Of a stretch of 64,000 bases of DNA, positions 1 to 64,000 are shown in pieces. How positions within the stretch are numbered: the first letter of the stretch is position 1; every line of letters begins with the position of its first letter. The notes under the pieces were generated by a model that ran no database searches, had not been told where the DNA came from, and saw nothing but the letters and a program-made list of their open reading frames with translations. Made by a program: the position numbers and the translations under genes. Location of the stretch: contig CP054187.1 of NCBI GenBank assembly GCA_015200345.1, forward strand, positions 3,642,470 to 3,706,469, read 5' to 3'. The DNA is from Planctomycetia bacterium. GTDB lineage: Bacteria > Planctomycetota > Phycisphaerae > UBA1845 > UTPLA1.

Positions 1-1
1 G

Positions 2-595
2 ATCACGTCGGTGTTAAGCGGCGGGCACCTCGCGGCCCGGCGGCTCCTGGTTGAGGCCCTGGCGCAGTTCGACGTGGATGAGGCGACGATGAATCTCGTC
101 GCGATCGCGCTGCTGGACCCGTCGAAAGAGGTGCGCGGCGCAGCGGCTCGCGCGCTGAAACCGCGGAAGGATGATCGCATTGTCGTGGAACTTCGATCTG
201 CGCTGCGCAGCGATGAAGAGGCGATTCTCCGTAACGCCGCCAGCGCCCTGGGCATCTTGAAAGCGAAATCAGCGGTGCGTGATCTCACCCCGGTGTTGTC
301 GACGGAGACGGTCGGGCTGGTGCGCGTATCACGCTGGGTCTCGCTGGACAGCCTCTACGGAGCGTACTCGAACTGGCAGCGCTATCGCCTCGGCGGTTTC
401 CCGGTTTTGTATAAACCATCGTGCATTTGGGCAATGGGTCCGGGGTCGATCATCGGCACCGTTTCGGAATACGAGTACCAGGTGATCTCGATTCACCGCA
501 CCGAAGTGCAGGAAGCGCTCATCGAGATCACCGGGCAGAACCTGGGCTTCGACGCGGCGGCGTGGTTGAAATGGGCCGATGATCATGGCGCGTAA
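2..595 (+). CDS. HEAT-repeat protein, C-terminal part (5' end outside window)
   Basis: The reading frame is open from the first bases of the window, so this is the C-terminal 197 residues of a longer protein. The first ~100 visible residues form helical HEAT-like repeats (for example DPSKEVRGAAARALK and EEAILRNAASALGILK), the kind of alpha-solenoid used as a protein-binding scaffold. The last ~90 residues are not repeat-like and contain many aromatic residues (YGAYSNWQRYRLGGFPVLY), ending in FDAAAWLKWADDHGA, a tail often seen in planctomycete HEAT proteins. No catalytic motif is visible. It converges on the protease gene, with only three bases between the two stop codons. The specific role is unknown. 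Confidence 0.7.
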   Translation: MTSVLSGGHLAARRLLVEALAQFDVDEATMNLVAIALLDPSKEVRGAAARALKPRKDDRIVVELRSALRSDEEAILRNAASALGILKAKSAVRDLTPVLSTETVGLVRVSRWVSLDSLYGAYSNWQRYRLGGFPVLYKPSCIWAMGPGSIIGTVSEYEYQVISIHRTEVQEALIEITGQNLGFDAAAWLKWADDHGA

Positions 596-598
596 GGA

Positions 599-1285
599 TC
601 AGTTACGGCGGCCGAACACGATCAGTGCCCAGTACGCCAGTTGCAGCAGGGCGCCGATGGCTGCGGCGACGTACGTCAGCGCGGCGGCGTTCAGCACCTT
701 CCCGACCACGCGATCTTCATCCGTAGTGACCATGCCGTTGTTCAGGAGAATCGCGCGGGCGCGCTTGGATGCGTCGTACTCCACCGGCAGCGTGATGATC
801 GAAAACAGCACGCCGGCCGCGAACAGCGCCAGGCCGACAATCGCCAGTGCCCGGAACGGTGCCAGCGCCAGACCCGCGATGATGAAAATCCACGCGAGAT
901 TCGTCCCGACGGCCGCGACCGGAACGAGGCTGTTCCGCACGGCAAGCGGCCCGTAGGAATGGGCATGCTGGATCGCATGGCCTACTTCGTGCGCGGCGAT
1001 GCCCAGGGCGGACAACGTGCGACCGTTGTAAACATCCGGGCTTAGCCGCAGCACCTTGTTTCGCGGGTCGTAATGATCGCCGAGAAAGGAGTTCACCGGC
1101 TCGATCGTGACATCGTGAAGCTGATACGTATCGAGGATGCGCTGGGCCGTCTCGGCGCCGGACAGGCCGCTTCGTGGCTGATACTGGTTGCCGTGATGAA
1201 AGGCGGACTTGACGCGGACCTGCGCCCAGAGGGCCAGCAGGATGGCCGGGGCCATGAAGATCAGGTACATCGGGTCAAAGAACAT
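599..1285 (-). CDS. membrane zinc metallopeptidase, YugP family
   Basis: A 228-residue integral membrane protease of the Zn_peptidase_2 (YugP-like) family. Visible features are an N-terminal membrane helix (residues ~5-22), the zinc-binding HEVGH motif at residues 99-103, which supplies two His ligands and the catalytic Glu, and two or three hydrophobic helices afterwards. The motif NKVLRLSPDVYNGRTLSALGI just before HEVGH is typical of the family, and length matches. ATG at 1285 is chosen over an in-frame TTG two codons upstream because GAGGT lies seven bases before it. The substrate is unknown; family members are thought to act in membrane protein quality control. Expressed alone. Confidence 0.85.
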   Translation of the reverse strand: MFFDPMYLIFMAPAILLALWAQVRVKSAFHHGNQYQPRSGLSGAETAQRILDTYQLHDVTIEPVNSFLGDHYDPRNKVLRLSPDVYNGRTLSALGIAAHEVGHAIQHAHSYGPLAVRNSLVPVAAVGTNLAWIFIIAGLALAPFRALAIVGLALFAAGVLFSIITLPVEYDASKRARAILLNNGMVTTDEDRVVGKVLNAAALTYVAAAIGALLQLAYWALIVFGRRN

Positions 1286-1390
1286 GGTCAATACCTCGCA
1301 AACACCAAATCCGGGTCACATCAATTAATCTCAATTCGGCGGATTCTAGCGTGGATACGCCAGGGCGGGAGTTGAAGTTTCAGGCGATTT

Positions 1391-1396
1391 TATAAT
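1391..1396 (+). promoter_or_regulatory. candidate -10 box for the DUF1573 gene
   Basis: A perfect TATAAT stands 90 bases before the chosen start of the DUF1573-thioredoxin gene. No good -35 hexamer lies at 16-18 bases, so the call is weak. It fits a start at 1487 rather than 1412. Confidence 0.3.
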
Positions 1397-1486
1397 CCCG
1401 TTACGAAGCGAATGTTGCGAGAAGCGAGCTGGATTCGGACAATGCGGGATGGGCAAGGGACCGGGGCGAGTATGGGTGAGGTAACG

Positions 1487-3214
1487 ATGATCGGCTTCTA
1501 CCGGGCGAACGTGTTGCGCCGTATTCCATTCAATCGTCGGAATCTCTCTTGGCCCGGTTCCTGCATCCGGATAGCAGGTCTTGTGGTCGGGCTTGCATCG
1601 CCCGTTTATTCGCAATCGAATGAGCCGGTCAAGGCCGGCCCGGAGATTCCACCGGCGACCGCCGGGAAAGGGTCTCCACAGGTTCGTGTGATTGCGGCGC
1701 GCCACGATTTCGGAGAAATCTGGGCCGGGGCCACGCTGGAGCACGCTTTCGACATCGCCAATGACGGCAATGCGGACCTGGAGATTCTCCAGGTATCGCC
1801 CACCTGCGGCTGCACGACGGCTGGGGATTACCCGCGGCGCATCGCGCCGGGCAAGACGGGTTCAATCCCGTTTCGCCTGGACTCGAACAAGGTCCACGGG
1901 CAATTCGCCAAGTCGATCCACGTCACGACGAATGATCCCGCTTCGCCCTCGATCACGCTGACCCTTGCGGGCAACTGCCGCCGCAAGGTGGAAGCCAAGC
2001 CACCCAACGCGGGCTTTGGGCGCATCCTCGACCAGCAGCCGCACGAGCGCGTGATCGTGCTGACCAATTCGATGCCGTCGCCGATCAAACCGGAGTTGAT
2101 TCGTGGATCGGGACCGGAGAAGTTCAAGTGCAAACTGGACGAAGTGAAACCCGGACGGGAGTACCGGCTCACCGTGCGCGTGGAACCGCCCTATGCCCCC
2201 GGCACGATCTCCGAGACGTTGAAGATTCGCACTGGCGATGCGGCCACGGACGTTCTGACGATCTCGGCGTATGCGGTGATCCCGAGTCGCGTGGAGGTGT
2301 TCCCGTCGGTGGTGTTGCTGCCAACTGCCACCGCAATGGCACAAACGTCCGCGCCGATTGCCCGCCAACTGCAATTGCTGAATCATGGCAACGCGCCCGT
2401 GAAGCTGGTCAGCGCGACCGCGACGGACGCCGCCGTGAAGGTTTCGAATGAGACGGTCACGGCGGGCAAGGAATACCGCCTGACGGTGACCGTGCCCAAG
2501 ACCTTCCAGCCCGCGAAGGACGGCACGTTTGTCACGGTAAGGACCGACGACAAGGACTACGGCGAGTTCCGAATTCCAATCCGAATCACCGGTCAGGCCT
2601 CGACGCCGGGAGCGATGGCCGGCGCGAATGCCGCCAGAGCGGGGTCCGGCGCGGTCCAGAGTTCGGCGGACGGTGCGAGCCGGATTGACGAGAAGATCAC
2701 ACCGAAAGCGACGGGCACACGACCGGCCCTGACGATGCTGAATCAGCCGTCACCGCGGTTCGAGTTGGAGACGCTCGGCGGGCAGCCCGTTTCGCCCGTG
2801 GCCTACGCGGCGCATCCGGCGACGGTCTTGAATTTCGTCGCGCCCAATTGCGGGTTCTGCAAGCGGCAGTTGCCGGAGGTGGAGCGCGTGCGCGAGGCGT
2901 TTGAATCGCGCGGCGTGCGCTTCGTCAACGTCATGCAGACAATGAAGCAGACGTTCACGACCGAGCAGATCATGGAAGCGCTGGCGAACGTCGGATCGCG
3001 CAGCGAAGTCGCCCTGGACAGCGGCAACAAAGTAGGGGCGATGTTCAAAGCCACGAGCTTCCCGTCGCTCTACGTCGTCGATGCAAAGGGCCAGATACGA
3101 GAAGTCGTATCGGGCGCCAAAGCGAACCTTCGCGAGACCCTCACGCGACGGCTGGAAGATCTGCTCGACCAGGAATTGCCCGATCCGACGGCGGCGAAAT
3201 CGCCGGGCGGTTGA
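1487..3214 (+). CDS. secreted DUF1573 protein fused to a thioredoxin-like domain
   Basis: A 575-residue exported protein. An N-terminal signal or anchor (hydrophobic stretch IAGLVVGLASPVYSQ) is followed by a DUF1573 domain (residues ~65-165) with its hallmark DFGEIWAG and a Cys-Gly-Cys motif at 107-109. More immunoglobulin-like repeats of the same kind follow (~170-400). The last ~150 residues are a thioredoxin fold with active-site CGFC at 455-458 and the cis-proline region ATSFPSLYVVD. DUF1573 domains resemble ASPM/Hydin-type folds and are abundant in Bacteroidetes and planctomycetes. The fusion suggests periplasmic thiol-disulfide exchange on a scaffold. ATG 1487 is preferred because GAGGT precedes it by five bases; 1412 would place unrelated residues before the signal peptide. 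Confidence 0.75.
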   Translation: MIGFYRANVLRRIPFNRRNLSWPGSCIRIAGLVVGLASPVYSQSNEPVKAGPEIPPATAGKGSPQVRVIAARHDFGEIWAGATLEHAFDIANDGNADLEILQVSPTCGCTTAGDYPRRIAPGKTGSIPFRLDSNKVHGQFAKSIHVTTNDPASPSITLTLAGNCRRKVEAKPPNAGFGRILDQQPHERVIVLTNSMPSPIKPELIRGSGPEKFKCKLDEVKPGREYRLTVRVEPPYAPGTISETLKIRTGDAATDVLTISAYAVIPSRVEVFPSVVLLPTATAMAQTSAPIARQLQLLNHGNAPVKLVSATATDAAVKVSNETVTAGKEYRLTVTVPKTFQPAKDGTFVTVRTDDKDYGEFRIPIRITGQASTPGAMAGANAARAGSGAVQSSADGASRIDEKITPKATGTRPALTMLNQPSPRFELETLGGQPVSPVAYAAHPATVLNFVAPNCGFCKRQLPEVERVREAFESRGVRFVNVMQTMKQTFTTEQIMEALANVGSRSEVALDSGNKVGAMFKATSFPSLYVVDAKGQIREVVSGAKANLRETLTRRLEDLLDQELPDPTAAKSPGG

Positions 3215-3257
3215 ATTAGCCGCGATGCTTGGCGACCGGACGAAAGCCGGCGCCCAA

Positions 3258-4007
3258 TTATCCCACACCGAAATCCGTGTTCTGCCACAACACATTCACG
3301 CCCGCGTGCGTCGCCAGCCACGCGAACTCCTCGCGGAACCACTGTTTGATCTCGTCGTCCATCAGCCCGGCGGACAGCCGATTCTCCGTGAACACGTTCA
3401 CGATCCCATAGCGGAACTTGCTAAGCAGCAAGTCGATATCTCGGCGAACGATGTCCCGCGTCTGGCCGCGGAATCCGATCAGGAGGCAGATCGAGTCCGT
3501 CGCGGCGGCCACGTCTTCGGGCGAGTCCCATCGCATGGATTTTTTCAGGACGCCGTTACGAAGTTCGTCGTCAAATGTTTCAACGCCGAGGAACAAATGT
3601 GTGGGAACCCGAAAAAATCGGCGGTCTTCATCGTAGCGCTTGCGATACGCCCAGTAGGATTCCGTCCAGAATTCGGTGATGCCTTTGGCCGTCATCAAAT
3701 CGCGAATCTGCTCGCGCACGCGCAACGGCAGCTCCTGGATCGAACCGCTGTTGATGACTTGCAAGCGGCCGAATTCTCCGGTCACGCGGGCGAGGGTGTC
3801 GTCGGCCACCTGCTGAATCAGCGCCTCGTCGGTCGTGTTGTCGTCGATGTAATCACAGAAGCTGCACCGACTCCATACGCAGGGCAGCCCCTTGAGAAGC
3901 ACAACTTCGCGCGGAAGCGGCCCGGTCCAGCGGCCATAGCGTTTCAGCGACTTGACGACGGGCAATTCCATGTTTGGAAGGATACCGTCACGGGCGAAAC
4001 CGGTCAT
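3258..4007 (-). CDS. radical SAM domain protein
   Basis: A 249-residue protein with a radical SAM cluster motif near residue 43, LPCVWSRCSFCDY, spacing CX4CX2C. The variant is known in COG1032-type proteins resembling the Elp3/coproporphyrinogen oxidase group. Later segments such as INSGSIQELP, FWTESYWAYRK and FLGVETFDDELRNGVLKKSM correspond to the usual TIM-barrel strands that bind SAM. The protein is short for the superfamily and has no obvious accessory domain. It converges on the DUF1573 gene (44 bp apart) and is divergent from the phosphatase gene. ATG at 3972 (MELPVVKSL) is an alternative start. The reaction cannot be deduced from the sequence. Confidence 0.75.
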   Translation of the reverse strand: MTGFARDGILPNMELPVVKSLKRYGRWTGPLPREVVLLKGLPCVWSRCSFCDYIDDNTTDEALIQQVADDTLARVTGEFGRLQVINSGSIQELPLRVREQIRDLMTAKGITEFWTESYWAYRKRYDEDRRFFRVPTHLFLGVETFDDELRNGVLKKSMRWDSPEDVAAATDSICLLIGFRGQTRDIVRRDIDLLLSKFRYGIVNVFTENRLSAGLMDDEIKQWFREEFAWLATHAGVNVLWQNTDFGVG

Positions 4008-4120
4008 CCGGCCACGGCGGAAATGAAGGGTGAAAGCCGCCTACAATGGCAATCCCGGCTCGGGGTGTCCCAGTCGTTCGAGTCGGATCGGCTGCGGTGT
4101 GCGTCGCGTCGGGATATGAG

Positions 4121-5770
4121 ATGGGAATGTCGGATCAGAACCAGCCAACGCTGACGGAGTTTGTGGATCGCGCGACGCTGGAAGCGCTGGCGGAGTCGTT
4201 CCGCGCCCTGACCGGTTGCGAGGCGCGGTTCTGCGATTCGGAAGGCCGCTGCATCACCGGCTCGGCGGCGCACCGAGGGTCTTCCTCCACACGGAGCGGG
4301 GCCGGCCGGCAGCGATCGAATTCTGCGACCGTCGCCATCGCCGAAATCCCGGAAGCGAAGGCGCTCGACGTCGCGCCGTTCGAGGCGGGCATCGAGGTGC
4401 ACGGCGTGTGCGTGGGCAAGGTGCAGGTATTGGGGGTGTCCGAATCGAGCGACGCGGCGCGCTTTGTGCGTGATCTGGCCGCGACGATTGCACAGCTCTG
4501 TCATCACGCGCAGCAATTGCGCCGTCGCGTCGACGAGCTGGCGGCGTTGTACGAAGTATCGGCGATGTTGTCGGGCAACGCGGCGCTTCAGGACGTGCTG
4601 GACATGGCGACGCGCCAACTGGTCGATGCGATGGAGCTGAAGGCGTGCAGTCTGCGCCTGCTTGATCCGGACACGGGCGAGTTGAAGGTGGCGTCCGTCG
4701 CGAACCTGTCGGAGCGATACCTGTCCAAGGGGCCGGTTCGGGTGCGCGGCAGTTCGATCGATCAGGCGGCGCTGTCGGGCGAGACGGTGTACGTCGAGGA
4801 CATGCGCACCGATCCGCGCACGGTGTACAAGAAGAATGCAAAAGAAGAAGGGTTGATCAGCGCGCTGGTGACGCGCGTGGCAAGCCGCGGCAAGGCGATC
4901 GGTGTTTTGCGGGCGTACAAGGGGGAACGGCATCGCTTCAGCCCGTTCGAGGTGTCCCTGCTGGAGGCCATCGCGGCGCAGGTGGGGGCGGTGATCGCCA
5001 ATGCGCGGCTGATGCTGGACGCGCGAAAGAAAGAGCACCTCGCGCGACAGGTGAAGCTTGCGGCGGAAGTGCAGCGGCGCATGATCCCGGCGCGCCCGCC
5101 GCAGTCCGAGCACTATCAATTCGGCTGCGACTACCAGCCGAGTCAGGAGCTGGGCGGGGATTTCTACGATTTCATTCGATTCGACAACGGCGATATCGGC
5201 GCGGTCGTGGCCGATGTGGTCGGCAAGGGCGTGCCGGCGTCGCTGATGATGGCCAGCGCGCGATCGACGCTGCGCAGCAACGCGCGGCGCGTCACCGACA
5301 TGGGTGAGATCATTCAATCGGTGAATCGCCGGCTGTACCACGACACGCTGCCAGGCGAGTTCGCAACGGCGTTCTATGTGGAGTTGGCGGCCGACGGGCG
5401 ACTGCTCAAGTATTGCAACGCGGGCCACGAGCCGATGCTGCTGCTGCGCCGCGGTCGAATTCGTGAACTGGACGCGGGCGGGCTGGCGCTGGGCATCGAT
5501 CCGAATGAGACCTACGCGACGGCCGAAGAAGCGCTGGAGCCGGGCGACTTGATGCTGATGTTCACCGACGGATTGCTGGAGGCGCGCAACTTTGACGGCG
5601 AAGCGTACGGTCGGGCGCGCATTCACGAGTCCTTTCTGCGACAGGCGTCTGCGGGCGACGCCCCGCCGGTCGATGTCATCGCCAAGCAGATCTTCTGGGA
5701 CATGCGGCGATTCGTCGGGTTCGCGCCGGTCGAGGACGACGTGACGCTGGTTGTCGTACGCGTGATTTAG
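4121..5770 (+). CDS. PocR/GAF sensor PP2C-type phosphatase (RsbU-like)
   Basis: A cytosolic signalling protein of 549 residues. Residues ~10-110 resemble a PocR sensory domain (LTEFVDRATLEALAESF, then CEARFCDSEGRCITG). Residues ~135-300 form a GAF domain (LAALYEVSAMLSGN to AIAAQVGAVIANARLM). A short helical linker with LAAEVQRRMIPARPP leads into a SpoIIE/RsbU-type PP2C phosphatase domain (~330-549) with metal-binding motifs ELGGDFYDF, VVADVVGKGVPASLMM, CNAGHEPMLLL and FTDGLLEARN. Such proteins dephosphorylate anti-anti-sigma factors in partner-switching pathways; no partner gene lies in the window. ATG 4121 is chosen because the PocR domain begins there; the 25 codons before it look non-coding. 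Confidence 0.85.
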   Translation: MGMSDQNQPTLTEFVDRATLEALAESFRALTGCEARFCDSEGRCITGSAAHRGSSSTRSGAGRQRSNSATVAIAEIPEAKALDVAPFEAGIEVHGVCVGKVQVLGVSESSDAARFVRDLAATIAQLCHHAQQLRRRVDELAALYEVSAMLSGNAALQDVLDMATRQLVDAMELKACSLRLLDPDTGELKVASVANLSERYLSKGPVRVRGSSIDQAALSGETVYVEDMRTDPRTVYKKNAKEEGLISALVTRVASRGKAIGVLRAYKGERHRFSPFEVSLLEAIAAQVGAVIANARLMLDARKKEHLARQVKLAAEVQRRMIPARPPQSEHYQFGCDYQPSQELGGDFYDFIRFDNGDIGAVVADVVGKGVPASLMMASARSTLRSNARRVTDMGEIIQSVNRRLYHDTLPGEFATAFYVELAADGRLLKYCNAGHEPMLLLRRGRIRELDAGGLALGIDPNETYATAEEALEPGDLMLMFTDGLLEARNFDGEAYGRARIHESFLRQASAGDAPPVDVIAKQIFWDMRRFVGFAPVEDDVTLVVVRVI

Positions 5771-5771
5771 C

Positions 5772-5789
5772 CGGCGAGCCTGCTCGCCG
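5772..5789. repeat. palindrome between convergent genes (REP-like, possible bidirectional terminator)
   Basis: CGGCGAGC and GCTCGCCG form a perfect 8-bp stem around a two-base loop. It begins two bases after the phosphatase stop codon and ends one base before the stop codon of the convergent SPASM gene, the position expected of a shared terminator, although no T-run follows. GC-rich palindromes of this form are often dispersed between planctomycete genes. Confidence 0.55.
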
Positions 5790-7412
5790 CTACGGCCGAT
5801 GCCATTCGGTGCAGGCCGGGCACAACGGCAGGTCGGCGATGCATTTCGATCGCGCCGCACTCAATGCCGCGGCGCTTCGCCACAATTCCAGGAGAGGCGT
5901 TTCGAGCACGCTTCCGAGAACCTGCCTGCCAGCGAAATCCTGATCGCAGGTCGTTACGCGGCCGTCGGCGAGGATCATCGCGCGGGTTCGCGTGCGTCGA
6001 CAGGGTCGGCGCGGCGATGGCGCGGTTTGGGTGACGCTTCGATCCGGGCGTTGCCCCGCGCAGGATGAGTAGCCGGTGATCAGCGCGCAGCCCAATCGCC
6101 GCTGCCAGTGATCGAAGAACGCTTCCATCTCGTCGAGGTTTTCGGTGCTCTTCACGAAAGAGGGGACAATGAGGGGCCGCACACGGCGCTCGTGTTCGCG
6201 GCGCGCGATCCATGCATCCACGCGCGCGATGACCGCCTCGAATGCATCGGCGCCGTGCATCCGCGCGTACGTTTGCGGCGTCGCGGCGTCCAGCATGACC
6301 TCCACGACATCGATCGGCGCGGCGAAGAGCGATTCTTCCGCCTCGCGCGGCAGATCGCGACCGGTTGTACGAACGGCGACGGCCGCTGCGCCGGATTCAC
6401 GAACGAGGCGGCAAATCGCCGGGAACTCGGGATGAAGGCAGGGATCGCCGAATCCGGCAAGTACGACCCGCACGTCGTCGAAGTCGCCCAATGAGTGCAA
6501 GGTGCTACGAAGGGCGTCCACCGAGATCGGCCCGCGCGGCGCGAACTCCGGCGGGCGCGGCCGAAGAACACTCGCCTCAAGGTCGGGCATCTTCGTGGTC
6601 AGCTCGATCTCGATTTCCTCGGGCGCGTCCTCGATCCGCTGCGCGGCGTCCCTGCTCAACCATGCGCCGATCCGGCGCGCGGGCCAATCTGCTGCGCCGG
6701 CGGCCAGTAATTCTTCCACGCGCCGCCAGGACCGATGCGTATCAGCGAGCAGGCGGCCGCGCGCTTCGACCAACTCCACCGGCGCGCGCCAGCAGGATTC
6801 CTTGGCGGTCAGGTCCGCGAAGGGGCGATCGGGCTGGTAGGTGAGCGCCGCGCCGGGCGGCTGGCCGGTTGGGGCGAGTTCTTCGAGCATGTCGCGCGCG
6901 ATGATCAGGCCGGCAATCCCCGGCGGCGCGCAGGCGAAGGTTAACCGCAAGGCCTGGGCCTCCCCGATGTAATGCTCGATCATGGCGTCAAGAATCGATG
7001 CATCCAACAACGGTGCAGCAGCGGGGATGGATGCGACGAGCGCGGCTCCGTGTTGCCGAGCCACCTGCGCGGCACTGATCACGTCAAGGTCTTCGTCGAA
7101 GCAGCACAGGCTGCCGATGCCTCCGCGCCAGCCATCCAGTCCCCAGATGCGCCCGGCGCGAACGAGCGCGTGATAGGGTGGCGGTGCCGCTTGCGCGCAG
7201 TAGCTCACGTCAAGCCCGGCGAGCAAGTCGCCCAGCGCCGCGTGCTGATCGGCCGGCGCGATGAGACACACCCCGTCGATGCGCTGGGAATGCAGGACGC
7301 GCTCGACGGTTCGGCGAATCAGCGGAACGCCGTCCAGCGCATCGGCCAATCGGCTGCGCATGCCCAGTGGCGACGTGCGAAGGTCTGCAACAATGGTGGC
7401 GAGGCATTTCAC
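5790..7412 (-). CDS. nucleotidyltransferase-like / pseudo-radical-SAM / SPASM protein coupled to Maf
   Basis: A 540-residue three-part protein. Residues 1-~230 resemble a degenerate SpsF/KdsB-type nucleotidyltransferase (VPLIRRTVERVLHSQRIDGVCLI). Residues ~268-440 align with a radical SAM core: IEIELTTKMPDLEASV sits where E-x-T-x-x-C-N-x-x-C-x-x-C is expected, but all three cysteines are replaced; later strands (VVLAGFGDPCLHPEF, VDVVEVMLDAATPQTYARMHGA-like) are preserved. The C-terminus is a SPASM domain with cysteines kept (ADGRVTTCDQDFAG, LGSVLE, CIADLPLCPACTEW). I recall a spirochete 'spiro-SPASM' family of the same kind. Its ATG overlaps the stop of the Maf gene by four bases, so the two are probably co-translated and act together, plausibly in flagellin glycosylation. 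Confidence 0.7.
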   Translation of the reverse strand: MKCLATIVADLRTSPLGMRSRLADALDGVPLIRRTVERVLHSQRIDGVCLIAPADQHAALGDLLAGLDVSYCAQAAPPPYHALVRAGRIWGLDGWRGGIGSLCCFDEDLDVISAAQVARQHGAALVASIPAAAPLLDASILDAMIEHYIGEAQALRLTFACAPPGIAGLIIARDMLEELAPTGQPPGAALTYQPDRPFADLTAKESCWRAPVELVEARGRLLADTHRSWRRVEELLAAGAADWPARRIGAWLSRDAAQRIEDAPEEIEIELTTKMPDLEASVLRPRPPEFAPRGPISVDALRSTLHSLGDFDDVRVVLAGFGDPCLHPEFPAICRLVRESGAAAVAVRTTGRDLPREAEESLFAAPIDVVEVMLDAATPQTYARMHGADAFEAVIARVDAWIARREHERRVRPLIVPSFVKSTENLDEMEAFFDHWQRRLGCALITGYSSCAGQRPDRSVTQTAPSPRRPCRRTRTRAMILADGRVTTCDQDFAGRQVLGSVLETPLLELWRSAAALSAARSKCIADLPLCPACTEWHRP

Positions 7413-9376
7413 GATGCATCGCCCCCTTGAGAATTGGCCGTCGTGGCGGTGCTGGTGCGAGCCAGCTCGGCCTCAAAGCGCGCCAATGCCTGATCGAAGA
7501 TCGACGCGAGCGTGTCGCAGCCCTCCAGCAGCGACGCGATGAACTGCCCGTCGCGGCGGAGTTGTTGCATGGCCCGATCCCGGCCGCGATCGTCGGACTC
7601 GGCCAGCCGGCGATCCGCCGCGAAGCGTTGCAACTCGCCAAGCTGGGAGACCTCGCGGACCATCGCAAAGATTAATTCATGCTCCTGCACCAGCGTGCGA
7701 AGTTCGTCGACCTCGGCGATCCGGCGGTTGAATGCGGTCGGATTCGTCGTCAGCGTTTCCAATGTGCCCAGCAGGTCGCGCGTTTGCTGGCAAAGGGAGC
7801 GAAACTCTCGTAACTCCTCCCGCCGGCGAGCGAGCGCTTCCTGCGCAGCCGAGAGGCGCGAGGGATCCTGCCAGCGGACATCGGCAAAATCGAACCGATC
7901 GGGGTGGATCACGGCCGTCAGAAACTTCGAAGCGGCTTCAGCAAGCGACATCGCCTGCGCGCCCTGCTTTTTCGCGCCGCCTTCGGTCGCATCGATCACG
8001 CGCGCCGGGCAACGCGCGAAATCGCGCTCGAATTGCTCCAGGTACGTGAACATCTGTTCGTCGGTGTAGATCGCGTGCCCGTCCTGCCCCGGCACCTTTC
8101 GCAGAATCGGCCGATGGCGCACGATCCGCTCCCATTCTTTCATCTCGAGCGTGCAGAATCGGCCCAGTTCGCTGTCCCACGCGCGGTGAATGGCCACGCC
8201 CGGTGCGTAATAGACCTGCCCGCCAAAGGCGAGATCCTGCCCGATGAAGACAATCGGGTCGCATCCGAGCCATTGCGCGAGATAGAAAGCCAGGTGCATG
8301 ACCGTCGCGCCGGCGTCCATCGGCGATCGCGGCGGGAGCACCTCGCCGACGCACCGCTGGGCGAACGGATTGTGCAGGAGAATGACGCGCTTGGCGTTGG
8401 CTGGCGATTCGCCGCGAAACGCATCGACCACATGCCACGACGCTTTCGGTTCGGCCACGAGAATGACCTCGCCAGGGATCGCGACGCCTTCGAAGAACTG
8501 GCGCGAGAGGTCGCTCCAGTCGAGCGATGTGACGAAGTGCGGAGTGATTCCGCGTTCCAGCAGCGGCTTGAGCGTCGTCTGCGCCGCGATGATGACCGCG
8601 CGGTCGCGCAGCGCCTTGAGTTGATCAATGTTTTTCGCGAGCGACGGGCCGGCCGCGACGAGGATCGCCGGGCAGCCGGCGAATCGGCCGCGGAGAACAT
8701 CGGGCGGTGGCGTTGACGCATACACCGGAAGGTTGTTGGCGACATTTCTCGCCGTGATGCCGGCGTTTTTCACAAGCGTCACCAGCGACATCTTGGCGAA
8801 GGCCGCGAAATCCAGCACGGCCTGACGGATGATCGCGTGCGCCGGCGCCTGGTGATCGCGCGCGACCGGCGGCACGGCGATGACCGCGCCGAGCATGAGC
8901 ATGGTGGAGTGGCGAACGAGTCGCTCGTGCAGCGCGGCCTTGGCCGGCGACGTGAGAAACTCGATGCGCCCCGCGGCGATTCCGGCGGACAGATCGGTGT
9001 GCTCCAGCGCGGTTTTGATCGTCACGAGGTCCGGCTCGGAAACGAGGACCACCAGCTCCTCGCCGAGAATATCGAAAATTGCCTGAATGTGATACCCCAG
9101 TCCGAGGCCGCACAGGATCACGCACCGCGCCTCGGAGCGATCCAGCCCCTTGATGAAATCGACGGCTTCGCGGATCGGGTCGTAGCGGCTGTGCAGAAAG
9201 AGCGTTCGGCCGTCGGCCGTCGTCACGGCGGCGGTGGGGTACTCCGTGCGCGTGGGATGCAGGGTCAGCGACGCGTCGATCGGCAGTTCATCGATGCGCT
9301 GGGCCAGGCGCGGGTCGGTGCGCCAGAGGGCGCGCATGTTGGCGAGAAACGTCGGATTGACGGTCGCATCGATCAC
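7409..9376 (-). CDS. Maf-type motility accessory glycosyltransferase (DUF115 / MptE-like)
   Basis: A 655-residue protein of the motility-associated factor (Maf) family. The centre holds the DUF115 core: GRFAGCPAILVAAGPSLAKN, VIIAAQTTLKPLLERGITPHFVTSLDW, GATVMHLAFYLAQWLGCDPIVFIGQDLAFGG. The GPSL and GQDLAF motifs are family signatures shared with the archaeal pyrophosphokinase MptE. An N-terminal Rossmann-like part (CVILCGLGLGYHIQAIFD) precedes it, and a helical, partly coiled C-terminus follows. In Campylobacter, Aeromonas and others Maf proteins add nonulosonic acids to flagellin in the cytoplasm. It leads a two-gene operon with the SPASM protein. No flagellin or sugar biosynthesis gene is adjacent, so the acceptor here is unknown. 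Confidence 0.85.
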   Translation of the reverse strand: MIDATVNPTFLANMRALWRTDPRLAQRIDELPIDASLTLHPTRTEYPTAAVTTADGRTLFLHSRYDPIREAVDFIKGLDRSEARCVILCGLGLGYHIQAIFDILGEELVVLVSEPDLVTIKTALEHTDLSAGIAAGRIEFLTSPAKAALHERLVRHSTMLMLGAVIAVPPVARDHQAPAHAIIRQAVLDFAAFAKMSLVTLVKNAGITARNVANNLPVYASTPPPDVLRGRFAGCPAILVAAGPSLAKNIDQLKALRDRAVIIAAQTTLKPLLERGITPHFVTSLDWSDLSRQFFEGVAIPGEVILVAEPKASWHVVDAFRGESPANAKRVILLHNPFAQRCVGEVLPPRSPMDAGATVMHLAFYLAQWLGCDPIVFIGQDLAFGGQVYYAPGVAIHRAWDSELGRFCTLEMKEWERIVRHRPILRKVPGQDGHAIYTDEQMFTYLEQFERDFARCPARVIDATEGGAKKQGAQAMSLAEAASKFLTAVIHPDRFDFADVRWQDPSRLSAAQEALARRREELREFRSLCQQTRDLLGTLETLTTNPTAFNRRIAEVDELRTLVQEHELIFAMVREVSQLGELQRFAADRRLAESDDRGRDRAMQQLRRDGQFIASLLEGCDTLASIFDQALARFEAELARTSTATTANSQGGDAS

Positions 9377-9434
9377 GGCGGCATTCTATCGCGTGATGCC
9401 GAATCAGCTATCAGCGCGAGGAGTTTTTCGCCTG

Positions 9435-9707
9435 CTATTGCGCGACGCCGTTGGGCGACAAAACGCTGTACACCAGGGCGGCCAGCGCCGCGACGTTGAG
9501 CAGAAACGCTGCCCACGTGCTGACGGGGTGCGAAGCGCGGTTGGGGCCGCTCAATGAGGCGGGGACGGAGAAGACGATTCCTGAAAGAAAGGCGATCGAA
9601 CCGATCGTCGCGCGGGGATCGCCTCAACAGTAGAACAATCGCAGGCTGGCCCCTCCGCAGGCAACCGCTGCAAGCACCAGTGCGATCGGACCGGAAAGCG
9701 TTTTCAT
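9435..9707 (-). CDS. small three-helix membrane protein with in-frame TGA (selenoprotein candidate or nonsense-interrupted gene)
   Basis: Reading from ATG 9707, 27 codons end in LRLFYC, then comes TGA (9624-9626), then 62 further codons in the same frame to TAG. The whole frame reads as a membrane protein: helix 1 GPIALVLAAVACGGASL, helix 2 TIGSIAFLSGIVFSVPASL, helix 3 WAAFLLNVAALAALVYSVL. Third codon positions are G or C in 50 of 62 codons after the TGA and 16 of 26 before it, so the downstream part looks coding. AGGAAAGG lies seven bases before the ATG, and a good promoter lies upstream. If TGA is read as selenocysteine, the product has a Cys-Sec pair. A recent nonsense mutation (for example from TGG) or a sequence error is the alternative. 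I do not recognise the family. Confidence 0.5.
9591..9623 (-). promoter_or_regulatory. SECIS-like hairpin just downstream of the in-frame TGA
   Basis: In the mRNA, CGATC-GGTTC-GATCG can form a five-pair stem with a five-base loop starting with GGU, and the loop begins 22 bases after the TGA. Known bacterial SECIS hairpins have their loop in a similar window and usually have G in the first loop positions. A second pairing, GGCGATC right after the TGA with GATCGCC, is mutually exclusive with part of the first. This is an inference from pairing by eye only. Confidence 0.3.
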
Positions 9708-9752
9708 GGCGTACCTTTCCTGTCAAGGTAGGCGGCGAATGCCGCACGGAAG

Positions 9753-9781
9753 ATCATAGGTCGCGTTGAACGCAATGCCAA
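9753..9781 (-). promoter_or_regulatory. sigma-70-type promoter for the small membrane gene
   Basis: On the minus strand TTGGCA is followed after exactly 17 bases by TATGAT, each one base away from consensus. Transcription would start near 9746, giving a leader of about 40 bases that contains a small hairpin (GCGGC-ATTC-GCCGC) before the ribosome site. It shows the interrupted gene has its own promoter and need not depend on the upstream permease. Confidence 0.5.
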
Positions 9782-9796
9782 TCGCCCTTGTTCAGG

Positions 9797-10537
9797 TCAC
9801 GTCAGCATTAGTTTCGCGCCGGCGATGATGAGCACGACCGCCAGAAATCGCCGTAGTGTCGGTATGGGAAGTCGACGACTGCCCCAATAAGAGCCAAGGA
9901 CTCCGCCAAGCAGCGCGGCCGGGAGCCAGAAAATGATTTCTCCTGGAACGCGCCAGACCTTGCTGCCCAAACCCAGTAGTCCCGCAGCCGAGTTCATGAA
10001 AATAAACACCGCTGCCACGCCCGAGGCGGTTTGAATTGAAGCCCATCCGGCAAGGATCAACAAGGGGCTAAGGAAAATGCCTCCGCCAACACCGGTCAGG
10101 CCCGACAGCAATCCGATGAGGGCGCCGACGGGCAGAGCGACCAGCACAGGAGGTGGGCGCGGGTCGTGTCGAGGTGCGCCGCCGGGTATTGCCAGCATCC
10201 TCATTGCGGTGAAGAACAATACGGCGCCGACAATGAGGCGATAGGCTGCCGGGGGCGCCGTGATCGCGCCGCCAAGGTACGCACACGGAATCGACGCGAT
10301 TGCAAGGGGCCAGAAGTGCCGCCAGGAGAAATGACCCGCGCGGGCGAAGTTGTACGACGCGATGATGGCGACCAGAAGGTTCATCGTCAGGGCCGTCGGC
10401 TTCATCACCGCCGGCTCCATGGAAGCCAGCGCCATCACGGCGAGATAGGCCGATGCACCGGCGTGGCCAACCGACGAATAGAGCAGGGCGGCGACGAAGA
10501 AAGCGGAAGGCAACAGGATGGCGGTGGTCGTATTCAA
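9797..10537 (-). CDS. TauE/SafE family membrane permease
   Basis: A 246-residue integral membrane protein with seven or eight hydrophobic helices and the family's duplicated glycine-rich motifs: ALLYSSVGHAGASAYLAVMAL near residue 25 and IGLLSGLTGVGGGIFLSPLLIL near residue 145. The family exports or imports sulfite, sulfoacetate and other small organic or sulfur anions; the substrate here cannot be told. Length is normal. The gene is divergent from the E2 gene and lies about 90 bp upstream of the small TGA-interrupted membrane gene on the same strand. Confidence 0.85.
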   Translation of the reverse strand: MNTTTAILLPSAFFVAALLYSSVGHAGASAYLAVMALASMEPAVMKPTALTMNLLVAIIASYNFARAGHFSWRHFWPLAIASIPCAYLGGAITAPPAAYRLIVGAVLFFTAMRMLAIPGGAPRHDPRPPPVLVALPVGALIGLLSGLTGVGGGIFLSPLLILAGWASIQTASGVAAVFIFMNSAAGLLGLGSKVWRVPGEIIFWLPAALLGGVLGSYWGSRRLPIPTLRRFLAVVLIIAGAKLMLT

Positions 10538-10579
10538 ATGCCCTCGACCGGCTCAAAATCACGGGAATCGCGGGGCGTT

Positions 10580-10608
10580 TTGAATTGTCCCGCGTCGGGT
10601 GTTACCAT
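10580..10608 (+). promoter_or_regulatory. candidate promoter for the E2 gene
   Basis: TTGAAT and TACCAT are separated by 17 bases, each matching four of six consensus positions, and predict a start near 10615 and a leader of about 36 bases. It supports the start codon at 10651 and excludes the longer frame that begins at 10453. Confidence 0.35.
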
Positions 10609-10650
10609 CCTACTACCACAAAACGCAATCCATCAACAGGTGTGAGGGAC

Positions 10651-12021
10651 ATGGCCAAAGATTTCAAGCTGCCGGACTTGGGCGAAGGCATTCACGAGGC
10701 GCAAATCATCAAGGTGATGGTCAAGGAGGGCGACACGGTTCAGCCCGATCAGGCCATCATGGAAGTCGAAACGGACAAGGCCGCCGTGGAGCTGCCGGTC
10801 CCATTCGGCGGCACGATCAGCAAGTTGAATGTGAAAGTCGGCGACACGGTCAAGGTCGGTTCGGTGCTCTTGAGCGTCGGCGAGGCCGGCGAGGCGGCCG
10901 GTTCCGCGCCCGCCAAGGCGGAAGCGTCCAAGGCCGCGCCCGCGAAGTCGGTCGCCATGGCGGCTGCTCCAGCCATGCCTGCACGAACATCGGAGCCGAC
11001 GGCCGTGGTTTCCGAAGCGCCACGTCGCGGTGAAGGACCGATTCCGGCAGCGCCGGCGGTTCGGCGCTATGCGCGCGAGCAGGGCGTTGACTTGGCGGTG
11101 GTTCACGGCACCGGTCCGGGCGGGCGGATCGTCCGCGAGGATGTGGAGCGCTATCTCGTGTCTGGTGGATCGCCGACCAGCGCGGCGCAACCGAGCAGCG
11201 GGTCGCGCGGGACCTCCGTCGCGGAACCGAGTCGCGCCGCGGCGGCTCCGATGAGCTACGGCGGAGACGGCGCCGCGCCGCGATCGATGCCGGCCGAGCC
11301 GATGCCGGACTTCTCGCAGTGGGGCCCCGTGCGCCGCGAGGCGCTGCCGCAGATTCGCAAGACGATATCACGCCAAATGGTGAGATCGTATCTGACAATC
11401 CCGCATGTGATGCACGCCGACGAAGTGGACGTGACGGACCTGGAAGATTTCCGCAAGCGCCAGGGCGAAGCGCTGGCGAGCACCGGTGCGAAGCTGACGC
11501 TGACGGCGTTCGTTGTGAAGGCCGTGGCGGGCGCGCTGCGACAGTTCCCGACGTTCAATGCGTCGTACGACGAGGCGGCCTCGGAGATGGTGTTCAAGGA
11601 TTACGTACACATCGGCGTGGCGGTGGATTCACCGAAGGGCCTGATGGTCCCCGTGGTGCGCGATGCGGATCGCAAGGGGTTGGTGAGCATCTCGAAGGAG
11701 ATGAAGGAACTGGCCGACAAGGCGCGGGAGTTCAAGCTGGATGTGGCGGCGATGCGCGGCGGCACGTTTACCGTGACGAATGTCGGCGCGCTGGGCGGCA
11801 CGATGGCCACGCCGATCATCAACTACCCCGAAGTGGCGATCCTCGGCATGGGCAAGCTGGAATGGAAGCCGGTCGTGCGCGACATGCAGATCGTCCCGCG
11901 AAAGATCCTGCCGCTGTTTCTGTCGTTCGACCATCGCGTGATCGACGGGGCCGACGGCGCGCGGTTCATCCGTGCGGTGATCGGGTACCTTGAGAACCCG
12001 CTGAATTTGCTGCTGGTCTGA
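10651..12021 (+). CDS. 2-oxoacid dehydrogenase E2 component (dihydrolipoamide acyltransferase)
   Basis: A 456-residue E2 subunit that passes acyl groups from E1 to CoA. Residues 1-77 are a lipoyl domain with the modified Lys43 in VETDKAAVE. An Ala/Pro-rich linker follows, then a peripheral subunit-binding domain (~130-170; APAVRRYAREQGVDL and GTGPGGRIVREDVERYL). The catalytic acyltransferase domain (~225-456) has the active-site motif FDHRVIDGADG with His428 and Asp432. One lipoyl domain and this length suit a pyruvate or branched-chain complex; the substrate cannot be fixed. E1 and E3 genes are not adjacent. ATG 10651 has GAGG upstream and begins directly with the lipoyl domain (MAKDFKLPDLGEGIHEAQI). 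Confidence 0.9.
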   Translation: MAKDFKLPDLGEGIHEAQIIKVMVKEGDTVQPDQAIMEVETDKAAVELPVPFGGTISKLNVKVGDTVKVGSVLLSVGEAGEAAGSAPAKAEASKAAPAKSVAMAAAPAMPARTSEPTAVVSEAPRRGEGPIPAAPAVRRYAREQGVDLAVVHGTGPGGRIVREDVERYLVSGGSPTSAAQPSSGSRGTSVAEPSRAAAAPMSYGGDGAAPRSMPAEPMPDFSQWGPVRREALPQIRKTISRQMVRSYLTIPHVMHADEVDVTDLEDFRKRQGEALASTGAKLTLTAFVVKAVAGALRQFPTFNASYDEAASEMVFKDYVHIGVAVDSPKGLMVPVVRDADRKGLVSISKEMKELADKAREFKLDVAAMRGGTFTVTNVGALGGTMATPIINYPEVAILGMGKLEWKPVVRDMQIVPRKILPLFLSFDHRVIDGADGARFIRAVIGYLENPLNLLLV

Positions 12022-12121
12022 CCCGCGGGGCAAGCAAGTGCTTCGGCGCGCCGGTTTTCGGTCCGCAAGGAGCCGGTCGCGTGCGCCGTGTGTTCCTTCG
12101 ATTGTTCGCGCAATCGTCACT

Positions 12122-13744
12122 TTAAGGATGGTCGTCGTTCTCGCTCGCCTGCGGATGGGCCGCAAGGAACTTCTCGCACATTTCTGACATGATCGCCTGG
12201 AACGGCTTGGTCATCATGATCGATCCGTGGTCCTTGCCCGGCTCGATGATGACGCGGGCGTCGCTGCCCAGTTCAGCGAGCGCATCCTTGAGCCGATGCG
12301 CCGCGCCGGCGAGGTAGAAATTATCCTCCTCGCCCATGATGACCGTGATTTTCCCCTTCAACTTCGGCCCCAGCGTCGGCCACTCGCGCCGTAGCTTCTC
12401 GACAATGTCATATTTTTTCCGCCACGCCTGCACCGTCTCGGCATCAATCGCGCCGGTCTGGCGGTCAAACAGCGGCCTGGGGCGGCCGTTCGGACCACGC
12501 GGGCTGAACACGGCTTCGAACGAATGCATCTGCCCGCCGGGGCCGATGGCGTCTTCCATCCGCACAAAGTCGCGAAGCAGCAGGATGACGCGGCCGTTCT
12601 GCCGCATGATCGGGCGCGGCTCGCCTTCGGCATCGGTGTAGAAGTTGGTGTTGGGGTCATACAGATTGACACCGGTGAAATCGGCAAAGGTGACCGGGTC
12701 GGGCGAGGTGGACCAGGTGCCGCCGAAGGTGTCAGGGTAACTGATCTGCAACCAGAGCGTGGACCAGCCGCCGGAGGAATGGCCGGTGAGCAGCCGGGCC
12801 GATGCCTCGGAGATAAGACGGTATTCTTTTTCCAACCAGGGGATCAGTTCTTCCACCAGCGCGGTCCCATACGGCCCGTTGTTGGCGGAATCCGCGAAGG
12901 TGTGATGCCCCAGCGGGCAGGTCGCATCGAGGCTCACGCGGACAAACGGCGTCTTCGGATTGCGAAGCATCATGCCGGCTAACACGGCGGTCTGCAAATG
13001 GTCACCGCCGAACCCGGGAATGACATAGACAGCCGGGAAACGCCGTTCCGCCTGCTCTGCATACTCCTTTGGCAACTCGACGACCGCGCGGAGAAAAATA
13101 TCACGCCCGTGAAACGTCGAGAGCAGGGGGCTGCGATACTTGATTGACTTCATCGTCGGCGTGTCGAGTGATTTCTCCTCCTTCTTGACACGCCGGCGGA
13201 TCTTCAGCGCGACGGTTGTCGGCTCCGCTGCATCGGTATCGGCCAACTCGAACTCGACCGGTTTGGAATACAAGTTTCCCGGCGCATCGCCGCTGTGAGG
13301 CACGTCCGGATTGGTATGCATGACGGCCTGTGCGACGTATCGTCCGGGCGGCAGATCGGCCAAGTCATGCGGGTAACCGGTTGCCGGTTGGATTGTGATC
13401 GGTTCGCCGGGCTTCCAGTTCGTCACGTCGTGTCCGAAGACGGGGCGGCGCGTCGTCCACGAGTAACCAAGCCGCGGTTCGGATTTCAGATCGGTGTCGA
13501 GATAGACGATGACGCGACCGGTGAACGGGTCCGGATGGAGTTTGCGATCGAACGTCAGCGCGAACTGCACGCGGGCTGACTTCGCGCGTTGCGATGCGGG
13601 AGGCGGCTCGCCGCGCACACCACTGACGATCGCCAGGGACAGCAGCATCAGGGCGGTCGCCCCGGCGCCGCGCTTCAAGCGTGCGTTTAAGGGATGAGGC
13701 AGCGTCATCCTGTGCGGGGTTTGTGTACAGAGCGTGGATGTCAT
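12122..13744 (-). CDS. secreted esterase, alpha/beta hydrolase (esterase D/Fes-like)
   Basis: A 540-residue exported hydrolase. A signal peptide (GATALMLLSLAIVSGVRG) lies after a basic N-terminus. Residues ~50-170 form an N-terminal beta domain, and ~185-520 a putative-esterase fold: FPAVYVIPGFGGDH, CPLGHHTFADSANNGPYG, the nucleophile elbow GHSSGG with Ser323, and a C-terminal PGKDHGSIM that supplies the catalytic His. An N-terminal domain before a Fes/esterase D fold is common in enterochelin esterase-like and feruloyl esterase-like proteins; the natural substrate is unknown. ATG 13744 and ATG 13708 are both possible; the longer frame from 13963 is rejected because it precedes the signal peptide with 73 unrelated residues. 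Convergent with the E2 gene. Confidence 0.8.
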   Translation of the reverse strand: MTSTLCTQTPHRMTLPHPLNARLKRGAGATALMLLSLAIVSGVRGEPPPASQRAKSARVQFALTFDRKLHPDPFTGRVIVYLDTDLKSEPRLGYSWTTRRPVFGHDVTNWKPGEPITIQPATGYPHDLADLPPGRYVAQAVMHTNPDVPHSGDAPGNLYSKPVEFELADTDAAEPTTVALKIRRRVKKEEKSLDTPTMKSIKYRSPLLSTFHGRDIFLRAVVELPKEYAEQAERRFPAVYVIPGFGGDHLQTAVLAGMMLRNPKTPFVRVSLDATCPLGHHTFADSANNGPYGTALVEELIPWLEKEYRLISEASARLLTGHSSGGWSTLWLQISYPDTFGGTWSTSPDPVTFADFTGVNLYDPNTNFYTDAEGEPRPIMRQNGRVILLLRDFVRMEDAIGPGGQMHSFEAVFSPRGPNGRPRPLFDRQTGAIDAETVQAWRKKYDIVEKLRREWPTLGPKLKGKITVIMGEEDNFYLAGAAHRLKDALAELGSDARVIIEPGKDHGSIMMTKPFQAIMSEMCEKFLAAHPQASENDDHP

Positions 13745-14024
13745 ATGCGTGTCCGAGGCTCGTCGGGGTGACAAACGGCTCGCGGCTTGCGCGCCAGAGG
13801 ATAGTGGAGGACGGCCGATCGGGCGAGTTGATGGCAATGGTTGCCGGGGCTGAAGGGTCGCGCCACCGCGGTCATCGCGGATTTGGGGTCGTTGAACCGG
13901 CCGGCGCAGAATGTACGCGTGAACTGGCGGAGGGTGGCTCCCACACGCGAGACGGCGCAACATGAAATGAGCATGTCGACCACGTACTGCGATTCAAGTT
14001 TGGGCGGTTCGCATGACGGCAGGA

Positions 14025-14765
14025 TCAGCCGCCCGAGGAGTTGAACCCGGCGTTCTGGGTCATGTCCATGACCGGGACACCAGCCGGCGGCGTGAACGTG
14101 AAGCGGCCCTTGTCGAGCTTGGGATTGATTTTGATGTCCGAATACGTCGTCGTGGAGACGGGCTTGCGGTCCGCGCCGTAGCTGACGGCCTTGACGACGA
14201 CGCCCGTGTCTTTCTGATAGTACTGCACCGTTCGGTATTCGGCCGCGGCGGCGGGAGCTTTCTTCGGTGTCATCTCGATGACGTAACACGGCTTGCCGTC
14301 GACGGTTTCGTCGGGGAGCAGCTTCAGATTGTACCACTCCTTCATGTCCTCGCGCCAGTTGGTCATCTGCTTTTCGTCCGCCTTCATCTTCGAGACCATT
14401 TTCTGGCCGCTCTGCTCGGATAGCATCCACATGACCTCGCCGTCGCTGATGGTGAGGGACTTGGCGTCGATGTTCTGCCGGGTCCCACCCAGTTCCATTT
14501 GAGTCTTGGTTGACACGTCGATGCGCGTCAGCGTCTTCTTGCCGTCCGTCATGTACTCATACGTCCCGTCGATGGTGGTTATCGACTTGAAGCCCTCGCC
14601 GCTGACATCGGAAACGGTCTTCATTTTCATGGACAGGGAGGTCGTCTTGCGGGACTGCTCCGCGAGCTTCTTCTCGACGGCTTCGAGCGTGTCGGCATGA
14701 ACCGGCGCGGCAAGTAATAATCCGAGGATTGCAAGAGCCGGGACACTTCGCAGGCGATTCGACAT
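14025..14765 (-). CDS. LolA-like periplasmic outer-membrane lipoprotein-sorting protein
   Basis: A 246-residue secreted protein with a clear signal peptide (VPALAILGLLLAAPVHA) and a LolA/LolB-like half-barrel: KTTSLSMKMKTVSDVSGEGFKS, GTYEYMTDGKKTLTRID, MWMLSEQSGQKMVSK, then GKPCYVIEMTPKK and TTYSDIKINPKLDKGRFTFTPPAGV. The ending FTFTPPAGVPV is typical of planctomycete LolA-like proteins. The family carries lipid or lipoprotein across the periplasm; paralogues are numerous and this need not be the true LolA. ATG 14765 starts the signal peptide; 58 codons upstream in frame look non-coding. It lies 145 bp downstream of the thrombospondin-repeat gene. Confidence 0.75.
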   Translation of the reverse strand: MSNRLRSVPALAILGLLLAAPVHADTLEAVEKKLAEQSRKTTSLSMKMKTVSDVSGEGFKSITTIDGTYEYMTDGKKTLTRIDVSTKTQMELGGTRQNIDAKSLTISDGEVMWMLSEQSGQKMVSKMKADEKQMTNWREDMKEWYNLKLLPDETVDGKPCYVIEMTPKKAPAAAAEYRTVQYYQKDTGVVVKAVSYGADRKPVSTTTYSDIKINPKLDKGRFTFTPPAGVPVMDMTQNAGFNSSGG

Positions 14766-14910
14766 GGGGATGACTCCGATCAAAGGAAAGTGAATCGAGA
14801 CCGCAGCGCCGGCTTCGGCGTGCGGCCCCGATGTACGATGGTTTGCCGACTGCTGGGCGAGGTCCTGCTGCACTCGCAGACTGAAACCGCGCCGCTTATT
14901 TCGCTTCCGA

Positions 14911-15873
14911 TCAGGAAACCGTGCGCCGAGGACGTCCACGGCGTCGCATGCCGATCAGGAAGATGCCCACGAGCGGCATCATCGTGCCCATGCCGGGGCC
15001 GCAGGTCACACCGCAGGCCTCTGGACTGGGATTGGGCGTCGGCACGTTGTCGTTGCCATTCGAATTGCCGTTGTTGTTTTGGTTCTGGTTCTCGTTCCCG
15101 TTGGTGTTGCCGTTGTCATCGTCCAGACAATCAGGCGTGCCATTGCCGTCGGCGTCGGCATCCGAATTGCCGCACCCGCACGCGCCGGCCGCCGTCTTGT
15201 TGTCGTCATCGGGGCAGCCGTCGTTGCAGTCGGCCGTGCCGTCGCCGTCCGTGTCGGTATCGGGATTGCCGCAACCGCACTGGCCGGGGGCTATTTTGGC
15301 GGCATCGTTGGGGCAGCCGTCGTTGCAGTCCGGTGTACCGTCGCTGTCGCTGTCGGTATCAGCCACGCCACAACCGCAAGCGCCGGGCACGGTTTTGTTC
15401 GGATCAGTAGGGCATCCGTCGCAATCATCGCCGAGGCCGTCACCGTCCGCATCGGCCTGGGGAGCGGGGTTGGACGTACCGGGGCAATTGTCGCAGGCGT
15501 CGCCGACGCCGTCGGTGTCGAGATCCTCCTGGCCGGGATCGAATTCCACGGGGCAGAGATCGCAGGCGTCGCCGACGCCGTCGGTGTCGAGATCCTCCTG
15601 GCCGGGATTGGGATCAAATAGACAATTATCACAATCATCGCCGAGGTTGTCGCCGTCCGCGTCAAATTGATCGGGATTGGCGACGTCTGGGCAATTGTCG
15701 ACGACATCGTCGATGCCGTCTCCGTCCATATCGCCCCCGAAGAAGGCGCGCGACTCGGTGGTCGCGCCCAGCAGCAGGAACATCGCGATGACCGCCGCGG
15801 CTCCGAACTTTCTAAACCGTTCCACGATGCCGAACTGGAAGAATGAACAATTGTTGACGATGCCGTTCTTCAT
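14911..15873 (-). CDS. thrombospondin type 3 repeat surface protein with C-terminal Cys/hydrophobic/Arg tail
   Basis: A 320-residue exported protein. A signal peptide (AAVIAMFLLLGATTESRAF) leads into calcium-binding thrombospondin type 3 repeats, first of the type DxDxDxxGDxCDNC and then of the 31-33 residue type with DTDSDGTPDCNDGCP and APGQCGCG. An Asn/Gly-rich low-complexity linker (NGNENQNQNNNGNSNGN) follows. The end is a tail of CGVTCGPG, a hydrophobic helix MMPLVGIFLIGM and RRRGRPRR, the layout of a C-terminal sorting signal like PEP-CTERM or MYXO-CTERM but with a cysteine motif. The same repeat type occurs in the neighbouring 1856-residue protein. Function is probably structural, on the cell surface. 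Confidence 0.75.
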   Translation of the reverse strand: MKNGIVNNCSFFQFGIVERFRKFGAAAVIAMFLLLGATTESRAFFGGDMDGDGIDDVVDNCPDVANPDQFDADGDNLGDDCDNCLFDPNPGQEDLDTDGVGDACDLCPVEFDPGQEDLDTDGVGDACDNCPGTSNPAPQADADGDGLGDDCDGCPTDPNKTVPGACGCGVADTDSDSDGTPDCNDGCPNDAAKIAPGQCGCGNPDTDTDGDGTADCNDGCPDDDNKTAAGACGCGNSDADADGNGTPDCLDDDNGNTNGNENQNQNNNGNSNGNDNVPTPNPSPEACGVTCGPGMGTMMPLVGIFLIGMRRRGRPRRTVS

Positions 15874-16671
15874 GATCCGTGTGCTCCCAAACGACGTTAG
15901 CGATCCTGACGAGCCGGGAACCCGGTCTGCCGCACCGACTTGTTGGGCGGCAGGCGATCACCGGGTGCGCGTGCACGTCTGTTTTTCAGCGAGGTTGTTG
16001 TGACAAGCTCCGGAAGATTACCCACATCCTGCAATCGGGGGCCCAATCTTCGACAGACTCGGGCGATTATGTTAAGGCAACGACACCCCTGCACGCAAGT
16101 CGTTAACCGTCAATGATTTTGGTCGAGTTTCCCGGCAAGGACCAGGCCAGTCGGAATAGGGGTGCGTGATTTTCCGTTGGTCTCCGGTTGGGATTTCATA
16201 GCCCGGCCAAACCATACGGGCAAAACGCGCGCCGAACGCAACGGACCGCTCCGATTTCCACACCCCCTGGAAGGGAACGAATTTCGACGCTGAAACGAAC
16301 GAACCGCTGCAATTTTAGAAGACGAAATTCTTGATGTGATGCCCGGTTTGGGGGTTGACATTTCATCGGGGTTGTGACATATTCGCTCCCCCGGCGGGGA
16401 GTACGTTTGGTAAGGATGCCATGGGGAGGAAGCGCGATTTCAACATCTTGGCTTCAATCCGCGCGCTGCCATTCAGGGGTGGGGTGGCGGTCCGCGCCCT
16501 TCGAACTTCGGATTATGTCACCGATCAAAATCTCCGACTCCGCACAAGAGGTTTGGATGACCTCGGACCGATGCGGGTCGTACGAGTTGGTTATTTCTGA
16601 AACATTGAGAAAGAAAAGAGTGGTGACTCGGCAGGGGATCCGAGCATCGGCATCATCAGGAGAGGACTGAA
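15874..16671. other. 800-bp intergenic region between divergent surface-protein genes
   Basis: No convincing gene is present on either strand; short frames here lack codon bias and homologous-looking motifs. The stretch is lower in GC than its surroundings. It should hold the promoters of both divergent thrombospondin-repeat genes; a good promoter for the rightward gene is visible at 16355-16383, which leaves a leader of about 280 bases. Confidence 0.5.
16355..16383 (+). promoter_or_regulatory. sigma-70-type promoter for the 1856-residue surface protein
   Basis: A perfect TTGACA is followed after 17 bases by CATATT (four of six). Transcription would begin near 16390, about 280 bases before the start codon, an unusually long leader that could carry regulation. 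No other good promoter is seen nearer the gene. Confidence 0.4.
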
Positions 16672-19600
16672 ATGTTGAGTTTTTCGACGTCACGACGTGC
16701 GGCGATTTTCGGCCTGATCTGTGCTTGTTGTTCGCTGGCGGCCGGCCAGAGCACGGAGGCGGCTTCACCCTGCGTGGTGATCAGCCAGGTCTATGGCGGC
16801 GGCGGCAATGCCGGCGCGTCCAGGCAGAATGACTTCATCGAGCTGTTTAATCGCGGCTCGGCCACAGTCAACATCACCGGCTGGTCGGTTCAGTACACCT
16901 CCGCCACCGGTTCCACCTGGATCAAGACCGATCTGTCAGGAAGCATTCCGCCCGGCGGGTACTACCTGATTCAGCAAGGTTCAAGCGGCGCGAACGGTGC
17001 TCCGCTGCCAACCCCCGATGCCACGGGAACGATCGGCATGTCCACCACGACCGGCAAGGTTGCGCTGGTGAACAACACGACGCTGTTGTCGGGTACATGC
17101 CCCAGCGGTTCGCAGATTATCGACTTTGTGGGTTATGGTTCGTCGGCCAATTGTTTCGAAGGCGCTGCGGCCACCGCGACGTTGAGCGTGACGACGGCCG
17201 CCATTCGCGGCTCCAGCGGATGCACCGAGACCGATCAGAACGGCACTGACTTTGCCGCAGGCACTCCCAATCCTCGAAACAGCGCGAGCCCGGCGCACTC
17301 GTGCGGCTTGCCCGCCGACGGTGATTGCGACGGCGTTCCCGATTCCAGCGACAACTGCCCCAGCATCGCGAATCCCGGTCAGGCGAATGCCGACGGCGAT
17401 TCAGCCGGCGACGCGTGCGATGGCTGTCCGGCGGATCCAAACAAGATTGCTCCGGGGATCTGCGGCTGCGGCGTGGCGGATACCGACACGGACATGGACG
17501 GCGTTCCCGATTGCGCCGACGGCTGCCCCAATGACCCCGCGAAGATTACGCCCGGCGTATGCGGCTGTGGCGTTGCGGACACCGATACGGATATGGACGG
17601 CACGCCGGACTGCAACGACGGCTGTCCGGAGGATCCCGACAAGGTCGCCCCGGGTGTTTGCGGCTGCGGCGTGGCGGATACCGACACGGACATGGACGGC
17701 ACGGCGGACTGCAACGACGGCTGTCCGGAGGATCCCGACAAGATTGCTCCCGGCATCTGCGGTTGCGGCGTTGCGGACACCGATACGGACATGGACGGCA
17801 CGGCGGACTGCAACGACGGCTGTCCGGAGGATCCCGACAAGATTGCTCCCGGCATCTGCGGTTGCGGCGTTGCGGACACCGACACGGACATGGACGGCAC
17901 GGCGGACTGCAACGACGGCTGTCCGGAGGATCCCGACAAGGTCGCCCCGGGTGTTTGCGGTTGCGGCGAGCCGGAAACCGACACGGACAATGACGGCACG
18001 CCGGATTGCAATGACGGCTGTCCGAATGACCCCGCCAAGACTGCGCCGGGTCAGTGCGGTTGTGGCGTTGCCGATACCGACACGGACAAGGACGGTACGG
18101 CCGATTGCAATGACGGCTGTCCGAATGACCCCGCGAAGATCACTCCGGGTCAGTGCGGTTGTGGCGTTGCCGATACCGACACGGACAAGGACGGCGTAGC
18201 GGACTGTAACGACAATTGTCCGGGTACGCCGAATCCGATGCAGGAGGACCCGGACAAGGACGGCTTGGGCGATGCGTGCGACAACTGTCCGACCGTGGCC
18301 AATCCCGGACAGGAAAACACGGACATGGACAGCGCGGGCGATGCCTGCGATGAGTGCCCGAATGATCCGGCCAAGGTTCTTGCGGGTCAGTGCGGTTGCG
18401 GAAACCCCGAGACCGATACGGACAAGGACGGCGTCGCGGACTGCGTCGACAATTGTGTCGATACACCGAACTCGATGCAGGAAGACGCTGACTGGGACGT
18501 CGTTGGCGATGCGTGCGACAACTGCCCGTCGGTCGCCAATCCGACCCAGGCCGACAACGATTTGGACGGGCTGGGTGATGCCTGCGATCGCGTACCGTTC
18601 AACAACTCGCTGGTTCTGGAAGTTCCATCGGGCTGTCTCGGCAACGGCGGTCAATTCGCCGTCCAGCTCTGGATGCGCCAGTTGACGCAGAATGCCAACG
18701 GCTTCCAGGCGTTCTTGAGTTTTGACGACACGAAGCTCAACTACCGCGGCGATTTGAGTTCGTACAGCACGTTCCCGCTGCACATCTTCCCGATCACGCT
18801 TGCGCAGACGGGCGTCGGCCAGCTTCAGTTGGACGGTTCCACGCTTGCGAATGATCCGTGCACGAACCAGGACGCGCTGCTCGCGACGCTGGTATTCGAC
18901 GTCGAGCCGGGCAACGACTGCATGGAGACGAGCATCGATTTCCGAACGCAAGGCTCGTTTGTTTCCGAGCTAAGTTGCAACGGCACACCGATCACGCCGA
19001 CGAACACGGTGAACACGCGCCTGTTCACGATCGACGCGACGGGGCCGATGTTCACGGTTTGCCCGAAGGACTTCACCGTCGAGTGCAATCCGTCGATCCC
19101 GCTTGAGGAACTCATCGCTCCGAAGACGACCGGCCAGGCCGAGGCCATTGATGCGTGCAGCGGCGAAGTGCCGATTGAGAGCATCGCATACAGCGACAAT
19201 GTTCAAAACGGCAAGTGCGGCGAAGAGAAGCACATCGTCCGCACCTGGACAGCCACCGACGCTTGTGGAAATCAGGCGACCTGCGTTCAGAACATCTACG
19301 TGGCGGATACGACCGCACCGGTGATCACCGCCTGCGTCGCCGAGGATGCGAGCCTGGGCGAGGGCTGCGAAGGCCAGATTAACTTCACCGCCACCGTCGA
19401 AGACAACTGCTGCATCAGCTCGAAGGGCATCTCGGTCAGCGCCCAGCTTGACCCCAAGAGCCTGCACAGCACGACGGTCGGAACGCCGCTGTGGAAAGTC
19501 GTGCCGGATACGAAGAATCCCAGAGTTCTCCATGTGTCCGGCTACGTTCCGGTCTCCGGCCTGTCCGGCTGCCCGGCGACGGTTCTGGTGACCATCAATG

Positions 19601-22242
19601 CGTTGGATTGCTGCTCGAATGAGGCCACGTCCTGCACCGACAGCGCCAGCGTGGTCGATGAGATGGCTCCCATCATTCTCTGCCCTCCGGATGTTCAGGT
19701 CGATTGCGATGAGTCCATTGATCCGGATGAGAACCCCAGTGTGGGTTACCCGAAGGTCGGCGACAACTGCACCAGCCAGCCCGTGGTCGACTACACGGAC
19801 GAGCCCGGTCCGGGATTGGGCGGCAGCGAATGCCCGTTCCAGACGGTTGTTCGCACCTGGACAGCGACGGATGCCTGCGGCAACACCGCGTCCTGTCAGC
19901 AGACGATCACGCAGCAGGACGTGACGCCGCCGGTGGTTCTGTTCTGTGAGGGCGACCAGTCGGTGACGATGGGCGAGGATTGCACGGCGTCCATCTCCTT
20001 CACGGTTGCCATCGCGGACATTTGCTGCATCGATCTCAAGGGACTTCAGATCGCGGTAGAAAACGTTTCGGGTGTGACGGTGGGCACGCCGACTTACAGC
20101 ATCTGCGATGCGCTGGGAAGCGGTAAGCAATCGGGCAACACGCTCTACATTTGCGGCGAAGTCCCAGTCAGCGAACTGACGAGCTGCCCGGCCTCCGTGA
20201 AGCTGCGATTCTCGGCGGTGGACTGCTGCGGCAATGCATCCGTTGAGAGCTGCTGCCTGACCACGACGATTACCGACGATACGGCACCGACCATCCAGTG
20301 CCCGAAGGATGTCCTCTTGCAGTGCGGCGATCCGTCGTCTCCGAAGGACACGGGCTTCGCCACGGCGACGGACAACTGCACGACGCAGCCGAGCGTGGAT
20401 TACTGGGACGAGTGCCTGACGAATCCGAAGCGGATCGTCCGGCACTGGTCGGCCACGGATGCGTGCGAGAACTACGCGACGTGCGACCAGGTCATCACCT
20501 TTGAGGATGACGAGCCTCCGGTCCTGACCTGTCCGCCGACGATTTATCTGGAGTGCATCGATAATCTGCCGGGCATCTGCGGGCTGGGGTGCCCGGGAGC
20601 GCTCCAGCAGGGCTGCCTCCAGGGCCAGCCCTCGAAGGCGGAAAACTGCAAGGAGTACTTCGAGGAAGTGCTGGGCGGTTCCGTTACCGACAATTGCGGA
20701 GATGACAAGGTTCAGGTGCATTTGCTGAACTATTTCATCGCGGGCAACCCGTTCATTCCGCAATGCGCGCCGAGTTCGGCGATCATTGTTCTGATCTATC
20801 AAGCCGTTGATGGCTCGGGGAACGTCTCGTTGCCCTGCAAGGTGGTCATCATCATCCAGGACAACATGCCGCCGCGAATCAACGCTGGCAAGTTGCCGAA
20901 GCAAGTGGACATCGACACGGCGTGCTCGGCCACGATCCCGGTGAACATCACGGTGGAGGATTGCAACCTCTACGACGTGGATTACTGGTACAACGTGAAC
21001 GGGAATGCCAACGTATCGGATGATTTGGAGATCAACTACTGCTCCGGATCCGCGACGATCAGCGGCAACATCTACGTTCAAGAAGTGTATTCGTGCCAGG
21101 TCTCGGTCGATCTATGCGTGAGTGCCCAGGATGCGTGTTCCGTGTGCCAGGGGCCGAAGCAGGGCGGACAAGGTCCGGGCAAATCGACGGAGTGTTTCAC
21201 GATCAACGTGAATAATCACATTCCGCCGAACGTCGGTTGCCTTGTGCCGACGTCGCAACCGAGTCTGACCTCGTCGGATCAGTGCGATCTGCTGACGGTG
21301 TACTCCGATGCCGGCGTCTGCGGTGCGACCGTGTACTACTCGGTCACGGCCGATTCCAAGTGCGGCGGCGGAAAGGTCAGCGTCGAATGCATGCCGCCTT
21401 CGGGCAGCTTCTTCCCGGTCGGCGATACGGCGGTCACTTGTACGGTGACCGATGAGTGCGGAAATACGACCGTGACCGAGGGCACGATCCGCGTACTGGA
21501 CGTGACCCGGGCAACGGCGACCGTCCGGCTGAACCTCGTAAACGCCGGTGCGGGGTATGTCCGCCCGATCAAGTTTGTCGCGCGCAACGCCGACGGATGT
21601 TCGGACCCGATCTGTGCCAATGTGTTCTTCAGTGGCGCCGCGCCGGCAACCGGGACGGCGGTCATTGAGCTTCCGTGCGGCCAGTGGGACAGCCTGTGCG
21701 CCAAAGATGAGCAACACACCATCTGGGCGTCACAGTCTCTTTCGATCGTCAACAACGAATACGTGGCGTCGGCGCCGCACCTGCTCCGCGGCGGCGATAC
21801 CGACAACGACGGCGACGTGGACATCAACGACATCACGCAGTGGGTGTTGACGGTGGCCACCGGTCCGGGCCCGGGTCCGGCCTGTCCGTTCGTGGTCAGT
21901 CCGGCGACGCGCAGCGCCAACTTCAACAATGACGCCAACGTGAATGCGCTGGATTACAGCTTCTTCACGAACCTGGCGGCAGCGCCCGGCTTCGGGTTCC
22001 CGTTCGCATCCAGTTGCAGTTGTGTCCCCTCGGTCCTGGGCGGCGGCGTGGAATTGTCGATTTCGGCGAAGCGCCTGCCGGCTGGGGATGCCTTGCGGCT
22101 CGACCTCAACCGGGACGGCGTCGTGGACTATCGCGATATCGCCGTCTTCGAGCAGCGGAACCAGTTGCCGAACACGGTATCGACGAAGCTGCGGCAGGCG
22201 GCCTCCCAGGCGGTCGCCGTGCCGCCCGTGAGCGGCAAGTAG
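16672..22242 (+). CDS. giant secreted protein: lamin-tail, thrombospondin type 3, cohesin-like, HYR and dockerin-like domains
   Basis: An 1856-residue exported protein with a signal peptide (AAIFGLICACCSLAAGQS). In order: a lamin-tail domain (~30-180; VISQVYGGGGN, NDFIELFNRGS, NITGWSVQY); thrombospondin type 3 calcium-binding repeats (~215-640), including seven 33-residue near-identical units; a cohesin-like domain (~643-783; LVLEVPSGCLGNGGQFAVQL); a series of HYR-type immunoglobulin-like domains rich in Cys (~789-1613; TGPMFTVCPKDFTVECNP, RTWTATDACGN); and a dockerin-like end with three EF-hand loops (DTDNDGDVDINDI, NNDANVNALDY, DLNRDGVVDYRDI). AGGAGAGG precedes the ATG. It is presumably a calcium-stabilised surface adhesin or scaffold. 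A terminator follows the gene. Confidence 0.85.
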   Translation: MLSFSTSRRAAIFGLICACCSLAAGQSTEAASPCVVISQVYGGGGNAGASRQNDFIELFNRGSATVNITGWSVQYTSATGSTWIKTDLSGSIPPGGYYLIQQGSSGANGAPLPTPDATGTIGMSTTTGKVALVNNTTLLSGTCPSGSQIIDFVGYGSSANCFEGAAATATLSVTTAAIRGSSGCTETDQNGTDFAAGTPNPRNSASPAHSCGLPADGDCDGVPDSSDNCPSIANPGQANADGDSAGDACDGCPADPNKIAPGICGCGVADTDTDMDGVPDCADGCPNDPAKITPGVCGCGVADTDTDMDGTPDCNDGCPEDPDKVAPGVCGCGVADTDTDMDGTADCNDGCPEDPDKIAPGICGCGVADTDTDMDGTADCNDGCPEDPDKIAPGICGCGVADTDTDMDGTADCNDGCPEDPDKVAPGVCGCGEPETDTDNDGTPDCNDGCPNDPAKTAPGQCGCGVADTDTDKDGTADCNDGCPNDPAKITPGQCGCGVADTDTDKDGVADCNDNCPGTPNPMQEDPDKDGLGDACDNCPTVANPGQENTDMDSAGDACDECPNDPAKVLAGQCGCGNPETDTDKDGVADCVDNCVDTPNSMQEDADWDVVGDACDNCPSVANPTQADNDLDGLGDACDRVPFNNSLVLEVPSGCLGNGGQFAVQLWMRQLTQNANGFQAFLSFDDTKLNYRGDLSSYSTFPLHIFPITLAQTGVGQLQLDGSTLANDPCTNQDALLATLVFDVEPGNDCMETSIDFRTQGSFVSELSCNGTPITPTNTVNTRLFTIDATGPMFTVCPKDFTVECNPSIPLEELIAPKTTGQAEAIDACSGEVPIESIAYSDNVQNGKCGEEKHIVRTWTATDACGNQATCVQNIYVADTTAPVITACVAEDASLGEGCEGQINFTATVEDNCCISSKGISVSAQLDPKSLHSTTVGTPLWKVVPDTKNPRVLHVSGYVPVSGLSGCPATVLVTINALDCCSNEATSCTDSASVVDEMAPIILCPPDVQVDCDESIDPDENPSVGYPKVGDNCTSQPVVDYTDEPGPGLGGSECPFQTVVRTWTATDACGNTASCQQTITQQDVTPPVVLFCEGDQSVTMGEDCTASISFTVAIADICCIDLKGLQIAVENVSGVTVGTPTYSICDALGSGKQSGNTLYICGEVPVSELTSCPASVKLRFSAVDCCGNASVESCCLTTTITDDTAPTIQCPKDVLLQCGDPSSPKDTGFATATDNCTTQPSVDYWDECLTNPKRIVRHWSATDACENYATCDQVITFEDDEPPVLTCPPTIYLECIDNLPGICGLGCPGALQQGCLQGQPSKAENCKEYFEEVLGGSVTDNCGDDKVQVHLLNYFIAGNPFIPQCAPSSAIIVLIYQAVDGSGNVSLPCKVVIIIQDNMPPRINAGKLPKQVDIDTACSATIPVNITVEDCNLYDVDYWYNVNGNANVSDDLEINYCSGSATISGNIYVQEVYSCQVSVDLCVSAQDACSVCQGPKQGGQGPGKSTECFTINVNNHIPPNVGCLVPTSQPSLTSSDQCDLLTVYSDAGVCGATVYYSVTADSKCGGGKVSVECMPPSGSFFPVGDTAVTCTVTDECGNTTVTEGTIRVLDVTRATATVRLNLVNAGAGYVRPIKFVARNADGCSDPICANVFFSGAAPATGTAVIELPCGQWDSLCAKDEQHTIWASQSLSIVNNEYVASAPHLLRGGDTDNDGDVDINDITQWVLTVATGPGPGPACPFVVSPATRSANFNNDANVNALDYSFFTNLAAAPGFGFPFASSCSCVPSVLGGGVELSISAKRLPAGDALRLDLNRDGVVDYRDIAVFEQRNQLPNTVSTKLRQAASQAVAVPPVSGK
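17512..18204 (+). repeat. seven exact-period 99-bp tandem repeats inside the surface-protein gene
   Basis: Copies start at 17512, 17611, 17710, 17809, 17908, 18007 and 18106, always 99 bases apart, and each encodes one 33-residue thrombospondin type 3 unit (DGCP, GxCGCG, DTDTD, DGTxDCN). The middle copies are nearly identical at the DNA level, so recent duplication or gene conversion is likely and copy number may vary between strains. Confidence 0.9.
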
Positions 22243-22261
22243 GTGTGTGATTGATCTCGAG

Positions 22262-22310
22262 GAGTCCCGGCGGAGTGTTCGTCTCGCGCCGGGACTCTTC
22301 TTGACTTTTG
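22262..22310 (+). terminator. intrinsic terminator after the giant surface-protein gene
   Basis: GAGTCCCGGCG pairs with CGCCGGGACTC across a loop of about 14 bases, followed by the T-rich TTCTTGACTTTT. It stands 20 bases after the stop codon and separates this gene from the next. Confidence 0.8.
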
Positions 22311-22395
22311 CATCGAGCTTGGAGTTTGATTCGTGCTTGATTGGGGGATCGGAGCCGGGTATTGGTCCGTCGGTGCGGACGTCTGGAGGAAAGTC

Positions 22396-23178
22396 GTGAA
22401 CCATCGCTCCATTTTCACAGCAAGAACTTTTGGCCGGGTATTTGTGATTCTTGCGGCGCTGTTTGGCGCCGTGATCGCCTCTCCGGTCACAGCGAATGTC
22501 GATTTGTTCTTTCAGCCATCGCTTGTCTTCAGCCCGGCGCCGGGCTGTACGGTCAATCAGATTCTCACGGTTCAGCTTCGAGCGCGGTCGTCGACGGCTT
22601 CTCCCCAGCAATTCAGCGCGCTAAGCGTGATTCTGGAATGGGATCCGGCCGTTCTGGAGTTCATGGAGAACATCCCGAACTCGAATCCGAACTATCTTTG
22701 GACGAGTGAGTTCTATCCCGCGGGCGGCCTGAATCCCGATTACTCGGACGGCGATGCGTCGTATTACGCGCTGCCGCAGACGTTCAATTTGCCCGTGGCA
22801 CCCGCCAATAATACAAACGGCATGTTGGTGACGACGTTCCGATTCAAGGTGCTGGCGCCCACGAATGGAACCCTCGTGCGCATGATCGCCGATCGAGCCG
22901 GAGAGCTGACCCAAGTCTCCGACAATGACGCCAACGACGTAACGGGCGATATCTCCAGCACGTCGACCTTCAAAGTCGCCAATGCCTGCGATTGCGCCCT
23001 GGGCGACGTCAACCTCGACTCGGCCTACGATTTGCTGGATATCGCCGCGGCCGTGGAGGTGCTCCTGGGGAACGACACCGACCCGTCACACGTCAACGCG
23101 GTTGACGCCGATTGCGACGGCGACGCCGACGGCAACGACATTCAGGGCTTCACGGATTTCATGCTGCTGGCCTTGTAG
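22396..23178 (+). CDS. secreted cohesin-like/dockerin-like protein
   Basis: A 260-residue exported protein. A GTG start at 22396 is chosen because GGAGGA precedes it and the signal peptide (FVILAALFGAVIASPVTA) follows at the right distance; the in-frame ATG at 22333 would add 21 residues. Residues ~35-190 have a cohesin-like beta sandwich (LVFSPAPGCTVNQILTVQLRAR, SALSVILEWDPAVLEFM, GMLVTTFRFKVLAPTNGT). The last ~65 residues are a dockerin-like pair (ALGDVNLDSAYDLLDIAAAV and DADCDGDADGNDIQGF). It lies behind the terminator of the giant surface protein and converges on the GH57 gene. It may bind calcium and partner modules outside the cell. Confidence 0.75.
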   Translation: MNHRSIFTARTFGRVFVILAALFGAVIASPVTANVDLFFQPSLVFSPAPGCTVNQILTVQLRARSSTASPQQFSALSVILEWDPAVLEFMENIPNSNPNYLWTSEFYPAGGLNPDYSDGDASYYALPQTFNLPVAPANNTNGMLVTTFRFKVLAPTNGTLVRMIADRAGELTQVSDNDANDVTGDISSTSTFKVANACDCALGDVNLDSAYDLLDIAAAVEVLLGNDTDPSHVNAVDADCDGDADGNDIQGFTDFMLLAL

Positions 23179-23274
23179 CGCGGTGCGACGGCATTCGCCC
23201 CAGAGTTCATTCAGCCATGCAGGTCGAGTGTCCGGCGCATGGGGGATGTCTCTGCGCGGCATGAAGGGATCGCG

Positions 23275-26199
23275 CTACAACACACCCTGCACGAACAGTG
23301 CGATGTCCCCGCCGTCGGCGGTGCCATTGCCGGTCATGTCCGCCGCCCAGATGCGAGCCGACGCCGGGTCGATGCCGAGCAGGACATTCACGAACAGCGG
23401 CACGTCGTCGAGGTTGATGCGCCAATCGGCGTTCACGTCGCCCTTGCGTCGCGTCGGCACGCAGACGTACTCGGCCGCGTCGATGTTTCCATTGCCATTG
23501 ACGCTTGCGGGCACCTGAATCGCCGGCACAAGCGCGCCGCCGTCGTTTGTCTGATACGCCCCGAAAGCAAGGCAAATCTGTTCGGGAACCGTGCCGAATT
23601 CTCCGGCCAGATCGAGCGTGCCCTCCAGAACGCCGCCGTTGGGTCCGGTCATCGCCTGCGTCGCACCGGTTGCGTCAAACCAGCCCTCGTAATCATTATT
23701 GTTCTCATCGGCGAGAAACGCGTCCCAATCGGCGACCTGGCCGGCCTTGGCCCAGGGAGCCGCGCGGAGCGCGCCGGGTGCATCGGCCACGAAAATGAAA
23801 TGATCGTTGCCCTCGCCGGCGTCGGGCGCGGCGACGTAGAGCAGGCCGTTGCGCACACCGTACCAGAGGGTCATGCTCGCGTTCTGTGCCGCAAGTGTGG
23901 CATCCGCGTCGAGCGTCCCGTTCATGACCCACGCCGGGCCGGTCGGCGCGCCGCCTTGAACGGGGTAGTGCCAATCGGCCCCGCCGTTGTTGTCCCACGT
24001 GCCCGCGCCGTTGTTGAAGACGAAGTCCAGTTGGGTCGCATTGGACGGCACGTTGACCGTGATCTCCCAGCGATTGTTCGCGGCGTTCCAGGTCATGGCG
24101 GGGTCGGGCGCGATGACGGGGTTCCAGTTGTCGAAGCCGTAGTGGAGATTGATCTGGGCCGCGCCGGCCAGCGGCGGCGCGCCGTTCGCATAGGTGATCA
24201 TGACCGGCTGACCTGCCTGTGCGGGATCAGGTGTTATCGTGACGATGTTTCCGCCGCCGCCTGGGCTGCCCGCACCGACCCAGACGTGCTGGATGTCGGT
24301 CCGCTTGATGTTGCCTTGGCCATCGACCGCCTCGACGTAGTAATCGATAAGCACGTTCTGCTGGCCGGCGATCGTGGCGACGTAACGATTGGCGCGATAG
24401 GTCGCGGGGAGGATATTCCCTGGTGGGGCGGGCATCGGCGCGATGGTCATGATCTCGCTGTTCCACGGACCGACTTCCGATCCGCCGGCGTAGGTTTCAT
24501 TCTGGATGGACGCGATAGGATTCTCGCCGTCGCCATCGACCCGCCAGTTGAGCGTCACCGCGTTTAACCCGCTTACGTCGTAGGCGAAGGTCCACACGGT
24601 GAAATCCGAGGGCTGCGGCTGCGTGCCCCATTCCATGCCGCCGGGGTTGTACGGCTCGCGCTGCGGTACGAAGACCGTCGGCGGCGTCGCATCGGTCTGC
24701 CCGGCGATGACGGCATCGGCAAACGCGACTGCCTGGTTGCAGCCTCGTGTCACGTTGCTGTCCCAGATTTCGGTGCCGTCCCAGTACCAGTAATCGCTCG
24801 CCTCGGCGCAGAGCAGGAAGTGCCAGGCCTTCTCGGTGTTGCTGGCCGCGGGGCCGCCCGCGAGGACGTTCTGCATGCTCGCGACCGGCGTGATCGTTTC
24901 GGCCATGAACACGCGGTTTTTCGCCGCCGTCAGGACAGCCCAACTGTTCCAGTCGGGGCTCCAGCCGCTGCCGTTCGGGTCGCCGAGCCATTTTTTGAAT
25001 TCGGCGTCGCCGTTGTCGGCTCCGGCCCAGGAGCCGTCCTCGACGTGGATGACATCGTTGGCATCCGGCGGGAACCGTTCGAGATAGTCCTGCACGGTAG
25101 ATACGTCGTAGTCCGCATCGCCGCTGACCCAGTTCACCATATTCTGAAAGTTGTTGTGATAGTAGGCGTGTGTGCCGCCGCCGAAGTTGTCGCCGTCGTG
25201 ATGAAGCACGACAAACATCGGATGCGCCGGGTCGGTGTTGTATTGCAGATATTGATCCATCACCACGTCGTAGAGAAACGCGCCGTAGCCGCCGCGACCG
25301 TCCTCGTTGCCCTCATAGCGCGCCGCGGGTACGGCGACCACACGGGATACCGCGCCGGTCTGCGGATTGACGTGTTGCACGTGATGCGGCTGATAGCCGA
25401 AGGGGGCGCTGACGCGGCTGGGCGCCCAAAGGTTGCTTAATTGCACCCACGCGCCGCCGGACAGGGCCGGGTCGGGGTTGACCTGGTCGGCTTTATTCGG
25501 AGCGAAGAGATTGGAGGCGTTGGTGTGCGGGTAGCCCTTGCAGGCGCGGTCGAAGTGGATGTTGTCCACGAGCACCCAGTCGATGCCCTCGTCGACGAGG
25601 GCGGGGATCATGCGCCGGCTGAAGGCCGTTTCGGCGGGGAACATGCCGCGGGTGTAGCCGCCGGTGGACCAGGTGTTGCTGAAGACCTGCTTGTGCAGGC
25701 GGATTTGCATACGGATGTCTTCATAGTCGAGCAGGGGCATCAGCGGGTGGTGGTAGCCGAAGGCGACCATGTCCAGTCGCGGGTTGCCGAGGGTTGTCAG
25801 GGTGGCGACGCCGGCCTGGTAGTTGGCGTTCCAGTTGTTCCACATGCCGCCGTTGATGCCGGCGTCGCGCAGGGCGTTAAGGTTCTCAATGAGTGAGCCG
25901 CTGAAGCTGATCTGTGCGCCGAGATGCGGCAGGGCGCCCCCGATGGTGATGGCGTCGCGCGGCCAAGTCGTGTACGGCCCGAAGCGCTGGTTATGAACAT
26001 CGATCACGTTGAAGGAGAAGCGATTGGCGGCTTGGGTTTGAATGATGGATTCGTAGGGGTAATAGATCGGCTGGTGCATGTGCCAGAGGAAGCCGACGTG
26101 AATCGGCTCGACGGCTTGCAAGGGTGCTGTCAATGCAATGAGGGCGACGAGACCTGCCCAACAGGTTCGGCAGGATGTGTAAGCAATCGACCGGGTCAT
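23275..26199 (-). CDS. secreted glycoside hydrolase family 57-like enzyme with starch-binding and dockerin-like modules
   Basis: A 974-residue exported enzyme. The signal peptide (CWAGLVALIALTAPLQA) is followed by a GH57-type catalytic domain (~25-470) with the family opening HVGFLWHMHQPIYYPY, ITIGGALPHLGAQIS, YHHPLMPLLDYEDIRMQI and GMFPAETAFSRRMIPAL, where the Glu would fit a catalytic role. A family 25/26-like starch-binding module (~610-700; INLHYGFDNWNPVI) follows, then a DOMON-like beta domain (LYVAAPDAGEGNDHFIF) and a C-terminal dockerin-like pair (GDVNADWRINLDDVPLF, DMTGNGTADGGDIALF). Alpha-glucan hydrolysis outside the cell is likely. ATG 26199 is chosen for its GAGGG and signal peptide; the longer frame from 26352 is rejected. 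Confidence 0.8.
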   Translation of the reverse strand: MTRSIAYTSCRTCWAGLVALIALTAPLQAVEPIHVGFLWHMHQPIYYPYESIIQTQAANRFSFNVIDVHNQRFGPYTTWPRDAITIGGALPHLGAQISFSGSLIENLNALRDAGINGGMWNNWNANYQAGVATLTTLGNPRLDMVAFGYHHPLMPLLDYEDIRMQIRLHKQVFSNTWSTGGYTRGMFPAETAFSRRMIPALVDEGIDWVLVDNIHFDRACKGYPHTNASNLFAPNKADQVNPDPALSGGAWVQLSNLWAPSRVSAPFGYQPHHVQHVNPQTGAVSRVVAVPAARYEGNEDGRGGYGAFLYDVVMDQYLQYNTDPAHPMFVVLHHDGDNFGGGTHAYYHNNFQNMVNWVSGDADYDVSTVQDYLERFPPDANDVIHVEDGSWAGADNGDAEFKKWLGDPNGSGWSPDWNSWAVLTAAKNRVFMAETITPVASMQNVLAGGPAASNTEKAWHFLLCAEASDYWYWDGTEIWDSNVTRGCNQAVAFADAVIAGQTDATPPTVFVPQREPYNPGGMEWGTQPQPSDFTVWTFAYDVSGLNAVTLNWRVDGDGENPIASIQNETYAGGSEVGPWNSEIMTIAPMPAPPGNILPATYRANRYVATIAGQQNVLIDYYVEAVDGQGNIKRTDIQHVWVGAGSPGGGGNIVTITPDPAQAGQPVMITYANGAPPLAGAAQINLHYGFDNWNPVIAPDPAMTWNAANNRWEITVNVPSNATQLDFVFNNGAGTWDNNGGADWHYPVQGGAPTGPAWVMNGTLDADATLAAQNASMTLWYGVRNGLLYVAAPDAGEGNDHFIFVADAPGALRAAPWAKAGQVADWDAFLADENNNDYEGWFDATGATQAMTGPNGGVLEGTLDLAGEFGTVPEQICLAFGAYQTNDGGALVPAIQVPASVNGNGNIDAAEYVCVPTRRKGDVNADWRINLDDVPLFVNVLLGIDPASARIWAADMTGNGTADGGDIALFVQGVL

Positions 26200-26455
26200 A
26201 ACCGAACCCTCACTATCCAGAATCACCAGGAGGCGATGGTAAAACATTTTACCCGGATTGAGTGGTGGATTCCAGCCCCGCGGTAGTCGTTCCGCGAGGT
26301 AAAAAAGTTCCGCGGCCACATGGCAGGGCGGTATTCGCTGCGCACGAGACATTCACATGGAAATTGCAGGATTACCGTCTTCACCGGAATGACGGCTCGG
26401 CGACATGCGAGTGCCCACGACCGAGATGGGTGCGAAGAGAATGGTGTGGACCGGG

Positions 26456-27481
26456 CTACTTTTTCGGTAGCCCCATCACGTTTTTCTTGAAGACTTTTGT
26501 CTCCAACGGCCGGGCGAATTCGGTCCAGTCGCTGTCGGCGTTGCGGGCATCCTCGATGGCCGAAAGCGCCATGTTCAGCCGCGCGTCGAGATTGTCCAGA
26601 TAGTGTACCGCGATGGCCTCGAGGCACGCCGGCAGGCGCGGGCTGCCGAACTCGTACGACCCGTGGTGCGACAGCACGATGTGCGTCAGGACATTCTGCA
26701 AATCTTCGGGGAACGGCTGGCCTGTTGCGTCAGCGACATCGGCGGCTTTCCGGTCGATCCAGATTGCCGCCTGCGTGATATGGCCTACCAGTTGCCCCGC
26801 GCTGGTATACGTGAAATTCGTGTCGTAGGTCAACTCGGCGGTCTTGCCGATGTCGTGCAGGAAGACGCCGGCCAGGACGAGGTCGCGGCTGACATCGGGA
26901 TATTGGCTGTCGCTATCGTCGTTTTTGCCGAAGACGCGCGTAGCAAGCGTCAGCACGCTTAGCGTGTGCTCCAGGAGTCCGCCGACGTACGCATGATGAT
27001 TGGTCACGGCAGCCGGGGCGCGTTTGAATCCCTCGACAATGCCCTCGTCCTTGACGAACTCCTTGATCAGCGCGAGCAATAGCGGGTGCTTGATCGTGCG
27101 CAGAATCGCCAGCACGTCGTTCCACATCTTGTCGATGTCGTGTTTGGTTCGCGGGATGTAGTCGCCGATGTCAAAGGTGCCCTTTTCGGCCGCCCGCAGG
27201 CCGTCGACGATGAATTGCAGGGCGCCCTTGTAGCTTTCGGTCCGCCCTCGCACGCAGAGGAAGCCGCCATCGGGAATCATTTCGTACTGCTGCTGGGTGG
27301 CGTTCCAGATACGTCCGAGCAACTGTCCGGTGCGGTCGCCCAGGACAAGGTGAATGTAGAGCCCGCCGTTGGTGGTGGTGCGGAGGTCTTTCTTGCAGAC
27401 GAGAAAGACCTGGTCGGCAAGCTGCTCACCGGGTTGGAGTTGATCGATGAAGCGATGCGTGGGGGCTTTGGAGGTGGCCAT
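26456..27481 (-). CDS. OB-fold/HD-domain 3'-5' exoribonuclease, YhaM-like
   Basis: A 341-residue cytosolic protein. Residues ~5-100 form an OB-fold nucleic-acid-binding domain (QVFLVCKKDLRTTTNGGLYIHLVLGDRTGQLLGRIW), and residues ~150-310 an HD domain with NHHAYVGGLLEHTLSVL and the metal-binding HDIGK. This order and length match YhaM (CBF1-type) exonucleases, which degrade RNA and single-stranded DNA from the 3' end using a metal ion. Residues after 310 end in KVFKKNVMGLPKK. ATG 27481 is chosen because the family begins there; the 13 codons upstream look non-coding. The gene seems to be transcribed alone. Confidence 0.85.
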   Translation of the reverse strand: MATSKAPTHRFIDQLQPGEQLADQVFLVCKKDLRTTTNGGLYIHLVLGDRTGQLLGRIWNATQQQYEMIPDGGFLCVRGRTESYKGALQFIVDGLRAAEKGTFDIGDYIPRTKHDIDKMWNDVLAILRTIKHPLLLALIKEFVKDEGIVEGFKRAPAAVTNHHAYVGGLLEHTLSVLTLATRVFGKNDDSDSQYPDVSRDLVLAGVFLHDIGKTAELTYDTNFTYTSAGQLVGHITQAAIWIDRKAADVADATGQPFPEDLQNVLTHIVLSHHGSYEFGSPRLPACLEAIAVHYLDNLDARLNMALSAIEDARNADSDWTEFARPLETKVFKKNVMGLPKK

Positions 27482-27609
27482 GCCCGGATCATAGCGGTAG
27501 CGCGCCGGGTTGAAAAACAAATCCGACGGATTGCAATTCGTCGGATTCTGATGAATTCACAGCGGCGCATCGCCGCCATCGGAAGCGTGCCAGCAGGAAG
27601 CGGTACGAA

Positions 27610-28071
27610 TCAATTCGCGGCGACGGCGGCTTCTTCGATCCGATCGAACGCGTTGAAACCGCGAGCCGTCTGCCAGCGCCGGTTGAACCGCTGGGCCGGA
27701 GGCGTTTTCCTGCCATCCTCGAGCGGGTCGATCGGATCGGTGAGGTGGCACTCGTCTTCGCGGCGGTGCAGGAATCGGATGCCGCATCGGGTGATGCCGC
27801 GCTGTGGGGCACGCAGGTTGACGACGACACCTGTCTCACGCCGGCGGCGGGGCGTCTCGGTCGGTTCGTCGCTGAAGGTCTGAAATTCGAGGTCGATGCG
27901 CTGGCCGAGCATCGGGGCGTTCATGGCGGTGGTCATGACCCCCGCGCCGCCGGCGGAGAGATCGACGAGATGGCCGGGCAGGGCCTGCGGAGAATCGTCG
28001 AGGCGAAGTTCAATCGGCAGGTAGGCGGCCCGCCGGGTGTCCATTCGTCGTTCGAGGTACGAAAAGTTCAT
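27610..28071 (-). CDS. PilZ domain protein
   Basis: A 153-residue protein. The N-terminus has the c-di-GMP-binding arginine motif (ERRMDTRRAAYLPIEL), followed by the DLSAGGAGV motif that corresponds to the second PilZ signature D/NxSxxG. A C-terminal tail of about 50 residues carries no recognised domain. PilZ proteins bind cyclic di-GMP and change motility, surface polysaccharide or enzyme activity. ATG 28071 is chosen because GGAGAG lies six bases upstream and the domain begins immediately. It is divergent from proS. Confidence 0.8.
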   Translation of the reverse strand: MNFSYLERRMDTRRAAYLPIELRLDDSPQALPGHLVDLSAGGAGVMTTAMNAPMLGQRIDLEFQTFSDEPTETPRRRRETGVVVNLRAPQRGITRCGIRFLHRREDECHLTDPIDPLEDGRKTPPAQRFNRRWQTARGFNAFDRIEEAAVAAN

Positions 28072-28257
28072 TTCTGCTCTCCGCGAGGTTCGATGGTGCG
28101 GGGTCGGGTTCGTCGCCGCCGCCGCATTCCCGGGTATCCGCACCCCCCATCGTGCGAAACGGACGGTATGTTTAGTAAGAAATGGCCGGCACCTTCGAAG
28201 CGACGGTCCGTCGCGGCGCGTTCACAGGCCTCGCATTGGTCGGCGGCGCCGCGCTGC

Positions 28258-28286
28258 TTGAAAGATGGGCGTACTTTCGCGTTAAT
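28258..28286 (+). promoter_or_regulatory. candidate promoter for proS
   Basis: TTGAAA (five of six) and GTTAAT (four of six) are spaced by 17 bases, giving a predicted start near 28293 and a leader of about 50 bases before the ATG at 28345. Confidence 0.35.
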
Positions 28287-28344
28287 GCCCAGCTTTGAAC
28301 CGATTTGAGACATCCGGGCGTTGACCGGGGAAAGGCCCATAAAA

Positions 28345-30198
28345 ATGCGTTGGACCAAGTTCCTGATCCCCACGACCAAGGAAGTGCCGAAAGATGCCGT
28401 CGTGCCGTCGCATCAGTTGATGCTTCGCGCGGGGCTGATCCGCCAACTCGCAGCGGGCGTTTACAGCTACCTGCCGCTGGGCTATCGCACCTTGCGGAAG
28501 ATCGAGGCCATCGTTCGCGAGGAGATGGACCGTGCGGGGGCGATCGAGCTGCACATGCCGGTGCTGCACCCGAAGGAACTGTGGCAGCAGACGGGACGCA
28601 CGGCGGCGATGGGCGACGTGCTGCTGGGTCTGCGTCCGGTGAAGGACGGCGACGAGAGCGACTGGCGGGCGCAGACGGTGCTCGGCCCGACGCACGAGGA
28701 GCCGGTGACGGAGATCGCGCGGGCTTATCTGAACAGCTACAAGATGCTGCCCGTCAATTTGTATCAGATTCAGGTGAAGTTCCGCGGTGAGGCCCGGCCC
28801 AAGAGCGGCGTTTTGCGCACGCGCGAATTTCTGATGAAGGATGCGTACAGTTTCCATCGCGACAAGGAGAGCCTCGACGAGGGTTACCAGCGGATGTACG
28901 ACGCCTACTGCCGCATCTTCACGCGGTGCGGCCTGCCGTACATCGCCTGCGAGGCCGAAAGCGGACCGATCGGCGGCGACGCCTCGCACGAGTTCATGGT
29001 TCTGACCGAAGCGGGGGAGGACGTGGTGGCGCTCACTGAAAACGGCGACTACGCGGCGAACACCGAGCGGGCCGTCTGCGCGCCGTTGCCCGCTAACGAG
29101 CCGCGGGCTGGTAACGAGCCGCGGGCTATTCACGAGCCGCGGGCTTCAGCCCGCGCGGCGTCGGACGACGAGTTGCTGCCAATGCAAGACGTACACACGC
29201 CGAACCAGCGGACGATCGACGAGGTTTGCGCATTTTTGAACGTGCCGGCGTCGAGGATGATTAAGACACTGATCTACGTCGAAACGCTCAAGCATGAAAA
29301 CGCTAAAACGCCAAAACAAGGCCCGCCGATGCCGTGCGTCGTGTTGGTGCGCGGGGATCATGAAGTCAACGAGAACAAGCTGAATCGCATTGCGGGCGCG
29401 AAGCTCGAACTCGCCGACGACAAGACGATCACGTCGCTCACCGGCGCGGCCGTTGGTTTCGCCGGGCCGCACACGCTGGGCAAGACCGGCGTGCCCTATC
29501 GGCTGATCGTCGACCAGGCGGTGTCGGTGATGCGCAACGCGGCGACGGGCGCGAACAAGACCGACTATCACACGATCAACGTGAACCCCGGGCGTGATTT
29601 TCCGTTGCAGGGAGAAAACGTCGTCGTCGCCGACGTGCGGAACGTGGTCGATGGCGATCTGTCGCCGACGGGCAGCGGCTCGCCGATTCGCCTGAAGAAA
29701 GCCATCGAGATCGGCCACGTCTTCAAGCTCGGCACCAAGTACAGCGACGCAATGAAGGCGACGTTCCTCGACAACGACGGCAAGCCCAAATCGCTCATCA
29801 TGGGCTGCTACGGCATCGGCTTGAACCGCATCATGGCGGCGGCCATCGAGGCCCATCACGATGAGAACGGCATCATCTGGCCCGCGTCGATCGCGCCATT
29901 CAGCGTGCTGATCGTCGCGCTGGACCCGCGCGAGGCGGACGTGATGAACACGGCCCAGACGCTGCACGACGAATTGGAGGCGGCGGGGGTCGATGTGTTG
30001 TTCGACGACCGCGACGAGCGCGCGGGATTCAAGTTCAAGGACGCCGATCTGATCGGCATTCCCGTGCGCATTACCGTTGGCCGCAAGAGCCTGGCCGAGG
30101 GCGTGGTGGAATTGAAACGGCGGGACTCGACGGAGGTGGAGAAGATTCCGCCGGCCGAGGCGGCCAGTCGGGCGAAAGCTGCCATCAGCCAGGTTTGA
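28345..30198 (+). CDS. proS: prolyl-tRNA synthetase, bacterial type with editing insertion
   Basis: A 617-residue class II aminoacyl-tRNA synthetase that charges tRNA-Pro. Class II motif 1 lies in SHQLMLRAGLIRQLAAGVYSYLPLG and motif 2 around YQIQVKFRGEARPKSGVLRTREF; motif 3 appears as GCYGIGLNRIMAAAIE. Residues ~235-410 are the INS (YbaK-like) editing domain (FLNVPASRMIKTLIY, VLVRGDHEVNENKLN), and the C-terminus binds the anticodon (FSVLIVALDPREADV, DDRDERAGFKFKDADLIGIP). The protein is about 40 residues longer than usual because of a repeat-derived insertion at residues ~250-272. ATG 28345 begins with the family start MRWTKFLIPTTKE. Confidence 0.95.
   Translation: MRWTKFLIPTTKEVPKDAVVPSHQLMLRAGLIRQLAAGVYSYLPLGYRTLRKIEAIVREEMDRAGAIELHMPVLHPKELWQQTGRTAAMGDVLLGLRPVKDGDESDWRAQTVLGPTHEEPVTEIARAYLNSYKMLPVNLYQIQVKFRGEARPKSGVLRTREFLMKDAYSFHRDKESLDEGYQRMYDAYCRIFTRCGLPYIACEAESGPIGGDASHEFMVLTEAGEDVVALTENGDYAANTERAVCAPLPANEPRAGNEPRAIHEPRASARAASDDELLPMQDVHTPNQRTIDEVCAFLNVPASRMIKTLIYVETLKHENAKTPKQGPPMPCVVLVRGDHEVNENKLNRIAGAKLELADDKTITSLTGAAVGFAGPHTLGKTGVPYRLIVDQAVSVMRNAATGANKTDYHTINVNPGRDFPLQGENVVVADVRNVVDGDLSPTGSGSPIRLKKAIEIGHVFKLGTKYSDAMKATFLDNDGKPKSLIMGCYGIGLNRIMAAAIEAHHDENGIIWPASIAPFSVLIVALDPREADVMNTAQTLHDELEAAGVDVLFDDRDERAGFKFKDADLIGIPVRITVGRKSLAEGVVELKRRDSTEVEKIPPAEAASRAKAAISQV
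29094..29158 (+). repeat. 18-bp triplicate and palindrome inserted in frame in proS
   Basis: Units of 18 bases (TAACGAGCCGCGGGCT and variants) begin at 29094, 29112 and 29130. The last one runs into GCCGCGGGCT-TC-AGCCCGCG, a GC-rich palindrome of the form often dispersed in planctomycete genomes. In the protein it gives three hexapeptides (NEPRAG, NEPRAI, HEPRAS) at the start of the editing domain. The reading frame is kept. Confidence 0.75.
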
Positions 30199-30276
30199 TC
30201 GTGCGTTATCTCGACGTATACTATTGTGTCAACGATTTACACGACAACGTGAACACCCTTCAAGGCCATCGAAAGA

Positions 30277-30716
30277 GTGGAAAGGCTCCTTCGATTGACC
30301 ACCCGGGCACTCGATTCGGCTGGCGTGGAGTACGCCATCGTCGGGGGCAATGCCGTCGCGGAATGGGTTTCGACGGTTGACGAGGACATGGTTCGCTTTA
30401 GCAAGGATGTTGACATTCTCGTGCGGCGCACCGAGAGTCCCACGGTAACGACCGCGCTGGCCAGGTTCGCGCTGATACCAGCAGAGGTGTTGAGGCCACG
30501 GTGTTTGTTGATCAGGATGACCCCAAACCAAATCGCGGTGTTCATCTCCTAATGGCTGGAGAGCACATTCGTGCGCATCATGCATATCCAGCGCCGGACC
30601 CCGCACGATTTATGCGGCTCAAGTCGGGATATCGGGTCGTTGATCAACTCGCTCTGGTCGAAATGAAACTGCAATCCGGACGACCCATCGATATTGCTCG
30701 TATCGTGGATCTATAA
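30277..30716 (+). pseudogene. frameshifted nucleotidyltransferase (MNT/AbiEii-like)
   Basis: Two overlapping frames together read as one small nucleotidyltransferase. The first (GTG 30277) gives VEYAIVGGNAVAEWVS and SKDVDILVRRTESPTV, the helix and GG...DxD signature of minimal or antitoxin-type nucleotidyltransferases. The second continues as VFVDQDDPKPNRGVHLLMAGE and VVDQLALVEMKLQSGRPIDI. The frame changes at about 30485-30505, so the product is broken unless the sequence is in error. Proteins of this type act as antitoxin or toxin partners; no partner gene follows. Short remnants to 30827 hold no gene. Confidence 0.65.
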
Positions 30717-30827
30717 TCTGTAGGGCTGATAACGCCCGAACTCGCGGCGAAACAGCCGCCCGACCTCCAGTTGAAGCTGGCGCAGGTGCCGGAGCCGGAC
30801 ACGCAGTGAATCGCCGGAACTCACCTG

Positions 30828-31394
30828 TCAGCTTCCGTGGTCTTTGCCGGCGTAGGACTTGTCGCGCGTGTCCACCTTGATCGCGTCGCCGGTCTTGATG
30901 AACAGGGGCACGCGGATTTCCAAACCGTTCTCGAGCGTTGCCTCCTTGGTGATGTTCGCGGCGCTGCCGACGCTGTGGCCCGGCGGGGCGGTGTTGGCCA
31001 CTTTCAGCACCACGATATCGTCCATCTCGACGCGCATTGGTTTGCCTTCCAGGAACGTGACGCGATACTCGCTGCCCTCTGATAGAAACGCCTCGCGCCC
31101 GCCGAGCTGCGGACGGCTAAGCGTGTATTCTTCGAAGGTCTCGCTGTCCATGAACACCATGTCGTCTCCTGACGCGTAGAGGAATTGCATCGGACGGTAC
31201 GCGTGCTCGACCTCGGTGATCGGCAGCAGGTCGTCCAGCGTGCGATCGACCGGGCGGCCGTCACGCACATCGGCGAGGCTGACATGCACCGTGGGCCGCT
31301 GCTTACCGGTGTGACGTTCGTTGAAATCGACGACGACGTAAACGTGGTTTTCGTGGCGAATCCACATGCCGCGCCGGAGAGGGATGTTGGCCAT
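30828..31394 (-). CDS. efp: translation elongation factor P
   Basis: A 188-residue EF-P, which binds stalled ribosomes between the E and P sites and promotes peptide bonds at polyproline. It has the three-barrel KOW/OB/OB layout: an N-terminal domain (IPLRRGMWIRHENHVYVVVDFNERHTGKQRP), a central domain (DDLLPITEVEHAYRPMQFLYASGDDMVFMD) and a C-terminal EVRVPLFIKTGDAIKVDTRDKSY-like end. The loop that is usually modified has Lys31 at its tip (HTGKQRP), the equivalent of E. coli Lys34; whether it is modified is not visible. Length and ending are normal. It is divergent from alr. Confidence 0.9.
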   Translation of the reverse strand: MANIPLRRGMWIRHENHVYVVVDFNERHTGKQRPTVHVSLADVRDGRPVDRTLDDLLPITEVEHAYRPMQFLYASGDDMVFMDSETFEEYTLSRPQLGGREAFLSEGSEYRVTFLEGKPMRVEMDDIVVLKVANTAPPGHSVGSAANITKEATLENGLEIRVPLFIKTGDAIKVDTRDKSYAGKDHGS

Positions 31395-31471
31395 GGGCAG
31401 CCTCCAAGAAAGTGTGTCGTGCGCGCCGGTTCATCGTAGTGTTGGATCTGCGCGTGCGAAATGGGCGAGCG

Positions 31472-31500
31472 TTGCGAAGGCACCGGGCCGACGTTACCAT
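31472..31500 (+). promoter_or_regulatory. candidate promoter for alr
   Basis: TTGCGA and TACCAT are spaced by 17 bases (four of six each). Its -10 box overlaps the in-frame ATG at 31499, which supports the later start at 31523. Confidence 0.3.
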
Positions 31501-31522
31501 GCGAACGTCACGGACGACGTCC

Positions 31523-32677
31523 ATGCGCAGCGACCTCATCGCACAGATCAATCCCGACGCGTTGCGACATAATTATCGCGAGCTGCGTGCGGCTTCGCCA
31601 GGGGCGAAACTCTGCGCGGCGCTGAAGGCCGATGCGTATGGCCACGGCATGCGGATCGTCGCGCCGGTGTTGCACGAGGCCGGGGCCGACATGGCGGCGG
31701 TGGCTACGGTGCCGGAGGCGGTCGAACTGCGCAGGACCGGGTGGTCGCGGCCGATTCTGTTGCTGGGCAACGTGTTGGCGACGGTGGATGGGGCCGAGCG
31801 AGGTGAGCGGCTGGCGGCGATTGTAGAGCATGGGTTGACGATCACGATCACGGACGAGGACACGGTGCGCGTCGTGGGGGAATGGGGCGGCGGCGCGGTC
31901 ATCGGCGCACACGTCAAGGTTGATAGCGGCATGGGGCGGATGGGCGTCATGCCCGATGGTCTGCTTCCGCTGATTCAGCGTGTGCGGGGGTGTCGGTTGT
32001 TGCGGTTGGTGGGCATTTATTCGCATTTTGCCACGGCCGATTTCGACCCGTCGCAGCGCGATCTGGTGCAGCATCAACAAGCGGTCTTCGTCGAGGCGCT
32101 TTTGCGCGTTGGCGATTTTCTGCCGCCGGGCGTTATTAGACATTTAGCGAATTCAGCCGCGACGATCACGCTGCCCGAAGCCCACTACGACATGGTGCGG
32201 CCCGGTCTGGCGCTGTACGGCTACTGGCCGGCGCTGCACCTGCGCGAGCGCATCGAACTGCGACCGTGCCTGCGGCTGGTGTCGCACCTGACGGCGGTGA
32301 AGGAGCTGCCGGTCGGTCACTGCGTCGGCTACGGTCGGACGTTTGTGACGAAGCGGCCGACCAAGCTGGGCATCGTCCCGATGGGGTATTTTGACGGATT
32401 TCTAAGGTGTCTGTCGAACCGGGCGATGGTGACGATCCGCGGCGCGGCCGCGCCGGTGGTGGGGCGGGTAAGCATGGACCAGATGGCGGTGGATCTGACG
32501 GACGTGGCGAGTGGAGCGAGCGCGCTCACACCCGGTACGGAAGTGACGATCATCAGCGACGACCCCGCCGCGCCGAACTCGGTGCAGGCGATCGCGACGG
32601 CGCTGGGTACGATCCCGTATGAGGTGACGTGCCTGCTGGGGCAGCGGGTGGAGCGAACGAGTTCGCAGCAAACCTGA
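31523..32677 (+). CDS. alr: alanine racemase
   Basis: A 384-residue PLP enzyme that makes D-alanine for peptidoglycan. The PLP-binding lysine is Lys35 in ALKADAYGHG. Other signatures are VDSGMGRMGV, LRLVGIYSHFATAD, the catalytic tyrosine in CVGYGRTFV and VGRVSMDQMAVDL near the C-terminus. Length is normal. ATG 31523 begins with MRSDLIAQINPDALRHNYREL, the expected first helix; the longer frame from 31412 would overlap the candidate promoter. It is a stand-alone gene, convergent with the AAA+ ATPase gene. Confidence 0.9.
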   Translation: MRSDLIAQINPDALRHNYRELRAASPGAKLCAALKADAYGHGMRIVAPVLHEAGADMAAVATVPEAVELRRTGWSRPILLLGNVLATVDGAERGERLAAIVEHGLTITITDEDTVRVVGEWGGGAVIGAHVKVDSGMGRMGVMPDGLLPLIQRVRGCRLLRLVGIYSHFATADFDPSQRDLVQHQQAVFVEALLRVGDFLPPGVIRHLANSAATITLPEAHYDMVRPGLALYGYWPALHLRERIELRPCLRLVSHLTAVKELPVGHCVGYGRTFVTKRPTKLGIVPMGYFDGFLRCLSNRAMVTIRGAAAPVVGRVSMDQMAVDLTDVASGASALTPGTEVTIISDDPAAPNSVQAIATALGTIPYEVTCLLGQRVERTSSQQT

Positions 32678-32731
32678 CCCGCGCGCCGGCGTGTTGCATA
32701 CGTTGCTGCGCCGGGGGCTGGGCCTGGTCCA

Positions 32732-34084
32732 TCACATGATCGTGAAGTAGACGCTTGCCGCATAGTCGTACAGGTCCGGCGTCACGTTCAGCGGCTCGCC
32801 GAGGTACAGGCAGCGGTTGCGTACCTGGAGGAGCAGATCGCGCGGCTGGCAGCAGCGAAACGGCCGGCCCTTGGCCTTGTAGTGCGTGGCGACGAGGTAA
32901 TCGAGTGCGGCGTAGAAGTCCTTGTTCAGGTCGAATCCCATTTTCGGCGCGACGAAATCGAACAACTTGCGGAACTGTTCCTCCGTCGGGTCCGGGACGT
33001 TGATCTTGTACGGAATGCGCCGCAGGAACGCGTCGTCGCAAAGATCCTTCGGCTCCAGGTTCGTGGAGAAGACAATTAATTGATCGAACGGCACGCGCAG
33101 CTTCTTGCCGTTGGGCAGCGCCAGGAAGTCATACCGCTTTTCCAGGGGAACGATCCAGCGATTGAGCAGCTCGATCGGCTTCATTCGCTGGCGGCCGAAG
33201 TCGTCGATGACCAGGGTGCCGCAATTGCTCTTGAGCTGCACCGGGGCTTCGCACGTTTTGTTCGTGCTGTTGAACTGCACCTCCAGCGCATCCATCGTCA
33301 GCTCGCCACCGACCACGATGGTCGGCCGCTTGATCCGCACCCAGCGTTCGTCAAGCATTTCGTGCTTGTAGATCGTGTTCTTGCGCACCGAGACCTGCTC
33401 GTGCGCGGCCGGGTCGAACAACTTGATGATCAACCCGTCCACGATCAGGCATCGCGGGATGTAAATCTCGTCGCCGAAGCAGCGCGTGATGCGCTCGGCA
33501 ATGCTCGTCTTGCCGTTGCCGGGGTAGCCGTAGAGGAACATGCCGCGGCCGGAGTTGATGGCCGGACCGAGCACCTGAAACATTTCGGGTGACACAAGGA
33601 GGTCATTGAAGGCGCGTTGCAGATCGGCCGCCTGGGGCGTAACCGTGGTGATCGTTTGCGCCGTGACGCCGGCGATGTAGGCCTCGATCGGGACGGGCGC
33701 CGGGCCGACGTAGAGCGACTCGAGCATGAATCGCCGGGCGCGGTCCTTGCCCGCGTCGGTCAGGGTGTAACAGAAATCATCGAGGTGAGCCGTGCCCGTG
33801 TAGACGACGATCTGCTGCTGCTTCAGCCCGGCGAGGTATTCGATGACCGGCGCGGTTGGCAGGCAAAGTTCCTCGGCGATCTGGCTGCCGACCGCGGATC
33901 CGACGCCCGCCAGGTACTTGAGGATGAGCGATTCGACGACGGCGGTATCCAGTCCGGCCTCTCGGAAGTCCTTCGGCGGCTTGGGAACAAAGCCGGAGGT
34001 GGATTTGGGCAGCGGGGTGGAAGCGGCGCTGGGAGCACTTTGCTCCGGTGAAAGTTCGGGTTTGGCCGGTGCGGCGACGCTCAT
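32732..34084 (-). CDS. AAA+ ATPase with N-terminal winged-helix-like domain
   Basis: A 450-residue cytosolic protein. After a Pro/Ser-rich N-terminus, residues ~40-115 look like a winged helix (VVESLILKYLAGVGSAVGSQIAEELCLP, YTLTDAGKDRA). The AAA+ domain (~150-440) has Walker A GYPGNGKTS with Lys192, Walker B TLVIDDFGRQR and a sensor segment IVFSTNLEPKDLCDDAFLRRI containing an arginine finger candidate. C-terminal sequences include CCQPRDLLLQVRNRCLYLGEPL. Related proteins are frequent in planctomycetes near pilus or secretion genes, but no such gene is adjacent here and the substrate is not known. It lies between convergent alr and divergent aroC. Confidence 0.75.
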   Translation of the reverse strand: MSVAAPAKPELSPEQSAPSAASTPLPKSTSGFVPKPPKDFREAGLDTAVVESLILKYLAGVGSAVGSQIAEELCLPTAPVIEYLAGLKQQQIVVYTGTAHLDDFCYTLTDAGKDRARRFMLESLYVGPAPVPIEAYIAGVTAQTITTVTPQAADLQRAFNDLLVSPEMFQVLGPAINSGRGMFLYGYPGNGKTSIAERITRCFGDEIYIPRCLIVDGLIIKLFDPAAHEQVSVRKNTIYKHEMLDERWVRIKRPTIVVGGELTMDALEVQFNSTNKTCEAPVQLKSNCGTLVIDDFGRQRMKPIELLNRWIVPLEKRYDFLALPNGKKLRVPFDQLIVFSTNLEPKDLCDDAFLRRIPYKINVPDPTEEQFRKLFDFVAPKMGFDLNKDFYAALDYLVATHYKAKGRPFRCCQPRDLLLQVRNRCLYLGEPLNVTPDLYDYAASVYFTIM

Positions 34085-34254
34085 GGGGCCTTCTCCTGTC
34101 TCATCGACCTACGAAGGTAAAGGTACGAATCAAACGGCGCGGTCGCGCGTCCGAAGGTCTAGTTCGGCGGGGAGAAAGCGGGGCTTGATGGGCGATGGAT
34201 CGACGGGGTCGGCGTCCTGTAATGGCGGTGCCGGTGCGATGCGTCGGCACGTGT

Positions 34255-34260
34255 ATAATC
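34255..34260 (+). promoter_or_regulatory. perfect -10 box giving a leaderless aroC mRNA
   Basis: TATAAT ends seven bases before the aroC ATG, so transcription would begin at or within a base or two of the start codon. No ribosome-binding site precedes the ATG, which agrees with leaderless translation. The -35 region is not recognisable. Confidence 0.5.
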
Positions 34261-34267
34261 CCGGTCT

Positions 34268-35443
34268 ATGACGCGACTTGATTATCGCACCGCGGGGGAA
34301 TCGCACGGTCCGGCGCTGATTGCCATGGTGGAGGGCGTCCCGGCGGGCCTCAAACTGGATGAAGACGCGATCAACGATGCGCTGCGCCGACGGCAGGGCG
34401 GCTATGGTCGCGGCGGAAGGATGAAGATTGAGCAGGATCGTGTCACGGTGCTATCGGGTGTGCGCAGGGGTGTCACGATTGGTTCACCGATCGCGCTTCA
34501 AATCGCGAACAAGGACTGGCGGATTGACGAGGCGCCGGAGATCAACCGGCCCCGGCCTGGTCATGCGGATTTCGCCGGCGCGATGAAATGGCTGACACCG
34601 GATTGTCGTGCGACGCTCGAGCGCGCCAGCGCGCGCGAGACGGCAGCGCGCGTGGCGGCCGGCGCGGTGGCGGCATTGTTGTTGCGCGAATTCGGCATCG
34701 AAGCAGCCGGCTATGTGACGCGAATCGGTGAAGTGGAAGTGGCGTCCGGCGGGGGCGGGGAAGCGGTCGGATCGGTCGCGGAGATTCGTAGACGTCGTGA
34801 TTCGAATGAGGTGTACTGCGTGGATCCGACGATCGCGCCGGCCATGATCGATGCCATCAAAGCCGCCAAGGCGGCGAAAGACACGCTGGGAGGAATCGTT
34901 GAAGTGTTGGTCACCGGGCTGCCCCCGGGTCTGGGGAGTTGCACCCAGTGGCAGGATCGCCTTGATGGCCGGCTCATGGGTGCGGTGGGTGCGATTCAGG
35001 CGATCAAAGGCGTGGAGATCGGCATGGGGTTCGGCTGTGCCTCACGTCCGGGTAGCGCCGTGCATGACGCTCTGTACTTCGATGCGATGCAGCGCGACAC
35101 GTCCAATTTAGGATTCACCCGGCGTACGAATCATGCTGGCGGGCTGGAAGGCGGCATGACCAACGGCATGCCGATCGTGGTGCGTGCCGCAATGAAGCCG
35201 ATCAGCACGCTGTTGCAGGGCATGGACAGCGTGAACCTGCGCACGCTCGGGGCGGAGCGCAGCGATTACGAACGGAGCGACATCTGCGCGGTTCCTGCGG
35301 CGAGCGTCGTTGTTGAACAGGTTGTTGCCTTCGAGGTGGCAAGGGCTTTCCTTGAGAAGTTCGCCGGTGATACCCTGGACGAGGTGCGGGCAGCCGTTTC
35401 CCATTTCCTTCAGGCGGCCCGTCGCCTGTCGAGCGCGTTGTAA
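34268..35443 (+). CDS. aroC: chorismate synthase
   Basis: A 391-residue enzyme that converts 5-enolpyruvylshikimate-3-phosphate to chorismate with reduced FMN, the last common step of aromatic amino acid synthesis. Signatures are YRTAGESHGPALIAMVEGVPAGL at the N-terminus, RRRQGGYGRGGRMKIEQD, PRPGHADFAGAMKW and RASARETAARVAAGAVA, and AGGLEGGMTNGMPIVVRAAMKPISTL near residue 300. Length matches the family. It starts immediately after a TATAAT and lies 40 bp upstream of the AsmA-like gene, with which it may be co-transcribed. Confidence 0.95.
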   Translation: MTRLDYRTAGESHGPALIAMVEGVPAGLKLDEDAINDALRRRQGGYGRGGRMKIEQDRVTVLSGVRRGVTIGSPIALQIANKDWRIDEAPEINRPRPGHADFAGAMKWLTPDCRATLERASARETAARVAAGAVAALLLREFGIEAAGYVTRIGEVEVASGGGGEAVGSVAEIRRRRDSNEVYCVDPTIAPAMIDAIKAAKAAKDTLGGIVEVLVTGLPPGLGSCTQWQDRLDGRLMGAVGAIQAIKGVEIGMGFGCASRPGSAVHDALYFDAMQRDTSNLGFTRRTNHAGGLEGGMTNGMPIVVRAAMKPISTLLQGMDSVNLRTLGAERSDYERSDICAVPAASVVVEQVVAFEVARAFLEKFAGDTLDEVRAAVSHFLQAARRLSSAL

Positions 35444-35482
35444 CGGGCGCCTTCAGGGCCGCGGCAGCCAGGAGATGATCGC

Positions 35483-37024
35483 ATGATCCTGACCGGACGA
35501 AGCCGAGTCGGTCTCGCAGTCCTGGCGACTCTGATAACGGGCGGATCCATATCCTTCACGTCGGCGTACGGCCTGCGGATCGGGAGCGAATCGTCCCGTC
35601 GCGAGGTGGAAGCGGATCTCACCGAGTTTTTCGAGATGCCCTGCGACGTGGGCAAGATTCGCGGAAGCACCTTCAGCAGCCGGGTTTTTGAAGACGTAAG
35701 TATTTTTCTGCCCGACCGGCGCGATCGCATCTTTCACTGCAAAGCGGCTGTTTGGGAAGAAGAAGGCCGCGGCGCGCATCGGCGTCACACCTTGCGCCTG
35801 CACGATGGCGTCCTGCTGCTCGGAAGCGACCGGTGGGAGCGCGGGGATTATCGCCAGGTGTTTGAATCCGGCCTGGGCCACGACTTTGAAGACCTGCGGC
35901 TGGATCGTGTGGAGATGGACCGGTTCGAGGTCGCTTTCGCGCGCGGCGGTGTGTCGATTCGTTGTCGCCAGACTTCCGGCATGATCGACATGTCCGATCC
36001 GCAGGACGGCATCGCCCGCCTGCACGCCTATGAACTGAATGGGCATTCCATCAGCCAAGGCGTGCAGATTCATTCGCGTTTCTCGCCGCGCCGGGGGGTC
36101 CAGGTGCGAGAAGTCCTGCTGACGGTGCCAGAAGTTCCACTTTCGATCATCGGCCTGGACGGCGTGATGGGGGTGCCGGTTCATAGCGGTCGCTTCGCGG
36201 GAAGTGTGCAGTTTGCGAACGTCTCGGATCGTCCGGAGCTTTGGCTGCGCGGCGATCTGCGCGACGCGAACCTGGCCGAATTGACCCAGCGAATGCCGTT
36301 CGGGCCGCTGGCGGGCACCTTGAGCGTGACCGTTTACGGAGCGCGCATCGCCGATTCGACCGTGACCGACCTGCGCGGCGAAGGCAGAATTCGGGATCTT
36401 GTCCTGGCGCCGTTGGGGCGCGTGCTGGGCGGTGAGCCGCTGGAAGGTCAAGCGACCCTGGCGGTGGATGACGTCGATCTCTCGATGGGAAGCGTCCATC
36501 GTCTGCGTGTCAACGGTTGGGCAACCGATTTGTCCGTCGAGCAATGCCTGAAACCCTGGGGCCGAGGCCGCGCGACCGGCAAACTTTCGATTCGCATCAA
36601 CAACCTCGATGTGGTCGAGAATTCGATCCAGTCGGCGGACATTGTGGTGTCCATCGTTCCGCTCGAGGGGGTAGCCGGAACGATCGATCGGGCACTTGTG
36701 CTGTCTTTGGCGCAGTCGGCTTTGGACTTTACATGGCCTTCGATGCTGCCGCAGGACATGCTCCCGGAATCGATCGAGTATCGACAGTTCGGCGTCCGGC
36801 TGCTGGTTCAGGACAACCAATTGCAGGTGTTGGGGACGCACGGCCGGGGGGGCAACGCAATCCTGACGGTTGCGGTGGGAGGGGTGCCGTTTGAAGTGTT
36901 GAAGGGCCAGTCGAAGCGGTACGATTTGGGGCCGTGGATCCAGTTGCTGCTGGAGCGGCTGCGCGGCATGGATGAAACCCGAGTACGCGAGTGGCTCCAA
37001 CGGGGCACAGATCGGGTTCCGTGA
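35483..37024 (+). CDS. AsmA-like exported protein of unknown function
   Basis: A 513-residue protein with an N-terminal signal or anchor (LAVLATLITGGSISFTSAYGL) and a long, mostly beta-rich body without catalytic motifs. Segments such as LRLDRVEMDRFEVAFARGG, GPLAGTLSVTVYGARIADSTVTDLRGEGRI and TGKLSIRINNLDVVENSIQSADIVVSIVPL resemble the repeated beta-groove of AsmA/TamB/YhdP-like proteins. Such proteins are thought to bridge the periplasm in lipid transport or envelope assembly. It may share a transcript with aroC. The assignment rests on general pattern only; no family signature is certain. Confidence 0.5.
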   Translation: MILTGRSRVGLAVLATLITGGSISFTSAYGLRIGSESSRREVEADLTEFFEMPCDVGKIRGSTFSSRVFEDVSIFLPDRRDRIFHCKAAVWEEEGRGAHRRHTLRLHDGVLLLGSDRWERGDYRQVFESGLGHDFEDLRLDRVEMDRFEVAFARGGVSIRCRQTSGMIDMSDPQDGIARLHAYELNGHSISQGVQIHSRFSPRRGVQVREVLLTVPEVPLSIIGLDGVMGVPVHSGRFAGSVQFANVSDRPELWLRGDLRDANLAELTQRMPFGPLAGTLSVTVYGARIADSTVTDLRGEGRIRDLVLAPLGRVLGGEPLEGQATLAVDDVDLSMGSVHRLRVNGWATDLSVEQCLKPWGRGRATGKLSIRINNLDVVENSIQSADIVVSIVPLEGVAGTIDRALVLSLAQSALDFTWPSMLPQDMLPESIEYRQFGVRLLVQDNQLQVLGTHGRGGNAILTVAVGGVPFEVLKGQSKRYDLGPWIQLLLERLRGMDETRVREWLQRGTDRVP

Positions 37025-37197
37025 CCCGTGTTTGGCAGTCTGAACCCGGGCGATTCCGGGGTAGATTGCCTCGGGCCTCACGGACGTAAGTTTCGCAGGC
37101 AAATATGGTTACGAGACAAAGTTCCGGGGGGAGTAATTCGACGGACAATGATTTTTTGCTTCGATGAGCGCATTTTCGTGAATTTCGGCAGTTTTAA

Positions 37198-37226
37198 TTG
37201 CTAGCGCCCGAGACTGTAGCAATAAT
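37198..37226 (+). promoter_or_regulatory. candidate promoter for the HTH gene
   Basis: TTGCTA (four of six), 17 bases, then AATAAT (five of six), predicting a start near 37233 and a leader of about 46 bases. Confidence 0.35.
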
Positions 37227-37278
37227 GCGCGAATCGTCCGGTTCGCCGAGCGTGACACGGACGACAAAGGAGTGATTT

Positions 37279-37563
37279 ATGGCAGATATCTTTTCGGTCG
37301 AGAAATCGCAGCTCCGTCGTTTGATGACGCTTTGTCGTCATCTTCAGCCGAAAACGGGTACGCCCATGTCGCAACTGATGGCGAAAGGAAAGGCCTCGCG
37401 ACGGACGATCTACCGCGATTTCGTGAGTCTGAAGGAATTCGGCATCAAGGTCGAATTGTGCTAGGGCGGGTATTACATCCGCCAGTCGACCGCCAAGTGC
37501 AAGCAGATGTTTGTCGACAGCTTGCGGAAGTCCCTCGATAAGCTGATCGCCAGTTGCATGTAG
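37279..37563 (+). CDS. small DeoR-type HTH protein with in-frame TAG
   Basis: ATG 37279 has a perfect AAAGGAG six bases before it. The first 61 residues are an HTH_11-like DNA-binding domain (LRRLMTLCRHLQPK, ASRRTIYRDFVSLKEFGIKVEL) and end at TAG (37462-37464). In the same frame 32 more codons follow to a second TAG: they begin GGYYIRQST, exactly the conserved wing that follows this helix in the family, and 28 of 32 have G or C at the third position. So a 94-residue protein has been interrupted by an amber codon, or the short product is the functional one. Convergent with the phosphoesterase gene. Readthrough, mutation and sequence error are all possible. Confidence 0.55.
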
Positions 37564-37706
37564 TTGGTACGCAGCCATGGTCGTCTGGGCGAGGCGTCGA
37601 GATTGAACCGGAACCGTCCCGCCGTGGCAGGTTCGTGGTTCGTGGCTCGTAGCATGCCCGGGATGCATGTGCCGACGAGCAAGGCCGTTGTGCATCTGCC
37701 GTGCCG

Positions 37707-38579
37707 TCAGAGGATTGCAACAAACTTTCGAATGTTGCGAATCAGGTCGTCCGCCGAGAGTGGTCTCGACAGGTCGAACGGCAGAAAGCTGCCGTGGTTG
37801 TGTTCGCTGGCGAGGATGATCAGCCGGTCGAACAGCAGCACGTAGCCCATCTCCTGCGGTTGATGGCCCGTCATGAATACGTCGACCTGGAGCCTGGCCG
37901 CCATGGCGTCCAATTGCTCGCGCGAGTGTCGCCGCCCCCAGACGAGATTGAAGATGCTTCGATCGGAGGCGAGTGCTTCCCGCGTGGGCGCGCGCTCAAA
38001 GATTGAATAATCAAATTCGGCCATGTCGTGCGCGTTGGGCAGCGAGTGCGTCATCCAGACGCGGTTCTCTGTTCGCACAGCCAATGGAAACGATGCGATA
38101 AACTCATTCAGCGCCGACAGCACGTCTGCGGCGCGGGATTCTCCATAGGCTGCGGCCACGGATCGATTGAATTCATCGATCACCAAGCGGCCGTTCTTCG
38201 CGATGGGGTAGCCGGTGAGCTGCGCCAGCTCGTGATTGGACTGGAGAAAATGCACCTGTTCCGGGAACTGGCATTTGTATCGCGCCGCGGCGAGGGCCAG
38301 TTCGTGCGAACGATCCAGTTCGCGCGTGTTTAACTCCGCGTGCACCAGTTCATGCAGGATGACGTGCCGCGCGCTGGCGCGGTCCAGCATCGCGTAGTGC
38401 GTGAGCTTGTCGAAGTTCTTGCGATTACCGTGCAGGTCGCCCGTCATCACGCACTGGCCGTACCCCGGGAGGACGATGATGCCGCCCTGGCGAAACGGGT
38501 CGTCGCGATTCAGAGCCGCGGCCTGAAGGAAGGCGTCGATGGCGGAGGGAGCGTCGATTTGGGGGGCGAACATGCTCAC
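37707..38579 (-). CDS. calcineurin-like metallophosphoesterase
   Basis: A 290-residue protein with the dimetal phosphoesterase signatures: GDLHGN at 47-52, the HELVHAELN region with NHEL after SNHEL (~115), and a C-terminal MTGHQPQEMG near 240, all of which supply metal ligands. It resembles the serine/threonine phosphoprotein phosphatase group. Its start codon overlaps the stop of the upstream kinase gene by four bases, so the two are likely translated together and may form a kinase/phosphatase switch. The 38579 ATG and the one two codons later (38573) are equivalent choices. Confidence 0.8.
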   Translation of the reverse strand: MSMFAPQIDAPSAIDAFLQAAALNRDDPFRQGGIIVLPGYGQCVMTGDLHGNRKNFDKLTHYAMLDRASARHVILHELVHAELNTRELDRSHELALAAARYKCQFPEQVHFLQSNHELAQLTGYPIAKNGRLVIDEFNRSVAAAYGESRAADVLSALNEFIASFPLAVRTENRVWMTHSLPNAHDMAEFDYSIFERAPTREALASDRSIFNLVWGRRHSREQLDAMAARLQVDVFMTGHQPQEMGYVLLFDRLIILASEHNHGSFLPFDLSRPLSADDLIRNIRKFVAIL

Positions 38580-39571
38580 GATGGGGTCTCCGGACCGCTG
38601 CGACGCTCGGGCGAATGATGAGGATTGATGATTTCCGAAATCGCGGAGTAGTCAAGGGAGTCGTCGCTCGTCGGCGGTAATGCGGTAGTCGGTGTGCTTA
38701 CGTCTGGCACGGCTGCCGGTTCGGATTTTTGCCGAGACGCCTGATCGGCCAGGCGCTGCGCGACCGGGAGCAGCGCCGAAAGCCTTCCCCGCACCTCCGC
38801 CATGTCGCGCGGTCGAACCTCCCGGTCGTAGGCGCAGCAGGCCATGACCAGCCGGGAGAGCGCCGGCGGCAGGGTCGGGTCCAGATCGAGCGGGGCGGGT
38901 GGAGGTTTCGCGGAGCTGGCCACGGTGCCTCGGGTCCGGCCGTGTCGTGTGATCAGCGTCGGGTACGTCTGGCCGGTCAAAGCCCAATACAGGGTCGCGC
39001 CGAGATTGAACACATCGGTCTGCTGGGAGAGCGAACGCCGCTCGACCTGTTCAGGAGCGATGTAGTCGGGTGTGCCCTGGATGCGCGGCTTGCGATGGCC
39101 GATCGGGCAGCTCTGGCCGAAATCGATGATCTTGATGGCGCCGTCGGCGGCGACAATGACGTTGGTCGGCTTGATGTCCGTGTGCAGAAATCCTGCCTGA
39201 TGCATGGCGCCGAGGCCTTCGGCGATTTGGATGAACAAGGTGAGCAACTCGTCAAGCCGGTCGGGACGACGGCGATCCAGGCTTAACCCGTCGACGAATT
39301 CCATCAGCACCCGCACCTGCACGAGTTTGAAAAGGCGGCGCGTCTTGAACAGCTCGATCGAGCGGCGCAGGGTCGGATGATTCAGCCGCTGCGAAACGTT
39401 GAACTCGTTGATCGCCTGTTGTAGGAATCGGTCGTCTTCGTTCGCTTCGCGCGTGACGCGTTTCAGCGTATAAAGTTTGCCTGTGGCGACGTGAATTACT
39501 TCGTACACCGCCGAGCGCGCGCCGTCGCCCAGCTTGGTGACGACGTTGTAACCGGGCAGAAGGTCGGCCAC
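38576..39571 (-). CDS. Hanks-type serine/threonine protein kinase
   Basis: A 331-residue cytosolic kinase with domain ~6-265. Visible motifs are the glycine loop LGDGARSAVYEV, the lysine-bearing LYTLKRVTRE, the catalytic loop FLHTDIKPTNVIV (HTD instead of HRD, with Asp, Lys and Asn kept), the metal loop IIDFGQS and the APE-like YIAPEQVERRS. The C-terminal ~60 residues are a low-complexity Pro/Ser/Thr tail with no membrane segment, so the kinase is probably soluble. It heads an operon with the overlapping phosphoesterase. The HTD variant lacks the conserved arginine that normally couples to activation-loop phosphorylation. Confidence 0.85.
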   Translation of the reverse strand: MADLLPGYNVVTKLGDGARSAVYEVIHVATGKLYTLKRVTREANEDDRFLQQAINEFNVSQRLNHPTLRRSIELFKTRRLFKLVQVRVLMEFVDGLSLDRRRPDRLDELLTLFIQIAEGLGAMHQAGFLHTDIKPTNVIVAADGAIKIIDFGQSCPIGHRKPRIQGTPDYIAPEQVERRSLSQQTDVFNLGATLYWALTGQTYPTLITRHGRTRGTVASSAKPPPAPLDLDPTLPPALSRLVMACCAYDREVRPRDMAEVRGRLSALLPVAQRLADQASRQKSEPAAVPDVSTPTTALPPTSDDSLDYSAISEIINPHHSPERRSGPETPS

Positions 39572-39758
39572 CGGGGTTCCTCATGGGGAGATGCGTCTGA
39601 ATCGTCGGGTCGATCACGCTCGGTTTGTTCAATGCAGCCAAGTTTCGCAATCAATGCATATTAGGAACGCCCCAGAGGTCGGTCAACCGCGAGGAGGCAG
39701 CGGGGATCTGCGTTGCCCCCTGGTATGCCCGATCACGAATCGCGCTCACGATCGGTGC

Positions 39759-40514
39759 CTAGCGCTGGATATCGGCCGTCCGGCAGAGACGATGTTCCGC
39801 GGAGGTGAGCAGGGCGATGAAATCGTCCGCGTCCTCCGCGGCGCGCAGGTCTTTAATAAGACTATCGTCTATAAAAAGCCTGCACAACCGGCCCAGGAAG
39901 AGCAGGTGACTGACATGGTCCGGGGCACAGATGAGAAAGAAGAGGTCGGTCAGCCCGCCGGCGCGCTCGCCGAATGCGAGGCCGTTCGACGTGCGCATCG
40001 CGGCCAGCACCGGCTGCTCCAGGTAGATCGGCTTGCGGGGATGGGGCACGGCAACGCCGCGCTCCAGCGCCGTGGAGGAGACTTGCTCACGCTGCGCCAG
40101 CTCGCTGGCCAGGTGCACGGCGTCGATGGTCGGGTCGCACTCCGCGGCGAGATCGGCCAAGGCGCGCAAGAGGGCGGATTTGGTCTTCGGCGCCGTGTTC
40201 AGCCGCACCGCGCGGGGTGTTAAGACATGGGTCAGCAACAGATCCGAAGGCACGGCGGGATGCGGATCGCGCTCACGCCGCTTTGGAAGCGATTCGATGT
40301 TCTTTTCAATCCAGTTCCAGATTTCGCCGGCGCGGAACTCCCACCGGTCCTTGACGCGAAGACCGGGCAGGATGCGCTGTTCGGCCATGCGCACGACTTC
40401 ACGGGTTGAGACGTGCAACGCCTGGGCAACCTGCTGTACCGTCATGATGGAACGGGGCACGTGATTCAACTCCCGTGGTTCGGCGATCGGGTGACCCCGA
40501 ATCGCCTCGTTCAT
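39759..40514 (-). CDS. excisionase-type HTH fused to PTS EIIA (Ntr-like) domain
   Basis: A 251-residue fusion. Residues ~24-75 are a MerR/excisionase-like DNA-binding fold (MTVQQVAQALHVSTREVVRMAEQRIL and WEFRAGEIWNWIEKNI). Residues ~100-250 are a PTS EIIA type-2 domain, with the phospho-accepting His in the motif ALERGVAVPHPRKPIYLEQP. EIIA domains pass phosphate from HPr-like proteins; here the domain probably works as a signal sensor that controls DNA binding. ATG 40514 is chosen; ATG 40445, which begins MTVQQ directly, is equally possible. The gene follows RNase D by about 60 bp on the same strand. Confidence 0.75.
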   Translation of the reverse strand: MNEAIRGHPIAEPRELNHVPRSIMTVQQVAQALHVSTREVVRMAEQRILPGLRVKDRWEFRAGEIWNWIEKNIESLPKRRERDPHPAVPSDLLLTHVLTPRAVRLNTAPKTKSALLRALADLAAECDPTIDAVHLASELAQREQVSSTALERGVAVPHPRKPIYLEQPVLAAMRTSNGLAFGERAGGLTDLFFLICAPDHVSHLLFLGRLCRLFIDDSLIKDLRAAEDADDFIALLTSAEHRLCRTADIQR

Positions 40515-40572
40515 CCATTCTACTCTTTCATCGGTGCTTTTCGGCGGGAAACGGCGGTTCGAATGATGCGAT

Positions 40573-41748
40573 TCACTCGATGTGCACATGAAATTGGCCG
40601 TTTTCCTGGCGAATCCGCACTGCGGAGCGGCCCGACAGCACGGCATCCAGTAGTTTGCCTACCGCTTGATGCCGCCACCCGCTACGCAGGACCACCGGAT
40701 CGGAGCCGGACCCATTGATCACCGAGCGGGCGTAGTCCTTCAGGTCGTTTCGGGTCGCGAGGAGGCTGTAGGCGAGGGCGTTTTGTCGACAATGATCGCG
40801 CAGAATGCCGGTGAGGAGCGAGAGGATGATTTCCTCCTCCTCGGAGTGTTCGCGCGACGGCAGCGCCGGCGGATGACTCTCCGGCGGGGCGCTGCGCGCT
40901 CGTTCGATCGCGCTTCCAAGACGACGCAGAAGGGCTTGCGGGAGGCTCATGCCCCGAAGCGTCGCCAGCTTGGACGGCTCGGTCCAGCCACGGCGAGCCA
41001 GTTCGATGACGAGGAAATCCTTAAGAACCGTTCGAGGCGGACGATTGCGTTCGCGCGCGATCGCGTCACGCTCGGCGAGCAGGGCATCCACCACCGCCAG
41101 CTCCCGCCGGCTAAGCGAACCGGCGCCTTTGAGCCGTCGGCGCTGATCGTCCGGCTCGACGATGCGGACAGCGTTGGCGCACATGCGCTGCGATTCTTCG
41201 ACTGCCCATTCCTCCCGCTTTCGGCTCCGCAGTCGCTGGCGAATCGTCGCATGCATACGAGGAAGATAGGCCACGTCCACCGCTGCATAGTCCAGTTGCT
41301 CCGCGGTAAGCGGGCGCTTGCGCCAGTTGGTCAGCGTCTGTGATTTGTGCATGGTGACGCCGACAACGGCCTTGGCCAGCTTGGCAAGGCTGGCGGGGTA
41401 ACCCAGGCCGACCATGCCGGCGGCGATCTGAAGATCAAACACGTTGCGCGGATCGCAACGTCCCAGCCTCCGACAAATGGCGATGTCTTCCGAGCCGGCG
41501 TGGACGATTTTGCAGAGTTCGGCATCGCCGATGAGCTGCCAGAAGTCGGTGAGATCCACGCCGCTCTGCGGGTCGATCAGCGCGCACTCGTCGTCCGTGG
41601 CGACTTGGACAAGGCAGATTTCCGGCTCGTACTGGTCTTCGCCGACGAACTCCGTGTCAAAGGCGAACGCTTCGGAGGTCGCGAGACGCGCGCAGAGATC
41701 GTTTAGTTCTTTGTCCCGCGTAATCAGGGTGTAGGGGATATTCGACAC
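40573..41748 (-). CDS. rnd: ribonuclease D
   Basis: A 391-residue 3'-5' exoribonuclease of tRNA and rRNA 3' processing. DEDD-type catalytic motifs are FAFDTEFVGED, CKIVHAGSEDIAIC and LDYAAVDVAYL, which hold the acidic metal ligands. HRDC domains follow (RELAVVDALLAERDAIARE, LPALPSREHSEEEEIIL and the C-terminal end). GTG 41748 begins SNIPYTLITRDKEL and fits the family; the only in-frame alternative is TTG at 41823. It probably heads a two-gene operon with the HTH-EIIA protein. Confidence 0.85.
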   Translation of the reverse strand: MSNIPYTLITRDKELNDLCARLATSEAFAFDTEFVGEDQYEPEICLVQVATDDECALIDPQSGVDLTDFWQLIGDAELCKIVHAGSEDIAICRRLGRCDPRNVFDLQIAAGMVGLGYPASLAKLAKAVVGVTMHKSQTLTNWRKRPLTAEQLDYAAVDVAYLPRMHATIRQRLRSRKREEWAVEESQRMCANAVRIVEPDDQRRRLKGAGSLSRRELAVVDALLAERDAIARERNRPPRTVLKDFLVIELARRGWTEPSKLATLRGMSLPQALLRRLGSAIERARSAPPESHPPALPSREHSEEEEIILSLLTGILRDHCRQNALAYSLLATRNDLKDYARSVINGSGSDPVVLRSGWRHQAVGKLLDAVLSGRSAVRIRQENGQFHVHIE

Positions 41749-41853
41749 GCCATGCCCATGCGTCTTGCCAGCCCCACGGCACCATCGCGGGTGCTGCGCG
41801 CAGCATAATCGGGGTCCGATCAAAATACTACATTTTATTGGTGAGTCCCGGTT

Positions 41854-42537
41854 CTATCGCCGGCGGCGTCGCGCCATGACACCCAGGCCGAGCGTCAGGA
41901 AGGCAAGGGTGGTGGGTTCGGGAATGTAATGGTAGGTGACGTCCACTTGCATGCCGGCTTTGCTCTGGCCTTGAGAGTGAACGTTGCCCGAATCGCTGGT
42001 GACGCTGACGAAGCCGGTTCCCGTGGCGTTCACGGACCAGTTGTCCCCGATGAAGCCGGCCGTGAAATGGCCGAGGTCGCCCGGATTGCTGAAACTCCGC
42101 GTGACCATCAACGTGCCACTGGTGCCGAAGCTTGCTGTATCCGTGCCGGTGAAATCCAGCGTGCCGTCGTTCGCGGTGACGAAAGCGCCCGAGGCCAGCC
42201 CTCCCGCCATTGGTCCGAGGCTCCAGACGACCGGCGGACTCGGGCTGGGCGTGACCGTGACCGTCGCCACGGCGTTGATGTTCGAAGGGCTAGGACCCGT
42301 GTTTTCGACGAGGATGCTGGCCTCGAAATTGGCGCTGATCTTGACGGTTACAAGTGTCAACGTTCCGAGCGTGGGATCAAATTTCGGGATCGTGATAAAC
42401 TGGTTCCAATTGGTGAGTTGCAGCGGAACGATGGCGGGCGGCAGCACCTGCTGGAAGTCAGCGCGAACCGGCCCGGCGGCGATCGCGAGTAGCGATAACC
42501 CCGTCACTATTAGCAACTTGTAGCAATTCCGCCGCAT
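41854..42537 (-). CDS. PEP-CTERM sorting-signal protein
   Basis: A 227-residue exported protein with signal peptide (LLIVTGLSLLAIAAGPVRA) and a mostly beta body (choice-of-anchor-type) rich in Thr and Ser. The C-terminus is a textbook PEP-CTERM signal: IPEPTTLAFLTLGLG, then a short hydrophobic run and RRRRR. It should be cut by an exosortase and exported to the surface; the exosortase gene is not in the window. A promoter stands 77 bases upstream. The body has no catalytic motif. Confidence 0.85.
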   Translation of the reverse strand: MRRNCYKLLIVTGLSLLAIAAGPVRADFQQVLPPAIVPLQLTNWNQFITIPKFDPTLGTLTLVTVKISANFEASILVENTGPSPSNINAVATVTVTPSPSPPVVWSLGPMAGGLASGAFVTANDGTLDFTGTDTASFGTSGTLMVTRSFSNPGDLGHFTAGFIGDNWSVNATGTGFVSVTSDSGNVHSQGQSKAGMQVDVTYHYIPEPTTLAFLTLGLGVMARRRRR

Positions 42538-42613
42538 TCGCCTCTTTCCAAAGCGAGGTCACTCACCGTGCGCGCAGCACGCGCGCGGTTGCTTCCACTC
42601 CAACGTCCGCCTG

Positions 42614-42642
42614 ATTCTAACTTGGGACGCGATTGCGATCAA
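42614..42642 (-). promoter_or_regulatory. promoter for the PEP-CTERM gene
   Basis: On the minus strand TTGATC (four of six) is followed after 17 bases by TAGAAT (five of six). Predicted start near 42607, leader about 70 bases. Confidence 0.45.
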
Positions 42643-42860
42643 GTGTTGAATTGGCAAAAGGTTATGAGCATCGAGACTGTGTCTCTTGCCACAACGCACT
42701 GCCGCGATTTCGCATAACATGCTGGGAATAAAGGAGTTAAGCATGGATCGGGTGTGGCGCTCCGCACAGAGGGCTATCTTTGAGTCGCTCTGGCGGCCCT
42801 CTCCCTATGGAAGAAAAGAGTGTTGAAACCGGTCTTGGTCAATCAGTCGGTGGAAACAGA

Positions 42861-42896
42861 AATCCCCCTCGCCGAGCAGGTCGAACGAGGGGGATT
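42861..42896 (-). terminator. intrinsic terminator after the sigma-partner gene
   Basis: AATCCCCCTCG pairs with CGAGGGGGATT (11 bp, 14-base loop). On the minus strand the stem is followed by TTCTGTTTCC, moderately T-rich. It lies about 33 bases past the stop codon at 42929. Confidence 0.75.
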
Positions 42897-42928
42897 CGAG
42901 CCGAAAAACTCTTGCCCGATTGAGCGAA

Positions 42929-43813
42929 TCAGTTCTGATCGTCGTCGGAGCTGTTCGCCTCGACGTCAACCTGAATGCGGCCGTCCTCGGTGCGAATCCG
43001 GATGTTGTTGGGGTTCTCCAGGTTCTCGCCGTCGGCGACCGTCGTCATGCGCGTCTTGAGCACGCGCTTCTCACCATTGCCGTTGTCGAAGACGAGCGTC
43101 GTTACGCCGTGGTCATCCGTCGAGACTTGCGGCGTGATGCCCTCGAAGCCCTCCAGCGACGGGACCTGCGCCAGCTTCTGCACGCTGGTCGAGCCGCTGT
43201 CGTCCGTGGTCACGCGGAAGACGCGAATCCACTCGCCGTCTTCCGACGGAACCACGTAAAGGCTGTTCGTCAGACCGGCTTTGTCGGTCCAGGTCTGCGT
43301 GGCCCGTGCATCGCCGATGTCGTCCATCGTGTAGGACGCATTGGCTTCCTCGGGAGCCGGACCCTGGCGGCGGACCATCTTGACGACCTGCTCGTCCTCC
43401 GTCCCGGGGCCGGTCGCGTTGATGGTGACGTGGGTCTTGTCACCTTGCGCGGCGTCCGACGCTTTCAGGACGGAGATGGTCGTCGTCTTGCCGTCGTCGC
43501 CCTGGATGGTCATCGTCGCCGGCTCGCCGTCGTTGGCGATCAGCTTGGCCTGCTGGCCGTTGATACTTACCGAGAAGACCCAGCTGCGGATCTTCTCGAT
43601 GCCGCCGGTCGCGGCGAAGGCACCGCCGCCGACCAGGACGATCGACAGGGCGACCAGGGCTGCCACACGCATGGGCGTGCGGCGGGGTTGATTCTGGGTG
43701 TTGAATTCCTGCATCAGTCTCTCCTCGAGTTGGGGGTCAAATGGCTCACCGGTCCAGGAACGATTCTTCAAGCTTTCAAGCGCGCTTTGGATGGGGTCTT
43801 GTTCGTTTGTCAT
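42929..43813 (-). CDS. single-pass membrane protein, probable anti-sigma partner of the ECF sigma factor
   Basis: A 294-residue protein with an N-terminal cytosolic part (~48 residues; DPIQSALESLKNRSWTGEPFDP), one membrane helix (VAALVALSIVLVGGGAFAA) and a ~220-residue exported part full of Asp and Thr without recognised motifs. The gene follows the ECF sigma gene on the same strand, the layout of anti-sigma genes, but the classical ZAS Cys/His motif is absent, so the role is inferred from context. GGAGCC lies just before the ATG. The two genes are separated by a palindrome. Confidence 0.6.
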   Translation of the reverse strand: MTNEQDPIQSALESLKNRSWTGEPFDPQLEERLMQEFNTQNQPRRTPMRVAALVALSIVLVGGGAFAATGGIEKIRSWVFSVSINGQQAKLIANDGEPATMTIQGDDGKTTTISVLKASDAAQGDKTHVTINATGPGTEDEQVVKMVRRQGPAPEEANASYTMDDIGDARATQTWTDKAGLTNSLYVVPSEDGEWIRVFRVTTDDSGSTSVQKLAQVPSLEGFEGITPQVSTDDHGVTTLVFDNGNGEKRVLKTRMTTVADGENLENPNNIRIRTEDGRIQVDVEANSSDDDQN

Positions 43814-43875
43814 GGCTCCACATTTCCTTCAGCAGGGCGGGTCCCGCCCGGCACATTTCGCCATCCGCGCTGATG

Positions 43876-43892
43876 GGTGGGCAGTGCCCACC
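43876..43892. repeat. GGTGGGCA palindrome between sigma gene and partner
   Basis: GGTGGGCA and TGCCCACC surround a single G. It lies between the sigma stop codon and the partner gene. Palindromes of this kind occur as dispersed repeats in planctomycete genomes. An 8-bp stem with a one-base loop cannot fold fully as a hairpin, so it is more likely a repeat or a protein site. Confidence 0.5.
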
Positions 43893-44549
43893 TTACGGTC
43901 TGCTCCGAGCGCGGTTCTGCTTCGTCAAACGCTCCCGCAGTGCGTCGCGTCCGCGGGACAATCTCGATTTCACCGTGCCGAGCCGGCAGCCCAACGCCGT
44001 CGCGACGTCATCCAGGCTCAACCCTTCAAGATAGTGCAGCGTCAGCACGGCCTGATACTTCGGAGGCAGCGTCAGCAGCGCCAGCCGGGCGTGTTCGCCG
44101 TCGCTGCGACCGTTGTCGTGCCGCGATCCAGGCACTCCCGCGGCTCGATCCGGCGATTCAGCCGCTTCCAGCTCCGCGAGCGATCGGGCGATTCGCTTTC
44201 GTTCGCGACGCACCCAGCGATTCACCGTGTTCGCCGCGATCCGGTACAGCCACGCCCGAATCGGTAATCCGCGATCGCGATACCGCGGCAGGTATTTCAA
44301 TACGGCCAGAAACGTTTCGGCCGTGAGGTCTTCGGTCAGGTGCACGTCGCCGACGCGCCGCAGAATGTAACTCGCCATCACCGCGTAGTGCCGTCGATAG
44401 AGCATCGCGAAGGCCTGTCGATCGGTTTGGGCGCGCCGGACCAGCTCGGCGTCGTCGTGGACCGATTTAGCGCAGGAAGGCGTATCGCCGGCGGCGAGGT
44501 CGCGGCCCTGCGGAATCTCTGTGCCTGTCAAGCGGAGTTGCAACTCCAT
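43893..44549 (-). CDS. ECF-type RNA polymerase sigma factor
   Basis: A 218-residue sigma-70-family factor. Region 2 is visible as ELVRRAQTDRQAFAMLYRRHYAVMASYILRRVGD, then LTEDLTAETFLAVLKYLPRYRDRGLPIRAWLYRIAANTVNRWVRRE; region 4 as LTLPPKYQAVLTLHYLEGLSLDDVATALGCRLGTVKSRLSRGRDALRERL with a helix-turn-helix. ATG 44549 has GAGG eight bases upstream; GTG 44555 is an alternative. The downstream membrane protein may hold it inactive. The target genes are not evident in the window. Confidence 0.85.
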   Translation of the reverse strand: MELQLRLTGTEIPQGRDLAAGDTPSCAKSVHDDAELVRRAQTDRQAFAMLYRRHYAVMASYILRRVGDVHLTEDLTAETFLAVLKYLPRYRDRGLPIRAWLYRIAANTVNRWVRRERKRIARSLAELEAAESPDRAAGVPGSRHDNGRSDGEHARLALLTLPPKYQAVLTLHYLEGLSLDDVATALGCRLGTVKSRLSRGRDALRERLTKQNRARSRP

Positions 44550-44779
44550 TCTCACTGCCTCGTCAGACGGCCGCCCGCGCCGTTAACCAACCCATGCGAT
44601 GCCTGCCTGAAGACAGACCTGCCACGGGGCGGTTCACCGGTCATTACTTCGATGCCGGCCGCCCCACGAGAGCGGTCATGAGCAGGCAATGGATAAAAGC
44701 CCGGAACCGATCCGGTGGTTCCAGGATTTTGAATAAAAAAATGGCATTCAGCAAAACACAACGGGACTGACGTCGCGTC

Positions 44780-45772
44780 TCATGGCTCCCAGACGGCTGC
44801 TGGGGAGGCGCGGACGATCAAATTGTCCCCGGAGAGATTCGACAAGGCTCGGAGCGCGGCGCCGGCGGAGGGCGTTGGAGTTGTGCCGGAATTTGGCGAC
44901 TTTCGAGCGATCAGCCGATTCACGCGCCACGCCAACGCACGCGGCAGCCGGGCGATCAGGGCGGCGATTTCCGGCCGGGAGGTCCAACGAGTGTATTGGA
45001 GATTTGTGTAACTGCCGGTGTGGATGCGGCCGAAGCCGGCGGCGGTCAGCAGCTTGCCGAGGCTGGCGGCGTCGAAGAGGTTGATGTGAAAGCGATTGAG
45101 GCCGAGCCAGTGTCGCCCTCCCCGGCGCCGCCAGAATCCGCCCCAGTTCGGCGTGTCGACGCAGACGACGCCGTTCGGCGCGAGCACGCGGCGCACATCG
45201 CGGAGAAAGTGCAACGGGCGTGGCACGTGCTCGATGACATCGCCAAGGAAGACGACATCGAAGGAGGAGAGCGCGTTCGCGTGATCTTCAAGCGAGCCGA
45301 TGAGGACATCCATTCCGAAGCGCTCCGCGGCGCGGCGCGCGGCATCGGCCGAGACATCCAGCCCGACGACCTGCCAGCCTCGCTCGCGCGCCAGCGCCGA
45401 GAAATGGCCCATTGCGCAGCCGACATCGAGCAGCCGCCGCGATGGGTGATGCTCGATTGGTGCGAGATGCAACGCATACTGCTGTGCGGCGCGCGCCGAG
45501 CGGAGTGCGTCGTCCTCGTCGAAGACGTAGTAGTCGCCGGCATAGAGCCGTGCGAGGTCGTCAGCGGTGTAGCGAGGTTGCTGCTGCACCATGCCGCAGT
45601 CGCGGCAGCGAAAGAGATCGAACGGGCACGTCGCACTGCGTCGCAGGATCGGGCGGTTCGGCGCGATTGACGCTTCGCAGGCGGCGCAGGCAAATGGGGA
45701 CACCCCGACCCGATCGGGCGGAAGGGCGGCAGCAGGGGAAGACGCGCGGACTGAACGCGTTGCAGTGGCCAT
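44780..45772 (-). CDS. SAM-dependent methyltransferase with N-terminal zinc-ribbon-like motif
   Basis: A 330-residue class I methyltransferase. The N-terminus has four cysteines in two pairs (FACAAC and FRCRDCG), a zinc-binding form seen in methyltransferases of sugar and lipid pathways. The SAM-binding loop is LLDVGCAMGHFSALA, followed by VVGLDVSADAARRA, VVFLGDVIEHVPRPLHFLRDVRRVL and NGVVCVDTPNWGG. The substrate is unknown; no sugar gene adjoins. It stands alone, downstream of the DUF4198 gene on the same strand. Confidence 0.8.
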   Translation of the reverse strand: MATATRSVRASSPAAALPPDRVGVSPFACAACEASIAPNRPILRRSATCPFDLFRCRDCGMVQQQPRYTADDLARLYAGDYYVFDEDDALRSARAAQQYALHLAPIEHHPSRRLLDVGCAMGHFSALARERGWQVVGLDVSADAARRAAERFGMDVLIGSLEDHANALSSFDVVFLGDVIEHVPRPLHFLRDVRRVLAPNGVVCVDTPNWGGFWRRRGGRHWLGLNRFHINLFDAASLGKLLTAAGFGRIHTGSYTNLQYTRWTSRPEIAALIARLPRALAWRVNRLIARKSPNSGTTPTPSAGAALRALSNLSGDNLIVRASPAAVWEP

Positions 45773-45872
45773 CGGCTTCTGCTGCTATCGGCGAATTCGG
45801 AGCAACTGCATTGACATAATGTCGCCGGGTGGCTCGAAGGGGCCTGCGCAGCGGGGGACGCGCACGGAACGG

Positions 45873-46793
45873 TCACTTTTGAGGAGGCAATTCAAACGTC
45901 AGGGATGACCAGGTGCTCTCCCATTCAACGTCGTCGCGGCCTTTGGCGCGCGTCATGCGCACGGCGTTGATGACGTACATGCCGGGCTGGGAAAGTTCGA
46001 ACGACGCCTTGCCGTCGGAATCGGTGCGCGCGGTGCGGCGAATCGACTCGCCTTTTTCCAGCCAGATCGCGGCCATCAGCGCTCCGGCAGCGGGTTTTTC
46101 ATTCTCAAGAAGCTGAAAGGTCAGTCGCGTGGGGACCGGCGGGTGTGATGGCGCGTTGGTTGTCGCGGGCTGCGTCGTCGCGGCTGGCTGGTGACGGGTT
46201 TCCAATGGCCGATAGGGGTTGTTCAACGGAATGATTTCCAGGGGAAGGCCGATTCGGACGTCCTGCGCGCCGCGGCCGTCGCCGTTCACCGCTACGAGCG
46301 CCTTGGCACATCGGGAATAGGCCTCGCGCCCGGGTTTGGTCGATTCGCCCAGTTTATTGCGCAGGTCGATGACGTGCTCCATTCCGTCTTCGCGGAGATA
46401 GGCCTCGAATTTGTCCGGCTCAAGCGTGATGGTTGTCGGGCGATTGCGGAAGGCGATGACGTGAAGCCCCGGTGACGTCAGTCGAACTTTACCGGCAGGT
46501 GTGTCACCTTGTTTGCCGGAAATCACCTGGGGACTTGACGGCGAACTGGAGTGGTCACTGACGCGAATCCAGTCAAAGCGAATCAGTCTGTCAGGATCGC
46601 GCTGGCGCGCTTCACCGGGAAGACCGTCGCCAACGAACAGGTTGATATCAATCTCCTGTCCTGCGGCGGGTCGAAACGTCGCGGGCTGAATCCAGTACTC
46701 ATGTGCCGAGGCCCGCCCGCCCAGCGTCCAGGCCATGGCGGCCGACGCGGCGGCGCATGAGACGGCACGTCGAAGATGGAGTGTACGATTCAT
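45873..46793 (-). CDS. exported DUF4198 domain protein
   Basis: A 306-residue secreted protein. The signal peptide (VSCAAASAAMAWTLGGRASA) is followed by the HEYWIQPATFRPAAGQEIDINLFVGDG start that typifies DUF4198, then a beta-rich body (TPAGKVRLTSPGLHVIAFRNRPTTI). The C-terminal half includes GKASFELSQPGMYVINAVRMTRAKG and ends with WESTWSSLTFELPPQK. DUF4198 proteins are found with metal (nickel or cobalt) uptake genes in some bacteria, but nothing of that kind is adjacent. ATG 46793 has GAGGGAA upstream and begins the signal peptide. Confidence 0.8.
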   Translation of the reverse strand: MNRTLHLRRAVSCAAASAAMAWTLGGRASAHEYWIQPATFRPAAGQEIDINLFVGDGLPGEARQRDPDRLIRFDWIRVSDHSSSPSSPQVISGKQGDTPAGKVRLTSPGLHVIAFRNRPTTITLEPDKFEAYLREDGMEHVIDLRNKLGESTKPGREAYSRCAKALVAVNGDGRGAQDVRIGLPLEIIPLNNPYRPLETRHQPAATTQPATTNAPSHPPVPTRLTFQLLENEKPAAGALMAAIWLEKGESIRRTARTDSDGKASFELSQPGMYVINAVRMTRAKGRDDVEWESTWSSLTFELPPQK

Positions 46794-46883
46794 CGGTTCC
46801 CTCATACGGCCATCGCGGATCATCCGCATCGTAGGCCCCGCGTCATCAAGAACGCAAGTATGTGCGGGGCGCTGCGCGCAAGA

Positions 46884-46916
46884 GAAAGCCCCGAGCAAGT
46901 CTGCTCCGGGGCTTTC
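46884..46916 (-). terminator. intrinsic terminator after the giant calcium-binding gene
   Basis: GAAAGCCCCGAGCA pairs with TGCTCCGGGGCTTTC across about five bases, with a one-base bulge. On the minus strand it lies about 67 bases past the stop codon at 46983. The sequence after it is only modestly T-rich. Confidence 0.65.
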
Positions 46917-46982
46917 GAAAGGCCGGAAACCGAACGGATCCGCGGCAACCCGCCCGGCGGATCGCCCCGTGCCTGCGCCATG

Positions 46983-49900
46983 CTACGGACACTCCTCGGC
47001 GGCCAGCAGCTTGCCGACGAATTCCTCGATGGAAAGCGATGCGCACGTGCAGGCGGGGCTTTCGGCGTCCGACGCCTGTGTCACACAATTGACATACTGC
47101 TGGATGTCATCGCCGCCGATGGCGTGATTGCCGGACATGTCGCCGGCACAAGGGCATTCGGTGGCGGCCAGCGCAGCGGGCAAATAGATCACTGTATCGA
47201 TGCCGATGTAGTTGCTTCTCGGTCCCAGCGGCCCGCCGTCTTCCACGAAGTAGCGGAACGCCAGGCGACCGCAGGTGGGCTGCGACAATCCGGTGATGAC
47301 CACGTTGAACCTGGTCCACTCAAAGGGATAACCCGCCGGCGCATAAGTCGGATTGATATCGAGCAGGAGCGTCGTGAAATCGCCGACGCTCGTGGACGTC
47401 CCGCCGACTTCCGTACTGCAACAATTCAGGCTCATGCGCACCTGCAGGCGATCCGGCCGCGACGTGGCGATCGGACGCGATCGGGTGAAGAACGAGAACT
47501 GATCACCGTTCGAGAGCGTACGGGCAGGGAGGATCAGCCAGTTGCTGATGCGTGCCACGCCCGCGCCGTTGTTGAAGTTTGCGGCGATGTACGAATTCGG
47601 CGGTCCGGCGTGGGCCGGAAAGATCGCCGGCTGCCCCTGGAACCAACCGGTCGTGCCGAGCGGCTCGCTCAAGTTGAGCATCTGCCAATCCTGCGGAGGC
47701 AGGTTGGTAATGTCGTTGAAACCTTCAAAGGTCTTGCCGTCGACCACCGGGCACGGGTTTGCACACCCGCCGCAGTAGAACAGATCGCCTTCCTGAATCA
47801 GATTGCAGGCGGTGCCGTCGAGGCAGCCGCCGCCGCACGAGGGCCCGGTGACCGGATCGAGATTGATCCAGCAGGTGGCGTTGCACGAGCATTCCTCGAT
47901 GGCCCATGACGGTGTGCAGTCGCTGCCGCAGGGGCAATCTTCCGAGCTTCCGCAGATCGCGCCGTTGCTGCATCGCGAGACGCGCCGCACGACGACCGGG
48001 CGGCACTCGGCACCGGGCTGGGCGCACGGTGCGCCGGTGCAGGACCAGCCATCCAGCGAGACGAAGCACCGCGGGCGATTCACGAAGTTCTTGTTGACGT
48101 GCAGATCGATGCCTTGCGAGCCGATCGAGATGCTGTAGGTCGTCGGCAGGGACACCTGCACAAAGTCGGTCGGGACGGTTTCAGCGACGGTGTAGCCGCC
48201 CGAGCCGAGGCCGGCGATGCGATAGTTGCCGTCGGCGTCGGTGACCGCGCTGCCCGAGCCGGCCGTGACGGTGACGCCAGGTTGCGGCACGTCGCCAAGG
48301 CCGTCGCCATCGAAGTCGATGGTGACGCGGCCGCGGACCTCACCGCGCGCGGGGGCGGAGAGGCTGCACCCGCCGCAATCGTCGTGCTTGGTGTCGCTGC
48401 CTCGACCGCCGAATCGCTTGTCGCAAGTTTGACAGCGGTAGAGATTGTCGTTGCCGCGGTTGCCGAAGAGCCAGTCGCAATTGGAATCCGAGCCACTGTG
48501 GACGTGATCGTTGCCGCGGTTACCGAAGGCATAATCGCCGCCGCCCTCGGTGGAGAGGCAGTCGATGCCGCGGTTGCCGAACATGAAGTCCTTGTTGCCA
48601 CCGCCGGCCATTTGATCGTCGTCGAGATTGCCGAACAGGAAATCGACTCCGGCATCGCCGCGGATGGTGTCGTTGTTCTTGTTGCCGAAGGCAATGTTCG
48701 TGCCGCCGCCGCCGAAGAACTGATCGTTGCCCATGTTGCCGAAGAGCAGGTTCAGTCCGCCCGCGCCGACGAGCACGTCATCGCCGCCGTTGCCGAAGGC
48801 GATGAACAAGGCCGGCCCGCCGGATTGGAGGATGTCGTTCCCGCCGTTGCCGAACAGGACGCCCAGGCCGCTGCTGGATCGCAGGCGATCTTCGCCGCCG
48901 TTGCCAAAAAGCACGGCCAGGCCCGGGCCGCCGGTGACTTCGTCGTGATCGGTATTGCCGAACGCAACGCAGAGGCCTGCGCCGCCGGTGACTTCGTCGT
49001 TGTCCTTGTTGCCGAAGAGGACGGACAGGCCGGGGCCGCCGATGACGTCGTCATCGCCCTTGTTGCCGAACAGGACGTTCAGCCCCGCGCCGCCTTCGAC
49101 GTGATCGACGCCGGCGTTGCCGAACAGGATGTTGACGCCCGCGCCGGCCTGCACGGTGTCGTTGTTCTTGCCGCCGAAGGCGATGTTCAGGCCGCTGCCG
49201 GCGTTGATTGCGTCGTCCTCGCGGTTTCCAAAGAGCACGTTCAGGCCGTCCTGTGACGTAATGGTGTCATTGCCGCGATTGCCGAAGACGAGATTCAGGC
49301 CCGTGCCGGCGGTGATGGCGTCGTTCTCGGCGTTGCCGAAGAGCAGATTGATGCCGTCGCCGGCGGTGATCGTGTCGTTTTCCTTGCCGCCGAAGACGAG
49401 ATTCAATCCGTCGCCGGCCGAAACGATGTCGTCGCACGGCCCGCCGAAGAGCAGATCGATCTCCATGGGCGGCACGGTCGGCAGCAGCAGGCGGCCGAGG
49501 CTGGTGATGTCGTCCTCGCCGTCACCGCCGAACATGAGGTTGCCGAACGCGATCGGTGTCGGCACGCTGCTGATGGGAACGACGACGATGCCGCCGTTGT
49601 CGGCGCGCAGAATGTCGTTGCCGTCGGCGCCGAAGACCAGGTCGATGCCGTTGTAAGCGTCGACTTCGTCGTTGCCCGTGCCGCAGAAGATGAGGTCGGC
49701 CGCGCCGCCGAGATCACCCACGCCGAGGTTATTAAGCAAGTCATCGAGGTCTTCGTTGACGCCGGAGCAGAGGTCCGAGCCGTTCGCACCCTGGATAAGG
49801 TCATTCCCCGGACCGCCGAAAAGCAGGTTGCCGAAAAAGATGATGACGGCCTGTCCGCTGGTGAGATCGCCAATGATAATGAGCGATCCTTCCTTGCCCT

Positions 49901-52900
49901 CGATGGTGTCGTTGCCGCCGGCGCCGAAGGCGAGGTCGATGCCGCCCTGGGGATTGTCGGTGTCCTGATTCTCGTAGTCGGCGCGGATCAGGTCGTTATC
50001 CGGTCCGCCGAACAGGAGGTTGCCGAAAAGCAGGCAGAAATCCTGATCGGGCAGTTCGATGTTGCCGCCGGTGCAACCATAAATGTTGTCGTCGCCCGTC
50101 GAGCCGAAGATCAGGTCGATTCCGTCGTGCTCGTCGCCGCCTTCGGGCGGATCGGCCGCGTCGCCGTGCAGGATGTCGTTGCCAGCTTGGCCGAAGATGA
50201 GATCGCCGAGGTCAATCTTGAACGTGTCGTTGATGTTGAGGACATGCCCCTTGCCGGCGGAGGCGGTGTCATCGCCGCTGCCGCAGAAGATCAAATCGAT
50301 GCCGTCGAGCGTTTCGATCTCGTCGTTCTGGTCGCCGCCGAAGATCACGTTTCCAAGCTTGAGTTCAAAATCGGGGTCGCTGGAATCGCCGATGGAGAGC
50401 AGCCCGCCGCCGTAGCCGAAAATGGTGTCATCGCCATCGCGTCCGAAGATCACGTCGATGTCGTCGTCGGCGCGATCGGCCTCGGGGTCGTCGCCATGGA
50501 GTTCGTCGTTGCCGTTGCCGCCAAAGAGGAGGTCGCCCAGCGCGAGGCGGAAGTCGTCGTCGCCGATGGTGAGCAGATGGCCTTTGCCGGCGGATGACAC
50601 GGTGTCGTCATCGTCGCCGCCGAAGATCACGTCGATGCCGGCGGTCGTGTCGATTTCGTCCTTGCCGTTGCCGCCGAAGATGAGGTTGCCCAGCCGCAGC
50701 TCGAAGTCGGGATCGCTGACATCGCCGATGCTCAACAAGCCGCCGGCGTGGCCGTGAATGGTGTCGTCGCCGTCGCGCCCGAAGATCACGTCGATGTCCT
50801 GATCGGCTTCGTCGGCGTCGGGGTCGTCGCCATGGATCGTATCGTGGTCGCCGCCGCCGAAGATGAGATCGCCCAGGGCGAGGCGGAACTGGCTGCTGCC
50901 GCTGCCGATGGTGAGCGACGCGCCCTTGCCGGCGTTGATGGTGTCGTCGCCGTTGCCGCCGAAGATCACATCGATGCCGTTCTTCGTCAGGAGGTCGTCG
51001 TTCCCGTCGCCGCCGAAGACGAGATTGCCCAGCTTGATCGTGAACGAGCCGATCGTCAGATCGCCGCCGTGGCTGACGCGCACGCGGTCGTTGTCGCCGC
51101 CGCCCATGACAAAGTCGATCTCCTCGGGGTCGTCGTCCTCGCTGTCGCCGGCCACGATCGTATCATCGCCGTCGACGCCAAAGAAAATGTCGCCCAGCGC
51201 AACGGAGAGACTTCCGCGGGTAAGCGTCTGGCCGCCGCCGCCGAAGATGCAGTCGTTGCCCTTATTGCCGACGAGGATGTCAACCTTCGCGCCACCCTTG
51301 ATCAGGTCGTTGCCGCCGCCGCCGAAGATTAGATCGTTGCCGTCGTCGCCATGCAGCTCGTCGTCGCCGCCCAGACCGATGATCAAGTCGGCGTCGTCGC
51401 CGCCTTCGATCTTGTCGCTGCCCGTCGAGCCGATCAGTACGTCGTTGCCCGGCCCGCCAGTCAGCGTGTTCGTCGGCGTTACTTCGCAATTGTTGCTGGC
51501 GCCGAGCAAGGTCAGCGTGTCCCCGAGGATCGGCGCTGCCGCCGTAATGAGCGCGTCCAGGTCAGCCGCGAGCTGGTCGGCCTCGGCGCGCAGCGCGTCG
51601 GCCGCAGCTTCGACGTTGGCCTGCGCCTGGGCTTCCAATGCATCGGCCGCTGCGAGCACTTCGGCCTGCCCGCGCGTGTGCATCGTCTCGCCGCGATTCT
51701 CCAGATCGCTCTCGGCTTGCCCGACCCACTGCTCCCAGTCGGCGGCGAGCGCATCGGTCGTCGCGCTAAGCGTGTCGCCGGTGGAAACCAGATTGTCGCC
51801 CTGCATCTCCATCTGCGCCGCGTTGGACGAGGGGATTTCATCGTCGCCCTTGCTGTCGGCCAGCGCTTCCAGTGCGTTGCCGTCGGCTTCGTAGGCGTCG
51901 CCCTCTAACTCGACCTGATCGACGCGCGCCTCGACGGTGTCCGTGATGGCTTCGAGCGCTTCGACGCGCCGTTCTACTTCGGCGCAGATGGGCGGCAGGC
52001 CGCTGGGGTCCTGCAAATCTTCATCAAACTCGGTCTCGGTCGGCTCGGGGTCTTCGTCGCACATCAGGGAGAGTTCACTGATCGTCAGCACGTGGCTCTC
52101 GATGGTCTGCATCAAGAGTGCAACGGGGTCGCCGTTCTGCACTTCCATGCCAAGACTCGCCGCGCGGTCATACAACGTCTGCGCGCGAATGAGCAGATCG
52201 TTCGCGTAAGGCAGGAGCAATTCGAACTCGTCGATCATCACTTCCACGTCGGCCGAGAGGACTTGTGCTTCCTGTGAGATGCCCTGCACGTCACCGGCGA
52301 CGTAGTTATTGAGATAATTTGCGATGCGGCCGTGGGCCTTCTGCACCGTCGCGGCGGTCGGCTGGACGAGTTCGCTCTCGATGTCGCGCACGTAATTGGC
52401 CGTGGGGAGGACCAGGTTATTCCCGGCGTCCTTCGCCAGCGTTGCGGCGTTCTCGACCAGGCACGACGCGGTGTTGCATCCGCTCTGCGGGGCATCGAGC
52501 ATGTCCAGCACGCGATCGAGGTAGGTTTGCGCTTGCTGAAGCGTCGAGATCATCGTGAGCGCGTCATTCAGCGACGTGACGTTCAGATCGAGACCGCCCA
52601 GGACGATGTCCTCGCCGCCGCCGCCGTGGACTTCAATCACCCACGTGTCGGAGATCGCACCATTGGAATCGTCAAAGACGACCAGGTCGTCGCCGTCGTC
52701 GGCCGTGACGCGAATCGCACCGAAGGGCGTGGCGGTCGAGTCGTAGCTGCAACTGGGCGTGGCATCGCCGGCGGGGGTGTAGATATCGACAATCGCCGGA
52801 TTGCCCGCGTTCTTGACGACGCGCACGCTGTCGTCGCCGGTCGTGCCCTGAATCTCCAGCACGTTGCTGATGACATCGACATTCAGCGTCCCGCAGGGGG

Positions 52901-53594
52901 CGGCTTGGGCTTGCACCGCCGCGAGGATCGGAAATCCTGCGGCGAAAAGCAGCGCCGTCATCCGGCCGCGTCGCGTACGAGATGAAACGAATACGAGCTT
53001 GCTGCGTGCCGTTCGACCGCGCGCGCGCAGAATCGCCATCGCCGCCACGACGAGCAGCAGCGCCGTCGTCGGCTCGGGCACAAGTCGAAACGCCACGGTC
53101 CCATCGTCCATCGGACCGGTCTGCGTCGAATTCGGCGGAATGTGAATGTTGCGGAGCGTGATCATGTGCGTGCCGGCTGGCAAGAGGAACGTCGACTTGC
53201 TGAACTCGGGGCGATTCCACGCCACGTCCGGATCAGTCGTATAAGGCGCGTCATCAAACGGACCGACGGGGGGAATGAGGGCGGGCCAGTCCGGCATTGC
53301 GGGGGTCGCGCCGAGCAGGATGCCGTCGAGCCAGACTTCGTTGCGGTCGGAAACGACGAACAAGTCGGTCACGTCCATCTGCACCGGGTCGGACGACGAG
53401 TAGGTAAAGATCGGCGAGTAATACGAGCCGACAGCCATGATCTCGTCGAGCACGGTCCACGAGCCGTCGATCGGCAGGACGATCATGGCTTCCGGCGCGT
53501 AGCTCGGCGTGCCTTGGAGGCTCGAGATGGGCGTGGCGATAGCGGACGAGACAGAAGCTGAAAACACAAAAAGTGCGATTGCGGCTCGCAACAT
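46983..53594 (-). CDS. giant calcium-binding repeat protein with internal PEP-CTERM and second signal peptide, SdrD-like and dockerin-like ends
   Basis: A 2203-residue protein (first Met at 53594). Residues 1-175: signal peptide (LRAAIALFVFSASVSSAIA) and a beta domain. About residue 172: VPEPTTALLLVVAAMAILRARGRTAR, a complete PEP-CTERM signal. Then at Met212 (nt 52961) a second signal peptide, MTALLFAAGFPILAAVQAQA, with no stop codon between. After it: a beta domain, an Ala-rich helical region (~350-700), about 1000 residues of hemolysin-type GGxGxD calcium-binding repeats, an SdrD B-like domain (GRVTIDFDGDGLGDVPQPGV), a Cys-rich part, a choice-of-anchor J domain (~1955-2135) and a dockerin-like tail (CAGDMSGNHAIGGDDIQQYV). 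It probably lies on the cell surface. The parts before and after 52961 could be two fused genes. Confidence 0.8.
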   Translation of the reverse strand: MLRAAIALFVFSASVSSAIATPISSLQGTPSYAPEAMIVLPIDGSWTVLDEIMAVGSYYSPIFTYSSSDPVQMDVTDLFVVSDRNEVWLDGILLGATPAMPDWPALIPPVGPFDDAPYTTDPDVAWNRPEFSKSTFLLPAGTHMITLRNIHIPPNSTQTGPMDDGTVAFRLVPEPTTALLLVVAAMAILRARGRTARSKLVFVSSRTRRGRMTALLFAAGFPILAAVQAQAAPCGTLNVDVISNVLEIQGTTGDDSVRVVKNAGNPAIVDIYTPAGDATPSCSYDSTATPFGAIRVTADDGDDLVVFDDSNGAISDTWVIEVHGGGGEDIVLGGLDLNVTSLNDALTMISTLQQAQTYLDRVLDMLDAPQSGCNTASCLVENAATLAKDAGNNLVLPTANYVRDIESELVQPTAATVQKAHGRIANYLNNYVAGDVQGISQEAQVLSADVEVMIDEFELLLPYANDLLIRAQTLYDRAASLGMEVQNGDPVALLMQTIESHVLTISELSLMCDEDPEPTETEFDEDLQDPSGLPPICAEVERRVEALEAITDTVEARVDQVELEGDAYEADGNALEALADSKGDDEIPSSNAAQMEMQGDNLVSTGDTLSATTDALAADWEQWVGQAESDLENRGETMHTRGQAEVLAAADALEAQAQANVEAAADALRAEADQLAADLDALITAAAPILGDTLTLLGASNNCEVTPTNTLTGGPGNDVLIGSTGSDKIEGGDDADLIIGLGGDDELHGDDGNDLIFGGGGNDLIKGGAKVDILVGNKGNDCIFGGGGQTLTRGSLSVALGDIFFGVDGDDTIVAGDSEDDDPEEIDFVMGGGDNDRVRVSHGGDLTIGSFTIKLGNLVFGGDGNDDLLTKNGIDVIFGGNGDDTINAGKGASLTIGSGSSQFRLALGDLIFGGGDHDTIHGDDPDADEADQDIDVIFGRDGDDTIHGHAGGLLSIGDVSDPDFELRLGNLIFGGNGKDEIDTTAGIDVIFGGDDDDTVSSAGKGHLLTIGDDDFRLALGDLLFGGNGNDELHGDDPEADRADDDIDVIFGRDGDDTIFGYGGGLLSIGDSSDPDFELKLGNVIFGGDQNDEIETLDGIDLIFCGSGDDTASAGKGHVLNINDTFKIDLGDLIFGQAGNDILHGDAADPPEGGDEHDGIDLIFGSTGDDNIYGCTGGNIELPDQDFCLLFGNLLFGGPDNDLIRADYENQDTDNPQGGIDLAFGAGGNDTIEGKEGSLIIIGDLTSGQAVIIFFGNLLFGGPGNDLIQGANGSDLCSGVNEDLDDLLNNLGVGDLGGAADLIFCGTGNDEVDAYNGIDLVFGADGNDILRADNGGIVVVPISSVPTPIAFGNLMFGGDGEDDITSLGRLLLPTVPPMEIDLLFGGPCDDIVSAGDGLNLVFGGKENDTITAGDGINLLFGNAENDAITAGTGLNLVFGNRGNDTITSQDGLNVLFGNREDDAINAGSGLNIAFGGKNNDTVQAGAGVNILFGNAGVDHVEGGAGLNVLFGNKGDDDVIGGPGLSVLFGNKDNDEVTGGAGLCVAFGNTDHDEVTGGPGLAVLFGNGGEDRLRSSSGLGVLFGNGGNDILQSGGPALFIAFGNGGDDVLVGAGGLNLLFGNMGNDQFFGGGGTNIAFGNKNNDTIRGDAGVDFLFGNLDDDQMAGGGNKDFMFGNRGIDCLSTEGGGDYAFGNRGNDHVHSGSDSNCDWLFGNRGNDNLYRCQTCDKRFGGRGSDTKHDDCGGCSLSAPARGEVRGRVTIDFDGDGLGDVPQPGVTVTAGSGSAVTDADGNYRIAGLGSGGYTVAETVPTDFVQVSLPTTYSISIGSQGIDLHVNKNFVNRPRCFVSLDGWSCTGAPCAQPGAECRPVVVRRVSRCSNGAICGSSEDCPCGSDCTPSWAIEECSCNATCWINLDPVTGPSCGGGCLDGTACNLIQEGDLFYCGGCANPCPVVDGKTFEGFNDITNLPPQDWQMLNLSEPLGTTGWFQGQPAIFPAHAGPPNSYIAANFNNGAGVARISNWLILPARTLSNGDQFSFFTRSRPIATSRPDRLQVRMSLNCCSTEVGGTSTSVGDFTTLLLDINPTYAPAGYPFEWTRFNVVITGLSQPTCGRLAFRYFVEDGGPLGPRSNYIGIDTVIYLPAALAATECPCAGDMSGNHAIGGDDIQQYVNCVTQASDAESPACTCASLSIEEFVGKLLAAEECP
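48830..49440 (-). repeat. 54-bp (18-residue) tandem repeats in the giant gene
   Basis: A run of 18-residue units of the form G-L-N-V-L-F-G-N-x-x-x-D-x-I-x-x-G-x, that is, two nonapeptide calcium-binding turns of which one is hydrophobic (GLNVLFGN) and one acidic. Units vary in sequence but keep the 54-base period. Confidence 0.75.
50130..51010 (-). repeat. 336-bp (112-residue) super-repeats in the giant gene
   Basis: Each unit begins with DVIFGRDGDDTI and contains LLSIGD, SDPDFEL, LGNLIFGG, a DVIFGGxxDDT block and LLFGGNGNDELHGDD. Two good copies are exactly 336 bases apart (ends near 50458 and 50794), and further degenerate copies flank them. It shows duplication at a scale of several calcium-binding turns. 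Confidence 0.65.
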
Positions 53595-53667
53595 GGTTAA
53601 CCCTCCGGTGCGCACGTTTCCCTACAAGGAGACGTGAGATGTCTTGAGGCGGCTGTAAGCAACGAGC

Positions 53668-53696
53668 AGTGTATCAATTAATGCTTGTCATGTCAA
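53668..53696 (-). promoter_or_regulatory. sigma-70-type promoter for the giant calcium-binding gene
   Basis: A perfect TTGACA is followed after 17 bases by TACACT (four of six) on the minus strand, in an AT-rich stretch. Start near 53661; leader about 67 bases to the ATG at 53594. No promoter of this quality was noticed before the internal start at 52961, although that region was not searched exhaustively. Confidence 0.5.
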
Positions 53697-53810
53697 GATT
53701 TATGAATCGATTGGGGATGCGTCGTTGCTTCAAACCGCGAGGTCAAACAGTGGATTCGACACGTTCAAATGAAGCGAAAGTGCGTCAATCAAAAGGATTC
53801 GTGCGTTGCG

Positions 53811-54188
53811 TCACGGGCTGATGCTCGCCATGGCAGTTGGATTGCCGCCGCCGCGAAAGACGAAATACACCGCGCCGCAGAGGCACAGCCCGGCCCAGAG
53901 ATAATCCAGCTTAATCGACTCGCGAAGATAAAACACCGCAAACGGCACGAATACAGACAGGGTGATGACTTCCTGAAGGATTTTGAGCTGGCCAACGTTG
54001 TAAACCTGATGTCCGATGCGATTCGCCGGGACCTGGAAGAGGTACTCCAGCAGGGCCACGCCCCAACTCACGATGGCCGCGAGGATCCACGGCTTGTGTT
54101 TCAGCTCCTTGAGATGGGCGTACCATGCGAAGGTCATGAAGACATTGGAAATCGTCAGGAGAAGGATGCTTTGAACAATCACGGGCAT
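53811..54188 (-). CDS. small membrane transporter, DMT/DUF486 family
   Basis: A 125-residue protein with four membrane helices (IVQSILLLTISNVFMTFAWYAHL, PWILAAIVSWGVALLEYLF, QEVITLSVFVPFAVFYL, YLWAGLCLCGAVYFVF). The motifs MTFAWYAHLK and VPANRIGH are typical of DUF486, the half-size relatives of drug/metabolite transporters that work as dimers. Substrate unknown. It lies between the giant gene and the divergent VOC gene. Confidence 0.85.
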   Translation of the reverse strand: MPVIVQSILLLTISNVFMTFAWYAHLKELKHKPWILAAIVSWGVALLEYLFQVPANRIGHQVYNVGQLKILQEVITLSVFVPFAVFYLRESIKLDYLWAGLCLCGAVYFVFRGGGNPTAMASISP

Positions 54189-54283
54189 GGGAAGTCACCT
54201 TGTGCTTCGGCCGGTGCGCCGACCCGATCGGCGCGGGGTCTGCGGCAAATCGCGCCTATTGTAGCAAGCCAGGAGGGAGTTTC

Positions 54284-54658
54284 ATGAGCAGGCAGTTCAT
54301 TCTTGCATTGCCGTTGCTGCGCGGGTCATCAACCGCCGTGTCAGAGTCGTTCTATTGCGGCCAGCTCGGCTTCCAATTGGAATCGGAGAACCGGCCGGCG
54401 CCGCCTGCCACCGACCCGGCCTTCCTCGCGCTGATTCGCGATGGGGTTCGGCTGCACCTCTCGTCGCACGCAGGGGATGGCGTGTTTGGAGCGGTCGTTG
54501 CTTTTGCTGTTCGCGACGTGGACGCGCTGCACGCGGAGTTCGGGTCACGTGGCGTGGCCATCGCGCTGCCGCCCATCGATCAGACCTGGGGCAATCGTGA
54601 GATGTACGTGCGCGACCCGGACGGCAACGCGCTGCGATTTCTTCAATGCGATCGTTGA
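54284..54658 (+). CDS. VOC-fold (glyoxalase/bleomycin-resistance-like) protein
   Basis: A 124-residue protein of the vicinal oxygen chelate fold, two beta-alpha-beta modules: LPLLRGSSTAVSESFYCGQLGFQLESE and VAFAVRDVDALHAEFGSRGVAI, with DGVRLHLSSHAGD between and NREMYVRDPDGNALRFLQ at the end. The last motif holds the Glu/Asp that binds the metal in glyoxalase- or resistance-type relatives. Function unknown; many members sequester antibiotics such as bleomycin. ATG 54284 is chosen because AGGAGGGAG precedes it; the frame from 54200 is not supported. Confidence 0.8.
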   Translation: MSRQFILALPLLRGSSTAVSESFYCGQLGFQLESENRPAPPATDPAFLALIRDGVRLHLSSHAGDGVFGAVVAFAVRDVDALHAEFGSRGVAIALPPIDQTWGNREMYVRDPDGNALRFLQCDR

Positions 54659-54666
54659 CAGGCCGA

Positions 54667-55641
54667 TCAGCCTCGCGCCAACTGCTCTTTCTTTTCCGCG
54701 ATGACCAGTTGGAGAATTTTTTCGAGATTCGCCTTCGGCTCGTAGCCCGTCATTTCGCGGATTCGATCAAGGCAGGGAATGCGCCGCATCATGTCGTCGA
54801 AGGGGCGGCCGTATGCTTCTTCATACGATAGAAACCTCTTGGTGCTTTTGCTGCCCGTCATCGCGATGATCTTGTCGGCGAGGCCCTCAATGGAAACTTC
54901 TTCGGTGGCTCCGACGTTGTACACCCGCCCGGCGGCCTTCGGATTGTTCATCAGCTTCACGATGGCATCGACGACGTCTCCAACGAAACCGAAGCAGCGC
55001 GACTGTTTGCCGGTCCCATAGATGTGGATGGGTTCATTCTTCAGGGCCGCTTCGACAAAGCGTGGAATGACCATGCCGTAGCGGCCGGTTTGCCGGGGGC
55101 CGACGGTGTTGAAGAAGCGAGCGACGACGACGGGCAGCCCGTACTGCTGGTGATAAGCGAGTCCAAGAAACTCGTCGATCGCCTTGGAGCAGGCGTAGGA
55201 CCAGCGGCTGAACCGCGTCGCGCCCAGGACCGTGTCATCGTCTTCGCGGAAAGGCACTTTCTCGCTCTTGCCATAAACTTCGCTCGTGGAGGCGATCAGC
55301 ACGGGCTTGCGAAACTTGTTCGCGATGGCGAGGACGACTTCGCTACCGTGAATATTGGTTTCGATCGTGTGTACGGGTTCATCGACAATCAGTTGTACGC
55401 CTACGGCTGCGGCGAGGTGATAGATCATGTCGCACTGCTCGGTCAGCACGTGCAGAGTGTGTTCGCTGCGCACATCGTCGTGGACGAATCGCAGGCGCGG
55501 ATTGGACCGGGCGGCTTCGAGGTTGCGCGCGTTGCCGGTGCTTAAGTTATCCAGCGCAATGACTTCGTGACCGTCGGCAAGGAGCCGATCCGCCAGATGA
55601 GACCCGATGAAGCCCGCGCCGCCCGTGATGAGAATTCGCAT
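54667..55641 (-). CDS. NAD-dependent nucleotide-sugar epimerase/dehydratase (SDR family)
   Basis: A 324-residue extended short-chain dehydrogenase. The NAD-binding motif is ILITGGAGFIGSHLADRLL at the N-terminus; DNLSTGNARNLE follows, and the catalytic YxxxK is in WSYACSKAIDEF with the Ser/Thr in ASTSEVYGKSEKVPF. The FNTVGPRQTGRYGMVIPRFVEAAL region is typical of UDP-glucuronate decarboxylase or 4-epimerase relatives. The reaction probably converts a UDP- or GDP-sugar for surface polysaccharide; the exact substrate is not readable. ATG 55641 is chosen because the Rossmann motif begins there. Convergent with the VOC gene (8 bp). Confidence 0.85.
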   Translation of the reverse strand: MRILITGGAGFIGSHLADRLLADGHEVIALDNLSTGNARNLEAARSNPRLRFVHDDVRSEHTLHVLTEQCDMIYHLAAAVGVQLIVDEPVHTIETNIHGSEVVLAIANKFRKPVLIASTSEVYGKSEKVPFREDDDTVLGATRFSRWSYACSKAIDEFLGLAYHQQYGLPVVVARFFNTVGPRQTGRYGMVIPRFVEAALKNEPIHIYGTGKQSRCFGFVGDVVDAIVKLMNNPKAAGRVYNVGATEEVSIEGLADKIIAMTGSKSTKRFLSYEEAYGRPFDDMMRRIPCLDRIREMTGYEPKANLEKILQLVIAEKKEQLARG

Positions 55642-56029
55642 GGGTGTGATTCCGAACCGTCCCGCCACCCGAACCGCCACACGCGGACGAGCACCGATCG
55701 CGCGGAAGTATAGAGCAAGGCGCGCGGCGCACCAAATCCGTATGCTCGGCCATTCCGGAAGGGGCCGGGGCGTTCGCGCAACGGGGATTGAGGAGGCGCA
55801 GGCAGGGCGCGCAATTCTCCCTCGTGTCACGCGGCTCGCCCGGAAGGCATGTCTTACCGGATTCTAGGCCGACTCTGACCCGAAAAGCAGCGGCTGCGCG
55901 CGTGAATCGGTGGGGCGGTCGCGACGATATTAGAAGAGGCGATCGTCCGCGAAGTCGGCGTGCTTGCGCGCATAGACTTTGTTGGCGTCGCCGTGAATCG
56001 TGGGGTGCAGAATGAGACAGGGTGAACAA
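55642..56029. other. 388-bp region between divergent epimerase and MoxR genes
   Basis: No gene is supported. A short minus-strand frame near 55940-56010 looks weakly coding (HPTIHGDANKVYARKH) but has no start codon. The region should contain the MoxR operon promoter; no good sigma-70 site was found. Confidence 0.4.
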
Positions 56030-57082
56030 ATGGATTTGGAATCGGCCCAGCGTGAGCGTGAGGCGATCGCGGCGCTGGCGGGCAGCCGCGATCAGATTCG
56101 CGCGGAACTGGCGAAGGTGATCGTCGGCCAGGAAGAGGTCATCGACCAGATCCTGATCTGCCTGTTCAGCGGCGCGCATTGCATTCTCGAGGGCGTGCCG
56201 GGCCTGGCCAAAACGCTGATGATCAAGTCGCTGGCGCGGACGCTAAGCCTGTCGTTCAACCGAATTCAATTCACTCCCGACCTGATGCCCAGCGACATCA
56301 CCGGCACCGAGATCATCGAGGAGAACAAGGCAACGGGTGTTCGCCAGTTGCGGTTTGTCAACGGACCCGTTTTCGCCAACGTGATTCTCGCCGACGAGAT
56401 CAACCGAACGCCGCCCAAGACGCAGGCGGCGCTGCTGGAAGCGATGCAGGAGCACCAGGTGACGGCGGCGGGCTTCACGCATCGCCTGCCCGAGCCGTTC
56501 TTTGTGCTGGCGACGCAGAATCCAATCGAGCAGGAGGGGACTTATCCCCTGCCCGAAGCGCAGCTCGACCGGTTCATGTTCAAGATTCTGATGGCGTACC
56601 CCAGCGCGGCGGAAGAGTTGCAGATCATCAACAAGACGACCACTATCGAATCAATCGAAATGAAACGCGTGTTTACCGCCGATGACCTGCTCGCGCTCCA
56701 GGAAGTCGTGACGCGCGTGCCGTGCGCCGAGCATGTCATGGATTATGCAATGCGACTCGCGCGAAGCAGCCGGCCGCAGTTGACGGACGCGCCGGAGTTC
56801 GTCCGGCGGTATGTCAGTTGGGGCGCCGGGCCGCGGGCATCGCAGTATCTGGTGATGGCCGGCAAGGCGCGAGCAATTCTGGCCGGACGGTATCACGTTT
56901 CGACGGACGACGTGCGTGCGGTCGCCCATCCGGTCATGCGCCATCGGATCGTGACAAATTTCACGGCGGAAGCCGACGGCGTCACGTCGGATGGTGTTAT
57001 TGATCGGCTGCTGGAATCCGTGCAGGGGGCTTCGACCCCGGATCTGGATGCCATCGATGCGCGGCGCGTGCTGGTGCCGTAA
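56030..57082 (+). CDS. MoxR-family AAA+ ATPase
   Basis: A 350-residue ATPase, first gene of the stress/envelope operon. Walker A is GVPGLAKTLM, Walker B ILADEINRTPPKTQAALLEAMQE, followed by sensor-1 VLATQNPIEQEGTYPLPEAQLDRF. This set is typical of MoxR proteins, which act as chaperones that remodel vWA proteins during metal insertion or complex assembly. ATG 56030 is used; an ATG six codons upstream is possible. It is followed by DUF58, BatA-like and vWA-type genes, the normal MoxR partners. Confidence 0.9.
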   Translation: MDLESAQREREAIAALAGSRDQIRAELAKVIVGQEEVIDQILICLFSGAHCILEGVPGLAKTLMIKSLARTLSLSFNRIQFTPDLMPSDITGTEIIEENKATGVRQLRFVNGPVFANVILADEINRTPPKTQAALLEAMQEHQVTAAGFTHRLPEPFFVLATQNPIEQEGTYPLPEAQLDRFMFKILMAYPSAAEELQIINKTTTIESIEMKRVFTADDLLALQEVVTRVPCAEHVMDYAMRLARSSRPQLTDAPEFVRRYVSWGAGPRASQYLVMAGKARAILAGRYHVSTDDVRAVAHPVMRHRIVTNFTAEADGVTSDGVIDRLLESVQGASTPDLDAIDARRVLVP

Positions 57083-57167
57083 GGGAAATAGGAACCGTTC
57101 AAAGGACCGGCGGGCGGTGTCCGCTCAATATTGACAACTGGCCGATTCTCCCCCGGGATCCAATCCA

Positions 57168-58091
57168 ATGATCGCGCAAGGCGAAAATCTTCAGAAATAC
57201 CTGAACCCGGTTGTGCTGGCGGGGATCGCCGGATTGGATCTCCGCGCGAGGCTGATGGTTGAGGGTTTTGTGAGTGGTCTGCATCGCTCTCCCCTCCATG
57301 GATTCAGCATCGAGTTTGCCGAGTATCGCAAGTATGCCCAGGGGGACGATCTGCGGCACCTGGACTGGAAAGTCTTCGGCCGGACCGACAAGCACTACAT
57401 CAAGGAGTACGAGCAGGAAACGAATCTCCGGATGCTGATCGCGGTCGATGCTTCCGAATCAATGAACTACAAGAGCAGCGATTCCGCCTGGTCGAAGCGC
57501 GAGTTCGCCATCACCGCGGCGGCGGGGTTGTCCTACCTGGCGCTCCAGCAGGCCGATTCGGTTGCGCTGGCCACGTTTGACACGCGCCTGCGCCGGCATG
57601 GCCGCGCAAGCAATCAACCGAACCAGTGGAAGCAGGTCGTGGCGGAACTGGAGCATCGCCCCGGTACGGGAGCGACGGCGTTTCGCGCGGTGCTCGACGA
57701 ACTGGCCGAGAGCCTGCGCGAGCGTCACCTGATCATCGTGTTAAGTGATCTGCTCGGCGAGCCGAACGAGATCATCACAGGGATCAAACATCTGCGCCAC
57801 CGCCGGCATGAACCCATCGTGTTGCAAATTCTGGATCACGCCGAGCTGACGTTTCCGTTTGACGGCCCCGTGCGGTTCATTGGAATGGAGGGCGTCGGCC
57901 CGCTTGCGACCGATCCGACCGCGTTGCGCGCGCGCTACCTCGCGGAAATCCATCGTCATCTGGACACCATCCGGCAGGGCTGCCACGCGCAGCAGTGCGA
58001 CTACCAACTCCTGGACACCAGCGCGCCGCTTACCACGGCGCTAAGCGCTTACCTCGCGAATCGTGCGGCGCGCGTGCGCCGCCACCACTGA
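57168..58091 (+). CDS. DUF58 domain protein, vWA-like
   Basis: A 307-residue protein of the MoxR-associated DUF58 type. An N-terminal part with GRTDKHYIKEYEQETNLRML (the family's conserved Y-x-x-E-x-E segment) is followed by a von Willebrand A-like fold containing IAVDASESMNYKSSD (the D-x-S-x-S metal site), LIIVLSDLLGEP and a C-terminal helix. Conserved sequences such as YRKYAQGDDLRHLDWKVF precede it. Usually the partner of the ATPase in the operon. No membrane segment is visible. Confidence 0.85.
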   Translation: MIAQGENLQKYLNPVVLAGIAGLDLRARLMVEGFVSGLHRSPLHGFSIEFAEYRKYAQGDDLRHLDWKVFGRTDKHYIKEYEQETNLRMLIAVDASESMNYKSSDSAWSKREFAITAAAGLSYLALQQADSVALATFDTRLRRHGRASNQPNQWKQVVAELEHRPGTGATAFRAVLDELAESLRERHLIIVLSDLLGEPNEIITGIKHLRHRRHEPIVLQILDHAELTFPFDGPVRFIGMEGVGPLATDPTALRARYLAEIHRHLDTIRQGCHAQQCDYQLLDTSAPLTTALSAYLANRAARVRRHH

Positions 58092-58134
58092 CCTGCGCGC
58101 CGGCGTTGCCCGGCCGGATCCTACGGCGGTTCCC

Positions 58135-60267
58135 ATGTCATTCGTTCACGGCGGGATGGCGATGGCGGCGGCGGGCCTGGCGATGGTGCCGCTGCTGATT
58201 CATCTGCTCAATCGCCGGCGTTACCGCGACGAACCGTGGGCCGCCATGCAGTTCATCCTGTCCGCCGTCCAGCGCACGCGCAGGCGGCTGCGCACCGAAC
58301 AATGGATTCTGCTGGCGGTGCGTACGGCGGTGATGGCGCTGGTCGGATTGGCTGTAGCGCGGCCTTATCTAAAGCCGAAATCCGCACTGCTCTCCGTGGG
58401 CGAACGACGCGTCGACCGCGTGATGGTATTGGATGACAGCTTATCGATGCGGGCGTGCACGTCCACCGCGCCGAGTGCCCTGGAGAATGCCCGATCGGCC
58501 ATCAGCAGATTGCTGGAGCGCAGCGCCGGCAGCGGCGGGTTTGCGCTGGTGACGGCATCGCGACCTGCGCGGGCGTGGTTTGATCAACCGGTGCAGGATC
58601 GGCTCGCGTTTCGACAAGCGGTGGAGTCGATCAGCGGCACCTGGGCCGCTTCCGACTTGCACGGCGCGTTGGAACAGGCGGACGCGATTCTGTCGCGCAG
58701 CACCGCGCCGCCGGAAGCACGGGAAGTTTATGTTTTCTCCGATTTCTGCGAGCGCGATCTGCAAGCGCCGCCCGGGGCCGGTGAGTCTCCGTTGGCGCCC
58801 GTCGTCAATGCCTCGCGCATCGTGTTGATACGATCGACTTCGGATTCTCGTCCCAATCGAGCGGTGACGGACCTGCGCGTCGTTGGTCAGCCGGCGTTGC
58901 TGAACGGCGCTGCCGAAATTCGTGCGGAGGTCACGAACTTTTCCACCCATGAGATGGCTGCGGCGACGCTGTCGCTGCACGTTGCGGGGCGTGAAGTCGG
59001 TCGTAAGGGGATCGGATCGCTGGCGGGCGGCGGAAAGGCGACGGTTGAGTTTCATATCGCACTGACACCGGGCGCCGTCCATGTGATCGAAGCGATGTTG
59101 AACCGATCGGATGACGACTGGCTGCCGGACGATGATCGGCGGTGCTTGGCGATCGATGTTCCGGCGCGGTGCCGAGTCCTGCTGGTCGAAACGCGCACGG
59201 CGCATGGAAGAAGCGATCACTCGCTTTTCTATTACCAGTTGGCGCTGGGCGGGATCGATTCAGCACCGACCAGCGGTTCGCCTTTTGACGTGACGCAGGT
59301 GGAGGCGGTGCAATTTCGGGATGTCGTGCTGAAGGATTATGACGTTGTGGCGGTGGTTGACTGGGCAGCCTTGCAACCCGGCGACCTTGAACGATTGCGT
59401 CGGTTCGTGACCTTGGGGGGCGGGCTGATTGCCTTCTGCGGTGGCGAAGAAGGAGTGCCGGCCGCGGCGCTGAATGGAATCCTTCCGGTCCGACTGCTGG
59501 ACGTTTACCAGGCACCGACGGCTGCGCCACCGCCGACCCTGATGCTGGCTGATCCGAGACACCCCGTGCTCGGCGACTTCGCCGGGCAGCAGCGGAACAT
59601 CCTCGGCCGTGCGCACGTCACGGCGTGGCGACGGATACAGCCTGAAGCGAACGAGCCGCGTCTGGATCGTGTCATTGATACAAGCAGCGGCGATCCCGTT
59701 CTCCTGACGGCCGAAGTCGGTGCCGGCCGGATCGCGCTGTGGCTGACCTCGGCGGACATGTCGTGGACGAATTTCCCAGCCAAGCCGGATTATCTCCCGT
59801 TGATGATGAATTTGACGGGATTCGTCGCGGGGGATCGGAATTCAGGGCGCAACGTGCTCGTCGGCGAGGCGTTGAGCGGGCGTGTTTCGTTGGCCGAGTC
59901 GGGTCGAATCGAATTCACGCTTCCGGACAAGACGCGTCAGCGCGCCGAGCCGGATCGGGACGAATGGGGCGGTCGCTGGAATCTGCGCGACACGGCCGAA
60001 CCGGGCGTCTATGAATGGACGCGAGGTGCCATGCGGGATGCGTACTGCGTCAACGTGGACACGGCCGAAAGCGATCTGCGACGAGCGGATTCCCGGCGCG
60101 TGGCACAGGCGTTCGGCGACCGGGCGATTTGCGTCGATTCGTCGGAGCCGGCGGCGTTGGCCGGCGAAACCGGCGTCAGAGAATGGGGCTGGATGCTCGC
60201 GGTGATCCTGTTGCTGGCCGCGACGATTGAATCGCTGCTCGGGCGATTGTTCGGGGGCGCGCGATGA
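58135..60267 (+). CDS. BatA-type membrane protein with vWA domain
   Basis: A 710-residue membrane protein. The N-terminus is the BatA aerotolerance-type anchor: MAMAAAGLAMVPLLIHLLNRRRYRDEPWAAMQFI, with a second helix ILLAVRTAVMALVGLAVARPYL. A vWA domain follows (~100-250; VMVLDDSLSMRA, with D-x-S-x-S), then an alpha/beta domain with DVVAVVDWAALQPGDLERLRRFVTLGGGL, resembling the class I glutamine amidotransferase-like domain found in this family, and a C-terminal membrane helix (WGWMLAVILLLAATIESLLG). The ATG lies 43 bp past the DUF58 stop; the last four bases overlap the next gene. Confidence 0.85.
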   Translation: MSFVHGGMAMAAAGLAMVPLLIHLLNRRRYRDEPWAAMQFILSAVQRTRRRLRTEQWILLAVRTAVMALVGLAVARPYLKPKSALLSVGERRVDRVMVLDDSLSMRACTSTAPSALENARSAISRLLERSAGSGGFALVTASRPARAWFDQPVQDRLAFRQAVESISGTWAASDLHGALEQADAILSRSTAPPEAREVYVFSDFCERDLQAPPGAGESPLAPVVNASRIVLIRSTSDSRPNRAVTDLRVVGQPALLNGAAEIRAEVTNFSTHEMAAATLSLHVAGREVGRKGIGSLAGGGKATVEFHIALTPGAVHVIEAMLNRSDDDWLPDDDRRCLAIDVPARCRVLLVETRTAHGRSDHSLFYYQLALGGIDSAPTSGSPFDVTQVEAVQFRDVVLKDYDVVAVVDWAALQPGDLERLRRFVTLGGGLIAFCGGEEGVPAAALNGILPVRLLDVYQAPTAAPPPTLMLADPRHPVLGDFAGQQRNILGRAHVTAWRRIQPEANEPRLDRVIDTSSGDPVLLTAEVGAGRIALWLTSADMSWTNFPAKPDYLPLMMNLTGFVAGDRNSGRNVLVGEALSGRVSLAESGRIEFTLPDKTRQRAEPDRDEWGGRWNLRDTAEPGVYEWTRGAMRDAYCVNVDTAESDLRRADSRRVAQAFGDRAICVDSSEPAALAGETGVREWGWMLAVILLLAATIESLLGRLFGGAR

Positions 60268-62600
60268 GTCGATTCGCGGAATGGTTGCTGAACCTCGAGG
60301 CGTCCGGTCTTCACGGCGACGGGACGCTGACGCTGCGTTTCGCGACGCCGCCGGCAGCGTGGATCATGCTGATCGGCGCGATTTTGTCGGTTGCCTTTGT
60401 TTATCGCATCTATCGAGCGGAGCCGATTCCTCTCCGATGGAAAGTCGCGCTCATGACGCTGCGCGTCGGAGCCGTGTTGACGGTTTTATTCATTCTCGCC
60501 CAGCCGGTGCTTGTGCGGCGAATCACCAACGAAACACGCGGCCACGTTGCCATTCTGGTGGATCGCTCCACAAGCATGGACGCCGCCGATGGCGATTGGC
60601 CCGCGTCCAGGGAGGTGGAACCCGGTCCGTCCGCGACAAAGCGCCTGAACGCTGCATTACGATTGCTTCCCCACGGCGACGGCCAACTCGCCGCGCTTCC
60701 AGCGCAGCACGAAATCTCGCTTTGGTCGTTTGCCGGGTCCGCGCAGCGACAGGAGGCAATGCTCGAGTCACAGCGCATTGAGATGGGGACCACGACCGAT
60801 CTGGCCACCGCGATCAGCGCGGTGCTCAAGGAGATTCCCGGCGCGAGGCTGGCCTCGTTGATTGTCATGTCCGACGGCCGCCACACGGCGGCGACGTCCC
60901 TGGAGGCCGCGCTGTCGCAGGCTCAAGCCCGTCGCGTGCCGATTCACACCATAGGAGTCGGGTCCTGGGAGCCGCAGCGTGACCTGCGCATTGATTCGGT
61001 CTGGCACGATGACGAGGTGTTTGTCCAGGACTCGGTGACGCTTCGCGTGCAAGTGGAGGCTCGCGGGGTTGATGCGGCACAGGATGCGACCGTCGAGCTG
61101 CGCGATGTGGAGAGCGGCACGCTGCTTTCTTCCTATCGCGGAGAATTAACCGCCAATCAGCGGCTGGCTTCGTGGGATTTGATCTACCGGCCGTCCGGGG
61201 TTGGGCGCCGATCGTTGGAAGTGCGCGTGCTGCCCGTCGCCGGCGAGCGAGACACCACGAACAACACGGCGATCGTTTCGATTCGCGCGCATGAGCAGAA
61301 GCTCCGCGTGCTGTATGTTGAGGGGTACCCGCGTTATGAATACCGTTTTCTAAAAAACCTGCTTGTTCGCGATCCGACGCTGGAGAGCAGTTGCCTTCTG
61401 CTGTCGGCGGCGCCGGGCTTCGCGCAGGAAGGACACCGCCCGCAGACTCGATTTCCGGCCAGTCCGGAAGAATTGCGAACCTACGACGTGGTGTTGCTGG
61501 GCGATGTCGATCTTCGCCGTGAGGATGCGATCAGCGGCACCCAGCAGGAATGGCTCGTGGAGTTTGTATCGGCGCTGGGTGGCGGCGTGGGGTTTTTGGC
61601 CGGGACGGATCACATGCCGCAGGTGGTTCGTCAGACAACATTGGAAAAGCTCCTGCCGGTGGCGCTGGATACGCAGTTGGCGGTGGGGCCGCAGCGAGCC
61701 GGCGAGGCGCAGTCCCCGCGGATCACCGCCGAAGGAGACGAGAGCGGATTGTTTCATTTCGCCGAGGATCGCGCCGCGCAGCGCGACATCGCGGCTGCGT
61801 TGCCGGGATGGCATTACGTGGCGCGGGTGCTTGGTGCGCAACCCGGTGCGAACGTGCTGGCGACGGTCGCCGGTGGCGCGGGGCCGTTCGAGGCGATGCC
61901 GGTCATTGTCATGGGACGATATGGCGCCGGTCGCACGCTCTTCGTCGGCACCGATGATCTTTGGCGCTGGCGCGAATACGGCGACGATGCGTACTACGAA
62001 ACGTTCTGGCTCGGCGCGATCCGGGCGTTGGCGCGCGGCCGGAAGTTTGGATCGGACAGGCCTTGGCGGCTGGAGACCGATCGCAAGCGTTACGATCTGG
62101 GGGACCCTGTGCAGGTTCGTCTGACGTTGCGCGATGCGTCGATGCGATATCAGTTCGGTGATCTGGGCGTCGTCGTGCGCGATGCGCACGGCGCGGTGGA
62201 TCGAGCCGGCCTGCAACTCAAGTTGCCCGGCAGCGGCGTCTGGGAAGGCACGTGGGAGGCATCGGTCGCCGGGACGCTGACGCTCGCGGTCGCGTCGGAT
62301 GCCTTCTCCGGCGAGACCGAGCCGCCCAGTTGCTCGATTGAGGTGCAATCGATCGACCTGGAGCGGCGCGAACCTTCCGCGGATCGCCAGATGCTTGCCC
62401 GCATCGCCGAGCAAACCGGCGGCCGTGCATTCTGGTCGACCGATGATCTTTCGGAGCTTGCGAAGCTCATTCCGGATCGCAGCATTCAGACGCCCGCGGA
62501 CATCGAGACGCCGCTATGGGATACGCGATTGATCGTTCTGGTGCTGACGAGTTTGCTGGCAACCGAATGGATTCTTCGGCGGGCATTGAGCCTTCCGTAA
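60264..62600 (+). CDS. vWA and glutamine-amidotransferase-like membrane protein
   Basis: A 778-residue protein with two N-terminal helices (AAWIMLIGAILSVAFVYRIY and VALMTLRVGAVLTVLFILAQPVL), a vWA domain (HVAILVDRSTSMDAAD, SLIVMSDGRHTAATSL), an Ig-like part and a glutamine-amidotransferase-like part (~360-560; LRVLYVEGYPRYEYRFL, VVLLGDVDLRREDA, LGGGVGFLAGTDH). The C-terminus has another helix (LIVLVLTSLLATEWIL). It starts with ATGA overlapping the previous stop. The layout resembles other large BatA/BatB-like proteins of planctomycetes, whose role is not established. Confidence 0.8.
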   Translation: MSRFAEWLLNLEASGLHGDGTLTLRFATPPAAWIMLIGAILSVAFVYRIYRAEPIPLRWKVALMTLRVGAVLTVLFILAQPVLVRRITNETRGHVAILVDRSTSMDAADGDWPASREVEPGPSATKRLNAALRLLPHGDGQLAALPAQHEISLWSFAGSAQRQEAMLESQRIEMGTTTDLATAISAVLKEIPGARLASLIVMSDGRHTAATSLEAALSQAQARRVPIHTIGVGSWEPQRDLRIDSVWHDDEVFVQDSVTLRVQVEARGVDAAQDATVELRDVESGTLLSSYRGELTANQRLASWDLIYRPSGVGRRSLEVRVLPVAGERDTTNNTAIVSIRAHEQKLRVLYVEGYPRYEYRFLKNLLVRDPTLESSCLLLSAAPGFAQEGHRPQTRFPASPEELRTYDVVLLGDVDLRREDAISGTQQEWLVEFVSALGGGVGFLAGTDHMPQVVRQTTLEKLLPVALDTQLAVGPQRAGEAQSPRITAEGDESGLFHFAEDRAAQRDIAAALPGWHYVARVLGAQPGANVLATVAGGAGPFEAMPVIVMGRYGAGRTLFVGTDDLWRWREYGDDAYYETFWLGAIRALARGRKFGSDRPWRLETDRKRYDLGDPVQVRLTLRDASMRYQFGDLGVVVRDAHGAVDRAGLQLKLPGSGVWEGTWEASVAGTLTLAVASDAFSGETEPPSCSIEVQSIDLERREPSADRQMLARIAEQTGGRAFWSTDDLSELAKLIPDRSIQTPADIETPLWDTRLIVLVLTSLLATEWILRRALSLP

Positions 62601-62606
62601 CGAGTT

Positions 62607-64000
62607 ATGGCGATGGGATCGAATCACGTGCCTGGGAACGATCTGCTTGCCCGTCTGGCAGGGGTGCGTCGACGCATTCGGTGGCTTCTGGCGCTGGAGG
62701 CCGTCGGGCGAATTCTGCTGGTCAGCGTGTTGTACGCGGTCGTCGTCGCCGGGGCCGACTGGTGGGTGCATTTCCCGGGGTATGCCCGGCTGATTTTTAA
62801 TGCGACATTTGTCGTACTGATCGGTCGCTATGCCTGGCGTCGCGTCTATCGTCCGGCCACGGTGCCGATCCATCTCGATCAGATCGCGCTGATACTGCCC
62901 GAACTGCCTGGAGAACTGCGCGATCGCTTGGCGGCGAGCGTCGCGTACCTTGACCACGGCGGGGCGGGTTCGTCCGCCCTGTGGCAGACCGTCATTGAAC
63001 AAACGAGCGATTCGCTCGGCCATGCGAGGTTGGCGCGCGGGATTCGACCGGAGCGGGCGCGTCGTTGGATGACGGCGGGCGTGTTGAGCGTGCTTGGGAT
63101 GGCGGCTCTTGCGACGTGGCAGGGTCCGCTGGTGCGGGTGGGCCTCGCACGGTTGACAACTCCACTTGGTGATTCGGCGTGGCCGCGTCGCGTGGAGATC
63201 GTCCCACTGACGGGCGATGCGGTGGTGGCGGTGGGTGAGTCGTTTGAAGTGGCCATGCGGGTGGCGCGGGGCGAAAGCCGACTTCACCGCGTATACCTGA
63301 ATCTGCACCTGCCGTTTGGTCGCATTCAACGCGAAGTGCTTCGCCGCGGAGCGGATGGCGTCTACCGCCGCACCCTGGATGCCATCCGCGCCGACGTGCA
63401 ATACTCGTTCGCCTGCGGCGATCACGATTTGTCTGATTCGCCGTTTACGATCCGTGCCGCGACCCGGCCGGAGGTCGTCGCGCTGAACGCCGAGGTGTCA
63501 CTCCCCTCGTACGCCGGTTCAATCGCACCCGAATTGCAAGCCGACACCGAGGAGGGATTTCATGCAATTCGCGGCGGATCGCTGCGGCTGCGCGCGACCT
63601 GCCATCTCCCGAGTGCCGCGCAACGTTCCAACGCGAGCGTCAAGCTGGAATTGGAGGACGGGCGCACCGTGGAAATGCACCACGGAGAGGAGGCGGAGTG
63701 GACCGCGACCCTGCTCGCGGAGGAATCGACTTCATTCGTTATCGAGCTTCGTGATGGACTGGGGTTGACGCCGCGCGACCGGCGGAGTTATCGACTCTTC
63801 GTCCGAGCGGATCAGCCGCCGTCGGCGCGGATCATTGAGCCGACCGGGGTGCTGGACATCACGCCGCGCGCTGAACTCGACTTGGTCGTTCACGCCGAGG
63901 ACGACGTGGGTTTGACGGGCGTGCTGCTTGCCGCCTCGGTTGAGCGTGTGTCGGCGGAGAGGCAACCTTCCCAGTGGACCGCTGATCTCCTCGCCGAGGG
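62607..64000 (+). CDS. DUF4175-like membrane protein, N-terminal part (runs off window)
   Basis: The frame from ATG 62607 stays open to the window end, 464 codons with good codon use. It begins with two membrane helices (ILLVSVLYAVVVAGADWWV and LIFNATFVVLIGRYAW), contains a further hydrophobic segment (AGVLSVLGMAALATWQG) and then Ig-like beta parts (YRRTLDAIRADVQYSFACGD and ADQPPSARIIEPTGVLDITP). This is the start of the DUF4175 type, long coiled-coil-containing proteins seen after MoxR/BatA genes in planctomycetes. It lies seven bases after the previous stop. Confidence 0.75.
   Translation, partial: MAMGSNHVPGNDLLARLAGVRRRIRWLLALEAVGRILLVSVLYAVVVAGADWWVHFPGYARLIFNATFVVLIGRYAWRRVYRPATVPIHLDQIALILPELPGELRDRLAASVAYLDHGGAGSSALWQTVIEQTSDSLGHARLARGIRPERARRWMTAGVLSVLGMAALATWQGPLVRVGLARLTTPLGDSAWPRRVEIVPLTGDAVVAVGESFEVAMRVARGESRLHRVYLNLHLPFGRIQREVLRRGADGVYRRTLDAIRADVQYSFACGDHDLSDSPFTIRAATRPEVVALNAEVSLPSYAGSIAPELQADTEEGFHAIRGGSLRLRATCHLPSAAQRSNASVKLELEDGRTVEMHHGEEAEWTATLLAEESTSFVIELRDGLGLTPRDRRSYRLFVRADQPPSARIIEPTGVLDITPRAELDLVVHAEDDVGLTGVLLAASVERVSAERQPSQWTADLLAE

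Follow-up and report, generated by a model that had tools for sequence, protein, structure and literature searches.

An apparently new, nearly selenocysteine-only family of predicted small membrane selenoproteins in Planctomycetota

The gene and the limits of a single sequence

In the window, by which we mean the whole 64,000-nucleotide stretch of DNA that was analysed, a gene of 90 codons and a TAG stop lies on the minus strand at positions 9435..9707, with its ATG at 9707-9705 and its stop at 9437-9435. We annotate it as a selenoprotein gene on the basis of homologue comparison and a family alignment. The product, read from 9707 to 9435, is MKTLSGPIALVLAAVACGGASLRLFYC-U-GDPRATIGSIAFLSGIVFSVPASLSGPNRASHPVSTWAAFLLNVAALAALVYSVLSPNGVAQ, where U is the predicted selenocysteine (Sec) at codon 28, encoded by an in-frame UGA (9624..9626, minus strand). 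A sequence-only reading of this DNA had reported a single in-frame TGA after Tyr-Cys in a 90-codon frame without giving a strand, and that frame is present, on the minus strand. The promoter and ribosome binding site that it had placed before the ATG were also located as claimed, namely a -35-like hexamer TTGGCA (9776..9781), a -10-like hexamer TATGAT (9753..9758) after a spacer of 17 bases, and the ribosome binding site AGGAAAGG (9714..9721), all on the minus strand. It should be noted that the two hexamers are consensus matches only, with no data on function, and that the ribosome binding site was read from the sequence; purine-rich sites also precede the ATG at many related loci.

Directly upstream and on the same strand, the window encodes a TauE/SafE-family exporter (9797-10537), which adjoins the gene otherwise only in the sister genome. 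The neighbours in the window, which besides this exporter are an MptE-like protein and a 2-oxoacid dehydrogenase E2, are seen again in the sister genome at most. No neighbour was found to recur across clades, and the inference of function from gene neighbours was therefore dropped.

The frame beyond the TGA had been called coding because it is open and rich in G or C at the third codon position. Both features are present, and a recount again gave G or C at the third position in 50 of the 62 codons that follow the TGA, but they are weak as evidence alone. Of the 22 long window ORFs with TGA as their stop, 9 likewise continue without another stop for 75 codons or more. Such open frames are common in this GC-rich genome, and we dropped frame openness and third-position composition as weak evidence. 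TGA closes 22 of the 36 long ORFs, more than any other stop, so there is no reassignment of the code. The hairpin region of the window, when folded alone, showed no extra stability over shuffled sequences (z = -0.66), and at its energy minimum the 48-nt stretch takes a different, competing and stronger shape (-16 kcal/mol); folding of the window stretch alone was thus rejected as evidence for a SECIS element. With open frames common and the hairpin no better than its shuffles, the case rested on comparison. Against the sister genome (82% identity), dN/dS was 0.04 before the TGA, 0.50 after it and 0.25 overall, and the value after the TGA, taken against one close relative, indicates that constraint on the C-terminal part is moderate. 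Despite this, the motif directly after the TGA is conserved family-wide.

Homologues, hairpin and selenocysteine machinery

In a protein search of the taxonomic family (17 genomes), 9 genomes yielded relatives whose frame is interrupted by a single TGA, at this same codon. A profile of nine sequences matched 55 of the 114 genomes of the order, the strong matches nearly all having one TGA, and a larger profile was also used; TGA homologues were found in about 45 genomes of the order; in another Planctomycetota order, about 28 of 154 genomes have a TGA homologue. When 84,980 species genomes were scanned with a DNA pattern, 56 stretches matched, and the majority encode this same protein. Going by their record titles, these came mainly from Planctomycetota, most often Phycisphaerae, and also from MAGs labelled Pirellulaceae and Limisphaerales. 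Pattern matches in Streptomyces, Microtetraspora and similar genomes were set aside as chance. A strict filter gave 65 distinct sequences, reduced to 64 once a chance match (L068) was dropped; weak matches in the order and class (L157-L161, L163, L164, L168-L171, L173, L174) lack the motif and were not counted.

Comparison of the homologues for Cys, Trp or TGA at this position, the check proposed by the sequence-only reading, returned TGA in at least 64 distinct sequences, Cys in one paralogue and Trp in none. The Sec position is invariant in the family alignment (A6), and Sec is the most strictly kept residue. The family motif is nearly always C-U-G-[HD]: the residue before Sec is Cys in 63 of 64 members and Gly in one (L172), and the residue after it is Gly in 62 of 64, followed by His (40) or Asp (21, L068 excluded). 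A divergent copy outside the strict filter (L162) reads ACAS-U-GGSLLTLG. The Cys-Sec redox motif that had been suggested needs correction in one respect: its Cys is nearly, not absolutely, conserved (Gly in L172, divergent in L162), which leaves a strict Cys-Sec redox pair unproven.

The family also varies in length and copy number. A short subtype of about 53 aa ends after helix 2 and so has helices 1-2 only. Another divergent Sec copy (L165) has Ala-Ala after Sec, and one locus (L053) carries two tandem Sec copies, TYC-U-VPPLDTLG and FFC-U-GHMLYVLG, one motif being diverged. Two longer members were seen, one in a Pirellulaceae MAG with a large C-terminal extension (L061:3462-4619) and one with an N-terminal zinc-ribbon-like CPEC..CQHC segment (L112:7132-7632); neither has a Pfam match.

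Downstream of the UGA lies a bSECIS-like hairpin (9591..9609, minus strand), supported by covariation in 50 sequences, in which a stem of seven positions (alignment columns 18-24 pairing with 30-36) carries a 5-base loop. The apical loop is GGUUC (9598..9602, minus strand), with 21 nt between the UGA and the loop. In the window copy, 6 of 7 stem positions pair, with five continuous pairs under the loop. Of 64 members, 62 have GGUNN as the loop, the exceptions being GGGCC and GGCCC at the same distance. Counted from the UGA, its first base is the 22nd in all members but one (L040), which is out of register and for which we infer by eye a stem a few bases earlier with a GGUC loop. Across the 50 sequences, 91.1% of pair cells hold standard pairs, falling to 29-52% when the 3' side is slid by 1-3 bases, and 57 cells show a double change vs 21.9 +/- 6.2 in shuffles. 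None of 500 shuffles reached the observed percentage paired, double-change cells, number of pair types or covariation score. The GGUUC hairpin that had been described 22 bases after the TGA, at SECIS distance, is thus present and is a covarying structure conserved across homologues. Because the RNA stem overlaps codons, the amino acids at two facing positions are coupled (Met-Met in 13 and Ala-Ala in 7 of 50 members). The published bSECIS model sets a minimum free energy of at most -7.5 kcal/mol and a UGA-loop distance of 16-37 nt (PMC13188914). The minimal stem of the window copy, at -5.0 kcal/mol (local fold -6.4), falls short of the energy limit, which 32 of 50 members reach, and the window hairpin is among the weaker ones. 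An Rfam search found nothing.

One genome (G046, locus L055) holds two tandem copies of the gene and serves as a natural control. The downstream copy has TGA in the context NYC-U-GHPLAAVG with all seven stem positions paired, whereas the upstream copy (L055:1498-1878) has TGC, reads TYCCGHPLAAIG, and shows two of the seven stem pairs broken and a GGATC loop; pairs were counted by eye on the sequence. Under Sec decoding, a copy that has exchanged Sec for Cys would be expected to show a decayed hairpin as well, as is seen here. This upstream copy is the only Cys form found, and its His-rich tail YHDHKHGHGEAGGGRTDDQVHDHDHDHEQEQ suggests metal binding. Palindromic-looking repeats, caccggtttNcaaccggtg, lie to either side of the two copies (L055:1380-1480, 2140-2250). 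No relatives were retrieved from viruses by a scan with a Cys-coding pattern, nor from plasmids and phages with a consensus-like, non-natural query.

The genome itself (3.88 Mb, one contig) contains the machinery that had been named as a check, selA, selB, selC and selD all being found. The selA match scored 517 bits, and selB lies directly upstream of it (303.6 bits over model positions 2-361, above the cut-off), with its C-terminal part in the same 750-aa frame. The tRNA-Sec scored 73.7 bits and has the anticodon tca (UCA) per ARAGORN. The selD gene (374 bits) has one in-frame TGA in the context ANCAG-U-AGKLPRG; it is itself likely a selenoprotein gene (L154, C1:3620511-3621431), and appears to be a second, independent gene of this genome in which UGA is read as Sec. 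A scan of the same genome for other genes with the same hairpin gave no further convincing case. In the order, selA was above the cut-off in 93 of 114 genomes. Every genome with a motif-confirmed copy of the gene has selA, and the 15 genomes without any selA match have no motif-confirmed copy and a single weak match without the motif (G035). As selA is common across the order, this co-occurrence is consistent with Sec decoding but weak as evidence.

Readings of the in-frame UGA

Computation shows a conserved UGA, a covarying hairpin, a complete Sec machinery and coding constraint past the UGA. We consider it very probable that the gene encodes a small selenoprotein in which the UGA at codon 28 is read as Sec; there is no protein or mass-spectrometric evidence, and use of the hairpin by SelB in vivo is inferred. 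Ribosomes would translate 27 codons and then meet the UGA, where SelB with Sec-tRNA(UCA) would bind the GGUUC-loop hairpin just downstream in the same coding RNA. Selenocysteine would be inserted in place of termination, and a further 62 codons would be translated before the TAG. The predicted product is a 90-residue membrane protein in which a tight interfacial turn, Cys-Sec-Gly-[His/Asp], joins helix 1 to helix 2, with a helix 3 in most members.

The sequence-only reading had left room for a recent nonsense mutation or a sequence error. A pseudogene of a small membrane protein, of which only the first 27 codons are made, would fit the ordinary use of TGA as a stop in the window and the higher dN/dS after the TGA than before it. 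The same TGA is nevertheless found in the sister genome and in more than 60 diverged homologues, none of which has Trp, Arg or any single-step sense codon other than Cys there, and the conserved TGA together with the covarying hairpin refutes this account, to which we give an exceedingly small chance. An error of a single base in sequencing or assembly might be suspected, as the genomes concerned are mostly metagenome assemblies, yet the same TGA in independent assemblies from different projects refutes it, and its chance is practically nil. Independent assemblies and conservation across two groups of Planctomycetota thus exclude both.

Read-through of UGA with near-cognate tRNAs is known, and the UGA could in principle be recoded with a residue other than Sec (e.g., Trp), which would make the remainder of the frame a regulated C-terminal extension. 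Computation cannot see which residue is inserted. What makes this account very unlikely is the complete Sec machinery including tRNA-Sec, the covarying GGUNN loop at SECIS distance, the in-frame TGA in the selD of the same genome, and the fact that the sole paralogue without UGA has Cys, the usual substitute for Sec.

The membrane product and its place among selenoproteins

The three membrane helices first proposed from the sequence agree with our analysis, three hydrophobic segments coinciding with the three helices of an AlphaFold2 model (5-25, 31-52 and 61-83; mean pLDDT 68). A fold search with this low-confidence model gave a best Foldseek E of 2.1 and a VIA Z of at most 8.2, which is in the range of common helical bundles; the matches were generic bundles only, and the search is uninformative. 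Scanning 29 members against NCBIfam release 20 yielded only isolated weak single-member matches to unrelated models, and Pfam and PDB sequences gave no convincing match. Members have on average 2.0 basic residues in the second loop vs 1.0 in the Sec loop, and the N terminus is without acidic residues; under the positive-inside rule, this gives a weak hint of an outward-facing Sec loop.

As to function, we infer, tentatively and at somewhat short of even confidence, that the selenol, which usually has a Cys thiol beside it, has a redox role at the membrane face, for example in the reduction of peroxides or in thiol-disulfide exchange. We rank this role first and the handling of soft metals or metalloids second, the ranking also being an inference. 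MerT is a small protein with about three membrane helices and a vicinal thiol pair, and the present family is like it (PF02411) in having about three helices and a vicinal pair, here of a thiol and a selenol. A membrane protein that handles soft metals or metalloids in the manner of MerT or MerF, and is not a redox enzyme, would accord with the vicinal Cys-Sec and the ensuing Gly-[His/Asp] where helix 1 ends, and with the His-rich tail of the Cys paralogue. We regard it as possible but unlikely, since searches with the Pfam MerT model PF02411 and metal-transport families gave no match, no metal-resistance neighbours are conserved, and a few members have the Cys before Sec replaced. A Sec form of the MerT-type mercuric transport protein is listed with the motif C/SxxU (PMC13188914), whereas the motif here is C-U-G-[H/D] at the end of helix 1.

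The bSECIS-decoded selenoprotein is a known kind, and it is the family that appears to be new: apparently a nearly Sec-only selenoprotein family of Planctomycetota with 2-3 membrane helices. Like other bSECIS-decoded selenoproteins (fdhA, selD and others; PMC13188914), it has an in-frame UGA with a hairpin downstream inside the coding region, a loop that starts with G-G-U, a UGA-loop distance within 16-37 nt, and selA, selB, selC and selD in the genome. Its sequence and motif are absent from all families described in the 2026 catalogue of 119 prokaryotic selenoprotein families and subfamilies (PMC13188914), which has no entry of this description; only open-licence literature was searched. The adjacent Cys-Sec is shared with the CU-motif selenoproteins listed there, SaoC, SaoL, KCU-star/DUF466, MbdU and HgcA (PMC13188914), but there is no match to their NCBIfam models, and length and architecture differ.

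According to the 2025 deep-Sep paper (PMC12013277), every selenoprotein known so far now seems to have homologues that contain Cys, whereas here a single Cys paralogue stands against at least 64 Sec members. To be retained by the deep-Sep pipeline, a candidate needs either a known Sec homologue or two or more Cys homologues within its ten best hits; per its authors, the pipeline may miss families without Cys homologues (PMC12013277). A family that is almost Sec-only thus lies in its blind spot. With UGA in at least 64 genes and Cys in one tandem paralogue, selenocysteine appears hard to replace, and we lean slightly towards a nearly Sec-obligate family whose membrane-surface selenol cannot be replaced by Cys; the search for Cys forms outside Planctomycetota covered only viral contigs, plasmids and phages.

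The family was found here in about 75 Planctomycetota genomes, in which gene callers will either overlook the gene or shorten its product to about 27 residues. With one hairpin, one UGA and 53-90 residues, it offers a compact model of how RNA structure constrains protein sequence, and it raises the question of what advantage a selenol at the membrane surface has over a thiol.
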